38,804 bases of DNA, from IMG/VR virus record IMGVR_UViG_3300032288_001158, positions 1 through 38,804 of that record; one strand, 5' to 3'. Position 1 is the stretch's first letter; every line of letters starts with the position of its first letter. Of the stretch, positions 1-38,804 are shown in pieces. A program made the position numbers and the translations under genes. The stretch comes from a virus. The notes beneath the pieces are model-generated. The model was not told the DNA's origin. It saw only the letters and a list, made by a program, of their open reading frames with translations, and ran no database searches.

Positions 1-963
1 AAAAAATATAGTGCTGTATGCTCTATACCAACCGCCTGAAGATGTTTGCCGCAAATTGCCGTTTGATACCGTAGAGCTTGGTGACTTGTTAACTGGGTTT
101 AATACACAATAGTTAGCCGCCGTCGAGCTTGTCAGCGTCGGCACATCGGTCATTGAGTCGTATGTAACGCCAGCCGTTACGCTGATGTTGTTCGGTGTCC
201 AGTTGTTGCCATTGCCGCTAAAGTCTTTGCCGATAGTCGTGGCTGTTGCACCGGAGTTGTCCGTGAAAGGCAAATAAAAACCGTTTGTGCCATACGTGCC
301 GCTGTATCGTGCTGGCTGCCATACACCGGTAAGCGTGTTGGTTGAACCAAAAGATGATGGTGTAAGAGCTTGGCCGTCAATAAAATTGACTTCAGCCATG
401 TACCCATCAAATTTATAGTAAGCAGTAGGATAATTAGGAGGCGCTAAAAAGGCCCCTTGTGAATGGTAATAAGTGCTATTGATATACCCATCAAGGTTCT
501 GTGTTGGATACGAAGCCGTACCAAATGCAGTTACTTGCGAACCGTTAACATAAACTTTTACTCGATTAGCAGCAGTCGCTTGTGTTGTATCCCAGACAAC
601 TTGAATATGATACCAAGCGCTAGGGTCGCGAAATACTTGCGAAGTAGTTAACGTATAAGTGTATGTAGTTGGGCCGGAATCTTGCGCAAAAAATTGAACC
701 CTAAAATTATCCGTATCAGTAAAACCAATGTTATGTTGGTAATTGTTGTACGGCGAAGGGTAAGAATAATAAAAAGCGCTAAAGAGGTATTGATAATCAA
801 CCCCTAACGAACCTCGCTTAACCCATGCACTCCACGTCCATGTTTTTAGATTGCTTGCACTGGCGGGGGTTCGATTTAAATAAGCGGTCGCGCTAGACCT
901 AAACCGCAGCGAGCGGGTGAGGTTATATCCTGACGGGTTACTGCCGGCCAATACAGGAAACAT
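1..963 (-). CDS. LamG/SPRY-type tail fibre protein, N-terminal part (runs off left end)
   Basis: This frame is open from the ATG at 963-961 to base 1, giving 321 codons with no stop. The sequence begins MFPVLAGSNPSGYNLTRSLR and continues with a concanavalin A-like/LamG pattern (WTWSAWVKRG, AWYHIQVVWDT, RVKVYVNGSQV, GYMAEVNFIDG, SNTLTGVW). Fibres of this kind bind host surface glycans. Its ATG overlaps the stop of the preceding fibre gene (TAATG). The final residues, about GGWYRAYSTIFF, look like the start of a SPRY-like module, and the rest of that module sits at the right end of the window (37488-38804) in the compatible frame. I read both pieces as one gene of about 760 codons or more. The family is clear; the role as a receptor-binding fibre is inferred from position. 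Confidence 0.8.
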   Translation of the reverse strand, partial: MFPVLAGSNPSGYNLTRSLRFRSSATAYLNRTPASASNLKTWTWSAWVKRGSLGVDYQYLFSAFYYSYPSPYNNYQHNIGFTDTDNFRVQFFAQDSGPTTYTYTLTTSQVFRDPSAWYHIQVVWDTTQATAANRVKVYVNGSQVTAFGTASYPTQNLDGYINSTYYHSQGAFLAPPNYPTAYYKFDGYMAEVNFIDGQALTPSSFGSTNTLTGVWQPARYSGTYGTNGFYLPFTDNSGATATTIGKDFSGNGNNWTPNNISVTAGVTYDSMTDVPTLTSSTAANYCVLNPVNKSPSSTVSNGNLRQTSSGGWYRAYSTIFF

Positions 964-2588
964 TACGCCACCGCCTGTGAAATGCCTTGTTGATAGAGGT
1001 TTGTGCCATCAGAGCGGAAGGTGAAGTAGTCTTTTGCACCCGCAGCAGTCGAGAGCGTTGGTGCTGTACCCGCAGCCCATTTAAATACCGCATTCCAGGT
1101 CAGCGTGTTGCTACCAGCGTTTTGAATGACAGCTAACGCGTAGAACGCACCGTTTTTCAAGTTCGTAGGCGCACCCATCGTTCTATTTGACGATACAAAC
1201 GTAAACGTAGCGACCTGATTGGTCGAATCCCAAGCAATTGTTGCAGCATCGGTAAGTGCATAATTGGGCGACCATCCGGTTGTGACTTTAACTTCAGCAG
1301 GCGTAGTAGTGCCTATGGGCGGAGGGCTTACAAGACTTAATGTACCACCTAAAGTCAAATTACCGGAACTGGTAACAGTACCTGTCAAGGTCAAACCGTT
1401 AACCGTACCCGTACCACCCACAGAAGTGACGGTGCCCGAGCCTTTGCCGTTAAACGTATTCCAATCGGTCGAAGTCAGATAGCCATCGGTTGATGTGCTT
1501 GCCGCGGCCATCGAAATAGCAGGAGTTGCACCCCCCGAAGACACGACAGGCGCGGTTCCGGTCACCGATGTGACCGTACCTACGCTGATCGAGCCGCCCA
1601 AGCTTGTGCTTGTGCCGTTAATTGTAATGGCCGAATTGGCTAACTGAGCGTTAGAAATTGTGCCTGACAGATCGGACGTTGGGATTGTGGCACTTGCTGT
1701 CATCGCTGACGTGCCGTTACCCTTCACATAACCCGTAAGCGTTGTGGCACCAGTACCACCGTTAGCCACGCCAAGCGTGCCGGCTAAAGTAATTGTGCCT
1801 GAACCTGTGATTGGGCCACCAGACGTGGTCAAGCCCGTTGTGCCGCCTGACACATCAACCGAAGTCACAGTACCTGACCCAGCGATAGACTGCCAGGTTG
1901 GAGCCGACGCACCGTTGGACGTCAACACTTGACCAGACGTGCCGGTCGAGCCGTTAGCTGACAGGGTTGAGTTAAACCGAAGCGTTGTAAAGATAGCAGC
2001 CGCAGGGTTAGACGCACCAATAGTCAAACCGTTAGCTGTGCCGCCGGTGATGGTTACAGCATCTGCGCCTTGCGTAGACATTGTGCCCAAACCGGTAATG
2101 TCGGTGTTGGGGATAGTGCTTGAGGCCGTCATTGCTGACGCACCATTGCCCTTAACATAACCCGTGAGCGTTGCAGCACCTGAGCCACCCGATGCGACAG
2201 GCAGTGGAGTACCAAGACCAGAGATTGTGCCACCGGTAATCGTTACCGCACCAGCATTTTGGGTGGACATGGTGCCCAGACCCGTAATGTCGGTGTTGGG
2301 GATGGTCGCCGAGGCCGTCATGGCTGACGTGCCGTTGCCCTTCACATAGCCCGTGAGCGTCGTAGCGCCCGTGCCGCCATAGCCTACTGCAATGGTCGAG
2401 CCGTTCCAAGCGCCCGCAAGAACAGCGCCCGTTAGCGTGATATTACGGAATGTTGCATCGCCTGACGAATCTTTAATCGCCATTGTGCCGTTTGCGGCTG
2501 GCACAGTGATTAGAAAGGTATCCGCCGAGTTGGTTGACTCTAAAGTGGTCGTGCCGCCTAATACGGCATTAAAAATTAAGCGGCTCAT
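963..2588 (-). CDS. Repetitive tail fibre protein
   Basis: A 541-residue protein rich in Gly, Thr, Ser and Ala, built of repeats such as GYVKGNGTSAMTASATIP, NTDITGLGTMSTQ and AVTITGG. This is typical of trimeric phage fibre shafts. The first 60 residues (MSRLIFNAVLGGTTTLESTN, then TFLITVPAANGTMAIKD) resemble the head-proximal part of many phage fibres. The C-terminal ~100 residues (TFTFVSSNRTMGAPTNLKNG to the end) form a separate non-repetitive domain. No S74 intramolecular chaperone is evident. It lies between a small structural protein and the LamG/SPRY fibre, overlapping the latter's start codon by one base, so the two are probably co-translated parts of the adsorption apparatus. Confidence 0.8.
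   Translation of the reverse strand: MSRLIFNAVLGGTTTLESTNSADTFLITVPAANGTMAIKDSSGDATFRNITLTGAVLAGAWNGSTIAVGYGGTGATTLTGYVKGNGTSAMTASATIPNTDITGLGTMSTQNAGAVTITGGTISGLGTPLPVASGGSGAATLTGYVKGNGASAMTASSTIPNTDITGLGTMSTQGADAVTITGGTANGLTIGASNPAAAIFTTLRFNSTLSANGSTGTSGQVLTSNGASAPTWQSIAGSGTVTSVDVSGGTTGLTTSGGPITGSGTITLAGTLGVANGGTGATTLTGYVKGNGTSAMTASATIPTSDLSGTISNAQLANSAITINGTSTSLGGSISVGTVTSVTGTAPVVSSGGATPAISMAAASTSTDGYLTSTDWNTFNGKGSGTVTSVGGTGTVNGLTLTGTVTSSGNLTLGGTLSLVSPPPIGTTTPAEVKVTTGWSPNYALTDAATIAWDSTNQVATFTFVSSNRTMGAPTNLKNGAFYALAVIQNAGSNTLTWNAVFKWAAGTAPTLSTAAGAKDYFTFRSDGTNLYQQGISQAVA
1680..2385. repeat. Direct repeats inside the fibre gene
   Basis: Three imperfect copies of one block, at roughly 1690-1770, 2125-2190 and 2310-2380. 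Each encodes a version of GYVKGNGTSAMTAS followed by SATIP and, in two copies, NTDITGLGTMSTQ. The second and third copies are nearly identical at DNA level (for example a shared stretch around GTAATGTCGGTGTTGGGGAT). Such in-frame repeats can expand or contract by recombination and change shaft length. Confidence 0.75.
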
Positions 2589-2596
2589 GGCGATTC

Positions 2597-2863
2597 CTAT
2601 TCGTAAATAACTGTAGCTTTGACCGTGCCACCTATCGCAACATTGAGGCCGTTATTGGCAAACGCACCATCAACGCCGAGTGCGTAAAAAGTAGCGGCAG
2701 CGGGGGTGAAAGTAGCCAACAGCACTTTAGTTGTACCACCGTTAGCTTCATCATAAACCGTAATTGTAGGCGTGCTAGAAGCTGCGCTTACAAAAATGCC
2801 TTTGATCTTGCCGGCGCCGTTTTTAACCTGAGTGGTTGCTTCAATATACGTGTAATTTGCCAT
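2597..2863 (-). CDS. Small structural-type protein, unknown function
   Basis: An 88-residue protein beginning MANYTYIEATTQVKNGAGKI, with alternating hydrophobic and polar beta-strand segments (GIFVSAASSTPTITVYDE, FYALGVDGAFANNGLNVAIGG). It is compact and has no signal peptide or membrane helix. Similar short beta-rich proteins sit beside fibre and portal genes in many tailed phages and may be decoration or adaptor subunits. Here it is the last gene before the fibre block, 8 bp upstream of the repetitive fibre. Expression with the late operon is clear from spacing; the role is unknown. Confidence 0.7.
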   Translation of the reverse strand: MANYTYIEATTQVKNGAGKIKGIFVSAASSTPTITVYDEANGGTTKVLLATFTPAAATFYALGVDGAFANNGLNVAIGGTVKATVIYE

Positions 2864-2871
2864 GATGCGCC

Positions 2872-3234
2872 TTAAGAAAGGAAGCGTAATTTGTAAAGAG
2901 TAGAAAGGTACAGCTCGACAATTCCGTCAATCAGATTTTGAAGCGGTGTGTCAGTCTTTTCGCAGACCTCATACCGACATTTCTCAATCTCTTCAAGTTG
3001 ACTCTCAAGAAACTCAATGACGTTGGTTGTCTTCTTAGCAGATTGTAGTCCGATTGGACCAATTAAACCATGTCTGCCTTGATAAGCTTCAGCAAAACTA
3101 TCAGCTAGATCAATGATGTTCTCATAGAACTTTTGCAATGCTTTATGCTTGGCATACGAACGCGTGTTTAAATGCACGCTGTGCGTCACATCGCGTGCTA
3201 GGAACATCATTCCGACAAATTCAGCGCATTTCAT
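2872..3234 (-). CDS. DUF5856-like conserved phage protein
   Basis: A 120-residue, mostly alpha-helical protein starting MKCAEFVGMMFLARDVTHSV. The block HLNTRSYAKHKALQKFYENI, followed by DLADSFAEAYQGRHGLIGPI, is a pattern I associate with a conserved phage family recalled as DUF5856. The repeated His, Asp and Glu residues on helices recall four-helix, ferritin-like folds, but I cannot show metal binding. The start overlaps the portal stop codon by four bases, so it is translationally coupled to the portal. Function unknown. Confidence 0.7.
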   Translation of the reverse strand: MKCAEFVGMMFLARDVTHSVHLNTRSYAKHKALQKFYENIIDLADSFAEAYQGRHGLIGPIGLQSAKKTTNVIEFLESQLEEIEKCRYEVCEKTDTPLQNLIDGIVELYLSTLYKLRFLS

Positions 3235-5387
3235 TGTGGCGGCATCCCTTCAGGTGGCATCATTTCAGGTGGAGGCATCATGGGTTGCTCAGGCGGCGGC
3301 ATCATGGGCTCTTCGCCCATTCCACCACGGTCTTGCGGCATCTCAGCAATCAAGTCACCAGACGTAATCATTGAGTGCACAGTGCCCATGACGATGTCTT
3401 GAATCTGCTCAGGCGACATAGACGCTTGTACGGCTGACAAGCGCTTAGTTTCAGCGTCGTAAGCCTTAATCAAGGCTTCAAACTCCTTACGATCTAAATC
3501 CTGCATTTCCATAGACTTAGACACGTTCTGAAGCATGGTGTGCATTTGCTCCATTTCCTGAGCCATGCCCTGCATCTGCTGTTCAGCCGCTTGCAACGCT
3601 GGGTCCTTGTCGCCGTCTTCCATAAGCTTCGGATCAATCGTCTTGGCAAAGCGTTTGGCCATCTCTTGAGCACCAGGCCAATCCATGTTCTTGATAAACA
3701 AGTCGCCAGCCACTGCCCAAAGCTGTGGGTTGCCCTGCAACAGTTGAGCCATAGCTTCCAAAGCTTCTTGACGCTTAGTCATGTAGCTCGGTCCGGTCGT
3801 AACCATCACGTCGTACTTACCAACGCCTGGGTTATAAATTTTCTCTATCACGATACCGGCTTGGTCAACAATTTTCTTGACCGGCTCTTGCTGCATTGGG
3901 TTGATCTTGACGGTGTTTACCTCACCATCCTCACCAATGATGCGCGCGATGCGCTCAGTGTCGTAAATCTTGGGGATCAGGTCCACAATCTGACGCGTAA
4001 TGTAGCGCACAGCGCGGGCGTAGTTATCAACATAGTGATACGTGCCGCGGTCTGACTGACGCTCGCGAGCCAAGATGGCTTTACCCGAACGCTCATTAGA
4101 CACCTGACCTAAACTCGAGTCATATTGACCGGTTGTAGCCTTAATGTCGTCAGAGGCGCCCATTTTGGCCTGTATAAGCCCCGTTTGAGCCATCGGAGGT
4201 AGCGCACGCTGTGGCAGTGGCAGCGGCCCGCCTTGACCGTCTGTGACGTCTGGATTGACCTCTAAATACGGCCAATTGGTCGTGTTAGCGGTCTTCCATT
4301 GCTGCTCATAGCCTTCAAACTGACCACCATACCCGATAAACGGTGCTTTTGGCGCCAAGGCAAGCATTTCAGCTTCTTGGCTGACCCAATAGTTGTACAT
4401 ACGCTGTGCATCTTTAGCGTTACGCACGATGCCCGACAGGTATAAACGCCCGTCGATCTCAAATTCGTTACCAATGACGCGCACAACCGGTATCCAAGAG
4501 CCCGCCCAATCTTGCTCTTCAAGCACCTCAAAACCGTTGATTTTGCACCATTTGACCTTCTTTATGTCCACCATGCGCGAGCGAATCGGCTTCATGCCTC
4601 GCATAGCCATCTCGGCGTCTTGTGCCGAGCCCGCAAACGCTGTGACGTTGCCGTAATACAGGTTTAGCGTGGCTTTTTCGTGCTTGATGTAGAAGTATTC
4701 CGCGATGCGGACCGTGTCTTCGTTGATCCACGCGGAGAGCGATTGGTCACCGACACCTTGCTGCTGGAGCGAGGAGTGCGGGAGCGCGTCGGGGAACTGC
4801 CGCTCGTACTCTTCTTTGGTGATGTCTTCGCAGATGAAGCACCAGTTCGCGTCCGCACCGCAGGGGTCTTGGATGGTGGGGTCCATGTAAACAGAGAACG
4901 AATTGCGGATACGACCGATCTTAATATCTTGGTTAAACGTGTCATCATCGCAATACTCCGTCAGCAGTCGGATGTAGCCTTCGCCATAAGCGACTTGGTT
5001 TTCACACGCGGTGTCGTACGCAACATCAGCGTCTGACAGGTATTCGATATGGCGCACCATACCGTTGAAAATTTCCGCTACTTCAACGTCTGCCTTGTCA
5101 TCCACGGGGATAACTTTACCGCTTGGGCGGTTTTGGCGTTGATCGTTGGTGATTTCACGTACGTGCTGTGGCAGCTTGTTGATTGTCAAGCAAGGACGTG
5201 CGTTAATCGTCTGCCCTTGGACCGCGCCGCGCGTTTGCAACACGTCGGCTGGCCACTGATATTGGTTGTCCGGACTTGCGGCAAAGAATCGTAGGTCGTC
5301 TAGCTCGTCTTCTCTAGATTCACTAAATGCCGCAATAGCCATCTTTAGGCGGTTGCGGGCGGTCGAGAGAAGATCGTCGTTTTTCAT
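3231..5387 (-). CDS. P22-type portal protein
   Basis: A 718-residue portal protein, close in length to P22 gp1 (725). Twelve copies would form the ring at the head vertex through which DNA is packaged and ejected and to which the short tail attaches. Recognisable parts are the N-terminal helical segment with RPCLTINKLPQHVREITNDQ, then NRPSGKVIPVDDKADVEVAE, the clip/stem region with AYGEGYIRLLTEY, and a helical, Met/Gln-rich C-terminal barrel-like stretch (QAAEQQMQGMAQEMEQMHTM). The last ~40 residues are a Pro/Met/Glu-rich low-complexity tail. The gene follows terL and the GroES homologue and overlaps both neighbours by a few bases. Confidence 0.92.
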   Translation of the reverse strand: MKNDDLLSTARNRLKMAIAAFSESREDELDDLRFFAASPDNQYQWPADVLQTRGAVQGQTINARPCLTINKLPQHVREITNDQRQNRPSGKVIPVDDKADVEVAEIFNGMVRHIEYLSDADVAYDTACENQVAYGEGYIRLLTEYCDDDTFNQDIKIGRIRNSFSVYMDPTIQDPCGADANWCFICEDITKEEYERQFPDALPHSSLQQQGVGDQSLSAWINEDTVRIAEYFYIKHEKATLNLYYGNVTAFAGSAQDAEMAMRGMKPIRSRMVDIKKVKWCKINGFEVLEEQDWAGSWIPVVRVIGNEFEIDGRLYLSGIVRNAKDAQRMYNYWVSQEAEMLALAPKAPFIGYGGQFEGYEQQWKTANTTNWPYLEVNPDVTDGQGGPLPLPQRALPPMAQTGLIQAKMGASDDIKATTGQYDSSLGQVSNERSGKAILARERQSDRGTYHYVDNYARAVRYITRQIVDLIPKIYDTERIARIIGEDGEVNTVKINPMQQEPVKKIVDQAGIVIEKIYNPGVGKYDVMVTTGPSYMTKRQEALEAMAQLLQGNPQLWAVAGDLFIKNMDWPGAQEMAKRFAKTIDPKLMEDGDKDPALQAAEQQMQGMAQEMEQMHTMLQNVSKSMEMQDLDRKEFEALIKAYDAETKRLSAVQASMSPEQIQDIVMGTVHSMITSGDLIAEMPQDRGGMGEEPMMPPPEQPMMPPPEMMPPEGMPPQ

Positions 5388-5629
5388 ACTAGCCCTATGA
5401 CATCTTTGTCTTTCATGACTATGCAGTCTTCGTAAGTCTGGTCAATCGTGCCGCTATACATGACGTGGTCGCCAACCTTAACCAATAGTGGTCGGTTGGA
5501 GCCTTTTTTGCCTGGGCCCACGGCCATAACGGTGCCGGTACGCATGTCTTCTTCAGGCAAAATTAACAGCCCGCTCTGAATAAACGGGTCGGGTTTGACT
5601 ACGATATTGTCGTTTAATGGTCTGATCAT
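5384..5629 (-). CDS. Phage-encoded GroES-like co-chaperonin
   Basis: An 81-residue Cpn10 homologue, shorter than bacterial GroES (about 97). It shows the beta-barrel opening MIRPLNDNIVVKPD, a short mobile loop FIQSGLLILPEEDM with the hydrophobic SGLLILP segment that docks on GroEL, the core TGTVMAVGPGKKG, and VKVGDHVMYS. The C-terminal strand is CIVMKDKDVIGLV. It would cap host GroEL, plausibly to help coat protein or other late proteins fold, as T4 gp31 does. It sits between a basic miniprotein (ATGA overlap) and the portal (4-base overlap), inside the late operon. No companion GroEL gene is present. Confidence 0.85.
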   Translation of the reverse strand: MIRPLNDNIVVKPDPFIQSGLLILPEEDMRTGTVMAVGPGKKGSNRPLLVKVGDHVMYSGTIDQTYEDCIVMKDKDVIGLV

Positions 5630-5772
5630 TTCTTTTTAGCGGTTTTGGCTGACTGTTTGAAATCTTTAGCGGTTGGCGCACCAGCAGCGCCTGGTTTTCG
5701 CATCTTTTCGCCCGAACCCGCGGCAATACGCTCGCGTTTGGCGTGAATGTTAGCGTACAAACCCTGTTTCAT
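5626..5772 (-). CDS. Small basic protein, conserved in phage terminase-portal regions
   Basis: A 48-residue, very basic protein: MKQGLYANIHAKRERIAAGS, then GEKMRKPGAAGAPTAKDFKQ and SAKTAKKK. The Lys/Arg-rich, Gly/Ala/Pro-containing sequence suggests a nucleic-acid-binding or disordered peptide. Both ends overlap neighbours in ATGA fashion: its start overlaps the stop of the upstream 41-residue gene, and its stop overlaps the start of the GroES homologue. This supports it as a translated gene. I recall similar peptides near terminases of other phages; function unknown. Confidence 0.75.
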   Translation of the reverse strand: MKQGLYANIHAKRERIAAGSGEKMRKPGAAGAPTAKDFKQSAKTAKKK

Positions 5773-5894
5773 TTGGCTTTTCTCTTAACAGCGTAAGCAA
5801 TGGCCACGGCTTGCTTGATAGGCTTGCCGGCTTTGACTTCCGCTTTGACGTTAGCGCGGAAAGCTTCTTTAGTAGGTGACTTCTTTAGCGGCAT
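5769..5894 (-). CDS. 41-residue basic protein (DUF6496-like)
   Basis: Encodes MPLKKSPTKEAFRANVKAEV followed by KAGKPIKQAVAIAYAVKRKA and a final K. The pattern of a basic N-terminus, then GKP.KQAVAIAY and a basic tail, resembles short phage proteins grouped near DUF6496, and the peptide is probably helical and DNA- or RNA-binding. The start lies one base past the terL stop, and the stop overlaps the next start (ATGA). Its place between terL and the portal suggests a role in packaging or head assembly, but nothing in the sequence proves this. Confidence 0.72.
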   Translation of the reverse strand: MPLKKSPTKEAFRANVKAEVKAGKPIKQAVAIAYAVKRKAK

Positions 5895-5895
5895 T

Positions 5896-7419
5896 TTAAG
5901 CCCCCATCCATGAAGTTAGTACTCCGCTTGCAGAATAACCCCTGCGTGGGGTCTTGTCAACAGTTTCTCGATGCGCCATCGGGAAGGCAAACGTGACACA
6001 TATTGCGTCTGCCGCATCAGGCGACGCAAGCCCTCTCGATCTCATGTCTTTTTTGCTTTCTAAGAAGATCGTGCCCTTGGAATCAGGCTTCATCATGGGC
6101 GAAATCAGGTCGCTTTTAAGCATTCTGTCTGATGGGATGGACGCAGACTTCAACCATTCACGCATCGCGCCCCACATCTCAGCGCGTTTGTTGCCGTACA
6201 TGAGCGGGTTCTTAGACTTATTGCCAAAATTCACGCCCCGAACCTTATAGCGCTGTTCTTTTAGCCGGTCCACGACCCCACCACCCACACCGCCCTCGTC
6301 AATTACGACCATAGCAGGGCTGTATTCCTCAATTGCATCAATAATATGGCCGACCACCGTCATCGTATCGTCGCCCCGATAACGCTTAATGTCCACAATG
6401 TCGCGCCCTTGCCTGACCGCAATGACGGTCGCGTCCGCCCCGAACCGTGCGGGGTCTACGCCTAGCACAATGGGGGCTGACTGATCCTTATAGCGGGGGC
6501 GTTTCATGGCATCATCCACCGTTTGCGCCGAAATGAACTGATCATCGCTCGCATTCGGGAACTCACCATAGACTTCTACGTGCGCTTGTGACGAATCCGG
6601 CCCATATTCGTCAATAATCTGCTGATAGACCTGCTTGTCCGTACCCTCGACCGTGCGGGCGTCCACGACTTGCGTGCGCCAAAACTCACGCTTGGCGTGA
6701 AAGCACTCGTAGAAGTAGCCGCTGTTGCGCCGCGGGTTAGAAAACGCCAACCAAAAACGGTTTGGCGTGTTCTCGGTAAAGAATCCAGAGGTCACCGCCC
6801 AGATGGCGTCATCAATACCCGAGGCTTCGTCAAAAATCACCATCACGCCGTCGTAGTTGTGCACACCGGCGTACGCGTCTGGATTCTCGCTTGACCACAG
6901 CCGACCCTCCACCGACCAATAACGCGTGCCTTTCTTGAGGTCCCGCTCGACCAACTCGGTCAACCACTTAGCCGGCATAAGCCGCGTGGCGCTCACTTCA
7001 AACCAATGGCTGTTAATCGCCATCGCAAGCCATTTAGTAATCTCAGCCCAAGTGACGCTTCTGAGCTGAGACTCGCTGTTGGCCGATATGATGGTCGTTG
7101 ACCCGATCCTAGTGGACAGCATCCAGATCGTAATCCAACTTACAAGCGCTGACTTACCAATACCACGACCCGAGCTTACCGCTTGGCGCAGTGTGTCGTA
7201 GTCTAGTTTGCCCTTGTTTTGCGCGATGTGTTCGCCGATCTGCGTGAGCACCTCACGCTGCCATTTGCGCGGTCCTTTGAAGTGCTCCAGAGGCGTACCC
7301 TTGACGCCCCACGGAAATACCAACGCAACAAACGCTAATGGATTATCTCTGATCGCGGGCGACCATAGCCTCGCCATTAACTCTTGTTCGTCCTGCGCTG
7401 AGTATATTGTCGTCTGCAA
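5896..7419 (-). CDS. terL: Terminase large subunit (TerL)
   Basis: A packaging motor ATPase and nuclease of 507 residues. The Walker A-like motif is SGRGIGKS (residues 83-90) and Walker B with the catalytic Glu is VMVIFDEAS (about 192-200). An RNase H-like nuclease domain follows with Asp322 (LGVDPARFGADATVI), Asp374 (VVIDEGGVGGG) and the SPDAADA motif near 468-471, so both activities appear intact. The longest frame starts at a TTG (7419) overlapping terS by 77 bp. An internal ATG at 7377 (ELMARLW) follows a weak AAGAG element and is an alternative start. The gene order terS-terL-portal supports the call. Confidence 0.95.
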   Translation of the reverse strand: MQTTIYSAQDEQELMARLWSPAIRDNPLAFVALVFPWGVKGTPLEHFKGPRKWQREVLTQIGEHIAQNKGKLDYDTLRQAVSSGRGIGKSALVSWITIWMLSTRIGSTTIISANSESQLRSVTWAEITKWLAMAINSHWFEVSATRLMPAKWLTELVERDLKKGTRYWSVEGRLWSSENPDAYAGVHNYDGVMVIFDEASGIDDAIWAVTSGFFTENTPNRFWLAFSNPRRNSGYFYECFHAKREFWRTQVVDARTVEGTDKQVYQQIIDEYGPDSSQAHVEVYGEFPNASDDQFISAQTVDDAMKRPRYKDQSAPIVLGVDPARFGADATVIAVRQGRDIVDIKRYRGDDTMTVVGHIIDAIEEYSPAMVVIDEGGVGGGVVDRLKEQRYKVRGVNFGNKSKNPLMYGNKRAEMWGAMREWLKSASIPSDRMLKSDLISPMMKPDSKGTIFLESKKDMRSRGLASPDAADAICVTFAFPMAHRETVDKTPRRGYSASGVLTSWMGA

Positions 7420-7822
7420 TTGAATCGTCCCGTAAGTGCGCGATGTCTATGACTCTTTTCTCGCCTTGTTCAAGCGCGGCGATGACGCTGATGCGCTGCT
7501 CAACATCTACATTGATTTGCTGTTTGGCAACCCAATCGTGTTTGTGCTTTAGAATCTCAAGCGCCGCCTTGGCGTCGCCGTTGCGTGCGGCCTCATGCAA
7601 CACCATCGACATCTCAAGCTCACCATCCGCTTTACCTTTAACCGCCGCGTGCTCGGCCACCGGATCAAGCTGACACAATGCGCGGAACTCTGCGGGCAGC
7701 ATGCCAGCGGCGAGCGCCAACGTGTCGCCCGAGAGTCCTAACTTAGCGGCGTCGTAGATCGCCTTTAAGCGCGACTCTGTGGCTTTGACTTGTCGGATCG
7801 AGAGCGGGAAGGATTCGAACAT
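7343..7822 (-). CDS. terS: Terminase small subunit (TerS)
   Basis: A 159-residue protein with a predicted N-terminal helix-turn-helix region (ATESRLKAIYDAAKLGLSGD, then TLALAAGMLPAEFRALC). A helical oligomerisation region follows (GELEMSMVLHEAARNGDAKA, then ALEILKHKHDWVAKQQ). This is the usual build of small terminases, which bind pac/cos DNA and recruit TerL. It is the first gene of the late operon and overlaps terL. No Shine-Dalgarno sequence is visible before its ATG. A TATACT element ends 7 bp upstream of the start codon, so the mRNA may be nearly leaderless. Confidence 0.85.
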   Translation of the reverse strand: MFESFPLSIRQVKATESRLKAIYDAAKLGLSGDTLALAAGMLPAEFRALCQLDPVAEHAAVKGKADGELEMSMVLHEAARNGDAKAALEILKHKHDWVAKQQINVDVEQRISVIAALEQGEKRVIDIAHLRDDSIADDNILSAGRTRVNGEAMVARDQR

Positions 7823-7829
7823 GGCTATT

Positions 7830-7835
7830 AGTATA
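7830..7835 (-). promoter_or_regulatory. Possible -10 element of the late promoter
   Basis: On the minus strand the sequence TATATACTAATAGCC leads directly into the terS ATG, and TATACT lies at 7835-7830. A -10 here would place the transcript start almost at the start codon. No good -35 is seen 16-18 bp upstream, where the sequence is a T-rich tract. An activator or another promoter deeper in the control region may therefore be used. Confidence 0.35.
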
Positions 7836-7963
7836 TATTAAAAATAAAAAAAATTGTTTGCAGACGCTGCGTAGACAAGGACCTGCCGGCCAGGGCCCTA
7901 CCCCCCCATCAAGGATTTTTTAGCAGATTGCTTGCAGCCCTGGGCTAACGATTGCTTAGTGTT

Positions 7964-8038
7964 GCTGCACTGCACAATGCTGCGTTGCACAATGCTGCGC
8001 TGCAAAATGATGCAATGCACAATGCTGCGTTGCAACAT
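7964..8038. repeat. Five 15-bp tandem repeats (iteron-like)
   Basis: Five consecutive units follow the consensus GCTGCGTTGCACAAT at 7964-7978, 7979-7993, 7994-8008, 8009-8023 and 8024-8038. Each differs from the consensus by at most four bases. The unit contains TGCA-type half sites. Directly after it come 9-bp units TAGTCGTTT, TAGTCATTT and TAGCCATGC (8038-8064). Tandem units of this size in a phage control region are typical of initiator or regulator binding sites. Confidence 0.8.
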
Positions 8039-8092
8039 AGTCGTTTTAGTCATTTTAGCCATGCCGAAAAACCGGCCGCCAAACCATGCAAT

Positions 8093-8155
8093 AGTCATGT
8101 TTAGTTAAAGTTAATCTGAGGGATAGGGCTCAGAATTCCTTTAACTAAAATGACT
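8093..8155. repeat. Long imperfect palindrome
   Basis: The left arm, AGTCAT-G-TTTAGTTAAAG (8093-8110), pairs with the right arm, CTTTAACTAAA-ATGACT (8139-8155), giving 17 pairs with one bulged G. Inside it a second stem, TCTGAG (8115-8120) with CTCAGA (8129-8134), flanks the loop GGATAGGG. It could form a cruciform or RNA hairpin and carries ATAGTCAT-type boxes at both feet. No U-tract follows on either strand, so it does not look like a terminator. Confidence 0.75.
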
Positions 8156-8214
8156 TAGAACCTAAGACTTAGTGAGGGAATTCCCTGCAAATAATACTTG
8201 CCAAAAAGGAAAGA

Positions 8215-8403
8215 GATAGTCATCTAAGCGATATAGTCATGCCGGAAAAATTGACGCCAAAACCGCGTGCGCTCTCCTATCCTATAAACTACTGTATATC
8301 CATACAGTACAAAATTAATTTTTTGTTTTTTCTTTCAAATGATGACTATATGACTTAGACCCTTGCAAATAGTGGGTCTCCGATCGCTTAGACGATGACT
8401 ATC
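8215..8403. repeat. Inverted pair of ATAGTCAT-type elements
   Basis: The element GATAGTCATCTAAGCGAT (8215-8232) recurs inverted as ATCGCTTAG-ACG-ATGACTATC (8383-8403), with three extra bases between its halves. Further ATAGTCAT boxes occur at 8091-8098 and 8233-8240, and inverted copies at 8342-8349 and within 8395-8402. The LexA-type box lies between the two arms. The arrangement suggests sites for a phage or host regulator or replication initiator. Confidence 0.65.
8290..8309. promoter_or_regulatory. LexA (SOS) box
   Basis: TACTGTATATCCATACAGTA is a perfect 8-bp inverted repeat with a 4-bp spacer and contains CTGT-N8-ACAG. It differs from the classical enterobacterial LexA consensus TACTGTATATATATACAGTA at only two central positions. 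On the minus strand it fills the 18-bp spacer between TTGTAC (8312-8307) and TTTATA (8288-8283), a plausible weak promoter pointing toward terS. Binding of host LexA is established for such sequences in beta/gammaproteobacteria; use here is inferred. Confidence 0.75.
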
Positions 8404-8452
8404 GCGCGCTTATCCATAGCATAGCCGCAAACTATTGTTTTACAGTTTGTGA

Positions 8453-8471
8453 TGTAAAAATATCATTTACA
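8453..8471. promoter_or_regulatory. Upstream operator TGTAAA-N7-TTTACA
   Basis: A perfect 6-bp inverted repeat with a 7-bp spacer. It has the same architecture and spacing as the operator at 8496-8514, 43 bp downstream centre to centre, or about four helical turns. A further everted pair, TTTTACA...TGTAAAA, overlaps its left side (about 8438-8459). It probably binds the same dimeric regulator as its twin. Confidence 0.6.
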
Positions 8472-8487
8472 AAACAGCTTAAAACCG

Positions 8488-8516
8488 TTGCAAAGTGTAA
8501 ATTATTTGTTTACACT
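8488..8516 (+). promoter_or_regulatory. Early promoter with overlapping operator
   Basis: The -35-like TTGCAA (8488-8493) and -10-like TACACT (8511-8516) are separated by 17 bp. The spacer and -10 are filled by the perfect inverted repeat AGTGTAAA-N7-TTTACACT (8494-8516), so a bound dimer would block RNA polymerase. The expected transcript start is about 8523, some 36 bases before the first gene of the early cluster, which has a GGAG ribosome binding site. The regulator is not identified. Confidence 0.6.
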
Positions 8517-8558
8517 GATCGCGCAGTACAAGACAAACGAACCAAACGGAGCAACAAA

Positions 8559-8813
8559 ATGCGATTCAACACTAATAGAAGTTATGACAAAAACGGTCAA
8601 ATTATTGACGCTACGCAATTAAGCGATGGCCGCGTTCACTTTGTTGATTTGTCGCGCTGCATCGATGGCGTGCTGCGCTGCGCGTTCAACGAACGCGATA
8701 TTTTGCGCGCTTACGATACTGGCGATTATTACGATAACTATATTGACGTTAACGAACAAATCGCGCTCGGCGCCGCCGCTCGCGCGTTGCATAACGAATA
8801 TAACCAAAATTAA
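8559..8813 (+). CDS. Hypothetical early protein
   Basis: An 84-residue protein starting MRFNTNRSYDKNGQIIDATQ, rich in Asp, Tyr and Asn, with two Cys (SRCIDGVLRCAF). No domain recognised. A GGAG site lies 9 bp upstream of the ATG, and the gene is the first after the operator-controlled promoter. First genes of early phage operons often encode host-takeover or regulatory proteins. Nothing in the sequence identifies it as a DNA-binding repressor, as no helix-turn-helix is evident. Confidence 0.7.
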   Translation: MRFNTNRSYDKNGQIIDATQLSDGRVHFVDLSRCIDGVLRCAFNERDILRAYDTGDYYDNYIDVNEQIALGAAARALHNEYNQN

Positions 8814-8821
8814 ACCTAATC

Positions 8822-8837
8822 GGCCGCGCAAGCGGCC
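8822..8837 (+). ncRNA. GCAA-tetraloop hairpin upstream of RBS, copy 1
   Basis: GGCCGC-GCAA-GCGGCC forms a perfect 6-bp GC stem closed by a GNRA tetraloop. It is followed 7 bp later by GGAGCT and then the ATG of a 28-residue membrane peptide. No U-tract follows, so it is unlikely to be a terminator. It may stabilise or process the mRNA, or be bound by a protein. The same cassette recurs at 8950-8965. Confidence 0.6.
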
Positions 8838-8854
8838 ACACTTTGGAGCTCAAA

Positions 8855-8941
8855 ATGACATTTGAAAACATCATAGGCGCGATACTTTTTTCAGGCCTTG
8901 CGATCATTCTAATTAACCTAGTTTCAATCGTTCGCTGGTAA
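8855..8941 (+). CDS. 28-residue single-helix membrane peptide
   Basis: Encodes MTFENIIGAILFSGLAIILI followed by NLVSIVRW. Most of the peptide is one hydrophobic helix of about 20 residues, with a positively charged C-terminus. A strong TTTGGAGCTCAAA leader precedes the ATG. It lies in the 8559-11090 early cluster and is preceded by a GCAA-tetraloop hairpin. It could be a small inner-membrane modulator, for example of superinfection or a host channel; there is no homology evidence. Confidence 0.55.
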   Translation: MTFENIIGAILFSGLAIILINLVSIVRW

Positions 8942-8949
8942 TCACAACA

Positions 8950-8965
8950 GGCCGCGCAAGCGGCC
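8950..8965 (+). ncRNA. GCAA-tetraloop hairpin upstream of RBS, copy 2
   Basis: An identical 16-base hairpin GGCCGC-GCAA-GCGGCC, again followed by a CA-rich spacer and TTGGAGCT, before the ATG of the next miniprotein at 8985. The duplicated hairpin plus ribosome binding site suggests that the cassette was copied together with its small membrane gene. Confidence 0.6.
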
Positions 8966-8984
8966 ACAATTTGGAGCTACTACT

Positions 8985-9080
8985 ATGTCACGCAAATTTT
9001 TAAACGTTTTCTGTTTTGTTTTCATTACCGCTGAAATCCTGTTTTTCGTTGATTGGTTTGTCACTGAATTAGCACGTTAA
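8985..9080 (+). CDS. 31-residue single-helix membrane peptide
   Basis: Encodes MSRKFLNVFCFVFITAEILF followed by FVDWFVTELAR. It has a basic N-terminus, a strongly hydrophobic aromatic helix over about residues 5-24, and a short charged tail, consistent with a single-pass inner-membrane peptide. A GGAG site lies 8 bp upstream of the ATG, behind hairpin copy 2. No family recognised. The similar size and identical leader suggest a functional pair with the preceding miniprotein. Confidence 0.55.
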   Translation: MSRKFLNVFCFVFITAEILFFVDWFVTELAR

Positions 9081-9102
9081 TCTAAACTAAGGTAATCTTA
9101 CT

Positions 9103-9822
9103 ATGACTAAGTACTCTTGTGTTAATCAATACCAAGTCCATCTCACGCCTAAAAGCACTAACGCCAAAACGGGTCCAATCCCCGTTAGCACCACGTCGCG
9201 CAAAACGTGTCCCGACGTGTGTCCGTTTAAAAAGGCCGGCTGTTATGCTGAAAATTACGGCCTGAATTTTCTCTGGAACCGCGTAGACAATGGCACGGCC
9301 GGCACCGATTGGCCTACGTTTTGCCATGCTATTGAAGCGCTTCCGCCTGGCACGTTATGGCGTTACGGCCAGGCCGGCGACTTACCAAACCAGGCCGGCC
9401 ATATTGACGGCGAAGCGCTTGGGCACCTAGTACAAGCCAATATGGGTAAGCGCGTTATCGCGTACACCCATTGCGAGCCCACGCTAGGCGACAATGCGAA
9501 ATATATTAAGGGCTGCAACGATTGGGGTTTTACCGTCAATTTGAGCGCTAACACGCTTGAGCACGCCGACACGCTCGCGGATCTCGAGATCGGGCCTGTA
9601 GTGGTGGTGCTAGATTCTACTCAAACCGAAAACACGACGACGCCGGCCGGCCGACGTGTGGTTATTTGCCCGGCCACTATCCGCGACGACGTGACGTGCA
9701 AAACGTGCGGTTTATGCGCTATTGAAGACCGTAAGGCCGTTATCGGTTTTCCCGCGCATGGTACAGGTACAAAAAAAGCGGAAGCGGCCATTAAATTTTA
9801 TCGGAGCAATACAAAATGCTAA
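9103..9822 (+). CDS. Cysteine-rich putative metalloprotein (DUF7227-like)
   Basis: A 239-residue protein of a conserved phage family that I recall as DUF7227. The N-terminal signature TTSRKTCPDVCPFKKAGCYA has Cys36, Cys40 and Cys47 (C-X3-C-X6-C). The C-terminal block has Cys189, Cys199, Cys202 and Cys205 (C-X9-C-X2-C-X2-C). Between them are alternating strand-like segments (GTLWRYGQAGDLP, RVIAYTHCEPTL, GFTVNLSANTL, GPVVVVLDS, RRVVICPATI), suggesting an alpha/beta barrel. The seven cysteines could hold iron-sulfur clusters or zinc, and the layout recalls the phage Gp37/Gp68 radical-SAM-like group without the canonical C-X3-C-X2-C. Enzymatic activity is unproven. It is the largest gene of the early cluster. 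Confidence 0.7.
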   Translation: MTKYSCVNQYQVHLTPKSTNAKTGPIPVSTTSRKTCPDVCPFKKAGCYAENYGLNFLWNRVDNGTAGTDWPTFCHAIEALPPGTLWRYGQAGDLPNQAGHIDGEALGHLVQANMGKRVIAYTHCEPTLGDNAKYIKGCNDWGFTVNLSANTLEHADTLADLEIGPVVVVLDSTQTENTTTPAGRRVVICPATIRDDVTCKTCGLCAIEDRKAVIGFPAHGTGTKKAEAAIKFYRSNTKC

Positions 9823-10028
9823 ACACAATAGACTTTTATTTTGATATTGGCAAAAAAGTGGCCACGGCCCGCAACGAGCGCGACGAAGCGCGCGCGGTTT
9901 TCGAGATGGATTATCTTAGGCGCGCGCTAGGGTGTGAAAAGCGCGAGGACCGGCCCGCGGCCCGCGCGGCATATGATGCCGGGTTTAAAGAGTACCGTAA
10001 TGTGCCACAAGTGGAGTATTTCAAATGA
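9816..10028 (+). CDS. Hypothetical helical protein
   Basis: A 70-residue, mostly charged alpha-helical protein (MLNTIDFYFDIGKKVATARN, then ERDEARAVFEMDYLRRALG), possibly a short coiled coil. Its ATG overlaps the end of the metalloprotein gene by 7 bp behind a CGGAG site, and its end overlaps the next start by 4 bp. It belongs to the tightly packed early operon. No family recognised. Confidence 0.65.
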   Translation: MLNTIDFYFDIGKKVATARNERDEARAVFEMDYLRRALGCEKREDRPAARAAYDAGFKEYRNVPQVEYFK

Positions 10029-10249
10029 GAATAAACGCAAAATACGCCGGCGTATGCTCGGCCACTGGCCGGCCGTTTAGCGCCGGTGATTTAATTGATT
10101 ACAACAAGGCCACAAAAAAGGCCGTTTTGATAGCGCAAAACCGATCGGAGAGCATAACGCTATTTGACGGCGACAAGGCCAGTACGTTTTATCGTAATGC
10201 GCGCGGCCGTTGTGAGGACGCGCCATGCTGTGGTTGTTGCACTATTTAA
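10025..10249 (+). CDS. Small zinc-ribbon-like protein
   Basis: A 74-residue protein starting MRINAKYAGVCSATGRPFSA. The pattern KYAGxCxxTGRxFxAGDxIxY resembles a short zinc-ribbon/beta module seen in phage and actinobacterial small proteins. The C-terminus is unusually cysteine-rich (RCEDAPCCGCCTI), which could supply the remaining metal ligands. It overlaps the preceding gene by 4 bp. Metal binding is an inference from cysteine spacing; function unknown. Confidence 0.65.
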   Translation: MRINAKYAGVCSATGRPFSAGDLIDYNKATKKAVLIAQNRSESITLFDGDKASTFYRNARGRCEDAPCCGCCTI

Positions 10250-10259
10250 GGGGCTCAAA

Positions 10260-10550
10260 ATGAATACTTCAGAGATAAAACAATCCATTGCATACCGCCA
10301 AGGCCGACGCGACGCGCTGCAGAAAAAGCCTTTTATGTATGCATTTGGCGCGGTTACGCGTGACGCGTATTTGGAAGGGTACCAGTCAGTTAACACAAAC
10401 CCGCCACCAGAAAGCGATATAGCGGCCATTATGCGCGCGTTGCGCGTAATTGATGAGTATCGCCTATCGCAAGGCCTAGACGACGACAGCGACGCCTACC
10501 ATGCGTTAATCAGCAAAATTGAATTACAACTATTGGAGCTCACAAAATGA
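10260..10550 (+). CDS. Hypothetical early protein
   Basis: A 96-residue protein beginning MNTSEIKQSIAYRQGRRDAL. The start at 10260 is chosen because AAGGGG lies 7 bp upstream and it follows the preceding stop; a longer frame from 10164 would overlap the previous gene by 86 bp. The N-terminal half (AYRQGRRDALQKKPFMYAFG) and the YLEGYQ motif resemble small phage proteins of Rmf/CrpP-like type, in which short R.GR.A and Y..GY motifs occur. This is only a pattern resemblance. The C-terminal half is helical. It overlaps the next gene by 4 bp. Confidence 0.65.
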   Translation: MNTSEIKQSIAYRQGRRDALQKKPFMYAFGAVTRDAYLEGYQSVNTNPPPESDIAAIMRALRVIDEYRLSQGLDDDSDAYHALISKIELQLLELTK

Positions 10551-10819
10551 CTCAATTCTATATTTCCGATAGTCAATTTGACGGCCTAGATAGCGACGCG
10601 CCGAGCCAAGATTTAATTATTGAAGCTTTGCAGGATGTTATTGCAAACTTAGATTCTGAGGGCGTCTGGTGCTGTAAAGGCAATTATCAATTGCATTTTT
10701 GGACCGACGGCGAAGGGGCAATATTTTGTAATGCTTTTATCCTGTCAAATCCGGACGATCCGAACGACTCAACCACAGAAAATTATTCCTATTATTTTGA
10801 AATCAAGGGGGCAAAATGA
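10547..10819 (+). CDS. Hypothetical acidic protein
   Basis: A 90-residue, strongly acidic protein (MTQFYISDSQFDGLDSDAPS, with GVWCCKGNYQLHFWTDGEGA further on) and a beta-rich centre. Acidity is common among phage DNA-mimic and anti-restriction proteins, but no specific family is evident. A TTGGAGCTC site precedes the ATG, and the gene overlaps both neighbours by 4 bp. Confidence 0.65.
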   Translation: MTQFYISDSQFDGLDSDAPSQDLIIEALQDVIANLDSEGVWCCKGNYQLHFWTDGEGAIFCNAFILSNPDDPNDSTTENYSYYFEIKGAK

Positions 10820-11031
10820 TTAAATACACTAATGGCCGGCCGGTAGAGCATGGCGACGTTGTGCACGTCAAAAACCGCGCCTATACCGTTGACTCATACG
10901 ACCAGAAAAGCGGGTACGTCTACGCGCGCTCAATGGATGAAAGCGGGACCCTGCGCCCGCTATACCCGCGCGATATCGGCGCCTATTGGGATAACGTGCA
11001 CCCCCTATTTAAGGGGTTGCTACCGTTATGA
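10816..11031 (+). CDS. Hypothetical small beta-rich protein
   Basis: A 71-residue protein starting MIKYTNGRPVEHGDVVHVKN. The arrangement NGxPVxxGDVVHVKxRxYTVDSY looks like a small SH3-like or KOW-like beta barrel that may bind nucleic acid or protein. AAGGGGGC lies just upstream. It ends by overlapping the start of a 20-residue membrane peptide. No specific function can be assigned. Confidence 0.65.
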   Translation: MIKYTNGRPVEHGDVVHVKNRAYTVDSYDQKSGYVYARSMDESGTLRPLYPRDIGAYWDNVHPLFKGLLPL

Positions 11032-11090
11032 CGTATTCACTAATCGCGGCCGCAATAGTCATTTTAATGATTCTGACTTTCGACCTGTAA
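11028..11090 (+). CDS. 20-residue membrane peptide
   Basis: Encodes MTYSLIAAAIVILMILTFDL and then stops. It is almost entirely one hydrophobic helix and starts in ATGA overlap with the preceding stop codon. It ends exactly where the convergent primase-helicase gene ends (11091). It is the third miniature membrane peptide in this cluster. Translation is plausible from the coupling but cannot be proved from sequence alone. Confidence 0.4.
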   Translation: MTYSLIAAAIVILMILTFDL

Positions 11091-13388
11091 TCAGGCCGTC
11101 TTAACTATCTTAGGCGGTGGCGGTGTCTCCACCATCCGCCGTAAATCCGATTTAGTGTACTGTCGCGCCATGTCAGGCGCTGCAAATATATGCTTTTTCG
11201 TGGTCAATTCCGTTGACATTACCCGTCCGCAGTCTATCCACTCGGCCTCCTGTAGCGCGTGCATAAGCGCGGCCGGCGGCGTCTTAACACCTAAGGGAGC
11301 CGAGCCCGCTAGGCGCGCGCAAAGCGCTTGGAATGGTCCCGCTATCACGCCGCGAGCAAATTCGCCCTGGCGTTCGCATATCTGCGAATATAGCCACGCC
11401 TCAGCGCTACTCATACCCTGTTCGATCATACTGCGCTTGAAATCAGTTATCGGGGGCGATGCGGCCGGGTTAAATTTACTAATGTCGCGCGCATTTAACC
11501 ACGCCACGCACGCGGCTAACCCGCCGCGCTCATACCATCCCCACAAGCGCGCGCTTTCCTCGGGTTCCATACGGGGAGCGTTTGACCACACGCAAAACCA
11601 CCGGCGGTCATCACTATCTAGGGTAATGCTTACCCTGTCGTTTGAAAAGGCCAACACAAACAAGCGGTTTGGCATATCAAAGGGGTGCAAACCCTTACGA
11701 TTAACCGTCAGAGTGTCGGGGGGTGCTGCAATGATTGGCTTTAATAAGTTGGCCAGCGCTCGACGTTCTCTAGCCTCGGGTTCGCGTAATTCGTTTAAGA
11801 CTAGGACTTCGGTTTCAAGCTGATAATGGAATTGACTAAACAACTGCGCGGCCGTCATAATCCGCACGTTTTCGTCGTTCTTTCCGCGCACGCCCCAAAA
11901 CAAGGGCGCCCACATTGAGTCTTTGCCCGAGCCCTGGTGCCCGCCATGTAGGACGGCGTGGTTTAGTTTGATCTTAGGGTTGCGCAGGGTGAAGGCCATC
12001 ACGTTAAAAATATGATCGAGCTCGGCCGGATCGGGCACCAAGCGCGCGCAATGGGTAAGCCAGGGGGTAACGTCGCCCGCGACAGGGGCCGGGCGCAGGT
12101 CACGCCATCGGTTGCCATAGGTCAGGCCGTTGCGCTCGACGATCACGTTATCGCCCGCGGCGTAAGTGACACCTACAAGGGAGGGGGCGCCGCATTGATT
12201 TCGGTTCTCATCGAACGATACGGAGGCCTCGACGCGGCGCTTGGCGTTGTTGATACTTTTGCAGTCTATATGCCGGAAAATTGCATTAAAGGATGCGCGC
12301 GATATCTCGCGGCGCTCGACCATATCAAAATAACTGTCGTCGTTTTGAATATACGCAAACCGATTAAACCAATCGGCCTTTTCAATACGGCCGAGCTGCT
12401 TGCGCTCGACTTGCGCAATGATCTCGGCTGCGCGGTCGGGGAACGCCTCGGTGGGTTGCAGTTTGGATAGCGCGCCCGTCATCATAGACGCGAGCAATTC
12501 GTCGCGCAAACCTGGGGCGTGTTGGGGACCGCCTTGGTCCGACACCCACTGCAAGAACGTCTGCGAGTCTAGATCGATGCAATGCGAGTGCAAACAGCAA
12601 AACGCGCGCATGGAAGGATTGTATCGCCCTTCGGGGTTGCCATCGGTGTGCTCGGCGTGGTTGGGGCACACCACACCCATCCAGCCCTCAGGGTTAGGGC
12701 GTGAGAGCACCAGACCATTCGAGCTTAACCAAATCACCACATCGTCGTGGCCATCATCGGCTACGCGTATGGGCGCAAAGCGCGCGCTTTCAATCGGGGC
12801 GGGGGTGACGCCCAACGCTTCGCATATCTGGGGAAGGCTAAACTCGCGCTTGGGGTGAAACTCGGTCAAGCGTGCGGCGAAGTTGTCGCGCCCAGGCTTC
12901 AGGTTGACTGACTCGGGGAGCCGGAAGTTACGCACGGCGTTTGTAGCCCCAGGATCGGTGTAGCCGGCCTCTGCAATCGCCTTGATGGCGGCTGTAAATT
13001 CGTCAACGGTCGGGTGATCGTCCAACGCAAAAGTGTAGCCCCACTGGTAATTGTCGGGGGAGGTTTCGATCTTCCAAGTGGGCTCGATCGGGGGCAGCTT
13101 GGACTTGGTGCCGACGTCGTCTAGCACTAGGAAACCGACACGCTCGCAATTGGCAATGGACGCAGACGGGTGCCCATCTTTAAAACGGCTCACGATAAAC
13201 ATAGCCGTATTGGCGTACCACGCACCCTTGCCGTTGTACTTCTCGGGCAGCGACGCCGGCCAAGTGCACTTCATCGCGCCGTCGGCGTGGAATTGATACT
13301 CGCCGTTCTTTAATTGTGGTTTTTGACGCACAAATAAGACGGTTTCGCCCTCTGGGGCTAAGTTTGTTATATACTCAATGAAGTTCAT
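11091..13388 (-). CDS. AEP-type primase fused to superfamily 3-like (DUF5906) helicase
   Basis: A 765-residue replication protein. The N-terminal third resembles archaeo-eukaryotic/RepB-like primase domains: FLVLDDVG with Asp90-Asp91 as likely metal ligands, the strand KIETSPDNYQWGYTF, and RNFRLPESVNLK with a conserved basic patch. A Cys/His cluster follows (Cys241, His244, and FCCLHSHC near 263-270), a probable zinc site. The C-terminal half carries Walker A GGHQGSGKDS (482-491) and an AAA+/SF3-like helicase of DUF5906 type (VLNELREPEAR as Walker B-like region, FVLAFSNDRVSI). It would unwind DNA and prime synthesis for the neighbouring PolA. A consensus AAGGAGT precedes the ATG. Confidence 0.85.
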   Translation of the reverse strand: MNFIEYITNLAPEGETVLFVRQKPQLKNGEYQFHADGAMKCTWPASLPEKYNGKGAWYANTAMFIVSRFKDGHPSASIANCERVGFLVLDDVGTKSKLPPIEPTWKIETSPDNYQWGYTFALDDHPTVDEFTAAIKAIAEAGYTDPGATNAVRNFRLPESVNLKPGRDNFAARLTEFHPKREFSLPQICEALGVTPAPIESARFAPIRVADDGHDDVVIWLSSNGLVLSRPNPEGWMGVVCPNHAEHTDGNPEGRYNPSMRAFCCLHSHCIDLDSQTFLQWVSDQGGPQHAPGLRDELLASMMTGALSKLQPTEAFPDRAAEIIAQVERKQLGRIEKADWFNRFAYIQNDDSYFDMVERREISRASFNAIFRHIDCKSINNAKRRVEASVSFDENRNQCGAPSLVGVTYAAGDNVIVERNGLTYGNRWRDLRPAPVAGDVTPWLTHCARLVPDPAELDHIFNVMAFTLRNPKIKLNHAVLHGGHQGSGKDSMWAPLFWGVRGKNDENVRIMTAAQLFSQFHYQLETEVLVLNELREPEARERRALANLLKPIIAAPPDTLTVNRKGLHPFDMPNRLFVLAFSNDRVSITLDSDDRRWFCVWSNAPRMEPEESARLWGWYERGGLAACVAWLNARDISKFNPAASPPITDFKRSMIEQGMSSAEAWLYSQICERQGEFARGVIAGPFQALCARLAGSAPLGVKTPPAALMHALQEAEWIDCGRVMSTELTTKKHIFAAPDMARQYTKSDLRRMVETPPPPKIVKTA

Positions 13389-13404
13389 AGTAATACTCCT
13401 TGTT

Positions 13405-13440
13405 AGCCCGCCCTTGTCCGGCGGGCTTCTTTTTTATTTA
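13405..13440 (+). terminator. Plus-strand (antisense) terminator-like hairpin
   Basis: On the plus strand AGCCCGCC (13405-13412), a 7-base loop and GGCGGGCT (13420-13427) are followed by TCTTTTTTATTT, a good intrinsic terminator. It points against the minus-strand replication genes and sits between the HNH gene and the primase start. Read in the minus direction it has an A-tract before the stem and no U-tract after it. It may block antisense transcripts read through from the early plus operon. Confidence 0.6.
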
Positions 13441-13817
13441 ACAGCGATTAAACCTTGGCTATGTAACTTTCTATCGGCTTGGTTTTCTTTTACCGTGCCG
13501 TATTTTAAGTTACTTAACATGTTGTTCATTTTGTTACCATCAAGATGTCGTATTTCACAACGTCCACCTACATCAGGACGCACGCCTTCAAAGGCCATTA
13601 AAACTAATTCATGCGTATACATCGTTTTCAAAACGCCAGCGCGCGCTAACTTTACGCTTAAATACGAACACGATATAAATTGCTTTAAATCTTTACCTTT
13701 GTAAACCATATTTTTGTGCCGGCCATAAGGGACGGCGCGCGTCAATGATCTGACATTTCCGTAATTGCTAACTTCGTAAAAACCATCATAGCCTGGTATA
13801 GCAGTCCACAATTCCAT
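13434..13817 (-). CDS. NUMOD4/HNH homing-type endonuclease
   Basis: A 127-residue protein. The N-terminal NUMOD4-like motif is MELWTAIPGYDGFYEVSNYG followed by NVRSLTRAV. The HNH_3-type core is THELVLMAFEG, CEIRHLDGNKMNNMLSNLKY and GTVKENQADR. Such endonucleases nick or cut DNA and spread themselves. It lies between polA and the primase-helicase and interrupts an otherwise tight replication operon. No intron splice features or disruption of either neighbour is visible, so it is a free-standing mobile gene. Confidence 0.85.
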   Translation of the reverse strand: MELWTAIPGYDGFYEVSNYGNVRSLTRAVPYGRHKNMVYKGKDLKQFISCSYLSVKLARAGVLKTMYTHELVLMAFEGVRPDVGGRCEIRHLDGNKMNNMLSNLKYGTVKENQADRKLHSQGLIAVK

Positions 13818-13819
13818 GT

Positions 13820-15733
13820 TTAGCCTTTTCCATATCTAGACATAATCTGCGCTTCAACGCCCAACGGTAAATCAGGGCACCAAGCGGGGGGCGTACACAT
13901 CACACGCTCCAATTCAAGCATAGCTGCTTCGGGGTCTTCGACTTCGAGGACGATTTCGTCATGTACATGAAGTACTGTGTCTGGTAGCTGACGCAATGCG
14001 TGGCGTAGTATGTCGTGGGCTGCGGCTTGGGTGATATTCTCGCAAGCGAGTCCTTTCCAGAGCCTAGCGCGTGGCCACTCTGTGGCGTCGGCGGCAGGCT
14101 TCCAAGCGGCTTTGGCATAAGTAACACCGTCATTATCAAGTTTGGCGAACGGGTAACACAGAACGCGTCCCGAAGGCAAAGCGTACCATAAGTGCGTGCC
14201 ATCGAACAGGTACGTTACGCGCCCCGCGCTAAATTCGTAACCTTTATTTCGCATGGCGCGTGTGTACGCCTCTTCAAGCTTTTGCCAATAGGGTACAGAC
14301 CAAGGGTTAGCACGACGCCAGGCGTCTACCATGCGCCGCGCGTCAGACTCGGGTAAGTTAATACCATAGGCGCGACCCATTGCAGCAAAGGCACCCACGC
14401 CACCGGCAAAGCCACACGCAAGCTCTTGCACCTTACCGATCTGGCGTTGGTCTTTATTGATCTCTTGCGTGTGAAAGGTTGCGCGGGCATTCGCAATGTA
14501 TACATCCTCGCCACGGCGAAACAAATCTAATTTAGCATCGCCCGCCAAGCAGTTAGATAGCCACGGGTTCATGCGCGCCTCAATGGACGACCAATCGGCC
14601 ACGACTAATGCTTTATTTTTAGCGGGGATGATTGACGGCCGAAGCATTCCTTTTAAAACATCAGTTATTCGCTTGCCGTACTTGGGGACGATGTCGTGCC
14701 CCCTAACCATTGCAGTGCGTACCGCTTCGGGGCTATCCGCACACTTTCTTGTGAAGTTGTGGACTTGCGCCCCGAAAGAAGACGCGCGACCTGTGGCGCT
14801 ACCCCCTGCGAACACAAACGCGCCTCTGACGCGATGATCCTCGATATCTGCCAGGTCTTTAAGGCGGCTGAACTTCGCAACCGACGACGCCCAAAGGTCA
14901 TCGGCGCACTGTATGACTTCGGCCACGTCGGGCGGTACTTGCTCTGGGTCGTCCATTGCGAGTAGGTTCGCGCGGACTGTTTTGTCGATGCTGTATTTAC
15001 CATCTTCAACCTCCATTAGTTTTAACGCTTCGGGGCCGACCCTTTCTTTGACCCACTCGCGCATTTTCGGTGAGCGAACTGACGTGATCGCGCCATCGGT
15101 GACGGTTCGGACAATAGACTGTATGTCTTCGAGCTCTTGTGCTGCATATCCAATGGCTGCTGCGGCAAGATGCACGTCCACCAAGACGCCGCGGTCGTTG
15201 ATTCTTTCGTTGACATGATAATCTCCAAGCTCTTCGGGTGAGAGGGGGCGCATACCTAGACTAATCGCACGCATGGCGCGCACGTCTTGCTCACAGTATT
15301 GCACAAGCTCGGCCATAAGTGCAGGGTCATTCTTAAACGGCGGCACGCACAGCGCGCGGATAAGCTGCGCACCGCGGTGATCTTTCTTCATACTCGCACC
15401 GGCAAAGCGACCCACGTCCTCAAGCGAACCTGGGGCACAGTTGGCGCGTGCTTGTGCTGCGGTGCAGTAGAATTGCTCAAGCTTAAAATTTATTTGTAAG
15501 ACGTACCAAAAGATCAGGCGCTCAAAGGTTGCGTTATGCGCGCGTATCTCGCCCGTGTGGTGTCGGACGTCTTCGGGGAATGGTTGATCGGGCGTCCAAG
15601 TCCGCACGTCTTCATCGTCAAACGCATAAGACATACAGAGCACGTCTGTCGTGCCGTCCTGCGCGTAGTTGTAGACGCCGTGCTTCTTTAGGTCGCAATG
15701 GCTACGGGTTTCAAAGTCGCACCAAAGGATCAT
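13820..15733 (-). CDS. Family A DNA polymerase with 3'-5' exonuclease domain
   Basis: A 637-residue replicative polymerase. The proofreading exonuclease has Exo I CDFET (Asp6, Glu8), an Exo II-like AHNATFER (66-72) and Exo III YCEQD (146-150). The polymerase domain has motif A VVADWSSIEAR (Asp380), motif B with Arg430, Lys434, Leu438 and Phe442, and motif C VLHVHDEIVLEV (591-593). The position equivalent to E. coli Pol I Phe762 is Leu438, and the equivalent of Tyr766 is Phe442. No 5'-3' exonuclease domain is present. The start overlaps an upstream membrane peptide gene in ATGA fashion. Confidence 0.95.
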   Translation of the reverse strand: MILWCDFETRSHCDLKKHGVYNYAQDGTTDVLCMSYAFDDEDVRTWTPDQPFPEDVRHHTGEIRAHNATFERLIFWYVLQINFKLEQFYCTAAQARANCAPGSLEDVGRFAGASMKKDHRGAQLIRALCVPPFKNDPALMAELVQYCEQDVRAMRAISLGMRPLSPEELGDYHVNERINDRGVLVDVHLAAAAIGYAAQELEDIQSIVRTVTDGAITSVRSPKMREWVKERVGPEALKLMEVEDGKYSIDKTVRANLLAMDDPEQVPPDVAEVIQCADDLWASSVAKFSRLKDLADIEDHRVRGAFVFAGGSATGRASSFGAQVHNFTRKCADSPEAVRTAMVRGHDIVPKYGKRITDVLKGMLRPSIIPAKNKALVVADWSSIEARMNPWLSNCLAGDAKLDLFRRGEDVYIANARATFHTQEINKDQRQIGKVQELACGFAGGVGAFAAMGRAYGINLPESDARRMVDAWRRANPWSVPYWQKLEEAYTRAMRNKGYEFSAGRVTYLFDGTHLWYALPSGRVLCYPFAKLDNDGVTYAKAAWKPAADATEWPRARLWKGLACENITQAAAHDILRHALRQLPDTVLHVHDEIVLEVEDPEAAMLELERVMCTPPAWCPDLPLGVEAQIMSRYGKG

Positions 15734-15855
15734 TCTTGGCTCATTTTAAAATACATATACGCGCACCATGCAAGCGCGATATTAAATCCGACAGGCGCAA
15801 AAATTGCACAAATGGCGCTAACTATGGCCGCGGCAAAAAAAATTGGATTTATCAT
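15730..15855 (-). CDS. 41-residue membrane protein
   Basis: Encodes MINPIFFAAAIVSAICAIFA, then PVGFNIALAWCAYMYFKMSQ and a final E. One long or two short hydrophobic helices are separated by a Pro-Gly turn. Its TGA overlaps the polA ATG (ATGA), so it is translationally coupled to the polymerase. No family recognised. The coupling and clean open frame support expression; the role is unknown. Confidence 0.5.
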   Translation of the reverse strand: MINPIFFAAAIVSAICAIFAPVGFNIALAWCAYMYFKMSQE

Positions 15856-15961
15856 AGTGTGTAGGCGGGGCGTCAATTTGGTCGTTACTAGCTGTGCGCG
15901 GGAAGGCAAGAAAAATACGCACTTACGACATCCTTGAATGCTTGCCTAACCGCCCCTAACC
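15856..15961 (-). other. Intergenic spacer with nested inverted repeats
   Basis: On the minus strand GGGGCGGTTAGGCAAG near the start of the spacer can pair with CTTGCC and, farther on, CGCCCC near its end. This gives two nested stems within about 95 bases just upstream of the polA-side membrane gene. No U-tract follows. It may be a structured leader or processing site between the small helical gene and the polymerase genes. Confidence 0.35.
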
Positions 15962-16102
15962 TTACTCTTCTGTCTTCGGAAGCTGTGGGATAGCTTGTTC
16001 GCGAATCTTAGCGATCAGGCCTTCGACCTGCTCATAAGGTTGGCGCCCAAGTATTCCAATGATGGCGTTCGCTTCTTCAATCGTAAAGGTAAGCGTAATC
16101 AT
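15962..16102 (-). CDS. 46-residue conserved phage protein
   Basis: Encodes MITLTFTIEEANAIIGILGR followed by QPYEQVEGLIAKIREQAIPQ and LPKTEE. It is a short beta strand followed by two helices. The pattern LTxTIEEANxIIxxLGxxPYEQV is one I associate with small proteins beside phage replication genes. Its ATG overlaps the stop of the upstream 213-residue gene (ATGA). Function unknown. Confidence 0.7.
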   Translation of the reverse strand: MITLTFTIEEANAIIGILGRQPYEQVEGLIAKIREQAIPQLPKTEE

Positions 16103-16740
16103 GCTGCACCTCTACGACGACGTGCGGGGGCTGCGGGTTCCTCGGCTTGCGCCTCTGGTTCTGCGGCTTCCCCATCCATGCCGACCCACTCGACAATCTC
16201 AAAGACTGGCGTGTAGATGCGACCATAACTCTTGTGCTGATAGTGTTCCTTTTTGAGCAACACAACAGGCACAGGCTTGCTTTGATCGACTTCGACTTGG
16301 TTTGCGATGGCGACTGCCAACGCTTGCACCGCACGCTTACCACCGACTGACGTCACGGTATAGCGCGCCTCCATCCCTTCATCTTCGCCGGAAATGCACT
16401 TAAGTGACATACCGACTTGTGTTTCCCAGCCACGCTTGGCACCAGGGGGCGGCGCGTCGAGCTCAGGTAACGGCTCAGACACCGATACCATCTTCTCGCC
16501 TAGCACCTCACCCTCGCCCCACGCGATAAAGCCGTGAACGAATGAGAAAGGATTGATCGCCCAACGGGCGTCGTCTTCAGCTTCGGTTTGGTCTGCACCA
16601 AAAACCCAATGGCCGGTCTTGTCCATCTTAATGATGACAGAGCCGACTGCGCCCACGTCTTGCTCAAGCGCGCGAAGCGACTGAGAGAGTGTTTGCACTG
16701 AAGGGAGGTTTGCGGATTTAAAAGTTGCAATATTAGACAT
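16099..16740 (-). CDS. Conserved phage replication-module protein, possible ssDNA-binding role
   Basis: A 213-residue protein beginning MSNIATFKSANLPSVQTLSQ. It has a long beta-rich centre (GAVGSVIIKMDKTGHWVFGA; WAINPFSFVHGFIAWGEGEV; GWETQVGMSLKCISGEDEGM) and a disordered C-terminus of acidic Ala/Pro/Glu repeats ending in RRRRGAA. It sits directly between a DUF2800-type nuclease and polA. In many phages that slot holds an ssDNA-binding or recombination partner. That role is inference from context, as I do not see a clear OB-fold motif. The start follows an AAGGTGA-like site. Confidence 0.65.
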   Translation of the reverse strand: MSNIATFKSANLPSVQTLSQSLRALEQDVGAVGSVIIKMDKTGHWVFGADQTEAEDDARWAINPFSFVHGFIAWGEGEVLGEKMVSVSEPLPELDAPPPGAKRGWETQVGMSLKCISGEDEGMEARYTVTSVGGKRAVQALAVAIANQVEVDQSKPVPVVLLKKEHYQHKSYGRIYTPVFEIVEWVGMDGEAAEPEAQAEEPAAPARRRRGAA

Positions 16741-16749
16741 TATTTCACC

Positions 16750-17844
16750 TTAAAGTTTAGAAAGAGCATTAGTAAGTTGCTTACCAATGTTCAGGATTGC
16801 TGGGCGAGGATCATCCTCGGTTGCCAGCGTATTTCCCGAAGAAACCGATACAGCTAGTTCCTGCGGAAAATTCTTTTTGCCGACTAACTTTTCGGCTTGA
16901 GCAACAGATATTAGCTTACTTTCGAAAGCTTTGTCACCTAAAAATTTTATCGCGTCATCATCATTGACCCACTGACGTGTGCCGCGCTTGGCCACAAGTT
17001 TGTAACCAGGCACTTTAATGTCGTTCTCAAGCATCGTAAACGCCATCTCGCGCACCGACTTAATGAAGTCCTCGATCTGATCGGCTTGTTGCAAGTAATG
17101 GCCAATCTGCGTTGCGTCAATTGTCTGCAAGCTTGTCTTGACGAACCGATCAACCTCGCCCGTCATTTTGGGGCACACGGGCTTGGCCGCACACCAACGG
17201 CAATGATCGCCGGCGTTAAATTCGGCTGCAGGGCGCTGCGCGGCTTTAACAGCCGACACCAGATCACGCTCGAACTTTGCAATGCGCTCAGGTGTTGTCA
17301 CCCAGCGACGCATCATAGGGGGCTGCACGATAATGATCTCAACTTCATCGGCGCCGTCAAACACCCATTGCGTCTCGGGCGTACGCATCGAGGCAGCAGC
17401 GTAGAACATCCCTTGTGCGTTCTCTACTGCATCAACCACCACACCATCACCGAACTTCCAATCAAGAACAATAGCGCGCTTACCAATACGGCCAAGCAGA
17501 TCAGCAGACCCAAACACCCCAGGCATAAGGTTGCCAAACCCAACACGGGACTCGACAGCGTATTCCATAGTTTTATCAGGATCAATTTCGTCAAGCTTTT
17601 CAAGTGCGACAGCAATTTTCTCATCGTAGAGCTCCTGCGTAAGTATGATGCCGTTGTATTCCATACCGATTACGCTCTCGACTTTACCATCTAAGAGCAT
17701 GGCAATCGCGTCATGCAGTAGCGTCCCGCGATCCGCGTGTACGCTAGACGGTTTGGGCGGCATCTTAGCGCAGAGGTTAACAGAGCCTGGGCACGCCATC
17801 ACGCGCTTGGCGGTCGAGCCGCCGACAATTGAACTATGCAGCAT
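16750..17844 (-). CDS. DUF2800-type RecB/Cas4-like nuclease
   Basis: A 364-residue PD-(D/E)XK nuclease. The N-terminus has GGSTAKRVMACPGSVNLCAK and the conserved His44 in RGTLLHDAIAMLL. The catalytic core is GVFGSADLL (Asp115) and AIVLDWKFGDG (Asp128, Lys130), followed by the QGMFYAAASM helix (motif Q/Y). Cys215, Cys218 and Cys224 (HCRWCAAKPVC) together with Cys18 form a Cas4/AddB-like iron-sulfur cluster pattern. It would process DNA ends for replication or recombination. It is located upstream of the possible SSB-like gene and polA. Confidence 0.85.
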   Translation of the reverse strand: MLHSSIVGGSTAKRVMACPGSVNLCAKMPPKPSSVHADRGTLLHDAIAMLLDGKVESVIGMEYNGIILTQELYDEKIAVALEKLDEIDPDKTMEYAVESRVGFGNLMPGVFGSADLLGRIGKRAIVLDWKFGDGVVVDAVENAQGMFYAAASMRTPETQWVFDGADEVEIIIVQPPMMRRWVTTPERIAKFERDLVSAVKAAQRPAAEFNAGDHCRWCAAKPVCPKMTGEVDRFVKTSLQTIDATQIGHYLQQADQIEDFIKSVREMAFTMLENDIKVPGYKLVAKRGTRQWVNDDDAIKFLGDKAFESKLISVAQAEKLVGKKNFPQELAVSVSSGNTLATEDDPRPAILNIGKQLTNALSKL

Positions 17845-18200
17845 TAGTGTCTCCTTAATTGATTTGAATATTTGATCATTTGTTTTGCTAAAAAATGGGC
17901 AAACAACAAATCAACTTGTTCGTTATCGTTCTCATCTAAACAAGGATGGCTATACATTGCATTTTGCAAAGTTAAACTCCATCCAATTTTATGGCCCATA
18001 CACAAAACAGGTGAATATTCAAGGCGGGTTGAAAAACCTCTAGTTGGCTGTTGGGGTTTTCTGTGATGCGGCGCGTCTGTAAAATCAACACCGCAAATAT
18101 CACATACGTATTTGTCGTGCTGTGTTTGTTTAACGGTGCCGTACAACCCAAGCAATTGTTTGGCTAACGCTATTGCTTGAGGGTCATTTATTAGAGCCAA
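17844..18200 (-). CDS. Hypothetical protein with Cys/His clusters
   Basis: A 118-residue protein. An N-terminal helix (MALINDPQAIALAKQLLGLY) is followed by CDICGVDF, a CxxC knuckle, then a His-rich segment (DAPHHRKPQQ). The C-terminal helix is DLLFAHFLAKQMIKYSNQ. A further Cys lies in VLCMGHKIGW, so a zinc-binding fold is possible. It overlaps the DUF2800 nuclease start by one base and the upstream gene stop by 17 bp, placing it in the replication operon. Function not recognised. Confidence 0.65.
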   Translation of the reverse strand: MALINDPQAIALAKQLLGLYGTVKQTQHDKYVCDICGVDFTDAPHHRKPQQPTRGFSTRLEYSPVLCMGHKIGWSLTLQNAMYSHPCLDENDNEQVDLLFAHFLAKQMIKYSNQLRRH

Positions 18201-18420
18201 TTTGAACTCCTCTTGCAGTAAGCGCTAAAGATTGAAACTTTAACCCTGCTTTTGTAAATTGCGCGGCTTCTATTTCAAGGCGCTTAGTGCTAATAATCTG
18301 CACGGCAAGTTTAGCTATAGCTGCGGCGTGTTGATAATCACTTTCGCCATTGCGAAGGCTATCAAATTCTTGAAATAGTGCTTCGCATAACCCTGCGCTA
18401 GTTCGGGGTGTGTTTTTCAT
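18184..18420 (-). CDS. Small helical phage protein, first gene of replication operon
   Basis: A 78-residue, all-helical protein starting MKNTPRTSAGLCEALFQEFD. The pattern YQHAAAIAKLAVQIISTKRL followed by EIEAAQF is common in small phage proteins near the early genes of Burkholderiales phages. It is the first gene on the minus side of a divergent promoter region (18421-18491). It might be a regulator, but no DNA-binding motif is evident. Confidence 0.7.
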   Translation of the reverse strand: MKNTPRTSAGLCEALFQEFDSLRNGESDYQHAAAIAKLAVQIISTKRLEIEAAQFTKAGLKFQSLALTARGVQIGSNK

Positions 18421-18454
18421 TTTGTGTAATCCAATTTAGTTTAATGAGATTTAA

Positions 18455-18484
18455 TTGTACACGACTTTTTGCTTGTGATATACT
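18455..18484 (+). promoter_or_regulatory. Plus-strand promoter of the nuclease-helicase operon
   Basis: TTGTAC (18455-18460) and TATACT (18479-18484) are separated by 18 bp. The predicted start is within one or two bases of the ATG at 18492, and no Shine-Dalgarno is seen, so the first mRNA would be leaderless. The same 70-bp gap must also carry the minus-strand promoter of the replication operon; TACAAT on the minus strand near 18460 is a possible -10. Confidence 0.55.
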
Positions 18485-18491
18485 TTTTTAC

Positions 18492-18779
18492 ATGAAAGAA
18501 TCAGAAATCGAGGCGTACTTCAAATGGTCGGTCGAAATGGTCGGTGGCATCACTTACAAGTTCACATCGCCATCGCATCGGGGCGTCGCCGATCGAATAG
18601 CGTGCCTGCCCGATGGGCAGACGTGGTTCGTGGAGTTGAAGACCAAGGGTGGCAGGCTTTCACCACTCCAAAAGTTATTCGCCGCGGAAATGGTAAGACT
18701 TAATCAAAACTACAGTTGTCTATGGACTAAGGAACAGATTGATGATTTCATTAAGGCCCTACCAAAACGAAGCGGCTGA
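18492..18779 (+). CDS. VRR-NUC domain nuclease
   Basis: A 95-residue single-domain VRR-NUC protein of the PD-(D/E)XK superfamily. Catalytic residues are visible in SPSHRGVADRIACLPDG (Asp34), TWFVELKTKGGRLSPLQ (Glu48, Lys50) and Gln60. Phage VRR-NUC proteins cut branched or structured DNA such as Holliday junctions and probably resolve replication intermediates. The start at 18492 is chosen because it follows the promoter and matches the family N-terminus; a longer frame upstream lies inside the promoter. Its 3' end overlaps the helicase gene by 38 bp. Confidence 0.9.
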   Translation: MKESEIEAYFKWSVEMVGGITYKFTSPSHRGVADRIACLPDGQTWFVELKTKGGRLSPLQKLFAAEMVRLNQNYSCLWTKEQIDDFIKALPKRSG

Positions 18780-20073
18780 CTTCTTGTACGAACATGATCG
18801 TGCAATGGTGTTAGCGCCCGTGGGCGCGGGTAAGACGGCAATTACGTTGACGGCCATGCAAAATGCGCTTGACGATGGTGTCGTGCACCGGTGGCTGGTG
18901 TTGGCGCCTAAGCGTGTAGCAACTGATGTCTGGCCAATTGAAGCGCCTAAGTGGGCGCCTAAGCTTGATATTGCGGTAGCCGTGGGCACACCTAAGCAAC
19001 GGTTGGCTGCGCTTACCGCGGGCGTGGTCGTCACTAATTACGATAATCTGCAATGGTTAGCCGAGCAGACGATTAACTTTGATGGCGTTGTGTTTGACGA
19101 ACTGACACGGCTTAAGAACCCGTCAGGCGCGCGGTTCAAGGCATTGTTTAAGATCATCGACAAGATGCGTATCCGTTGGGGCTTGACCGGATCGTTTACT
19201 TCGAACGGCTTAGAAGACGTGTTTGGCCAATGCAAGATTGTTGATCAATCGTTACTTGGGCGCAGCAAGGGCGCGTTTATGCAGAAGTACTTTGTGCTGA
19301 TGAACCCCGAGTACGGCGAGTGGGCGCCGCGCCCTGGGTCGCTTAAGATGGTCATGGACGTCATTCGCCCTGCGACTTATTTGCTTGAGCCTGGTGAGTA
19401 CGCAGACAAGTTGCCGCTTTGTCACACGGTCGAGTTGCGCTGCGATATGCCGATGACCGAGTACAACCAAATGAAAAAAGATTTTGTGTTGCAGTATGGC
19501 GACACGCAAATCGAGGCCGTGAACGCTGCGGTTGTGACAGGCAAACTGCAACAAATGGCCGCGGGGTTTATCTACGACACCGAAGTTAAGCCCAACCCGT
19601 TAGCACCAGGCAAGTTTGTAACAACACAAACGCCTATCTGGTTTAGCCGCCACAAGTTTGAACTACTCGACGATCTAATACAGGAGAATCAACATGCCAA
19701 CACAATTATCGCGTACACGTACAAGGAAGAGCTCGCCGAGCTCAAGCGCCGCTATAAGCACGCCCTCACCCTTGACGATGACCGCGCTATCGAGCGCTGG
19801 AATAAGGGAGAGGTGGAGTTGCTTCTTGTCCACCCCAAGTCAGCCGGACATGGGCTTAACTTGCAACACGGCGGTTGCCGGATGGTCTTTCTGTCATTGC
19901 CTTGGAGTCTTGAATTGTTCGAGCAAACCGTAGGGCGTTTGCACCGCTCGGGCCAGAAGCATGACGTGTGGGTGTACGTGTTGCTTACCAACAAAACCGT
20001 TGATGAGAAAATTTGGGCGGCGTTGCATGACAAGCGCGCCGTGTCTGATATTGCTATGGAGGCGTTGAAATGA
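18742..20073 (+). CDS. SNF2/DEAD-like helicase
   Basis: A 443-residue superfamily 2 helicase. Q-motif region: LRPYQNEAADFL. Walker A: APVGAGKT (25-32). Motif II: VVFDELTRLKNP (Asp119-Glu120). Motif III: LTGSF. C-terminal RecA lobe: LLLVHPKSAGHGLNL. Motif VI: QTVGRLHRSGQ (395-405), the SNF2 signature. It remodels or unwinds DNA during replication or recombination, probably with the overlapping VRR-NUC nuclease. The ATG at 18742 follows AAGGA at good spacing; a TTG one codon earlier is less likely. Confidence 0.92.
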   Translation: MISLRPYQNEAADFLYEHDRAMVLAPVGAGKTAITLTAMQNALDDGVVHRWLVLAPKRVATDVWPIEAPKWAPKLDIAVAVGTPKQRLAALTAGVVVTNYDNLQWLAEQTINFDGVVFDELTRLKNPSGARFKALFKIIDKMRIRWGLTGSFTSNGLEDVFGQCKIVDQSLLGRSKGAFMQKYFVLMNPEYGEWAPRPGSLKMVMDVIRPATYLLEPGEYADKLPLCHTVELRCDMPMTEYNQMKKDFVLQYGDTQIEAVNAAVVTGKLQQMAAGFIYDTEVKPNPLAPGKFVTTQTPIWFSRHKFELLDDLIQENQHANTIIAYTYKEELAELKRRYKHALTLDDDRAIERWNKGEVELLLVHPKSAGHGLNLQHGGCRMVFLSLPWSLELFEQTVGRLHRSGQKHDVWVYVLLTNKTVDEKIWAALHDKRAVSDIAMEALK

Positions 20074-20138
20074 TCGAAGCAATGAAGCAAGCGTTGGAGG
20101 CGTTTCAATGTTATTTTTATGGAGAAGCTAATGACTGA
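20070..20138 (+). CDS. 22-residue peptide coupled to helicase
   Basis: Encodes MIEAMKQALEAFQCYFYGEA followed by ND. Its ATG overlaps the helicase stop (ATGA), and its TGA overlaps the next gene's start region. The MKQALEAFQ helix recalls a short motif repeated in small phage early proteins. It may be a leader for the next gene rather than a functional peptide. Confidence 0.35.
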   Translation: MIEAMKQALEAFQCYFYGEAND

Positions 20139-20418
20139 CCACACAGCAATTCAAGAAACAGACGAAATGAAAGCACAATGGGCTAAGCACATTAAACAAG
20201 GAGCAAGCATGACTGACATCATCGCCCTACTTGAACAAGCCTGTGGCGGACGCTGCAACGCTGAGAACAACCCCTGCGAATACAAAGAAGCCGCGTTGGA
20301 GTTGGAAGGGCTAAAGCCCGTCGCTTGGCGCAAGAAAGTGAGCGGCGTCTGGCATTACTTTGACGAATCAACCCCTTTCCCTTTTGACGATTGTGAGCCC
20401 TTATATGAAAAGAATTGA
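20131..20418 (+). CDS. Hypothetical phage protein with Cys motif
   Basis: A 95-residue protein starting MTDHTAIQETDEMKAQWAKH. The start at 20131 has GGAG 9 bp upstream. A second internal ATG at 20210, also behind AGGAG, would give a 69-residue form (MTDIIALLEQACGG). The C-terminal part has CGGRCNAENNPCEYKEAALE and VAWRKKVSGVWHYFDE. The latter resembles the KPVAWR...YF segment of small phage proteins that carry Ea8.5/DUF551-like tails. The dual start is visible in sequence; its use is not proven. Confidence 0.6.
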   Translation: MTDHTAIQETDEMKAQWAKHIKQGASMTDIIALLEQACGGRCNAENNPCEYKEAALELEGLKPVAWRKKVSGVWHYFDESTPFPFDDCEPLYEKN

Positions 20419-20566
20419 CCTGTACAAAGCCAAACTGAAAGCCGCAAAGGTTGAACTAACCATCCGGCAGCGTCAGGCGAACGCTGTCCAGCGCGCGCTA
20501 TTCAACGTAACCAACCGCATTAACGACTTGGAGCAAAAAATTGAAAACCTGGCGCAGCCTAAATAA
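20405..20566 (+). CDS. Small coiled-coil protein
   Basis: A 53-residue protein (MKRIDLYKAKLKAAKVELTI, then RQRQANAVQRALFNVTNRIN, then DLEQKIENLAQPK) predicted to be one long amphipathic helix or coiled coil. The ATG overlaps the preceding gene by 14 bp, and its 3' end overlaps the next gene by 26 bp. No specific family assigned. Confidence 0.6.
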   Translation: MKRIDLYKAKLKAAKVELTIRQRQANAVQRALFNVTNRINDLEQKIENLAQPK

Positions 20567-20729
20567 CGAACTGCATAGCTTAAGCGAGCGCGACGTCTTA
20601 GAGCTACTGAACGAAGAGCGTGCAAACGCACGGCGCGCGTCTATACTAAAGCGATTGCACCAGCGCTACACCATGCTGCGTGCGGACCGCGAACGCATTG
20701 AGATTATGAAAGAGGCACGACATCCATGA
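20541..20729 (+). CDS. Small helical phage protein (TTG start)
   Basis: A 62-residue helical protein, MKTWRSLNNELHSLSERDVL, then ELLNEERANARRASILKRLH and QRYTMLRADRERIEIMKEA. The TTG start at 20541 is supported by GGAG 7 bp upstream. The pattern W.SLN.ELHSL...VL.LL..E and ILKRLHQRYTMLR.LRER is one I recognise from small proteins in phage early operons. Role unknown; its basic helices may bind nucleic acid. Confidence 0.7.
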   Translation: MKTWRSLNNELHSLSERDVLELLNEERANARRASILKRLHQRYTMLRADRERIEIMKEARHP

Positions 20730-21082
20730 AGCACATCGAAACACTCGCCGACATTGTGCGGGAACAACAAGCCCGTGACTACGCAGCCGGCTATGCACAT
20801 CCGCTACCCGCGGCCAAAGACGTAGACACCATACTAGAGGAGCGCGGGCGCCGCTACGGTCTGTTTAAGGACCACGCGATGATCGCGCAAACGATAAAAG
20901 ACATGATGAAACAAGAAGAAGGTTGGGCGCGGCTCGCCCCCGATCAGAAAGAAGCGCTTGAGATGATCGCGCATAAGATTGCACGCATCTTAAATGGCGA
21001 CCCTGACTACGCTGATTCGTGGATCGACATTGCGGGCTATGCTAAATTGGTTGCAGACAGACTTGAAGGCACTGTGCGATGA
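20726..21082 (+). CDS. DUF6378-like phage protein
   Basis: A 118-residue protein with an N-terminal helix (MKHIETLADIVREQQARDYA), then ILEERGRRYGLFKDHAMIAQ, MIAHKIARILNGDPDYADSW and DIAGYAKLVADRL. This ERGxRYGxFxxHA...H(K)IARILNGDPxxxDSWxDIAGYA pattern is the conserved phage family I know as DUF6378. It has MazG-like all-helical features and could relate to nucleotide metabolism, but no hydrolase has been shown. The start overlaps the preceding stop (ATGA), as does the next gene. Confidence 0.8.
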   Translation: MKHIETLADIVREQQARDYAAGYAHPLPAAKDVDTILEERGRRYGLFKDHAMIAQTIKDMMKQEEGWARLAPDQKEALEMIAHKIARILNGDPDYADSWIDIAGYAKLVADRLEGTVR

Positions 21083-21396
21083 CAAGCGAATACCTCATTA
21101 AAGAACAGTTGGCCGCGCGTTACGGCATGGCCAGATGCAAGCTTGTGAAGATGGGGCATCCTAATTCGCATAACCGCAAGCGTATCTTGGCGGCTATTGA
21201 ATCAATAATTGGAAAGGGTAGCGAACAGCAGTTGCTAGACGCATTCTTGCGCCCTGACCCAGTTGAGAAGTTAGACCGCGTTCACCGCAAAGAGTACCGC
21301 CCGCCCCTAAGTATGCAACAGGCGGCGGTGCGGGCACGCGCAGTACAACCTGACTTAATATCCGTGAATGGGAGAGTTAGACATGAGTACGTTTAA
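21079..21396 (+). CDS. Hypothetical basic protein
   Basis: A 105-residue protein starting MTSEYLIKEQLAARYGMARC, basic and helical, with HNRKRILAAIESIIGKGSEQ and EYRPPLSMQQAAVRARAVQP. The N-terminal ~45 residues could form a winged or helix-turn-helix-like domain, but no confident match is seen. It overlaps its upstream neighbour by 4 bp and its 3' end overlaps the next small gene. Confidence 0.65.
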   Translation: MTSEYLIKEQLAARYGMARCKLVKMGHPNSHNRKRILAAIESIIGKGSEQQLLDAFLRPDPVEKLDRVHRKEYRPPLSMQQAAVRARAVQPDLISVNGRVRHEYV

Positions 21397-21541
21397 GATT
21401 TTTGTCCAAAAGTCTAACAAGCCGGAGGACAAAATTTGTAGGTGCGAACACATCGTATGGTGTGACATTAACGACAAATGTATGAAGGAGAAAAAAGATG
21501 AACGAACAGAAACTACCTTGCCCACTGATCGACGATCCTGA
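21383..21541 (+). CDS. 52-residue Cys-rich protein
   Basis: Encodes MSTFKIFVQKSNKPEDKICR followed by CEHIVWCDINDKCMKEKKDE. Four cysteines (CRC...C...C) suggest a small zinc knuckle. A GGGAGAG site precedes the ATG, and it overlaps the 3' ends of both neighbours. The C-terminal 15 residues may be only frame read-through into the next gene. Moderately supported by ribosome binding site and cysteine pattern. Confidence 0.5.
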   Translation: MSTFKIFVQKSNKPEDKICRCEHIVWCDINDKCMKEKKDERTETTLPTDRRS

Positions 21542-21641
21542 TTGGGTCTACATTCCGGCGGCGTCAACAGACGTCGCCAGAACGTGGGCTAAGTTTGGTT
21601 GGACCCCACCATCCCAAGCGCGGCAGTCCGAACGTGTTTGA
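21498..21641 (+). CDS. 47-residue conserved phage protein, overlaps endolysin end
   Basis: Encodes MNEQKLPCPLIDDPDWVYIP followed by AASTDVARTWAKFGWTPPSQ. The TDV.RTWAKFGWTPPS motif is typical of a small phage early protein family. GAAGGAG precedes the ATG at good distance. The stop is reached 53 bp inside the convergent endolysin gene, so the two operons overlap tail to tail without an obvious terminator between them. Confidence 0.65.
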   Translation: MNEQKLPCPLIDDPDWVYIPAASTDVARTWAKFGWTPPSQARQSERV

Positions 21642-22134
21642 CACGGTTAAGCCATCCGGCCTCATAAACTGGATTGTTTAAACTGCGGTAGAAGTCTACT
21701 TTGGCAGCCGAGAACTTGTCGATCAATTCGTTTACGTCTTGTTTGGCAACGGCAGCCAAAGTGATAGGACCAATTCCACCATCGACCGGCACGTCTACGC
21801 ACGACTGCAATAGCTTACCCGCACGGCCAGGGCCCCCATTGACCGCGATGTCGAACACCAAATAGTCTATAGGGGATGGAAGGTCGTCGCAGCGGCATAC
21901 GTCCCAGAACTTCTTTTTGTAAAACGGCTTAACGTCTTCGGGCGTGAGCTTCTTCATCTGCTCATGCGTGACCTGATGACCTGTCCACTGTTCCCAATTG
22001 TATTGCGTCACACCCAACATCGTTGAGCCTGGGCGACCGTCTGGCAGTTTGTTGCCGGTGTCGCGCTCATCGGCGCTAAAGCCGCCTTCTGATTCGAGCA
22101 TTAACGCAAATGATTTTTCCCAGTTATCGCGCAT
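21589..22134 (-). CDS. GH108 endolysin (N-acetylmuramidase)
   Basis: A 181-residue muramidase of glycoside hydrolase family 108. The catalytic region is MLESEGGFSADERDTGN with Glu16 in EGGF, followed by TMLGVTQYNWEQWTGHQVTH and KFWDVCRCDDLP. The SPIDYLVFDIAVNGGPGRAG helix and a C-terminal PG_binding_3-like part (CVDVPVDGGIGPITLAAVAK) complete the family layout. It cleaves peptidoglycan at lysis. No signal peptide is present, so release needs a holin, and three small membrane proteins lie immediately upstream. It is the last gene of the late operon. Confidence 0.9.
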   Translation of the reverse strand: MRDNWEKSFALMLESEGGFSADERDTGNKLPDGRPGSTMLGVTQYNWEQWTGHQVTHEQMKKLTPEDVKPFYKKKFWDVCRCDDLPSPIDYLVFDIAVNGGPGRAGKLLQSCVDVPVDGGIGPITLAAVAKQDVNELIDKFSAAKVDFYRSLNNPVYEAGWLNRVKHVRTAALGMVGSNQT

Positions 22135-22336
22135 TATCTTTTCCTATTTTGATGCCAGCAATCGTACCCACGAACGCGCCAACGATGGTGTTGAACGCGG
22201 GCGTGATCATTTTAAATATTTCGGCGTTGTCAACTAGCGGGTCAAACAAACCGACTAGCACCACCGCTACGGTGGCGATCATAACCATTGATAAAGTCAG
22301 ACAACAGACTAGCGTAATTCGGTCAGCAATACTCAT
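22124..22336 (-). CDS. Two-helix membrane protein, holin candidate
   Basis: A 70-residue protein: MSIADRITLVCCLTLSMVMI, ATVAVVLVGLFDPLVDNAEI, then ITPAFNTIVGAFVGTIAGIK. It shows two hydrophobic segments (about residues 8-31 and 46-63) and a short charged C-terminus (KIGKDNAR), a class II holin-like layout. It overlaps the endolysin start by 11 bp and the 131-residue holin-family protein by 4 bp. With the other two it makes up the lysis cassette. Confidence 0.65.
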   Translation of the reverse strand: MSIADRITLVCCLTLSMVMIATVAVVLVGLFDPLVDNAEIFKMITPAFNTIVGAFVGTIAGIKIGKDNAR

Positions 22337-22728
22337 TTCTTTTCTGTTCGCATATCAACAATCTTTTCAAGCGTGCGCCCACCAAAATAGAACGACATGA
22401 TTAGCATGCCCCATTGGCCGAGCAACTCGACGTACGCTTTGTTGGTATCAAGATCAAACGCCGACATCATTGCGAATGTAAAGTAGCCGGTAAGAATCGC
22501 AATCAGCGTCATCGGGCGGATGTTCTTGCTCAACCATGAGTCCGACTTCATGTCGTTCTCTTGGCGCTTGGTGAGCTCACCCTGCTCCTGCATATCGGCT
22601 TGCATCTTAGCAAGTTCGCCGGATTGCTGTAGCTCTAGCAGTTTAAGTTTCGCAGCTTCGGCAGCGTTAGCGTCAGGGAAAATCTTATCGATAATTTTTG
22701 AACCGATGTTCAGAATGTCGAGAATCAT
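22333..22728 (-). CDS. Holin family protein (3TM/GTA-holin type)
   Basis: A 131-residue protein. The N-terminus (MILDILNIGSKIIDKIFPDA) has the KIIDKIFPD motif of the 3TM_holin (GTA_holin) family. A charged coiled-coil linker with AEAAKLKLLELQQSGELAKM follows, then SWLSKNIRPMTLIAILTGYF and a second membrane segment (LLGQWGMLIMSFYFGGRTLE). It inserts in the inner membrane and times endolysin release. It overlaps the neighbours on both sides by 4 bp. Confidence 0.8.
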   Translation of the reverse strand: MILDILNIGSKIIDKIFPDANAAEAAKLKLLELQQSGELAKMQADMQEQGELTKRQENDMKSDSWLSKNIRPMTLIAILTGYFTFAMMSAFDLDTNKAYVELLGQWGMLIMSFYFGGRTLEKIVDMRTEKK

Positions 22729-22946
22729 TTGTCCACCTTAGCGTCAAGCTTGTCGAAAATCTTACCGAGCATGGTCTTGATCTCGACCATGTCGCGATGG
22801 TACTCATCTTTGCTGATGTATTGGTGCGGCATATTACGCACGTCATTGTCTAGACGATCCACAGCTTTGGTGATGTTGTTCAACACCCAACCACCGAAAA
22901 AGGATGCTAAACCAATCGCGACGTTGAAGAACATTTGTGAATCCAT
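22725..22946 (-). CDS. Membrane-anchored coiled-coil protein of lysis cassette
   Basis: A 73-residue protein with one N-terminal membrane helix (QMFFNVAIGLASFFGGWVLN), then NITKAVDRLDNDVRNMPHQY and a C-terminal helical segment (EIKTMLGKIFDKLDAKVDK). Its layout (membrane helix plus coiled coil) resembles XhlA-type or spanin-like accessory lysis proteins, but it lacks a lipobox and so is not an o-spanin. It lies upstream of the holin with a 4-bp overlap. No Rz/Rz1 pair was seen elsewhere. Confidence 0.65.
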   Translation of the reverse strand: MDSQMFFNVAIGLASFFGGWVLNNITKAVDRLDNDVRNMPHQYISKDEYHRDMVEIKTMLGKIFDKLDAKVDK

Positions 22947-25360
22947 TATTCTTGTCCTGCTAAAGCGTTGACGCCACCCATTGTGATGGGGCGAAGGGCG
23001 TTGCGAGCGTACTGGTTATTAATCTCTTGGCTTGCTCTTTTAACCATAGAGCGTTCAATAGCTTTTGCAGCAGACGCAGGATTTGCTAATTCTGTGGCCA
23101 GCGCAATAGCGGTCTTTTCATCCATTTTGCCCATTAGACGTTTAACAATAAAATTAAACGCTGTTACCGGCGCAGACAAATATGAAGGTATAGGCAGACC
23201 GCCCTCTTTGCCAAACTCGGTAGCAATCTGACCAGCTTTGCCTGTACGGCCGGCTTGCGCTAAACGCTCATATTCCGCTGCGCGCGCCAAGTCATCACGC
23301 ACGGCGTTTACCGCGCTTAATTGTCGAGGGTTAAGCCCTTGAGTTAACTGGTTAATGCGTTGTTCCACTGCAAGCGCGTTTTCGCCAGCGGGTAGTCCAG
23401 GCGCCAATTTATTGGCCGCGCCCGTTTGCATACCTTCTAAGCGTTGCAGACGTTGCACGTCTTTGCCGATAGTTGCAAAGCGTTGACCTAGCCCCATCCC
23501 CGCGTCGTCCATAATCCTAATGGGTTGCGCGTAGTCCTTTAAAAATTTAGCGTGGGCTTCAGGTTTGACTAGGCCAGTTGCTGCGTCTACTACCTTTTGA
23601 CGGTATAGGTCTTCAATCCCTTTACCCGCCATCTTTAACGCGTCGGGGTTGTCGCCAAACAAGTTTACAAATTGCTTGGCCTCAGACTCGCCGCCAGGGT
23701 TAAAGTATTTGGTAATAACATCTTCGGGCTTAGTCTTGAGTTCGTTAAGCGAAGTTTGTTTAAACAGATTAGCGTTAGCGCCTTCCTTAAACCGCGGCAC
23801 ATATTCGGTACGGTACAGGTTAACAACGTCAGCGTAAGCGGTCTTGGCTGCGTCAGGGATCGCCGTTGACTTGCCAATCGCGTCATCAATCGCTTGGTGT
23901 AGCTGCCCTAAATTACGCAACGTAACTGAGTCAAGCGCGCCGCTGCCTGTCGCCGCCGATCTAATATCAGCGTTAATAGCCTTACGCACGTCATCTAAAT
24001 CTTTAAGCGTGGCAGCGGGCGGTCCTGCTGGCGCTTCAGCCGCGGTCTTAATTTTTGACGATACTAAGCCACCGCCTAACGGTTTAGCTTCAGGCGTTTT
24101 AGGCTGAAACATAAACAATTTTTTTATGGTCGCGGGCGCAGTTTCCGGCGCAAACGTAGATAACTTTTGACCTAGAATATCTTCGGCTTTTGATATTACA
24201 TTTGATACGTCAATTTTGCCGTTGCCCGCTAGATCAAACGCAGCAGCGTATCCTGGGTTAAGTTTGTTAATTTTAAAATCGGCTTTAGCTTTTTCACCAA
24301 TTGCTTGTAAGCCGTTACCAATTTCAGACGGCGTGACGTTAACAAGGTTGGTGTCTACCTTATCTCTGACACGGTCAATTACGCCCTGGAGCCGCGCGTC
24401 TACCCGCGCTTGTTGTTCCAAACGCGCTACGTTTGTTTGCGCGGTTTTGTCTGCGTAAAGTTGCGACACTTTAGGCATGTCCGACAAATCTTTAGTAAGA
24501 CCTGAAAAACCTGTGCTGCCCACGGGCGCCGCAACTTGGCCGGCCGTGGGCGATGAACCTGGCACAATCACGGCGTTAGGGTCCCGCAACGCGCTTATGA
24601 TTTGACCGCCTTTATTGCCAACAGCTTGATTGATGGCTGCGGCGCCAGGGTCAATCATTTTACGGCCTTGCTCGACAACAAACTTAGCCGCTGGTAAACC
24701 CAACGCGGGTACAACAGCACCAAAAGCCGCGCCAGCACCCGCATCTTCAGGATTAACTAAGCCAGCACCAATTGCACCCCCAGTAGCGCCACCCAGTGCC
24801 CGAACACCGGTGTTTATGCCGCCGCTTTGAAGGCCAGTTCTAAACCCGCCTGACGCAATAGATTCCGCAACAGGGGTCAAGTATTTAGCAAGAGAAGGCG
24901 CTAATTCAGCACCTTTGGCAACAACTTTAGATACGCCCGCGATGGGCAGCATTGTTGAACCGACTTCACCTAAAATTTCGCCTGACTTGGCCAAGACGCG
25001 TGGACCATATTCTTTTTGATATTCAGCGTTTTGACGTGCTGCTGCTTCATCAACCGCGGCGCGGGTGTTGGTGCCGGCAAGATAGTCAAGAGCGCTTGCA
25101 CCGCCCTTAACCATCGTGTCGGTGACGTTTTTAAAACCTTTGTAAACGCCCATAGCAACGTCTTGAGGCGCTTGCATAACCGCCTGACCAAGTGAGCGCT
25201 GTTGAGGCATACCTTCGTCCACGCGGGCGGGTGCGGGTGCCGCACCGGTTAACTTAGCGATATCGTAGCCATTGGCTTGCAATTTAGCTGTCAAGTCGGC
25301 TTTGGTCGTACCTTCCGGCACGTTTTTTATGACTGTACCATCAGGTAACCGAACATCCAT
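22946..25360 (-). CDS. Large internal virion (DNA ejection) protein
   Basis: An 804-residue protein. It starts with MDVRLPDGTVIKNVPEGTTK followed by ADLTAKLQANGYD, a module often found at the N-terminus of phage ejection or tail-associated proteins. A Gly/Ala-rich, possibly membrane-active region follows (TGGAIGAGLVNPEDAGAGAA), then long helical stretches. Position (third ejection-type gene after the gp10-like tail hub, before lysis) and length fit a P22 gp16/gp20-like pilot protein that enters the cell with DNA. No lytic transglycosylase motif is visible. Sequence identity to P22 proteins is not claimed. Confidence 0.75.
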   Translation of the reverse strand: MDVRLPDGTVIKNVPEGTTKADLTAKLQANGYDIAKLTGAAPAPARVDEGMPQQRSLGQAVMQAPQDVAMGVYKGFKNVTDTMVKGGASALDYLAGTNTRAAVDEAAARQNAEYQKEYGPRVLAKSGEILGEVGSTMLPIAGVSKVVAKGAELAPSLAKYLTPVAESIASGGFRTGLQSGGINTGVRALGGATGGAIGAGLVNPEDAGAGAAFGAVVPALGLPAAKFVVEQGRKMIDPGAAAINQAVGNKGGQIISALRDPNAVIVPGSSPTAGQVAAPVGSTGFSGLTKDLSDMPKVSQLYADKTAQTNVARLEQQARVDARLQGVIDRVRDKVDTNLVNVTPSEIGNGLQAIGEKAKADFKINKLNPGYAAAFDLAGNGKIDVSNVISKAEDILGQKLSTFAPETAPATIKKLFMFQPKTPEAKPLGGGLVSSKIKTAAEAPAGPPAATLKDLDDVRKAINADIRSAATGSGALDSVTLRNLGQLHQAIDDAIGKSTAIPDAAKTAYADVVNLYRTEYVPRFKEGANANLFKQTSLNELKTKPEDVITKYFNPGGESEAKQFVNLFGDNPDALKMAGKGIEDLYRQKVVDAATGLVKPEAHAKFLKDYAQPIRIMDDAGMGLGQRFATIGKDVQRLQRLEGMQTGAANKLAPGLPAGENALAVEQRINQLTQGLNPRQLSAVNAVRDDLARAAEYERLAQAGRTGKAGQIATEFGKEGGLPIPSYLSAPVTAFNFIVKRLMGKMDEKTAIALATELANPASAAKAIERSMVKRASQEINNQYARNALRPITMGGVNALAGQE

Positions 25361-26898
25361 TATTTCAGGCTCCCAAAATCAATTACGTCACCGCCGCTAG
25401 ATGGCGCGCCGCCGCCGCTAGATGGCGCTCTGCCAACTTTATATTCGTACGTCAAATCATACGCTTCTTTCATGCGCTGTCTTAAATTCTGTAAGTCAGA
25501 TAACGCAGTATTTAAACTCTTGCGTAAATCATTACCGCTTTGGGTACGCGACAATGCGCCAAACGAATCAATAAGCTGTTTGCCTTCTTGGTTAGATACG
25601 TTACCCAACGCGCCACCAGTAGGCGACGCGTTACGCATATCTTGAAGTTCAGAAAAACCGCCTTTAGCAGTGATTGTATTAAACAAAGCAAGTGCTCGTC
25701 GCCCTGCGTCAGACATCGCGGACAAATCCGTTCTGCCAGCTAAGAAACCGGTTATTTCATCTAGTCCTTTTTTGTTGTCTATCAGCTCGTTAATGTCGCG
25801 TTCAAACTTAACTGTCTTTGCATCAAAAGCATTAAGGGCGGAAGTAACTTTAGGGTACGCAGCTTCGCGGGTAGCTAATGTTTTTGCGTCTAATTTACCG
25901 GTAGCTTGTTGAGCTTGTACTGCAGGATCGGCAGGACCACCAGGAATAAATTCCAAATTACCATCGGCAGTCTTACGATACCCAGCCATTGTTCCGGTTG
26001 GGCCTTTAGGACGAAGCACGGAGGATTGCGCCGCTGCGCGCGCTGCTGCATCAGCCGCTGCTGCGTTAGCGACCGTAGGCGCGCCAGGCTGGCTAGTTGT
26101 TCCGCCTGTCAAAGCATTAAGATTTGGCGCGGCTACTGGCGGCGTAGCTGCACCAGTTATCAATAAATTGTTAGCTGGTGCGGCTGGGGGTATGGCTGGC
26201 GTACCAGGTTGCGGAGCCATGCCCAATGGCACAGCAGAGTTAGGTTTGCGAGGGTCATATAGATAAAACCCGTTGTCGCCCTCAACCCTTTCTAATCTAG
26301 GATTAGCTAATTCATCTTTGTATTTTTGTACCGCAAGATCAGCTTGACGATGTCCAGGCGCCGCGCTAATACCAGCCGCTTGAATTCTAGTGCGTGCGGC
26401 TAACTGTGCGTCGGCGGATTCAAATATTTGATCAGCTTTTAACGACGCATTTCGAAGCCAACCTTGAAGCGCGGCAGGGTCAGTCGGGATTGCGGCTAAC
26501 GCCTGATCCATCGGCGCAACAGCTTCAACGTAAGGACGCGTAAGCGGGTTTCTATAAAACGAAGATAGCCAATTAGCTGCGTCTTGTGGCGTTTTAACCA
26601 AACCCGCTTGGTTCTTAAGCATAGCCAACGATTTTTCAGCCGTGCCTATATCTCTTGCGCTGATTTCGCTTTGTTGGCCGATAAGCTTCATGCCCGCTGA
26701 AGGGCTAAGAGACATTACTTGACGTTTGCCTTCAGCGGTAGACAAATCGCCGCCCTTAGCGTAAAAGTCACGCAAAGCGTTTTCGCTTTCGTAACCTTGT
26801 TGCGCTTGTCGGATAGCCATCATTTGCCCCATTTGGGCAAGCATATTGGGCTGCTCCATAGGACGGACGCCTAGCGCGATGTTCGGGTTGATTGGCAT
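25360..26898 (-). CDS. Internal virion protein
   Basis: A 512-residue, mostly helical protein. The N-terminus is MPINPNIALGVRPMEQPNML followed by AQMGQMMAIRQAQQGYESEN, typical of phage ejection proteins. A Pro/Ala-rich disordered centre (AIPPAAPANNLLITGAATPP; AAAADAAARAAAQSS) precedes a helical C-terminal part (DLQNLRQRMKEAYDLTYEYK). It ends with a repeated SSGGGAPSSGGD. The stop overlaps the 804-residue gene start (TAATG). Likely the second of three proteins ejected with DNA. Confidence 0.7.
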   Translation of the reverse strand: MPINPNIALGVRPMEQPNMLAQMGQMMAIRQAQQGYESENALRDFYAKGGDLSTAEGKRQVMSLSPSAGMKLIGQQSEISARDIGTAEKSLAMLKNQAGLVKTPQDAANWLSSFYRNPLTRPYVEAVAPMDQALAAIPTDPAALQGWLRNASLKADQIFESADAQLAARTRIQAAGISAAPGHRQADLAVQKYKDELANPRLERVEGDNGFYLYDPRKPNSAVPLGMAPQPGTPAIPPAAPANNLLITGAATPPVAAPNLNALTGGTTSQPGAPTVANAAAADAAARAAAQSSVLRPKGPTGTMAGYRKTADGNLEFIPGGPADPAVQAQQATGKLDAKTLATREAAYPKVTSALNAFDAKTVKFERDINELIDNKKGLDEITGFLAGRTDLSAMSDAGRRALALFNTITAKGGFSELQDMRNASPTGGALGNVSNQEGKQLIDSFGALSRTQSGNDLRKSLNTALSDLQNLRQRMKEAYDLTYEYKVGRAPSSGGGAPSSGGDVIDFGSLK

Positions 26899-26924
26899 GA
26901 TTTAATCCTAATCGTTAAAACCTA

Positions 26925-27980
26925 TTAAGTCCAATCTTCGGCGGTAACGCTAGGCCCTACGGCGTTAGCCCTGTTAAATATACCGCCGGACAAAGGCGAA
27001 GAACCAGTATTTCTACCTTGTAGCAAACTATTGATGTAGTAAGTATTGGCAAGATTGCTAATACCACTTAGCCCTTGGTTAAAGGCGTTAGCGCTACCAA
27101 TGTAGCCAGAGGCGCGCGCATTAGCGCCGCCCATTAACGCCTCGCTTGCGCCCGCGCCATAGCCACCAAGAGCGTTGTAAGTGCCGGTGCCTAACGCGCC
27201 ATACGCGTTTGTAGCGCCTTGTGAAGCTGCGCCAAACGCGCCCGTTGCCGCACTACCCGCGGCGCCCATTGCTTGGCTGCCTGCGCTACCGTAATTAGCG
27301 CCCGCGTTGCCTGTCATGTTAGCGGCGTTCAAGCCTACGCCTTGCAAGTTTTGATACGGGCTTAGTGTGTTACCGCGCACAGTCTGATAACGGTTAAACG
27401 CGTTGCTGTATTCTTGCGACGCCATGTCTTGACCAAAACGCTGAGAAGCTTTAAGGGCAGCACCTGAAATCAAACCGCCACGCGCAGCCGCTTGACGATC
27501 AACGGCTTTCAAACCTTCAGACATACGGAAACCATATCCTGGGTCTTTGTTAGCTGCAAACGCTTCGGGCGTAAACTCAGCCGTAGCGTACTGACCATAC
27601 CCAGGCGCTGCGGTGTTGCCGCCAATGCCAAGATATTCTAGCAACCGGTTTTGCCCCGCCAACCCAGATTCTCGGTAGGGTGCAAGATCGGCGCGCTGTT
27701 GTTGGTAAACTTGTTTTTGAAACGCTAATTGTTCTTCAAGCGTTTTGTAACTGGCGGCTAATTGCTTATCAAGAAACCCACCTTGCGCGGCTAATTGTTT
27801 ATCAAGCGCTTCTTTTTGCGCCGCAATTTGTTGTTGCGCAATTTTATATTGAAGATCGGCCGCTTCTTTAGCAGATTTCGCTTGTATGTCAGCAGCGTCT
27901 CTTGCTGCGCTTGCGCTTTTTGACGCACCAATTAAGCCCGCGCCTGCGCTAATTACCGACCCAGCGATAACTCCAGCCAT
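26925..27980 (-). CDS. Internal virion/DNA transfer protein
   Basis: A 351-residue protein. A Gly/Ala-rich hydrophobic N-terminus (MAGVIAGSVISAGAGLIGAS) may act on membranes. A long Gln/Lys coiled coil follows (AKEAADLQYKIAQQQIAAQK, with repeated LDKQLAAQGGFLDKQLAASY), then DLAPYRESGLAGQNRLLEYL and a Gly/Ala/Asn-rich tail. The DLxPYRxxGxxAxxxLxxYLG motif and PGYGFRMSEGLKAVDRQAAA are characteristic of phage injection proteins. It is first of the three ejection-type genes, as gp7 is in P22 order. Confidence 0.8.
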   Translation of the reverse strand: MAGVIAGSVISAGAGLIGASKSASAARDAADIQAKSAKEAADLQYKIAQQQIAAQKEALDKQLAAQGGFLDKQLAASYKTLEEQLAFQKQVYQQQRADLAPYRESGLAGQNRLLEYLGIGGNTAAPGYGQYATAEFTPEAFAANKDPGYGFRMSEGLKAVDRQAAARGGLISGAALKASQRFGQDMASQEYSNAFNRYQTVRGNTLSPYQNLQGVGLNAANMTGNAGANYGSAGSQAMGAAGSAATGAFGAASQGATNAYGALGTGTYNALGGYGAGASEALMGGANARASGYIGSANAFNQGLSGISNLANTYYINSLLQGRNTGSSPLSGGIFNRANAVGPSVTAEDWT

Positions 27981-27981
27981 G

Positions 27982-28461
27982 TTAATTCTCCGTTAAAACT
28001 AGCCTAGCACTATTGTTTGCTAACGCCAATCTTTTATCTAACAAACCACACTCAGGGATGACATAAAGTCGTTCTTCAATCTCATCTATATCTGTGCAGC
28101 CATCGGGGTTGTCGTAAATATCAACCCATACAAGTTCGTCATCGCCAACCAATCCAACTCGCCTTGCACCTGCTGGCGCATCAAATTCCATAGGCGCAGT
28201 CAAAGTATGAATTTCGTTACCTAAGTTTACCGAAATTGTACCCTTTTCAAGTTTGATTTTATAGGGTATTTTGTGTTCCGCGCCTACAATAACTGTGTGG
28301 GGCGGTGCGATCATTTTGCGGATGTACTTGCCGTCTTCAAACGAATGAATGGTTTTGATGTCTGCTTGCGGCATTTTTAAAAGTTCGTCTTGCAGCAAAT
28401 CTATTTTGTGCTGAAGCGTTGGCTTGGCTAATATGCCGCTATAAGACACGGTTATATTCAT
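27982..28461 (-). CDS. Cupin-like structural protein
   Basis: A 159-residue protein with an N-terminal helix (KPTLQHKIDLLQDELLKMPQ), then a beta-rich cupin-like run: KYIRKMIAPPHTVIVGAEHK, KGTISVNLGNEIHTLTAPME, FDAPAGARRVGLVGDDELVW. His and Glu residues sit where cupins bind metal, but binding is not shown. A conserved acidic C-terminus follows. Such proteins often sit between fibre and ejection genes in short-tailed phages. It overlaps the upstream gene by 4 bp. Confidence 0.65.
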   Translation of the reverse strand: MNITVSYSGILAKPTLQHKIDLLQDELLKMPQADIKTIHSFEDGKYIRKMIAPPHTVIVGAEHKIPYKIKLEKGTISVNLGNEIHTLTAPMEFDAPAGARRVGLVGDDELVWVDIYDNPDGCTDIDEIEERLYVIPECGLLDKRLALANNSARLVLTEN

Positions 28462-28847
28462 GGCACTTCAACCCAAGATATGGTTGCCTCATCCCAAACG
28501 TAATTCTTACCATCAGTTGGGTACGGAACCGGCGGCTGCCATTGCCAAGTTGGCGCACCAATTATCCATGAGGGGTACGGCTGCGGATCGTAGAACACGT
28601 CATTGACCGCGTCGTACGTATCGCCCGCACCGGCGTAATTGGCTCTCAGCGCTTTTGATTGATCAGGATCAGGCGTATTGGAGTTTGGCAAATAAAGAAT
28701 ACCGCCGCGAGTGTTATACGACGTTTCAATCCATTGGAAAGGATCGCCCACAAGACCTGTATTGATAAAATCTTGATCGGCGCGGATGGTTTCTTCAACT
28801 ACACCTTTACCGTCAACAATTACAGGAACTTTTGCAAAATAAGTCAT
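28458..28847 (-). CDS. Tail-associated structural protein
   Basis: A 129-residue, Tyr/Trp/Pro-rich protein. It begins MTYFAKVPVIVDGKGVVEET and contains DQDFINTGLVGDPFQWIETS followed by YNTRGGILYLPN, then NYAGAGDTYDAVNDVFYDPQ, PYPSWII and PYPTDGKNYVWDEATISWVE. This NTRGG...NYAG.G..YD...F..PQPYPSW...PVPYPTDGK pattern is widespread in cyanophage and freshwater phage structural regions. Function unknown, probably fibre- or particle-associated. The start overlaps the end of the glycine-rich gene. Confidence 0.75.
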   Translation of the reverse strand: MTYFAKVPVIVDGKGVVEETIRADQDFINTGLVGDPFQWIETSYNTRGGILYLPNSNTPDPDQSKALRANYAGAGDTYDAVNDVFYDPQPYPSWIIGAPTWQWQPPVPYPTDGKNYVWDEATISWVEVP

Positions 28848-29677
28848 CAGGCCACCAGAGAACCAGAGGTTGTGAAGGTATGGATAGTGTACCCACCGCT
28901 TGATGTTACTGTGCCACCCGTTGCGCGTTGAGGGCCAAGATAAGAAATAATCACAACGCCCGAACCGCCCGCAGCACCCGCAGCACCCGCGTCGCCTGAC
29001 GATCCGCCGCCGCCCCCGCCCGTGTTAATGGTGCCCGCCGTACTTTGATTCCCGCCGCCGCCGATACCGCCCGTGCCTGGGGTTCCTACGTTTGCGCCTG
29101 CACCGCCGCCCGCACGGTACACCGAAGTACCGGTGATTGAAGAGGCAAGGCCCGCACCGCCAGTTGCGCCTACACCACCAAACAATGGGGGCGTAACGCC
29201 AGCCGCGCCTGCACCGCCGCCCGAGCCGCCGCCATCGGTTGAGCCCGTACCGCCATTATTGCCTTGGCCGGCGGTACCTGCGCCGCCCGCTTTGCTGTAT
29301 CCGCCGCCGCCGCCCGAGCCGCCTGTCGCACCTTGGCCGTCAGGATCGCCCGCAACGTAGCCGCCTGCGCCGCCCCCGCCAATAGATGTTATTGCACCAA
29401 ACGAAGAATTAGACCCGTTTGCGCCAGGGCTTGTGCCGCCCGAGCCGCCGCCGCCAATAACGACAACGTAAGTCTGCCCGTTCCTAAGCGTAGTGGTGCT
29501 GGTTTGATATCCGCCCGCACCTCCGCCGCCGCCGGCCGATAAGTTACCCCCGCCCGCACGGTTTCCGCCTCCGCCGCCACCACCGGCGACAACTAGATAA
29601 TTCGCAACATATTCAGATTTGGTTGCAAATCCAAATGCTCCTGCTGCTGCGGCTCCAATTCTGGCTAAACGTGGCAT
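28847..29677 (-). CDS. Glycine-rich tail adhesin-like protein
   Basis: A 276-residue protein. The N-terminal ~25 residues are MPRLARIGAAAAGAFGFATK, and YLVVAGGGGGGG opens a region of about 200 residues that is largely glycine with Ala, Ser, Thr and Asn. It closes with GGSGVVIISY, then a short C-terminal domain (TSSGGYTIHTFTTSGSLVA). Polyglycine runs of this kind form polyglycine-II helix bundles in T-even-type receptor-binding adhesins. A role in receptor contact is inferred. Its DNA is extremely GC-rich and repetitive compared with neighbours. Confidence 0.75.
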   Translation of the reverse strand: MPRLARIGAAAAGAFGFATKSEYVANYLVVAGGGGGGGNRAGGGNLSAGGGGGAGGYQTSTTTLRNGQTYVVVIGGGGSGGTSPGANGSNSSFGAITSIGGGGAGGYVAGDPDGQGATGGSGGGGGYSKAGGAGTAGQGNNGGTGSTDGGGSGGGAGAAGVTPPLFGGVGATGGAGLASSITGTSVYRAGGGAGANVGTPGTGGIGGGGNQSTAGTINTGGGGGGSSGDAGAAGAAGGSGVVIISYLGPQRATGGTVTSSGGYTIHTFTTSGSLVA

Positions 29678-29685
29678 TTAACGCC

Positions 29686-30648
29686 CTACACAAAATTAGT
29701 TTGTGAAGCAAACACGGTAAACGTGGCGTTTGCGGTTTTAGTAATCGCGTACGTGTAAATATCTACTGAGTTGGCATTACCAAACGAAGGTGTTGTGCCT
29801 TGCCACTTAACAGTAGGTGGATTGCCGTCAACAGTTACGCCAGTGTTGTAATACGGTGTTGCGCCTTGCGTAGCAATAAATGTAACTGATACAGTTTGCC
29901 CCGTAGACATAATGCTATTGAGCGTTTGTCCGCTATTGCCACGGAAGTTAAGCGTCCAATTGCCGCTTGCGTTGGTCGTGTAATAAACAATCGACTGCGT
30001 AGCCACGTCGTAATTAATGCCGCCTGTAGCTGCGGTAGCTGATACGGTAGTAGGCTCAACAATGTATTTAAATACGTTTGATGTGCCGCCAATCAATTGA
30101 AAACGTGTGCCGTCATATTCAACAAGCACAACCGCGCCGGCTACGATGTCGCCCGCAATCAATGGCGTTGTACCAAACTTGGTAACGCTCTTAACGCCCA
30201 AACTGTCAATGTCGAGTGTAACAGCGTCGGTGTTTGTGTTTTGCGCTATGAACGAATACTGTGCGCCGGCGGTGTAACCCTCCAAAGGGGGCACAGCCAA
30301 ACCTGTCAGCGCGTTAGTTCCTGCAACCGTAATCAGGTTGTTGGTCGTGGTCGGATCGTTTACCGCTGGGATGTTGTCATAGCTGCCGACCTGAACAAAA
30401 GTCGAATCCTTTAGCACAAACTTGTACAGCACACCGCCTTCTAGCCAAATCTCAGCGGGTGTGCGCCCTGCCGAATCCAACACAATTGGGTTGGTGTTGT
30501 AAGCCGCGCCCGAACGTGACGTGTACGTTGACACAGGTGTCGTTGTGCCGGCGTTGTACGTGTACAGCAAACCGCCCGCCAAAGGCGCGCCGTTGCTGTC
30601 AAAGAATTGAGCGCCTGCGCCAGCTAAATAGGAAATGTTAATTGACAT
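29686..30648 (-). CDS. Tail fibre/head-binding protein
   Basis: A 320-residue protein. The N-terminus MSINISYLAGAGAQFFDSNG with APLAGGLLYTYNAGTTTPVS and DSAGRTPAEIWLEG is a head- or tail-binding module common to phage fibres and tailspikes. The C-terminal ~130 residues are a beta-rich domain (SGNWTLNFRGNSGQTLNSIM, TGQTVSVTFIATQGATPYYN, ending ATFTVFASQTNFV). The start overlaps the preceding stop (TGATG). It probably attaches the next glycine-rich adhesin to the tail. Confidence 0.75.
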   Translation of the reverse strand: MSINISYLAGAGAQFFDSNGAPLAGGLLYTYNAGTTTPVSTYTSRSGAAYNTNPIVLDSAGRTPAEIWLEGGVLYKFVLKDSTFVQVGSYDNIPAVNDPTTTNNLITVAGTNALTGLAVPPLEGYTAGAQYSFIAQNTNTDAVTLDIDSLGVKSVTKFGTTPLIAGDIVAGAVVLVEYDGTRFQLIGGTSNVFKYIVEPTTVSATAATGGINYDVATQSIVYYTTNASGNWTLNFRGNSGQTLNSIMSTGQTVSVTFIATQGATPYYNTGVTVDGNPPTVKWQGTTPSFGNANSVDIYTYAITKTANATFTVFASQTNFV

Positions 30649-30851
30649 CAGACTATCCCTGTAATAATGCCGTTGACAACCGTCACGGTTTTAGAATCAG
30701 CAGTTGTAAAAGTGCCCGAAGCGCCGCCTTCGCCGCCCCCAAGCTGTTCGTATACGGCGTTAAAAAACCTAAACCATTCGCGTGACATGAGCCCCGTTGT
30801 GGGGTCAACAATCGGCACACGCGGCGCTGGGATTTGGGTGACGTTAGCCAT
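30648..30851 (-). CDS. Small tail protein
   Basis: A 67-residue protein MANVTQIPAPRVPIVDPTTG followed by LMSREWFRFFNAVYEQLGGG. The PAPRVPxVDPxTGLMSREWYRFF pattern is very common just downstream of tail-hub genes. The ATG at 30851 is preferred over an upstream non-ATG start because it matches this conserved N-terminus and overlaps the gp10-like stop. Possibly a fibre or needle adaptor. Confidence 0.75.
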   Translation of the reverse strand: MANVTQIPAPRVPIVDPTTGLMSREWFRFFNAVYEQLGGGEGGASGTFTTADSKTVTVVNGIITGIV

Positions 30852-32364
30852 TTGTAGCACTCATGTGTAATTCAGCACCCATGATGGCAATCTTAACTGG
30901 ATCAGTGCCCGAAATTTCGTAGACACGGTCACGCAATTTGCCGGTCATGCCAAGGCGCCGCCAAAAGACGCGGGTGCCATACGCGCCGCGCGCGCCCATT
31001 GTTTGCCAATGCTCATTAGACCATGTGTGACCGCCGTCATCGGACCAACGCAACATAACTTGTGGCTCAACGTACTGGTCAATTGAATTGACAATGATAA
31101 TTTCGTCTTCAATGCCTAGCTCGCCAATCGTAAGGGGCGACAAATAAATGTGCCCAGGCACTTCAGTTATGCCAGGCAAACCTACACCAGACTCGCAATC
31201 AAGTTGCAAACTATGCTGCGCGGTGCGGTTTAAATTGTTTGTGCCGGTAGGCAGCGCGCGCCACGACCGCAGCCATTTTTGCACGCGAGGGCCGTCTGCA
31301 TAGACTTCTAAATCAAACGAATACAAGTTGCCGTTTTGATAGTCGCCTACGATAATTTTTTGGTTAAACGACATCTGGCAGTTGCTACGATGGCGGCCAA
31401 AGTCGCCATTGGTAAAGCTTGCGCGCTCATGCCATGCTTGAGTAGCCACGTCGTACACCCAAGTGCGGTCAGCAGTAGGGAAAGTCAACACGTAAAACGC
31501 GTGGCCGTCTTGTTGGTACGTGTACGCAATAGCGTCCGAGATGTCGCCGTATTGCTGAATCTGCCACTCAACTGCGTGCGTGCTGATGCGTTGGCCGGTA
31601 TAGCCGTTAGCGCGGTAGACAATACCACGCCCGCGGGCGTCAGCGCCTAACCAAAACAGGCCGTTATCAAGTTTGGCAACCGAATAAGTAGCCGCGCATC
31701 CAATCTCGTTATACGCGCCTTGAATGCGCTGTAATGGGAAGTCTGCTGCGCCCGAGTTGTACCAAACCTCAACCGAGTTTGTGCCAAACAGCCAAACTTC
31801 AGAGTGGTCGGTAATCGATGATACCAAACCGTCTGGGCTGCCTTCGGCGCTTGCAAAATCAAGCGGGTCGATAGATGTCGGGTCAAGTAATTCTGTTACC
31901 CATACGCGTTGGCTGTCAGGCTCAATAAATACAAAGTAGCCGCCCAAATACGACACGGTTAACGCGCCTGGGAAATCTACGTCGGTAATCTCACCAAACG
32001 CGTCGGTAGACGCGTTATATATAAAACTCGGCCCGTTACACGCAATAAACAAATGCGTGCCGTCGTCGGCCATTGATACAGGGCCGTCGTTTGCCAACGT
32101 GCCAAGCGTTGTAATGTTGTATTCGGTATCTAGCTTATATAGGGTATTCCCTGATGCTACATACGCATATCCGCCAAACGTCCACAATCCGCGAACCGGT
32201 CCCACGCCAACGGCAACTTCAAGCTTTAGACCTGGTGCGCGGTTTAAAAACGCTGGGGTGTGCCCGCCTTCAGGTATAACCTCGGGAAACAAATTGATCA
32301 TGCGGCTATCGGCAGCGTTAACGCTGCGTGCCACATAAGCTGATCCGAGGATAGGCGACTGCAT
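30844..32364 (-). CDS. P22 gp10-like tail hub/DNA stabilisation protein
   Basis: A 506-residue protein (P22 gp10 is 472) starting MQSPILGSAYVARSVNAADS RMINLFPEVIP. Repeated beta-propeller-like strands follow (GLWTFGGYAYVASGNTLYKL; MADDGTHLFIACNGPSFIYN; LGGYFVFIEPDSQRVWVTEL). Then come DHSEVWLFGTNSVEVWYNSG and, near the end, MLRWSDDGGHTWSNEHW. In P22 this protein extends the portal-gp4 neck and carries the needle and tailspikes. It directly follows the gp4-like gene, as in P22. Confidence 0.85.
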   Translation of the reverse strand: MQSPILGSAYVARSVNAADSRMINLFPEVIPEGGHTPAFLNRAPGLKLEVAVGVGPVRGLWTFGGYAYVASGNTLYKLDTEYNITTLGTLANDGPVSMADDGTHLFIACNGPSFIYNASTDAFGEITDVDFPGALTVSYLGGYFVFIEPDSQRVWVTELLDPTSIDPLDFASAEGSPDGLVSSITDHSEVWLFGTNSVEVWYNSGAADFPLQRIQGAYNEIGCAATYSVAKLDNGLFWLGADARGRGIVYRANGYTGQRISTHAVEWQIQQYGDISDAIAYTYQQDGHAFYVLTFPTADRTWVYDVATQAWHERASFTNGDFGRHRSNCQMSFNQKIIVGDYQNGNLYSFDLEVYADGPRVQKWLRSWRALPTGTNNLNRTAQHSLQLDCESGVGLPGITEVPGHIYLSPLTIGELGIEDEIIIVNSIDQYVEPQVMLRWSDDGGHTWSNEHWQTMGARGAYGTRVFWRRLGMTGKLRDRVYEISGTDPVKIAIMGAELHMSATNG

Positions 32365-33077
32365 TAATAGTTACCCGCAAAGATGTTAAAGCGCTGACGT
32401 GTGGCCACAATCGAGTACGGTATGGACATAATGTCGTCAGGATTGTTGATGCGCTTGAGGTTACGCTTAGACGTCATCGCAATGCGCTGCACCGTGGGCG
32501 ACGGCTCAACGCCGAACTCGGGGGCAAGCTCACACGCAAGGTTGTATTTAAACGCGCGCAGATAGCCTGGTGGGAACGCCAAAGGCGTGCTCAGTAGCGC
32601 GGGCGTTGTGAGCTCCTGAACCGACACGATATGCCACTCAAGCACCTTAGTAGGCACGGGGTATACCGTCATTGAAATGTTGGGATATTCCATGTTTACC
32701 CACATGACTTGTGGATAAGTTGACGTGACCGTTTTGACCGCAATACCGTCGTACTGCTGCTGGTTAATCAGCTTAATGCCGAATGAAATGCCAGAAGAAG
32801 GATCGCGGAAATAAGTTGAATCATCAACCAAGATTGGGCGGTTTCCAACGAAATCTCCCGTAGGTCCTAGCGTGCGGGTCATAAACCCTGGCAGCCAAGA
32901 AAAGATTTGGTCTTGCGTAGAAAACACCGACAAGCGCTCGGTGTTCCACGAATCAATCATTTGGTTGAGCGTCGCCAGCGCGTCTTCAGAAGTAGCGGCC
33001 GAAGGCACTTCAGCCTCGGCTAGTTGGCCTATTAGGCGCAGCGCCCCATTTATCTGATCGCCGGCTGTGGTGCTCAT
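32364..33077 (-). CDS. P22 gp4-like head completion (adaptor) protein
   Basis: A 237-residue protein. MSTTAGDQINGALRLIGQLA EAE is followed by ALATLNQMIDSWNTERLSVF, then the gp4 hallmark of a long helix and a beta insertion (WHIVSVQELTTPALLSTPLA), and FPPGYLRAFKYNLACELAPE with FGVEPSPTVQRIAMTSKRNL. In P22, twelve gp4 subunits bind the portal after packaging and seal the head. It is longer than P22 gp4 (166). It shares one base with the gp10-like gene, as expected for the module. Confidence 0.85.
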   Translation of the reverse strand: MSTTAGDQINGALRLIGQLAEAEVPSAATSEDALATLNQMIDSWNTERLSVFSTQDQIFSWLPGFMTRTLGPTGDFVGNRPILVDDSTYFRDPSSGISFGIKLINQQQYDGIAVKTVTSTYPQVMWVNMEYPNISMTVYPVPTKVLEWHIVSVQELTTPALLSTPLAFPPGYLRAFKYNLACELAPEFGVEPSPTVQRIAMTSKRNLKRINNPDDIMSIPYSIVATRQRFNIFAGNY

Positions 33078-33079
33078 GG

Positions 33080-33244
33080 CTACTCCGAAGTTTTACGTTT
33101 ACGTTTTAGCGCGTTTACCGGCTCCGCATCTTCAGGCGTATCCAAAGTATATCGCACCCAACCATTTTTTTCATCAAATTCCGCTTCAAGTTCCATCGTA
33201 GCGATTTTGGTGCCGTGAACGGGGTGTTTTAAATATATGTTCAT
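33080..33244 (-). CDS. 54-residue hypothetical protein
   Basis: Encodes MNIYLKHPVHGTKIATMELE, then AEFDEKNGWVRYTLDTPEDA and EPVNALKRKRKTSE. A small beta-sheet protein with a basic C-terminus; KHPxHGTK, AExDxxNGW and a terminal RKRK are common to short proteins between coat and gp4 genes. Its start lies just after the hairpin at 33253-33276, and no Shine-Dalgarno is visible. Its end is 3 bp from the gp4-like start. Function unknown. Confidence 0.65.
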   Translation of the reverse strand: MNIYLKHPVHGTKIATMELEAEFDEKNGWVRYTLDTPEDAEPVNALKRKRKTSE

Positions 33245-33251
33245 TTTGAGT

Positions 33252-33276
33252 TGGGGGTGATTAGCCCCCGTTTTTT
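33252..33276 (+). terminator. Plus-strand (antisense) terminator-like hairpin
   Basis: GGGGG (33253-33257), a 7-base loop and CCCCC (33265-33269) are followed on the plus strand by G and six T. For minus-strand transcription the same stem is preceded by A6 and followed by AACTC, which is not a terminator tail. It lies between two late genes and could block antisense transcription or, as RNA structure, reduce translation of the gene that begins 8 bp beyond it. Confidence 0.55.
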
Positions 33277-33280
33277 AGCT

Positions 33281-33694
33281 TTATAAAACGTGAATTACAG
33301 CAAAGTTAATCACAACGGCTTCAGACAGCGAGCCGCCCGAAAGGTTACGCAATGTGATTGTGCAACTTCCTGTAGCTTTGCCAGAAATCCAGCAATTGTA
33401 TGCCCCAGCAGTAGCGCCAGAAGACACGCTTAAAACTACAACATCTTTAACTGAGATAGTGCTGTTGGTCAAAGTGAACGAAACATTTGTGGCGTTAGCC
33501 AAAGCTGCGTTGTTCATAGTGATTTGACCGGCAGACTTGTTCAGGGTTACTCCTGTAGACTTGTCTGTCAATTGAGTTACTGTACCGCTTGCTTCTGCGG
33601 TATAGCCCATCTCACCACCAGAAAATACAAAATTAGACCCGATGATGTTTTGGTCTTCAAAAGCAACGCCGATTGGTTTAGTATTAGAAGACAT
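33281..33694 (-). CDS. Ig-like or decoration structural protein
   Basis: A 137-residue protein from the ATG at 33694 (MSSNTKPIGVAFEDQNIIGS), which follows GGGGAAAG. An ATG four codons earlier lies in the U-tract of the upstream terminator and is less likely. It is beta-rich with alternating Ser/Thr/Val strands (GTVTQLTDKSTGVTLNKSAG; VSFTLTNSTISVKDVVVLSV), and the second half (GAYNCWISGKATGSCTITLR) is immunoglobulin-like. Such proteins often decorate capsids. It has its own ribosome binding site after a terminator, so its level can differ from coat. Confidence 0.7.
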   Translation of the reverse strand: MSSNTKPIGVAFEDQNIIGSNFVFSGGEMGYTAEASGTVTQLTDKSTGVTLNKSAGQITMNNAALANATNVSFTLTNSTISVKDVVVLSVSSGATAGAYNCWISGKATGSCTITLRNLSGGSLSEAVVINFAVIHVL

Positions 33695-33704
33695 AACTTT
33701 CCCC

Positions 33705-33728
33705 ATAAAACCCGCCCCGAAGGGCGGG
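33705..33728 (-). terminator. Intrinsic terminator with UUCG tetraloop
   Basis: On the minus strand CCCGCCC-TTCG-GGGCGGG (33728-33711) is a perfect 7-bp stem with the very stable UUCG loop, followed by TTTTAT (33710-33705). It lies 8 bp after the 130-residue decoration-type gene and before the Ig-like gene. It should terminate part of the late transcript and so raise coat-region mRNA over the downstream genes. Confidence 0.75.
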
Positions 33729-33735
33729 CACTACA

Positions 33736-34128
33736 TTAGATGCGATATGCAGTCCAAGTTCCTGCGCCGGTCTTGCGCGCGCGGAAATGGGCCGATGTCA
33801 GAGCGGATACGGCAGCCACACCAACAATGGTCCAACCAGTACCAACAGCCAAAGTAACTGCGTCGGATGAGTCGGTATTGATAATGTAAAAATCAAATGC
33901 AGCGTTAGCTCGTTGTGCGCTGGAAATGTCTGCTTCTAGATCAGCGACTGTTGGCAGCGTAAGGTTGCCGGCAGTGCCGTTAAAAGTAAACAAACCACCA
34001 GAGAGCTGTGCAGCCGTTGCAGTAGCTGCGGCTGTCAATGCGGTAGGAGCGGTCTGAACAAACAGGACTGCTTCGCCGTCCGAACCAGCGGTGATTTGAT
34101 AACCGCCTGTGCCATTAGAAAGTGCCAT
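33736..34128 (-). CDS. Head decoration/fibre-like protein
   Basis: A 130-residue beta-rich protein: MALSNGTGGYQITAGSDGEA, FNGTAGNLTLPTVADLEADI, FDFYIINTDSSDAVTLAVGT, GWTIVGVAAVSAL and a final TAYRI. The pattern of a Gly-rich N-terminus, then LTLPTxADLxAxI, then DFxIINTDxxxAVTLAxGxGWTIVG, matches small capsid-associated proteins encoded next to coat genes. It is bracketed by two hairpins (34157-34174 and 33711-33728). A TTAAGGAAATTT ribosome site precedes the start. Confidence 0.75.
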   Translation of the reverse strand: MALSNGTGGYQITAGSDGEAVLFVQTAPTALTAAATATAAQLSGGLFTFNGTAGNLTLPTVADLEADISSAQRANAAFDFYIINTDSSDAVTLAVGTGWTIVGVAAVSALTSAHFRARKTGAGTWTAYRI

Positions 34129-34156
34129 GATAAATTTCCTTAAAAAAAGTTACAAA

Positions 34157-34174
34157 TGGGGGCCGAAGCCCCCA
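34157..34174 (-). terminator. Hairpin after coat gene (weak terminator or mRNA stabiliser)
   Basis: On the minus strand TGGGGGC-TTCG-GCCCCCA is a perfect 7-bp stem with a UUCG loop, 5 bp after the coat stop codon. It is followed by TTTGTAAC and then T7, so the U-tract is interrupted. It may act as an attenuator or protect the 3' end of coat mRNA. Confidence 0.6.
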
Positions 34175-34179
34175 CTGGT

Positions 34180-35382
34180 TTAGCCCCACATACGAACTGC
34201 GGTGACGGGACGGATGGCTGCGTAGCCATACAGCACGTCAATACGGCAAGGCATACGGTCGTTGTTGATGTCGTACTGACGTACGATACGCAACGAAATA
34301 CCGTTGTGGACTTGGCGGCTAGCCATGTCAACGCCCTGTGGCAACAACAAGTCAGCCGTAGCAAAGCTAATGGCATCTTTGTGGTAAACCAAGTTCTGCG
34401 GATATGCAGTCAAAGCCGAGCCCAACATTGTCACAGCAGCGCCGGCAACAGGGAACGCGTCCACAGTAGCCAATGCGTTTCCAGCAGTGTAAAGAGCTGG
34501 GCTGATGTTCAGTGTAGCTGTCGAAGAACCAGTACCCACAGCAGTTACGGTGAACTGTTGGAGGCTGCCGGTCGATTGACGTGTCTGTGGGTTGACAGCG
34601 TAGACACCAGCGATGGTGAAGACGTCGCCCACGTTCCAGACTTTGCTCGAACCAGTGAAACTGATTGGCAGAGTGGACTGACCTTCGGTCGTGACAGTTG
34701 AAGTCACAGTGATGGTTGTGCCCCAATCGCCGTTTAGGTGAGTAGAGATAGATTGCGACATGTTGATCTCGTCCAGACCCAAAATGCCCTCGCCCATCAT
34801 GCCGTTCTTGAACTGGCGGCTGATAGTGCCGGTTGGGTTAAAGAGACCCTTCATGCCTTCAACCAGACCAGCGTTAGCGGCTGGGTTAACAGTCGCGTAG
34901 CGTGGGCTCATAGGTGTGGCGAACTCGTTGAGCTTCTGGTTAGCTTGGAGCAGAACCAAAGAAGTCGAAGGCGTAGTACCTGGAGTGCCTACCGAGTTGT
35001 AGATGCCTTTGTATGAAGTTGCAACGTCGGCGTCAACCGAAGATGCAAGCTGCGATACGCGAGGCTTTAGAACACGCTCTGCGAAGTCGTCCAATTGCAT
35101 TGTGAGTTCGGCAGACGTGAAGTTTACGCCGATGTGCTTTTGGCTGGACACGGTCAGCGTTGTGTACTGTTCGTTGTCGGCCTGAACTTGCAGGGCGGCA
35201 CCGTCAGTCACCAGCGCGCGATCGGGCAGGCGGATACGGAGAGTTGAACCAATTTTGGCGCCTTCAACAGCGAAGGAGTCGTCGTATTGGCGGTTTACGT
35301 TACGTGTGAGCACCAGGTTGTTCTCGAGAATTTCGAGCGACTTGCGGGTGATCATGTCAATGGTAAGTAAGCTATTGCTCAT
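34180..35382 (-). CDS. Major capsid protein (P22 coat-like)
   Basis: A 400-residue coat protein (P22 gp5 is 430) of HK97 fold. The N-arm (MSNSLLTIDMITRKSLEILE, NNLVLTRNV) and GSTLRIRLPDRALVTDGAAL, then VSSQKHIGVNFTSAELTMQL, are typical of the P22 coat family. The centre contains an inserted beta domain (VWNVGDVFTIAGVYAVNPQT, with TGSLQQFTVTAVGTGSSTAT), matching the telokin-like I-domain. The C-terminus has GISLRIVRQYDINNDRMPCR IDVLYGYAAIRP. It follows the scaffold gene and forms the icosahedral shell. Confidence 0.92.
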   Translation of the reverse strand: MSNSLLTIDMITRKSLEILENNLVLTRNVNRQYDDSFAVEGAKIGSTLRIRLPDRALVTDGAALQVQADNEQYTTLTVSSQKHIGVNFTSAELTMQLDDFAERVLKPRVSQLASSVDADVATSYKGIYNSVGTPGTTPSTSLVLLQANQKLNEFATPMSPRYATVNPAANAGLVEGMKGLFNPTGTISRQFKNGMMGEGILGLDEINMSQSISTHLNGDWGTTITVTSTVTTEGQSTLPISFTGSSKVWNVGDVFTIAGVYAVNPQTRQSTGSLQQFTVTAVGTGSSTATLNISPALYTAGNALATVDAFPVAGAAVTMLGSALTAYPQNLVYHKDAISFATADLLLPQGVDMASRQVHNGISLRIVRQYDINNDRMPCRIDVLYGYAAIRPVTAVRMWG

Positions 35383-35402
35383 GATGTTTCCTAAAAAGTA
35401 AA

Positions 35403-36182
35403 TTAGCGGTTACGTAGCGCTTCCTGCTTCTTAATCTGTCGCTGCCTTTCAGCTTCGATCCATTCCGAGGTGCTCATCGACTTGATGGAGCGTGGGTCGG
35501 TTGTATCGTAGGAGGGGGACCCCGTGCTTCTTGCAGTGACCGGACTAATAGGCGTTGGCGCCGATGAGGTCTTCTTTGTGGGAGGTTCAGCGGCCAATTT
35601 GGCTTCGAGCTTCCCGATTTCTTTGGCTTGTAAGAATGGCGAAAGTCTGGAAATCCGTTCGGCTTCTTTCGGATTCGCCCCTAAGTGGTATGCCACGTCA
35701 GGACCAATATCAGAAGCTTGAATGGTTTGAGCCATCACGTCAGTGATTGGAAGGTTGGGGTTGTAGGCGACTTGTTCAAAGTCGTCGTACTTCGTCCGCG
35801 CTTCTTCTTCCTTGTCGTGGTAAGACTCTAAGATTGCAGACTGCTGCTTTTGTGCTTCGCGTGCCGCAAGCTTTTCCGCTGCTTTGTACTCGGCTACTGC
35901 GTCGATGTACTCTTCAGTGGATGCAAAACCTTCCGGTACGGGTGGAGCACTTGGCTGTGGGGCTTGCACCGCACGTTGCGCCTGTTCTCTTTCCCACTTA
36001 CGTTGCTCTCTTGCAAGTCGTTTGCCGATCATTGCATCGATCTCAGCTTGAGTATATTTCTTTTCCTCTTGCTGCTCGGTTTGCTGTTCGGTTACTTCCG
36101 GCGCTGAAACTTCAGGTACAGGTGTTGCCGTAACGTCCTGTTCTGGCGCGGGTACTTCCGCTAAGGTTACTTCTTCTGACAT
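35403..36182 (-). CDS. Scaffolding protein
   Basis: A 259-residue, highly charged protein rich in Glu, Gln, Ala and Pro. The N-terminus is acidic and disordered (MSEEVTLAEVPAPEQDVTAT, EQQTEQQEEKKYTQAEIDAM), followed by IGKRLAREQRKWEREQAQRA, helical stretches, and a basic C-terminal helix (STSEWIEAERQRQIKKQEAL), as expected for a coat-binding scaffold. It sits immediately before the coat gene. Internal scaffolds direct procapsid assembly and leave before packaging. Confidence 0.85.
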   Translation of the reverse strand: MSEEVTLAEVPAPEQDVTATPVPEVSAPEVTEQQTEQQEEKKYTQAEIDAMIGKRLAREQRKWEREQAQRAVQAPQPSAPPVPEGFASTEEYIDAVAEYKAAEKLAAREAQKQQSAILESYHDKEEEARTKYDDFEQVAYNPNLPITDVMAQTIQASDIGPDVAYHLGANPKEAERISRLSPFLQAKEIGKLEAKLAAEPPTKKTSSAPTPISPVTARSTGSPSYDTTDPRSIKSMSTSEWIEAERQRQIKKQEALRNR

Positions 36183-36229
36183 TTTTGTTTCCTAAGAAAC
36201 CTCGGTCTAACGGGCCGATACGTTAAAAA

Positions 36230-36760
36230 TTATATAGCGGGCGCGGGTTCCTGTACAGGTGGTACCCAGTTAGGATCATGCGCCCAATCAACGGGTGGCA
36301 ATGCTGCTAGTTCTGCAACAGTTGTGCAAGCTGTAATCGCTTGAATCTGTGCATCGCATTGTGTGCGGATAGTTTGCCGCCATGTATTCCAATCGTCAGG
36401 AATAGCTGTTTTGGTTTCGTAGCCTTTGACCACACGCCAATCGCTTGGCAACAAGATTGAGTACGCTTGCTGTTGCATCGCTGTCACGGCGTTGTTTTGC
36501 AGCATGAACAGGTCTTTTGGTGTTGCGGTGTAATTGATTACGACCACGCCGTCTTGGTACACAGGTGCGTCTTGCGTAACCCAATAGTAGGTGTCGTTTG
36601 GATATTGACCGTAAACAACATCGACCATGCCAATCGCAGCCTTCTCTTCAGGCGTAGACAAGTTGCACCAGTTGGCTGGGTACTGGACCGAATCCCATTC
36701 AAACGGCGTACCAGGCGCGACTAACATCGCAATGGTGTTATCGGAAATGATTGCAAACAT
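36230..36760 (-). CDS. Fibre-associated/assembly-type protein
   Basis: A 176-residue protein. The N-terminal ~75 residues (MFAIISDNTIAMLVAPGTPF, EWDSVQYPANWCNLSTPEEK) resemble phage proteins of tail-fibre-assembly type. The C-terminal ~80 residues (LQNNAVTAMQQQAYSILLPS DWRVVKGYETKTAIPDDWNT) match the DUF4376-like helical C-terminus of such proteins. It lies 3 genes after the split LamG fibre, next to an HNH endonuclease and before the scaffold. Role inferred. Confidence 0.7.
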   Translation of the reverse strand: MFAIISDNTIAMLVAPGTPFEWDSVQYPANWCNLSTPEEKAAIGMVDVVYGQYPNDTYYWVTQDAPVYQDGVVVINYTATPKDLFMLQNNAVTAMQQQAYSILLPSDWRVVKGYETKTAIPDDWNTWRQTIRTQCDAQIQAITACTTVAELAALPPVDWAHDPNWVPPVQEPAPAI

Positions 36761-36762
36761 TA

Positions 36763-37485
36763 TTACCTCGCTAAAGTAAATTCATCATACGGTGTATTCT
36801 CAAGGTAATACAACGCTTTTTTTAATCCGTCTATAGTGTCACCCAAATGACCAAGCCCAGTATTGCAACCAGAGCAAAGTATGCCTCTGACTTTATTTGT
36901 TGTGTGATCGTGGTCAATGTTCATTCTTCGGCGCATCTTTGATATTGGCTTGCTGCAAATAGCACATCCACCACCTTGAAACTTGAGCAATGCCTCAAAA
37001 TCATCTTTTGAAATACCATACTTTTTACGCATGATATTATCTTCACGTTCTAATCCAGACCAGTTTGGCGGTTTATAGTATTTGCAATCTTGAGATTCTT
37101 GCCCTTGTTTTAAGTGCTTTGCATTTCTTACATGATGCTCACCGCATTTGGCGCATTGAACAACATACATTACTGCGCCGTTTTTTTCTGACCTATCTAC
37201 TGCGCCAATGACTTTCCCCAAAACGCCATCGTACTTTTCGTATTTTCTTGGCTGACCACGGTTATCGCTTTTGCCTTTGTTTGACTTGCCAAGTTTTGTA
37301 ACCATCTCTGTACGATAGCAGCCACAAGACTGTACATGGTTTGTACGCAAATGCGTTCCAGATACAACCTTTGTTGTGCCGCAATCACAAACACAATTCC
37401 ACATAGCTTTTTTGTCATGCGTCCCAGCATGGCTTACTACAGTTAGCCTGTTGTATTTGTTTCCGATTTCATTGATTGCAGTCAT
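36763..37485 (-). CDS. HNH/recombination endonuclease VII-like mobile endonuclease
   Basis: A 240-residue protein. N-terminal zinc ribbon: NCVCDCGTTKVVSGTHLRTN with SCGCY. Second ribbon-like region: YVVQCAKCGEHHVRNAKHLK. C-terminal endonuclease VII-type HNH core: YGISKDDFEALLKFQGGGCA, CSKPI, NIDHDHTTNKVRGILCSGCN, then LGHLGDTIDGLKKALYYLE. It cuts DNA, probably as a free-standing homing endonuclease. It sits between the LamG fibre and the fibre-associated protein, within 3 bp of both, without disrupting either. Its shorter, more A-rich codon use stands out from neighbours. Confidence 0.88.
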   Translation of the reverse strand: MTAINEIGNKYNRLTVVSHAGTHDKKAMWNCVCDCGTTKVVSGTHLRTNHVQSCGCYRTEMVTKLGKSNKGKSDNRGQPRKYEKYDGVLGKVIGAVDRSEKNGAVMYVVQCAKCGEHHVRNAKHLKQGQESQDCKYYKPPNWSGLEREDNIMRKKYGISKDDFEALLKFQGGGCAICSKPISKMRRRMNIDHDHTTNKVRGILCSGCNTGLGHLGDTIDGLKKALYYLENTPYDEFTLAR

Positions 37486-37487
37486 GC

Positions 37488-38804
37488 CTATCGCCCCAAG
37501 GAATTCTTAAAGGGGGTCTCGGCAAATGCCATGTAGATGTAGGTGCCGCCGCTTGTGTTGATGCTTTGGTTAGCAACTCTTGGCTTAAACCCGTTCGATA
37601 AAATATCAGGATAATTGTCGCCAGACCCTTCCGCATCACTTTGGTTTGGCAACAAATAATTGTTAGCTTGGTTATACCCGACTCGTGATGTGTCGTATAC
37701 AAGCCAAACGCCTGTTGTATCAACACGTTTTAGCATAATCCAACGAGGTCTAAAGCCGGTGTATACAAATGGCCCGTCGGCACTTGAATTGCCTGTGTAG
37801 TTACCAAACGCTGAGTATCCTGCTATGGGTGTCCAGCAGTAGGCAACTTGGGTTTGACTAGCCACGTTCACAAACGAACTTGTGCCAATTGAAAAGACAC
37901 TAGACGTTGGGTTTGTATTGTTCCAATAAACAGAGCTTGCAAACGCTGCGCTTGTTAAATCAAGAAATATTCCCGTTGTTCCGGTTAACGCTGAATGATA
38001 CGTTTGCCAACTACCTGTAGTCGAGCGTGCCTTACAAATAATCAAACTAGGCGCAACGCCTAACCCATGCCCAACAGTAGCATTAGCACCTGTGCCTGTA
38101 TACGTCACCACACTAAACCCAGCACTAGCATTAACGCTTACAGTTGATGTGATTGAACCGCTTGTGTTGGTTGATGTTGTGCCTTGTCCTGCTTGCCATT
38201 GCCAGCCAACAGCCGCATAACCGTTTGTATAGTTTGAATTTTCATTCGCACCAAGCGTAAAGCCATTGGAATTAAAAGAAGTAAGTTGTGCTGTGCCAGT
38301 TTGTTCAGCGGTTGTACTATTGGATTGCAACCAAGTATTTACGCCACGAATCGAATCCCATAATTGATGACTATAAGCGCCGGTTCTGCTTTTTGTCCAC
38401 ACAAAATCAGGTTTAAATCCCGCAGCATTAGTAATAACTTGCGTACTAGCGTTAGCCGTATACAACGTAGCATCCATCACCGTATTCCCCTTGACGATAG
38501 TGCTTGTAGGCAAATTGTATGTGTTCAGGGCTAATGCGCCGCTAGGCAAACTGTAAGAGAAAGGTCTTTGTCCAAAATTCCAATCAACAGTATCCGTATC
38601 AAATGGCGAGCCAGCAAAACAGAATGTTCCTGTTAATCCGCTGTAAGCAACCCCTTGCGATACGCCGTTTTTGTAAAAGGTTAGCGAACCATTATTAAAC
38701 AAAATGCTGACAATATCGCCTTGGGCATAACTTGCGCCGTAAGATGATAGCGTACCGTTTGTATATTTGCCACCTTGGTTGTCATACGACCAGCTATTTG
38801 CGTC
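37488..38804 (-). CDS. LamG/SPRY-type tail fibre protein, C-terminal part (enters from right end)
   Basis: The frame is open from the right edge to the stop at 37488. The first visible residues DANSWSYDNQGGKYTNGTLS, then YGASYAQGDIVSILFNNGSL, TFYKNGVSQGVAYSGLTGTF and NFGQRPFSY form the second half of a SPRY-like domain. Next is a domain with KPDFVWTKSRTGAYSHQLWD and GYAAVGWQWQAGQGTTSTNT, followed by GFSVVTYTGTGANATVGHGL and a C-terminal receptor-binding-like region (RPRWIMLKRVDTTGVWLVYD). An in-frame TTG at 38702 is not a real start, because the SPRY domain continues upstream of it. It completes the gene that begins at 963. Confidence 0.82.
   Translation of the reverse strand, partial: DANSWSYDNQGGKYTNGTLSSYGASYAQGDIVSILFNNGSLTFYKNGVSQGVAYSGLTGTFCFAGSPFDTDTVDWNFGQRPFSYSLPSGALALNTYNLPTSTIVKGNTVMDATLYTANASTQVITNAAGFKPDFVWTKSRTGAYSHQLWDSIRGVNTWLQSNSTTAEQTGTAQLTSFNSNGFTLGANENSNYTNGYAAVGWQWQAGQGTTSTNTSGSITSTVSVNASAGFSVVTYTGTGANATVGHGLGVAPSLIICKARSTTGSWQTYHSALTGTTGIFLDLTSAAFASSVYWNNTNPTSSVFSIGTSSFVNVASQTQVAYCWTPIAGYSAFGNYTGNSSADGPFVYTGFRPRWIMLKRVDTTGVWLVYDTSRVGYNQANNYLLPNQSDAEGSGDNYPDILSNGFKPRVANQSINTSGGTYIYMAFAETPFKNSLGR

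Follow-up and report, generated by a model that had tools for sequence, protein, structure and literature searches.

A conserved palindrome at the early promoter of a family of P22-like phages, probably the operator of a candidate repressive dimeric regulator

Two perfect copies of the inverted repeat TGTAAA-N7-TTTACA stand in front of the early genes of a virus in which no repressor gene had been recognised, and the locus therefore raises the question of what these palindromes are for and which protein, if any, would bind them. The window analysed here, i.e., the whole stretch of 38,804 bases, is the IMG/VR record IMGVR_UViG_3300032288_001158, a whole virus record classed as linear. Its virion genes are P22-like (portal, major head protein, head-closure protein, DNA-ejection protein and endolysin), and its replication block encodes a VirE-like primase, a family A DNA polymerase, an exonuclease, an SNF2-type helicase and a nuclease. 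Neither an integrase nor a repressor came to light in the window proteins scanned, and judged from its sequence the phage appears to be P22-like and lytic. Among named records, the closest are MW202483 (terminase 78% and primase 51% identical) and phage DSL-LC05 (terminase 69%), for which its authors predicted a virulent lifestyle; the control region itself has no DNA similarity to named phages. Since related contigs were found in bins labelled Rhodoferax, Burkholderiales, Methylococcaceae and others, among which binning errors are possible, the host is probably a freshwater proteobacterium. A GroES co-chaperonin homologue (5384-5629), also annotated in DSL-LC05 and present in a few relatives, adjoins the portal gene.

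Twin palindromes in a divergent control region

The palindromes lie between two divergent gene blocks. The predicted small terminase subunit gene (7343-7822, minus strand), assigned by homology to the small-terminase gene of the relatives and placed before terL, is the first gene of the leftward late block, while the early operon (8559-11031, plus strand) consists of small variable genes and the gene of a DUF7227 protein (9103-9822). Operator O1 (8453-8471) reads TGTAAAAATATCATTTACA and operator O2 (8496-8514) reads TGTAAATTATTTGTTTACA; their coordinates, 6-7-6 geometry and centre spacing of 43 bp are exactly those given in the preliminary description of this DNA, and they are the sole perfect copies in the record, with symmetrised motif scores of 17.6 and 19.1, respectively. 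A pair sharing a 6-base half-site and a spacer occurred in none of 2000 dinucleotide shuffles of 7823-8558, nor did the twin pair arise in 40 shuffles of the full window; hence, the pair is beyond chance. A degenerate third copy, O3 (8426-8444; CGCAAACTATTGTTTTACA; motif score 15.7), is kept in the two closest relatives, L003 and L004, as CGCAAACTATTGCTTTACA and CGCAAACTATTGGTTTACA. The everted pair TTTACA-N8-TGTAAA, which had been described as a third pair overlapping the first, is better read as the junction of O1 and the degenerate O3.

O2, the family-conserved copy, overlaps the early promoter TTGCAA-17-TACACT (8488-8516, plus strand), and the -10 hexamer is formed by its right half. The earlier statement that this palindrome covers the spacer and the -10 holds, with most of the spacer and the -10 being covered. 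L003 possesses identical hexamers at the equivalent position, L029 and L034 have TTGCAG/TTGCAT-17-TACACT, and G003 has TTGCAA-17-TACATT. The -35 of the window and its near relatives is TTGCAA, TTGCAG or TTGCAT. A second promoter-like pair, TTTACA-16-TATCAT (8439-8466, plus strand), has its hexamers within O3 and O1, and on its own it scores at chance level.

We consider it rather probable that the palindromes represent a 19-bp operator, TGYAARNNAWTCNYTTACA, of a P22-like phage family, at which a homodimeric regulator blocks the early promoter through the overlapped -10, with the extra copies acting cooperatively. A homodimer would bind the copies of this sequence; bound at O2 it would block RNA polymerase, because the right half-site is the -10 hexamer, and would thereby shut down the early operon, while the upstream copies would add cooperativity. 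Protein binding, repression and a role in early shut-off are what we infer from the arrangement.

Conservation and placement of the element in relatives

Relatives were gathered as contigs encoding relatives of the DUF7227 protein, the primase, and the small and large terminase, from which 134 non-redundant regions preceding the small terminase gene were extracted. TGTAAA-N7-TTTACA with at most one mismatch was present in 51 of these 134 regions, whereas with any other spacer length between 0 and 15 the two half-sites paired in at most 5; the search for the 6-7-6 motif in relatives, which the preliminary description had proposed, thus returned a family-wide signal at spacer 7. An exact 18-base search for TGTAAAAGAATCNTTTACA across 2.9 million viral contigs gave 34 stretches, 27 of which belong to this phage family, nearly all sited at the early promoter, and the remaining 7 to unrelated contigs. 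The element persists where primases are only 54-64% identical to that of the window. An exact search of the viral contigs for the double palindrome gave no match because the copy spacing varies between relatives (20, 21, 23, 27, 31-32, 38, 43, 45-46 and more); the 43-bp spacing is no family constant. In a separate observation, the unrelated viral contig L218 carries at 8533-8551, upstream of an ORF, an extended palindrome, GGGAGTTGTAAAAGAATCCTTTACAACTCCC, perfect except for its central base.

The element generalises to 19 bp, often in tandem copies, and the aligned sites read TGYAARNNAWTCNYTTACANT. A motif matrix trained from a small seed and refined on the regions counted recovered 90 distinct sites above 9 bits, a count that is partly circular because the same regions served for refinement; in 134 shuffled regions the best score was 10.7 and the median -2. 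Positions 1-5 carry about 1-2 bits of information, positions 9-11 carry 0.9-1.8 and positions 15-19 carry 1.1-2.1, against roughly 0.0-0.5 bits in the upstream flank including the -35. Conservation is therefore symmetric about the central AWT, as expected for a dimer, and exceeds that of the -35 and the flanks; covariation between symmetric positions did not go beyond chance, except for a weak signal at 6/14.

These profiles bear on an alternative in which there would be no regulator at all, only a strong conserved sigma70 promoter whose hexamers are palindromic by happenstance. It is true that the right half shares bases with the -10 (TACANT), as does, in many relatives, a tandem copy 20 bp upstream with the -35 (TTGACA). 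However, sigma70 asks little of the promoter spacer, and the left half-site lies within it; therefore, promoter function does not account for the left half, which together with the AWT centre is about as conserved as the -10. Conservation thus goes beyond the promoter's own requirement, further copies are found away from the main promoter, and 7 is the only spacer length that gives a peak; we regard the promoter-only explanation as very unlikely.

The placement of the copies varies among relatives, palindromic sites overlapping core promoter hexamers being the recurrent arrangement. In the largest group, TTGACA is followed by 1-2 bases and then by the palindrome, whose end starts the -10 (TTGACAgTGTAAAAGAATCTTTTACAAT), and several relatives possess a second, weaker copy exactly 20 bp upstream, the right half of which is the -35 TTGACA. 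In L110, G012 and G015, and at two early promoters of MW202483, the site lies over the -35 only; one clade has two copies 38 bp apart, both upstream of the promoter; and in G003 the early-promoter copy is joined by a second one 108 bp ahead of the terminase gene. Copies over the -10 and -35 favour repression, while other positions would also allow activation. The textbook repression layout claimed for the locus can thus be upheld in part: operators within the early promoter and a symmetric, dimer-like conservation in diverged relatives speak for it, but some sites over the -35 or upstream would suit an activator as well. Collectively, the element is probably a conserved operator of a candidate dimeric regulator with a repressive role.

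With an early block on one side and a divergent late block on the other, the sites might also serve an early-to-late switch of the phi29 p4 type, in which the protein represses the early promoter and helps the divergent leftward late promoter. G003 and G011 have a copy close upstream of the terminase gene, and a copy lies over the -35 in some relatives, as phi29 p4 sites 1 and 3 do (PMC3100819). In most relatives, however, the vicinity of the terminase gene holds no copy, a p4-like protein was not found, and the universal 62-aa protein considered below matches no known DNA-binding fold, which makes such a switch rather unlikely.

Neighbouring elements and candidate binders

Other elements share the control region with the operators. 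Eight iteron-like ATGACT/AGTCAT boxes (8048-8400) occur in the stretch that separates the terminase gene from the operators, compared with 0.2 expected and a maximum of 2 in 500 shuffles. Short-box arrays of GACCCAGTGGGTC, TGACCCA or TTGTCA also occur in the intergenic regions of relatives (L277 3600-4100; L009 and L080, upstream; L246 1-900), the GACCCAGTGGGTC arrays being those of DSL-LC05, and it is possible that these arrays and the ATGACT boxes are origin iterons whose sequence differs among relatives. A tandem repeat of about 17 bases (tgctgcgttgcacaatg; 7960-8030) adjoins the terminase gene, and MW202483.1 carries a ATGTAAAC repeat array (28200-28420) upstream of its early genes. Given the box arrays of the window and DSL-LC05 and the adjoining terminase gene, the palindrome could be thought to belong to an origin of replication or a packaging site and not to be a transcriptional operator, all the more so as it accompanies the replication genes of G003 and G016, both of which have none of the family's structural genes. 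Yet the palindrome is positioned by the promoter and not by the boxes, and G016 carries it without a terminase homologue; hence, an origin or packaging role seems highly improbable.

A LexA/SOS-type box, TACTGTATATCCATACAGTA (8290-8309), lies upstream of the operators. The E. coli-type LexA consensus is CTGT-N8-ACAG, at its best CTGTATATATATACAG, and the box conforms to it. With at most one mismatch, such boxes were found in the regions of 31 of the 134 relatives and in no shuffled region, most often 182-204 bp before the operator; L003, L005, L006, L008, L034, L207, G003 and others combine them with a divergent control region and no recognised repressor. This suggests a DNA-damage input into the operator region, and an SOS-type box in lytic-looking phages raises the question of DNA-damage sensing.

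The early region of DSL-LC05 contains no TGTAAA element; a different palindrome, TGACCCAGTGGGTTA, lies in the spacer of the early promoter and is repeated upstream (L277 3560-3640), and because this phage has its own palindrome in place of the TGTAAA element, the control region seems to be modular, with a replaceable operator class. A small protein of DSL-LC05 (L277 1245-1556) bears the annotation repressor C, and the early operon of MW202483 contains a gene annotated 'dnaa protein helix-turn-helix'.

Which protein would bind the operator? The preliminary description recognised no repressor gene, and neither the scan of the small proteins nor co-occurrence has revealed one; its further suggestion, that a small gene of 8559-11090 encodes the binder, did not survive comparison with relatives. 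The genes at 8559-8813, 9816-10028 and 10547-10819 have no relative in the 18 genomes compared, and the others of 8559-11031 are present in one to four of them, making this operon the least conserved part of these phage genomes. No recognised DNA-binding domain was found by Pfam in its proteins, nor in 81 early-operon proteins from 11 other operator-bearing relatives, and no HTH or similar domain was recognised in the window's scanned small proteins. Variable and devoid of a recognised DNA-binding domain, the early genes are thus excluded as a source of the shared binder. The DUF7227 protein is also common to otherwise unrelated virus records of about 80 kb from isolates (L012, L013 and L015).

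None of the window genes is both confined to operator-bearing genomes and present in all of them. Those found in 14 of 14 operator-bearing genomes encode the primase, polymerase, exonuclease, helicase, a VRR-type nuclease, the 16099-16740 protein and a 62-aa protein. The AlphaFold model of the 16099-16740 protein has weak matches to single-stranded-DNA-binding proteins, and for this reason it is unlikely to be the operator binder. Two small conserved proteins, one of 68 aa (coiled-coil-like) and the 62-aa protein with an invariant RLHQR, are encoded side by side in the helicase operon (20360-20729). The 62-aa protein (20541-20729, plus strand) is present in all 19 genomes compared, including operator-negative ones; its confident model (pLDDT 89) has three helices, with no PDB match below E 2 and no match to a known DNA-binding fold, and in the viral library it matches uncharacterised phage proteins only. 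As an HTH repressor it is disfavoured, since the three-helix model is unmatched in the PDB and the protein occurs in operator-negative genomes too, but it may still be regarded as a phage candidate for the binder, albeit one with no recognisable DNA-binding fold.

Against the operator reading itself stand the lack of a binder among the window's small proteins, the lack of a gene that tracks the operator, and the variable copy spacing. The putative regulator would be either a core phage protein with no recognisable DNA-binding domain or a host protein, and is more likely one of these two than an early-operon product.

A host-encoded transcription factor, through which host physiology would set early transcription, agrees with the absence of a candidate regulator in the phage and in the 81 early proteins of relatives and of any gene that co-occurs only with the operator, and the LexA-type box nearby hints that host regulators may be at work in this region. 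We searched 150 genomes of the order of a Rhodoferax bin that contains such phages and 274 of its class, from which the true host may differ. The palindrome occurred in 41 of the 150 genomes (at most 8 copies per genome) and a stricter form in 50 of the 274 (at most 3), and 14 of 20 inspected copies lay inside long open frames. A host regulon, i.e., many intergenic copies, was not seen in these ~420 Burkholderiales/Gammaproteobacteria genomes, a set outside which the true host may lie. Such results speak against a host factor, which we consider possible though somewhat unlikely; it could be one with very few sites, or one that resides in another host. A bolder version, in which a widespread freshwater phage family with no repressor of its own would have its early genes run through two conserved operators for host proteins, by LexA at the SOS box and a second host regulator at TGYAA-N9-TTRCA, appears quite unlikely to us, but if it were true, infection would depend directly on host state. 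With the obvious suspects removed, the shortlist of regulators comprises the core replication proteins, the 62-aa protein and a host factor.

Relation to known systems

In lambdoid-type control regions, tandem operators provide multiple dimer sites over the -35 and -10 of divergent promoters. The window resembles them in its multiple dimer-like sites overlapping the early promoter hexamers, but differs in having no repressor gene beside the operators and no integrase found in the window.

The TyrR box, TGTAAA-N6-TTTACA, which requires G-N14-C (PMC4374768), has identical half-sites; nevertheless, the spacer here is 7 and not 6, with G-N15-C instead of G-N14-C, and the N6 version is absent from all 134 relatives. 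The spacer and G-N15-C thus rule out TyrR as the binder.

Phage GIL01 has no dedicated repressor but LexA boxes in its promoters and is under LexA-gp7 control (PMC6182141). The window likewise has a LexA-type box upstream of its early promoter, but the TGTAAA palindrome is no LexA box, and the present family looks lytic from sequence.

In the virulent phage phi29, several inverted repeats of the p4/p6 region (promoters A2c, A2b and A3) are imperfect, stand between early and late promoters that diverge, and in part overlap a core hexamer, and the window is alike in this; the phi29 p4 sites, however, follow the pattern CTTTTT-15 bp-AAAATG, and both p4 and p6 are known proteins of the phage (PMC3100819). 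The window site differs from CTTTTT-N15-AAAATG, and we found neither a p4-like protein nor any p4/p6 homologue or equivalent.

The layout is known in kind. Literature searches returned no description of a TGTAAA-N7-TTTACA phage motif, and as far as our searches show, the element and its orphan status are new; what began as a curiosity of a single genome is probably a family-wide regulatory element of largely uncultured freshwater phages.
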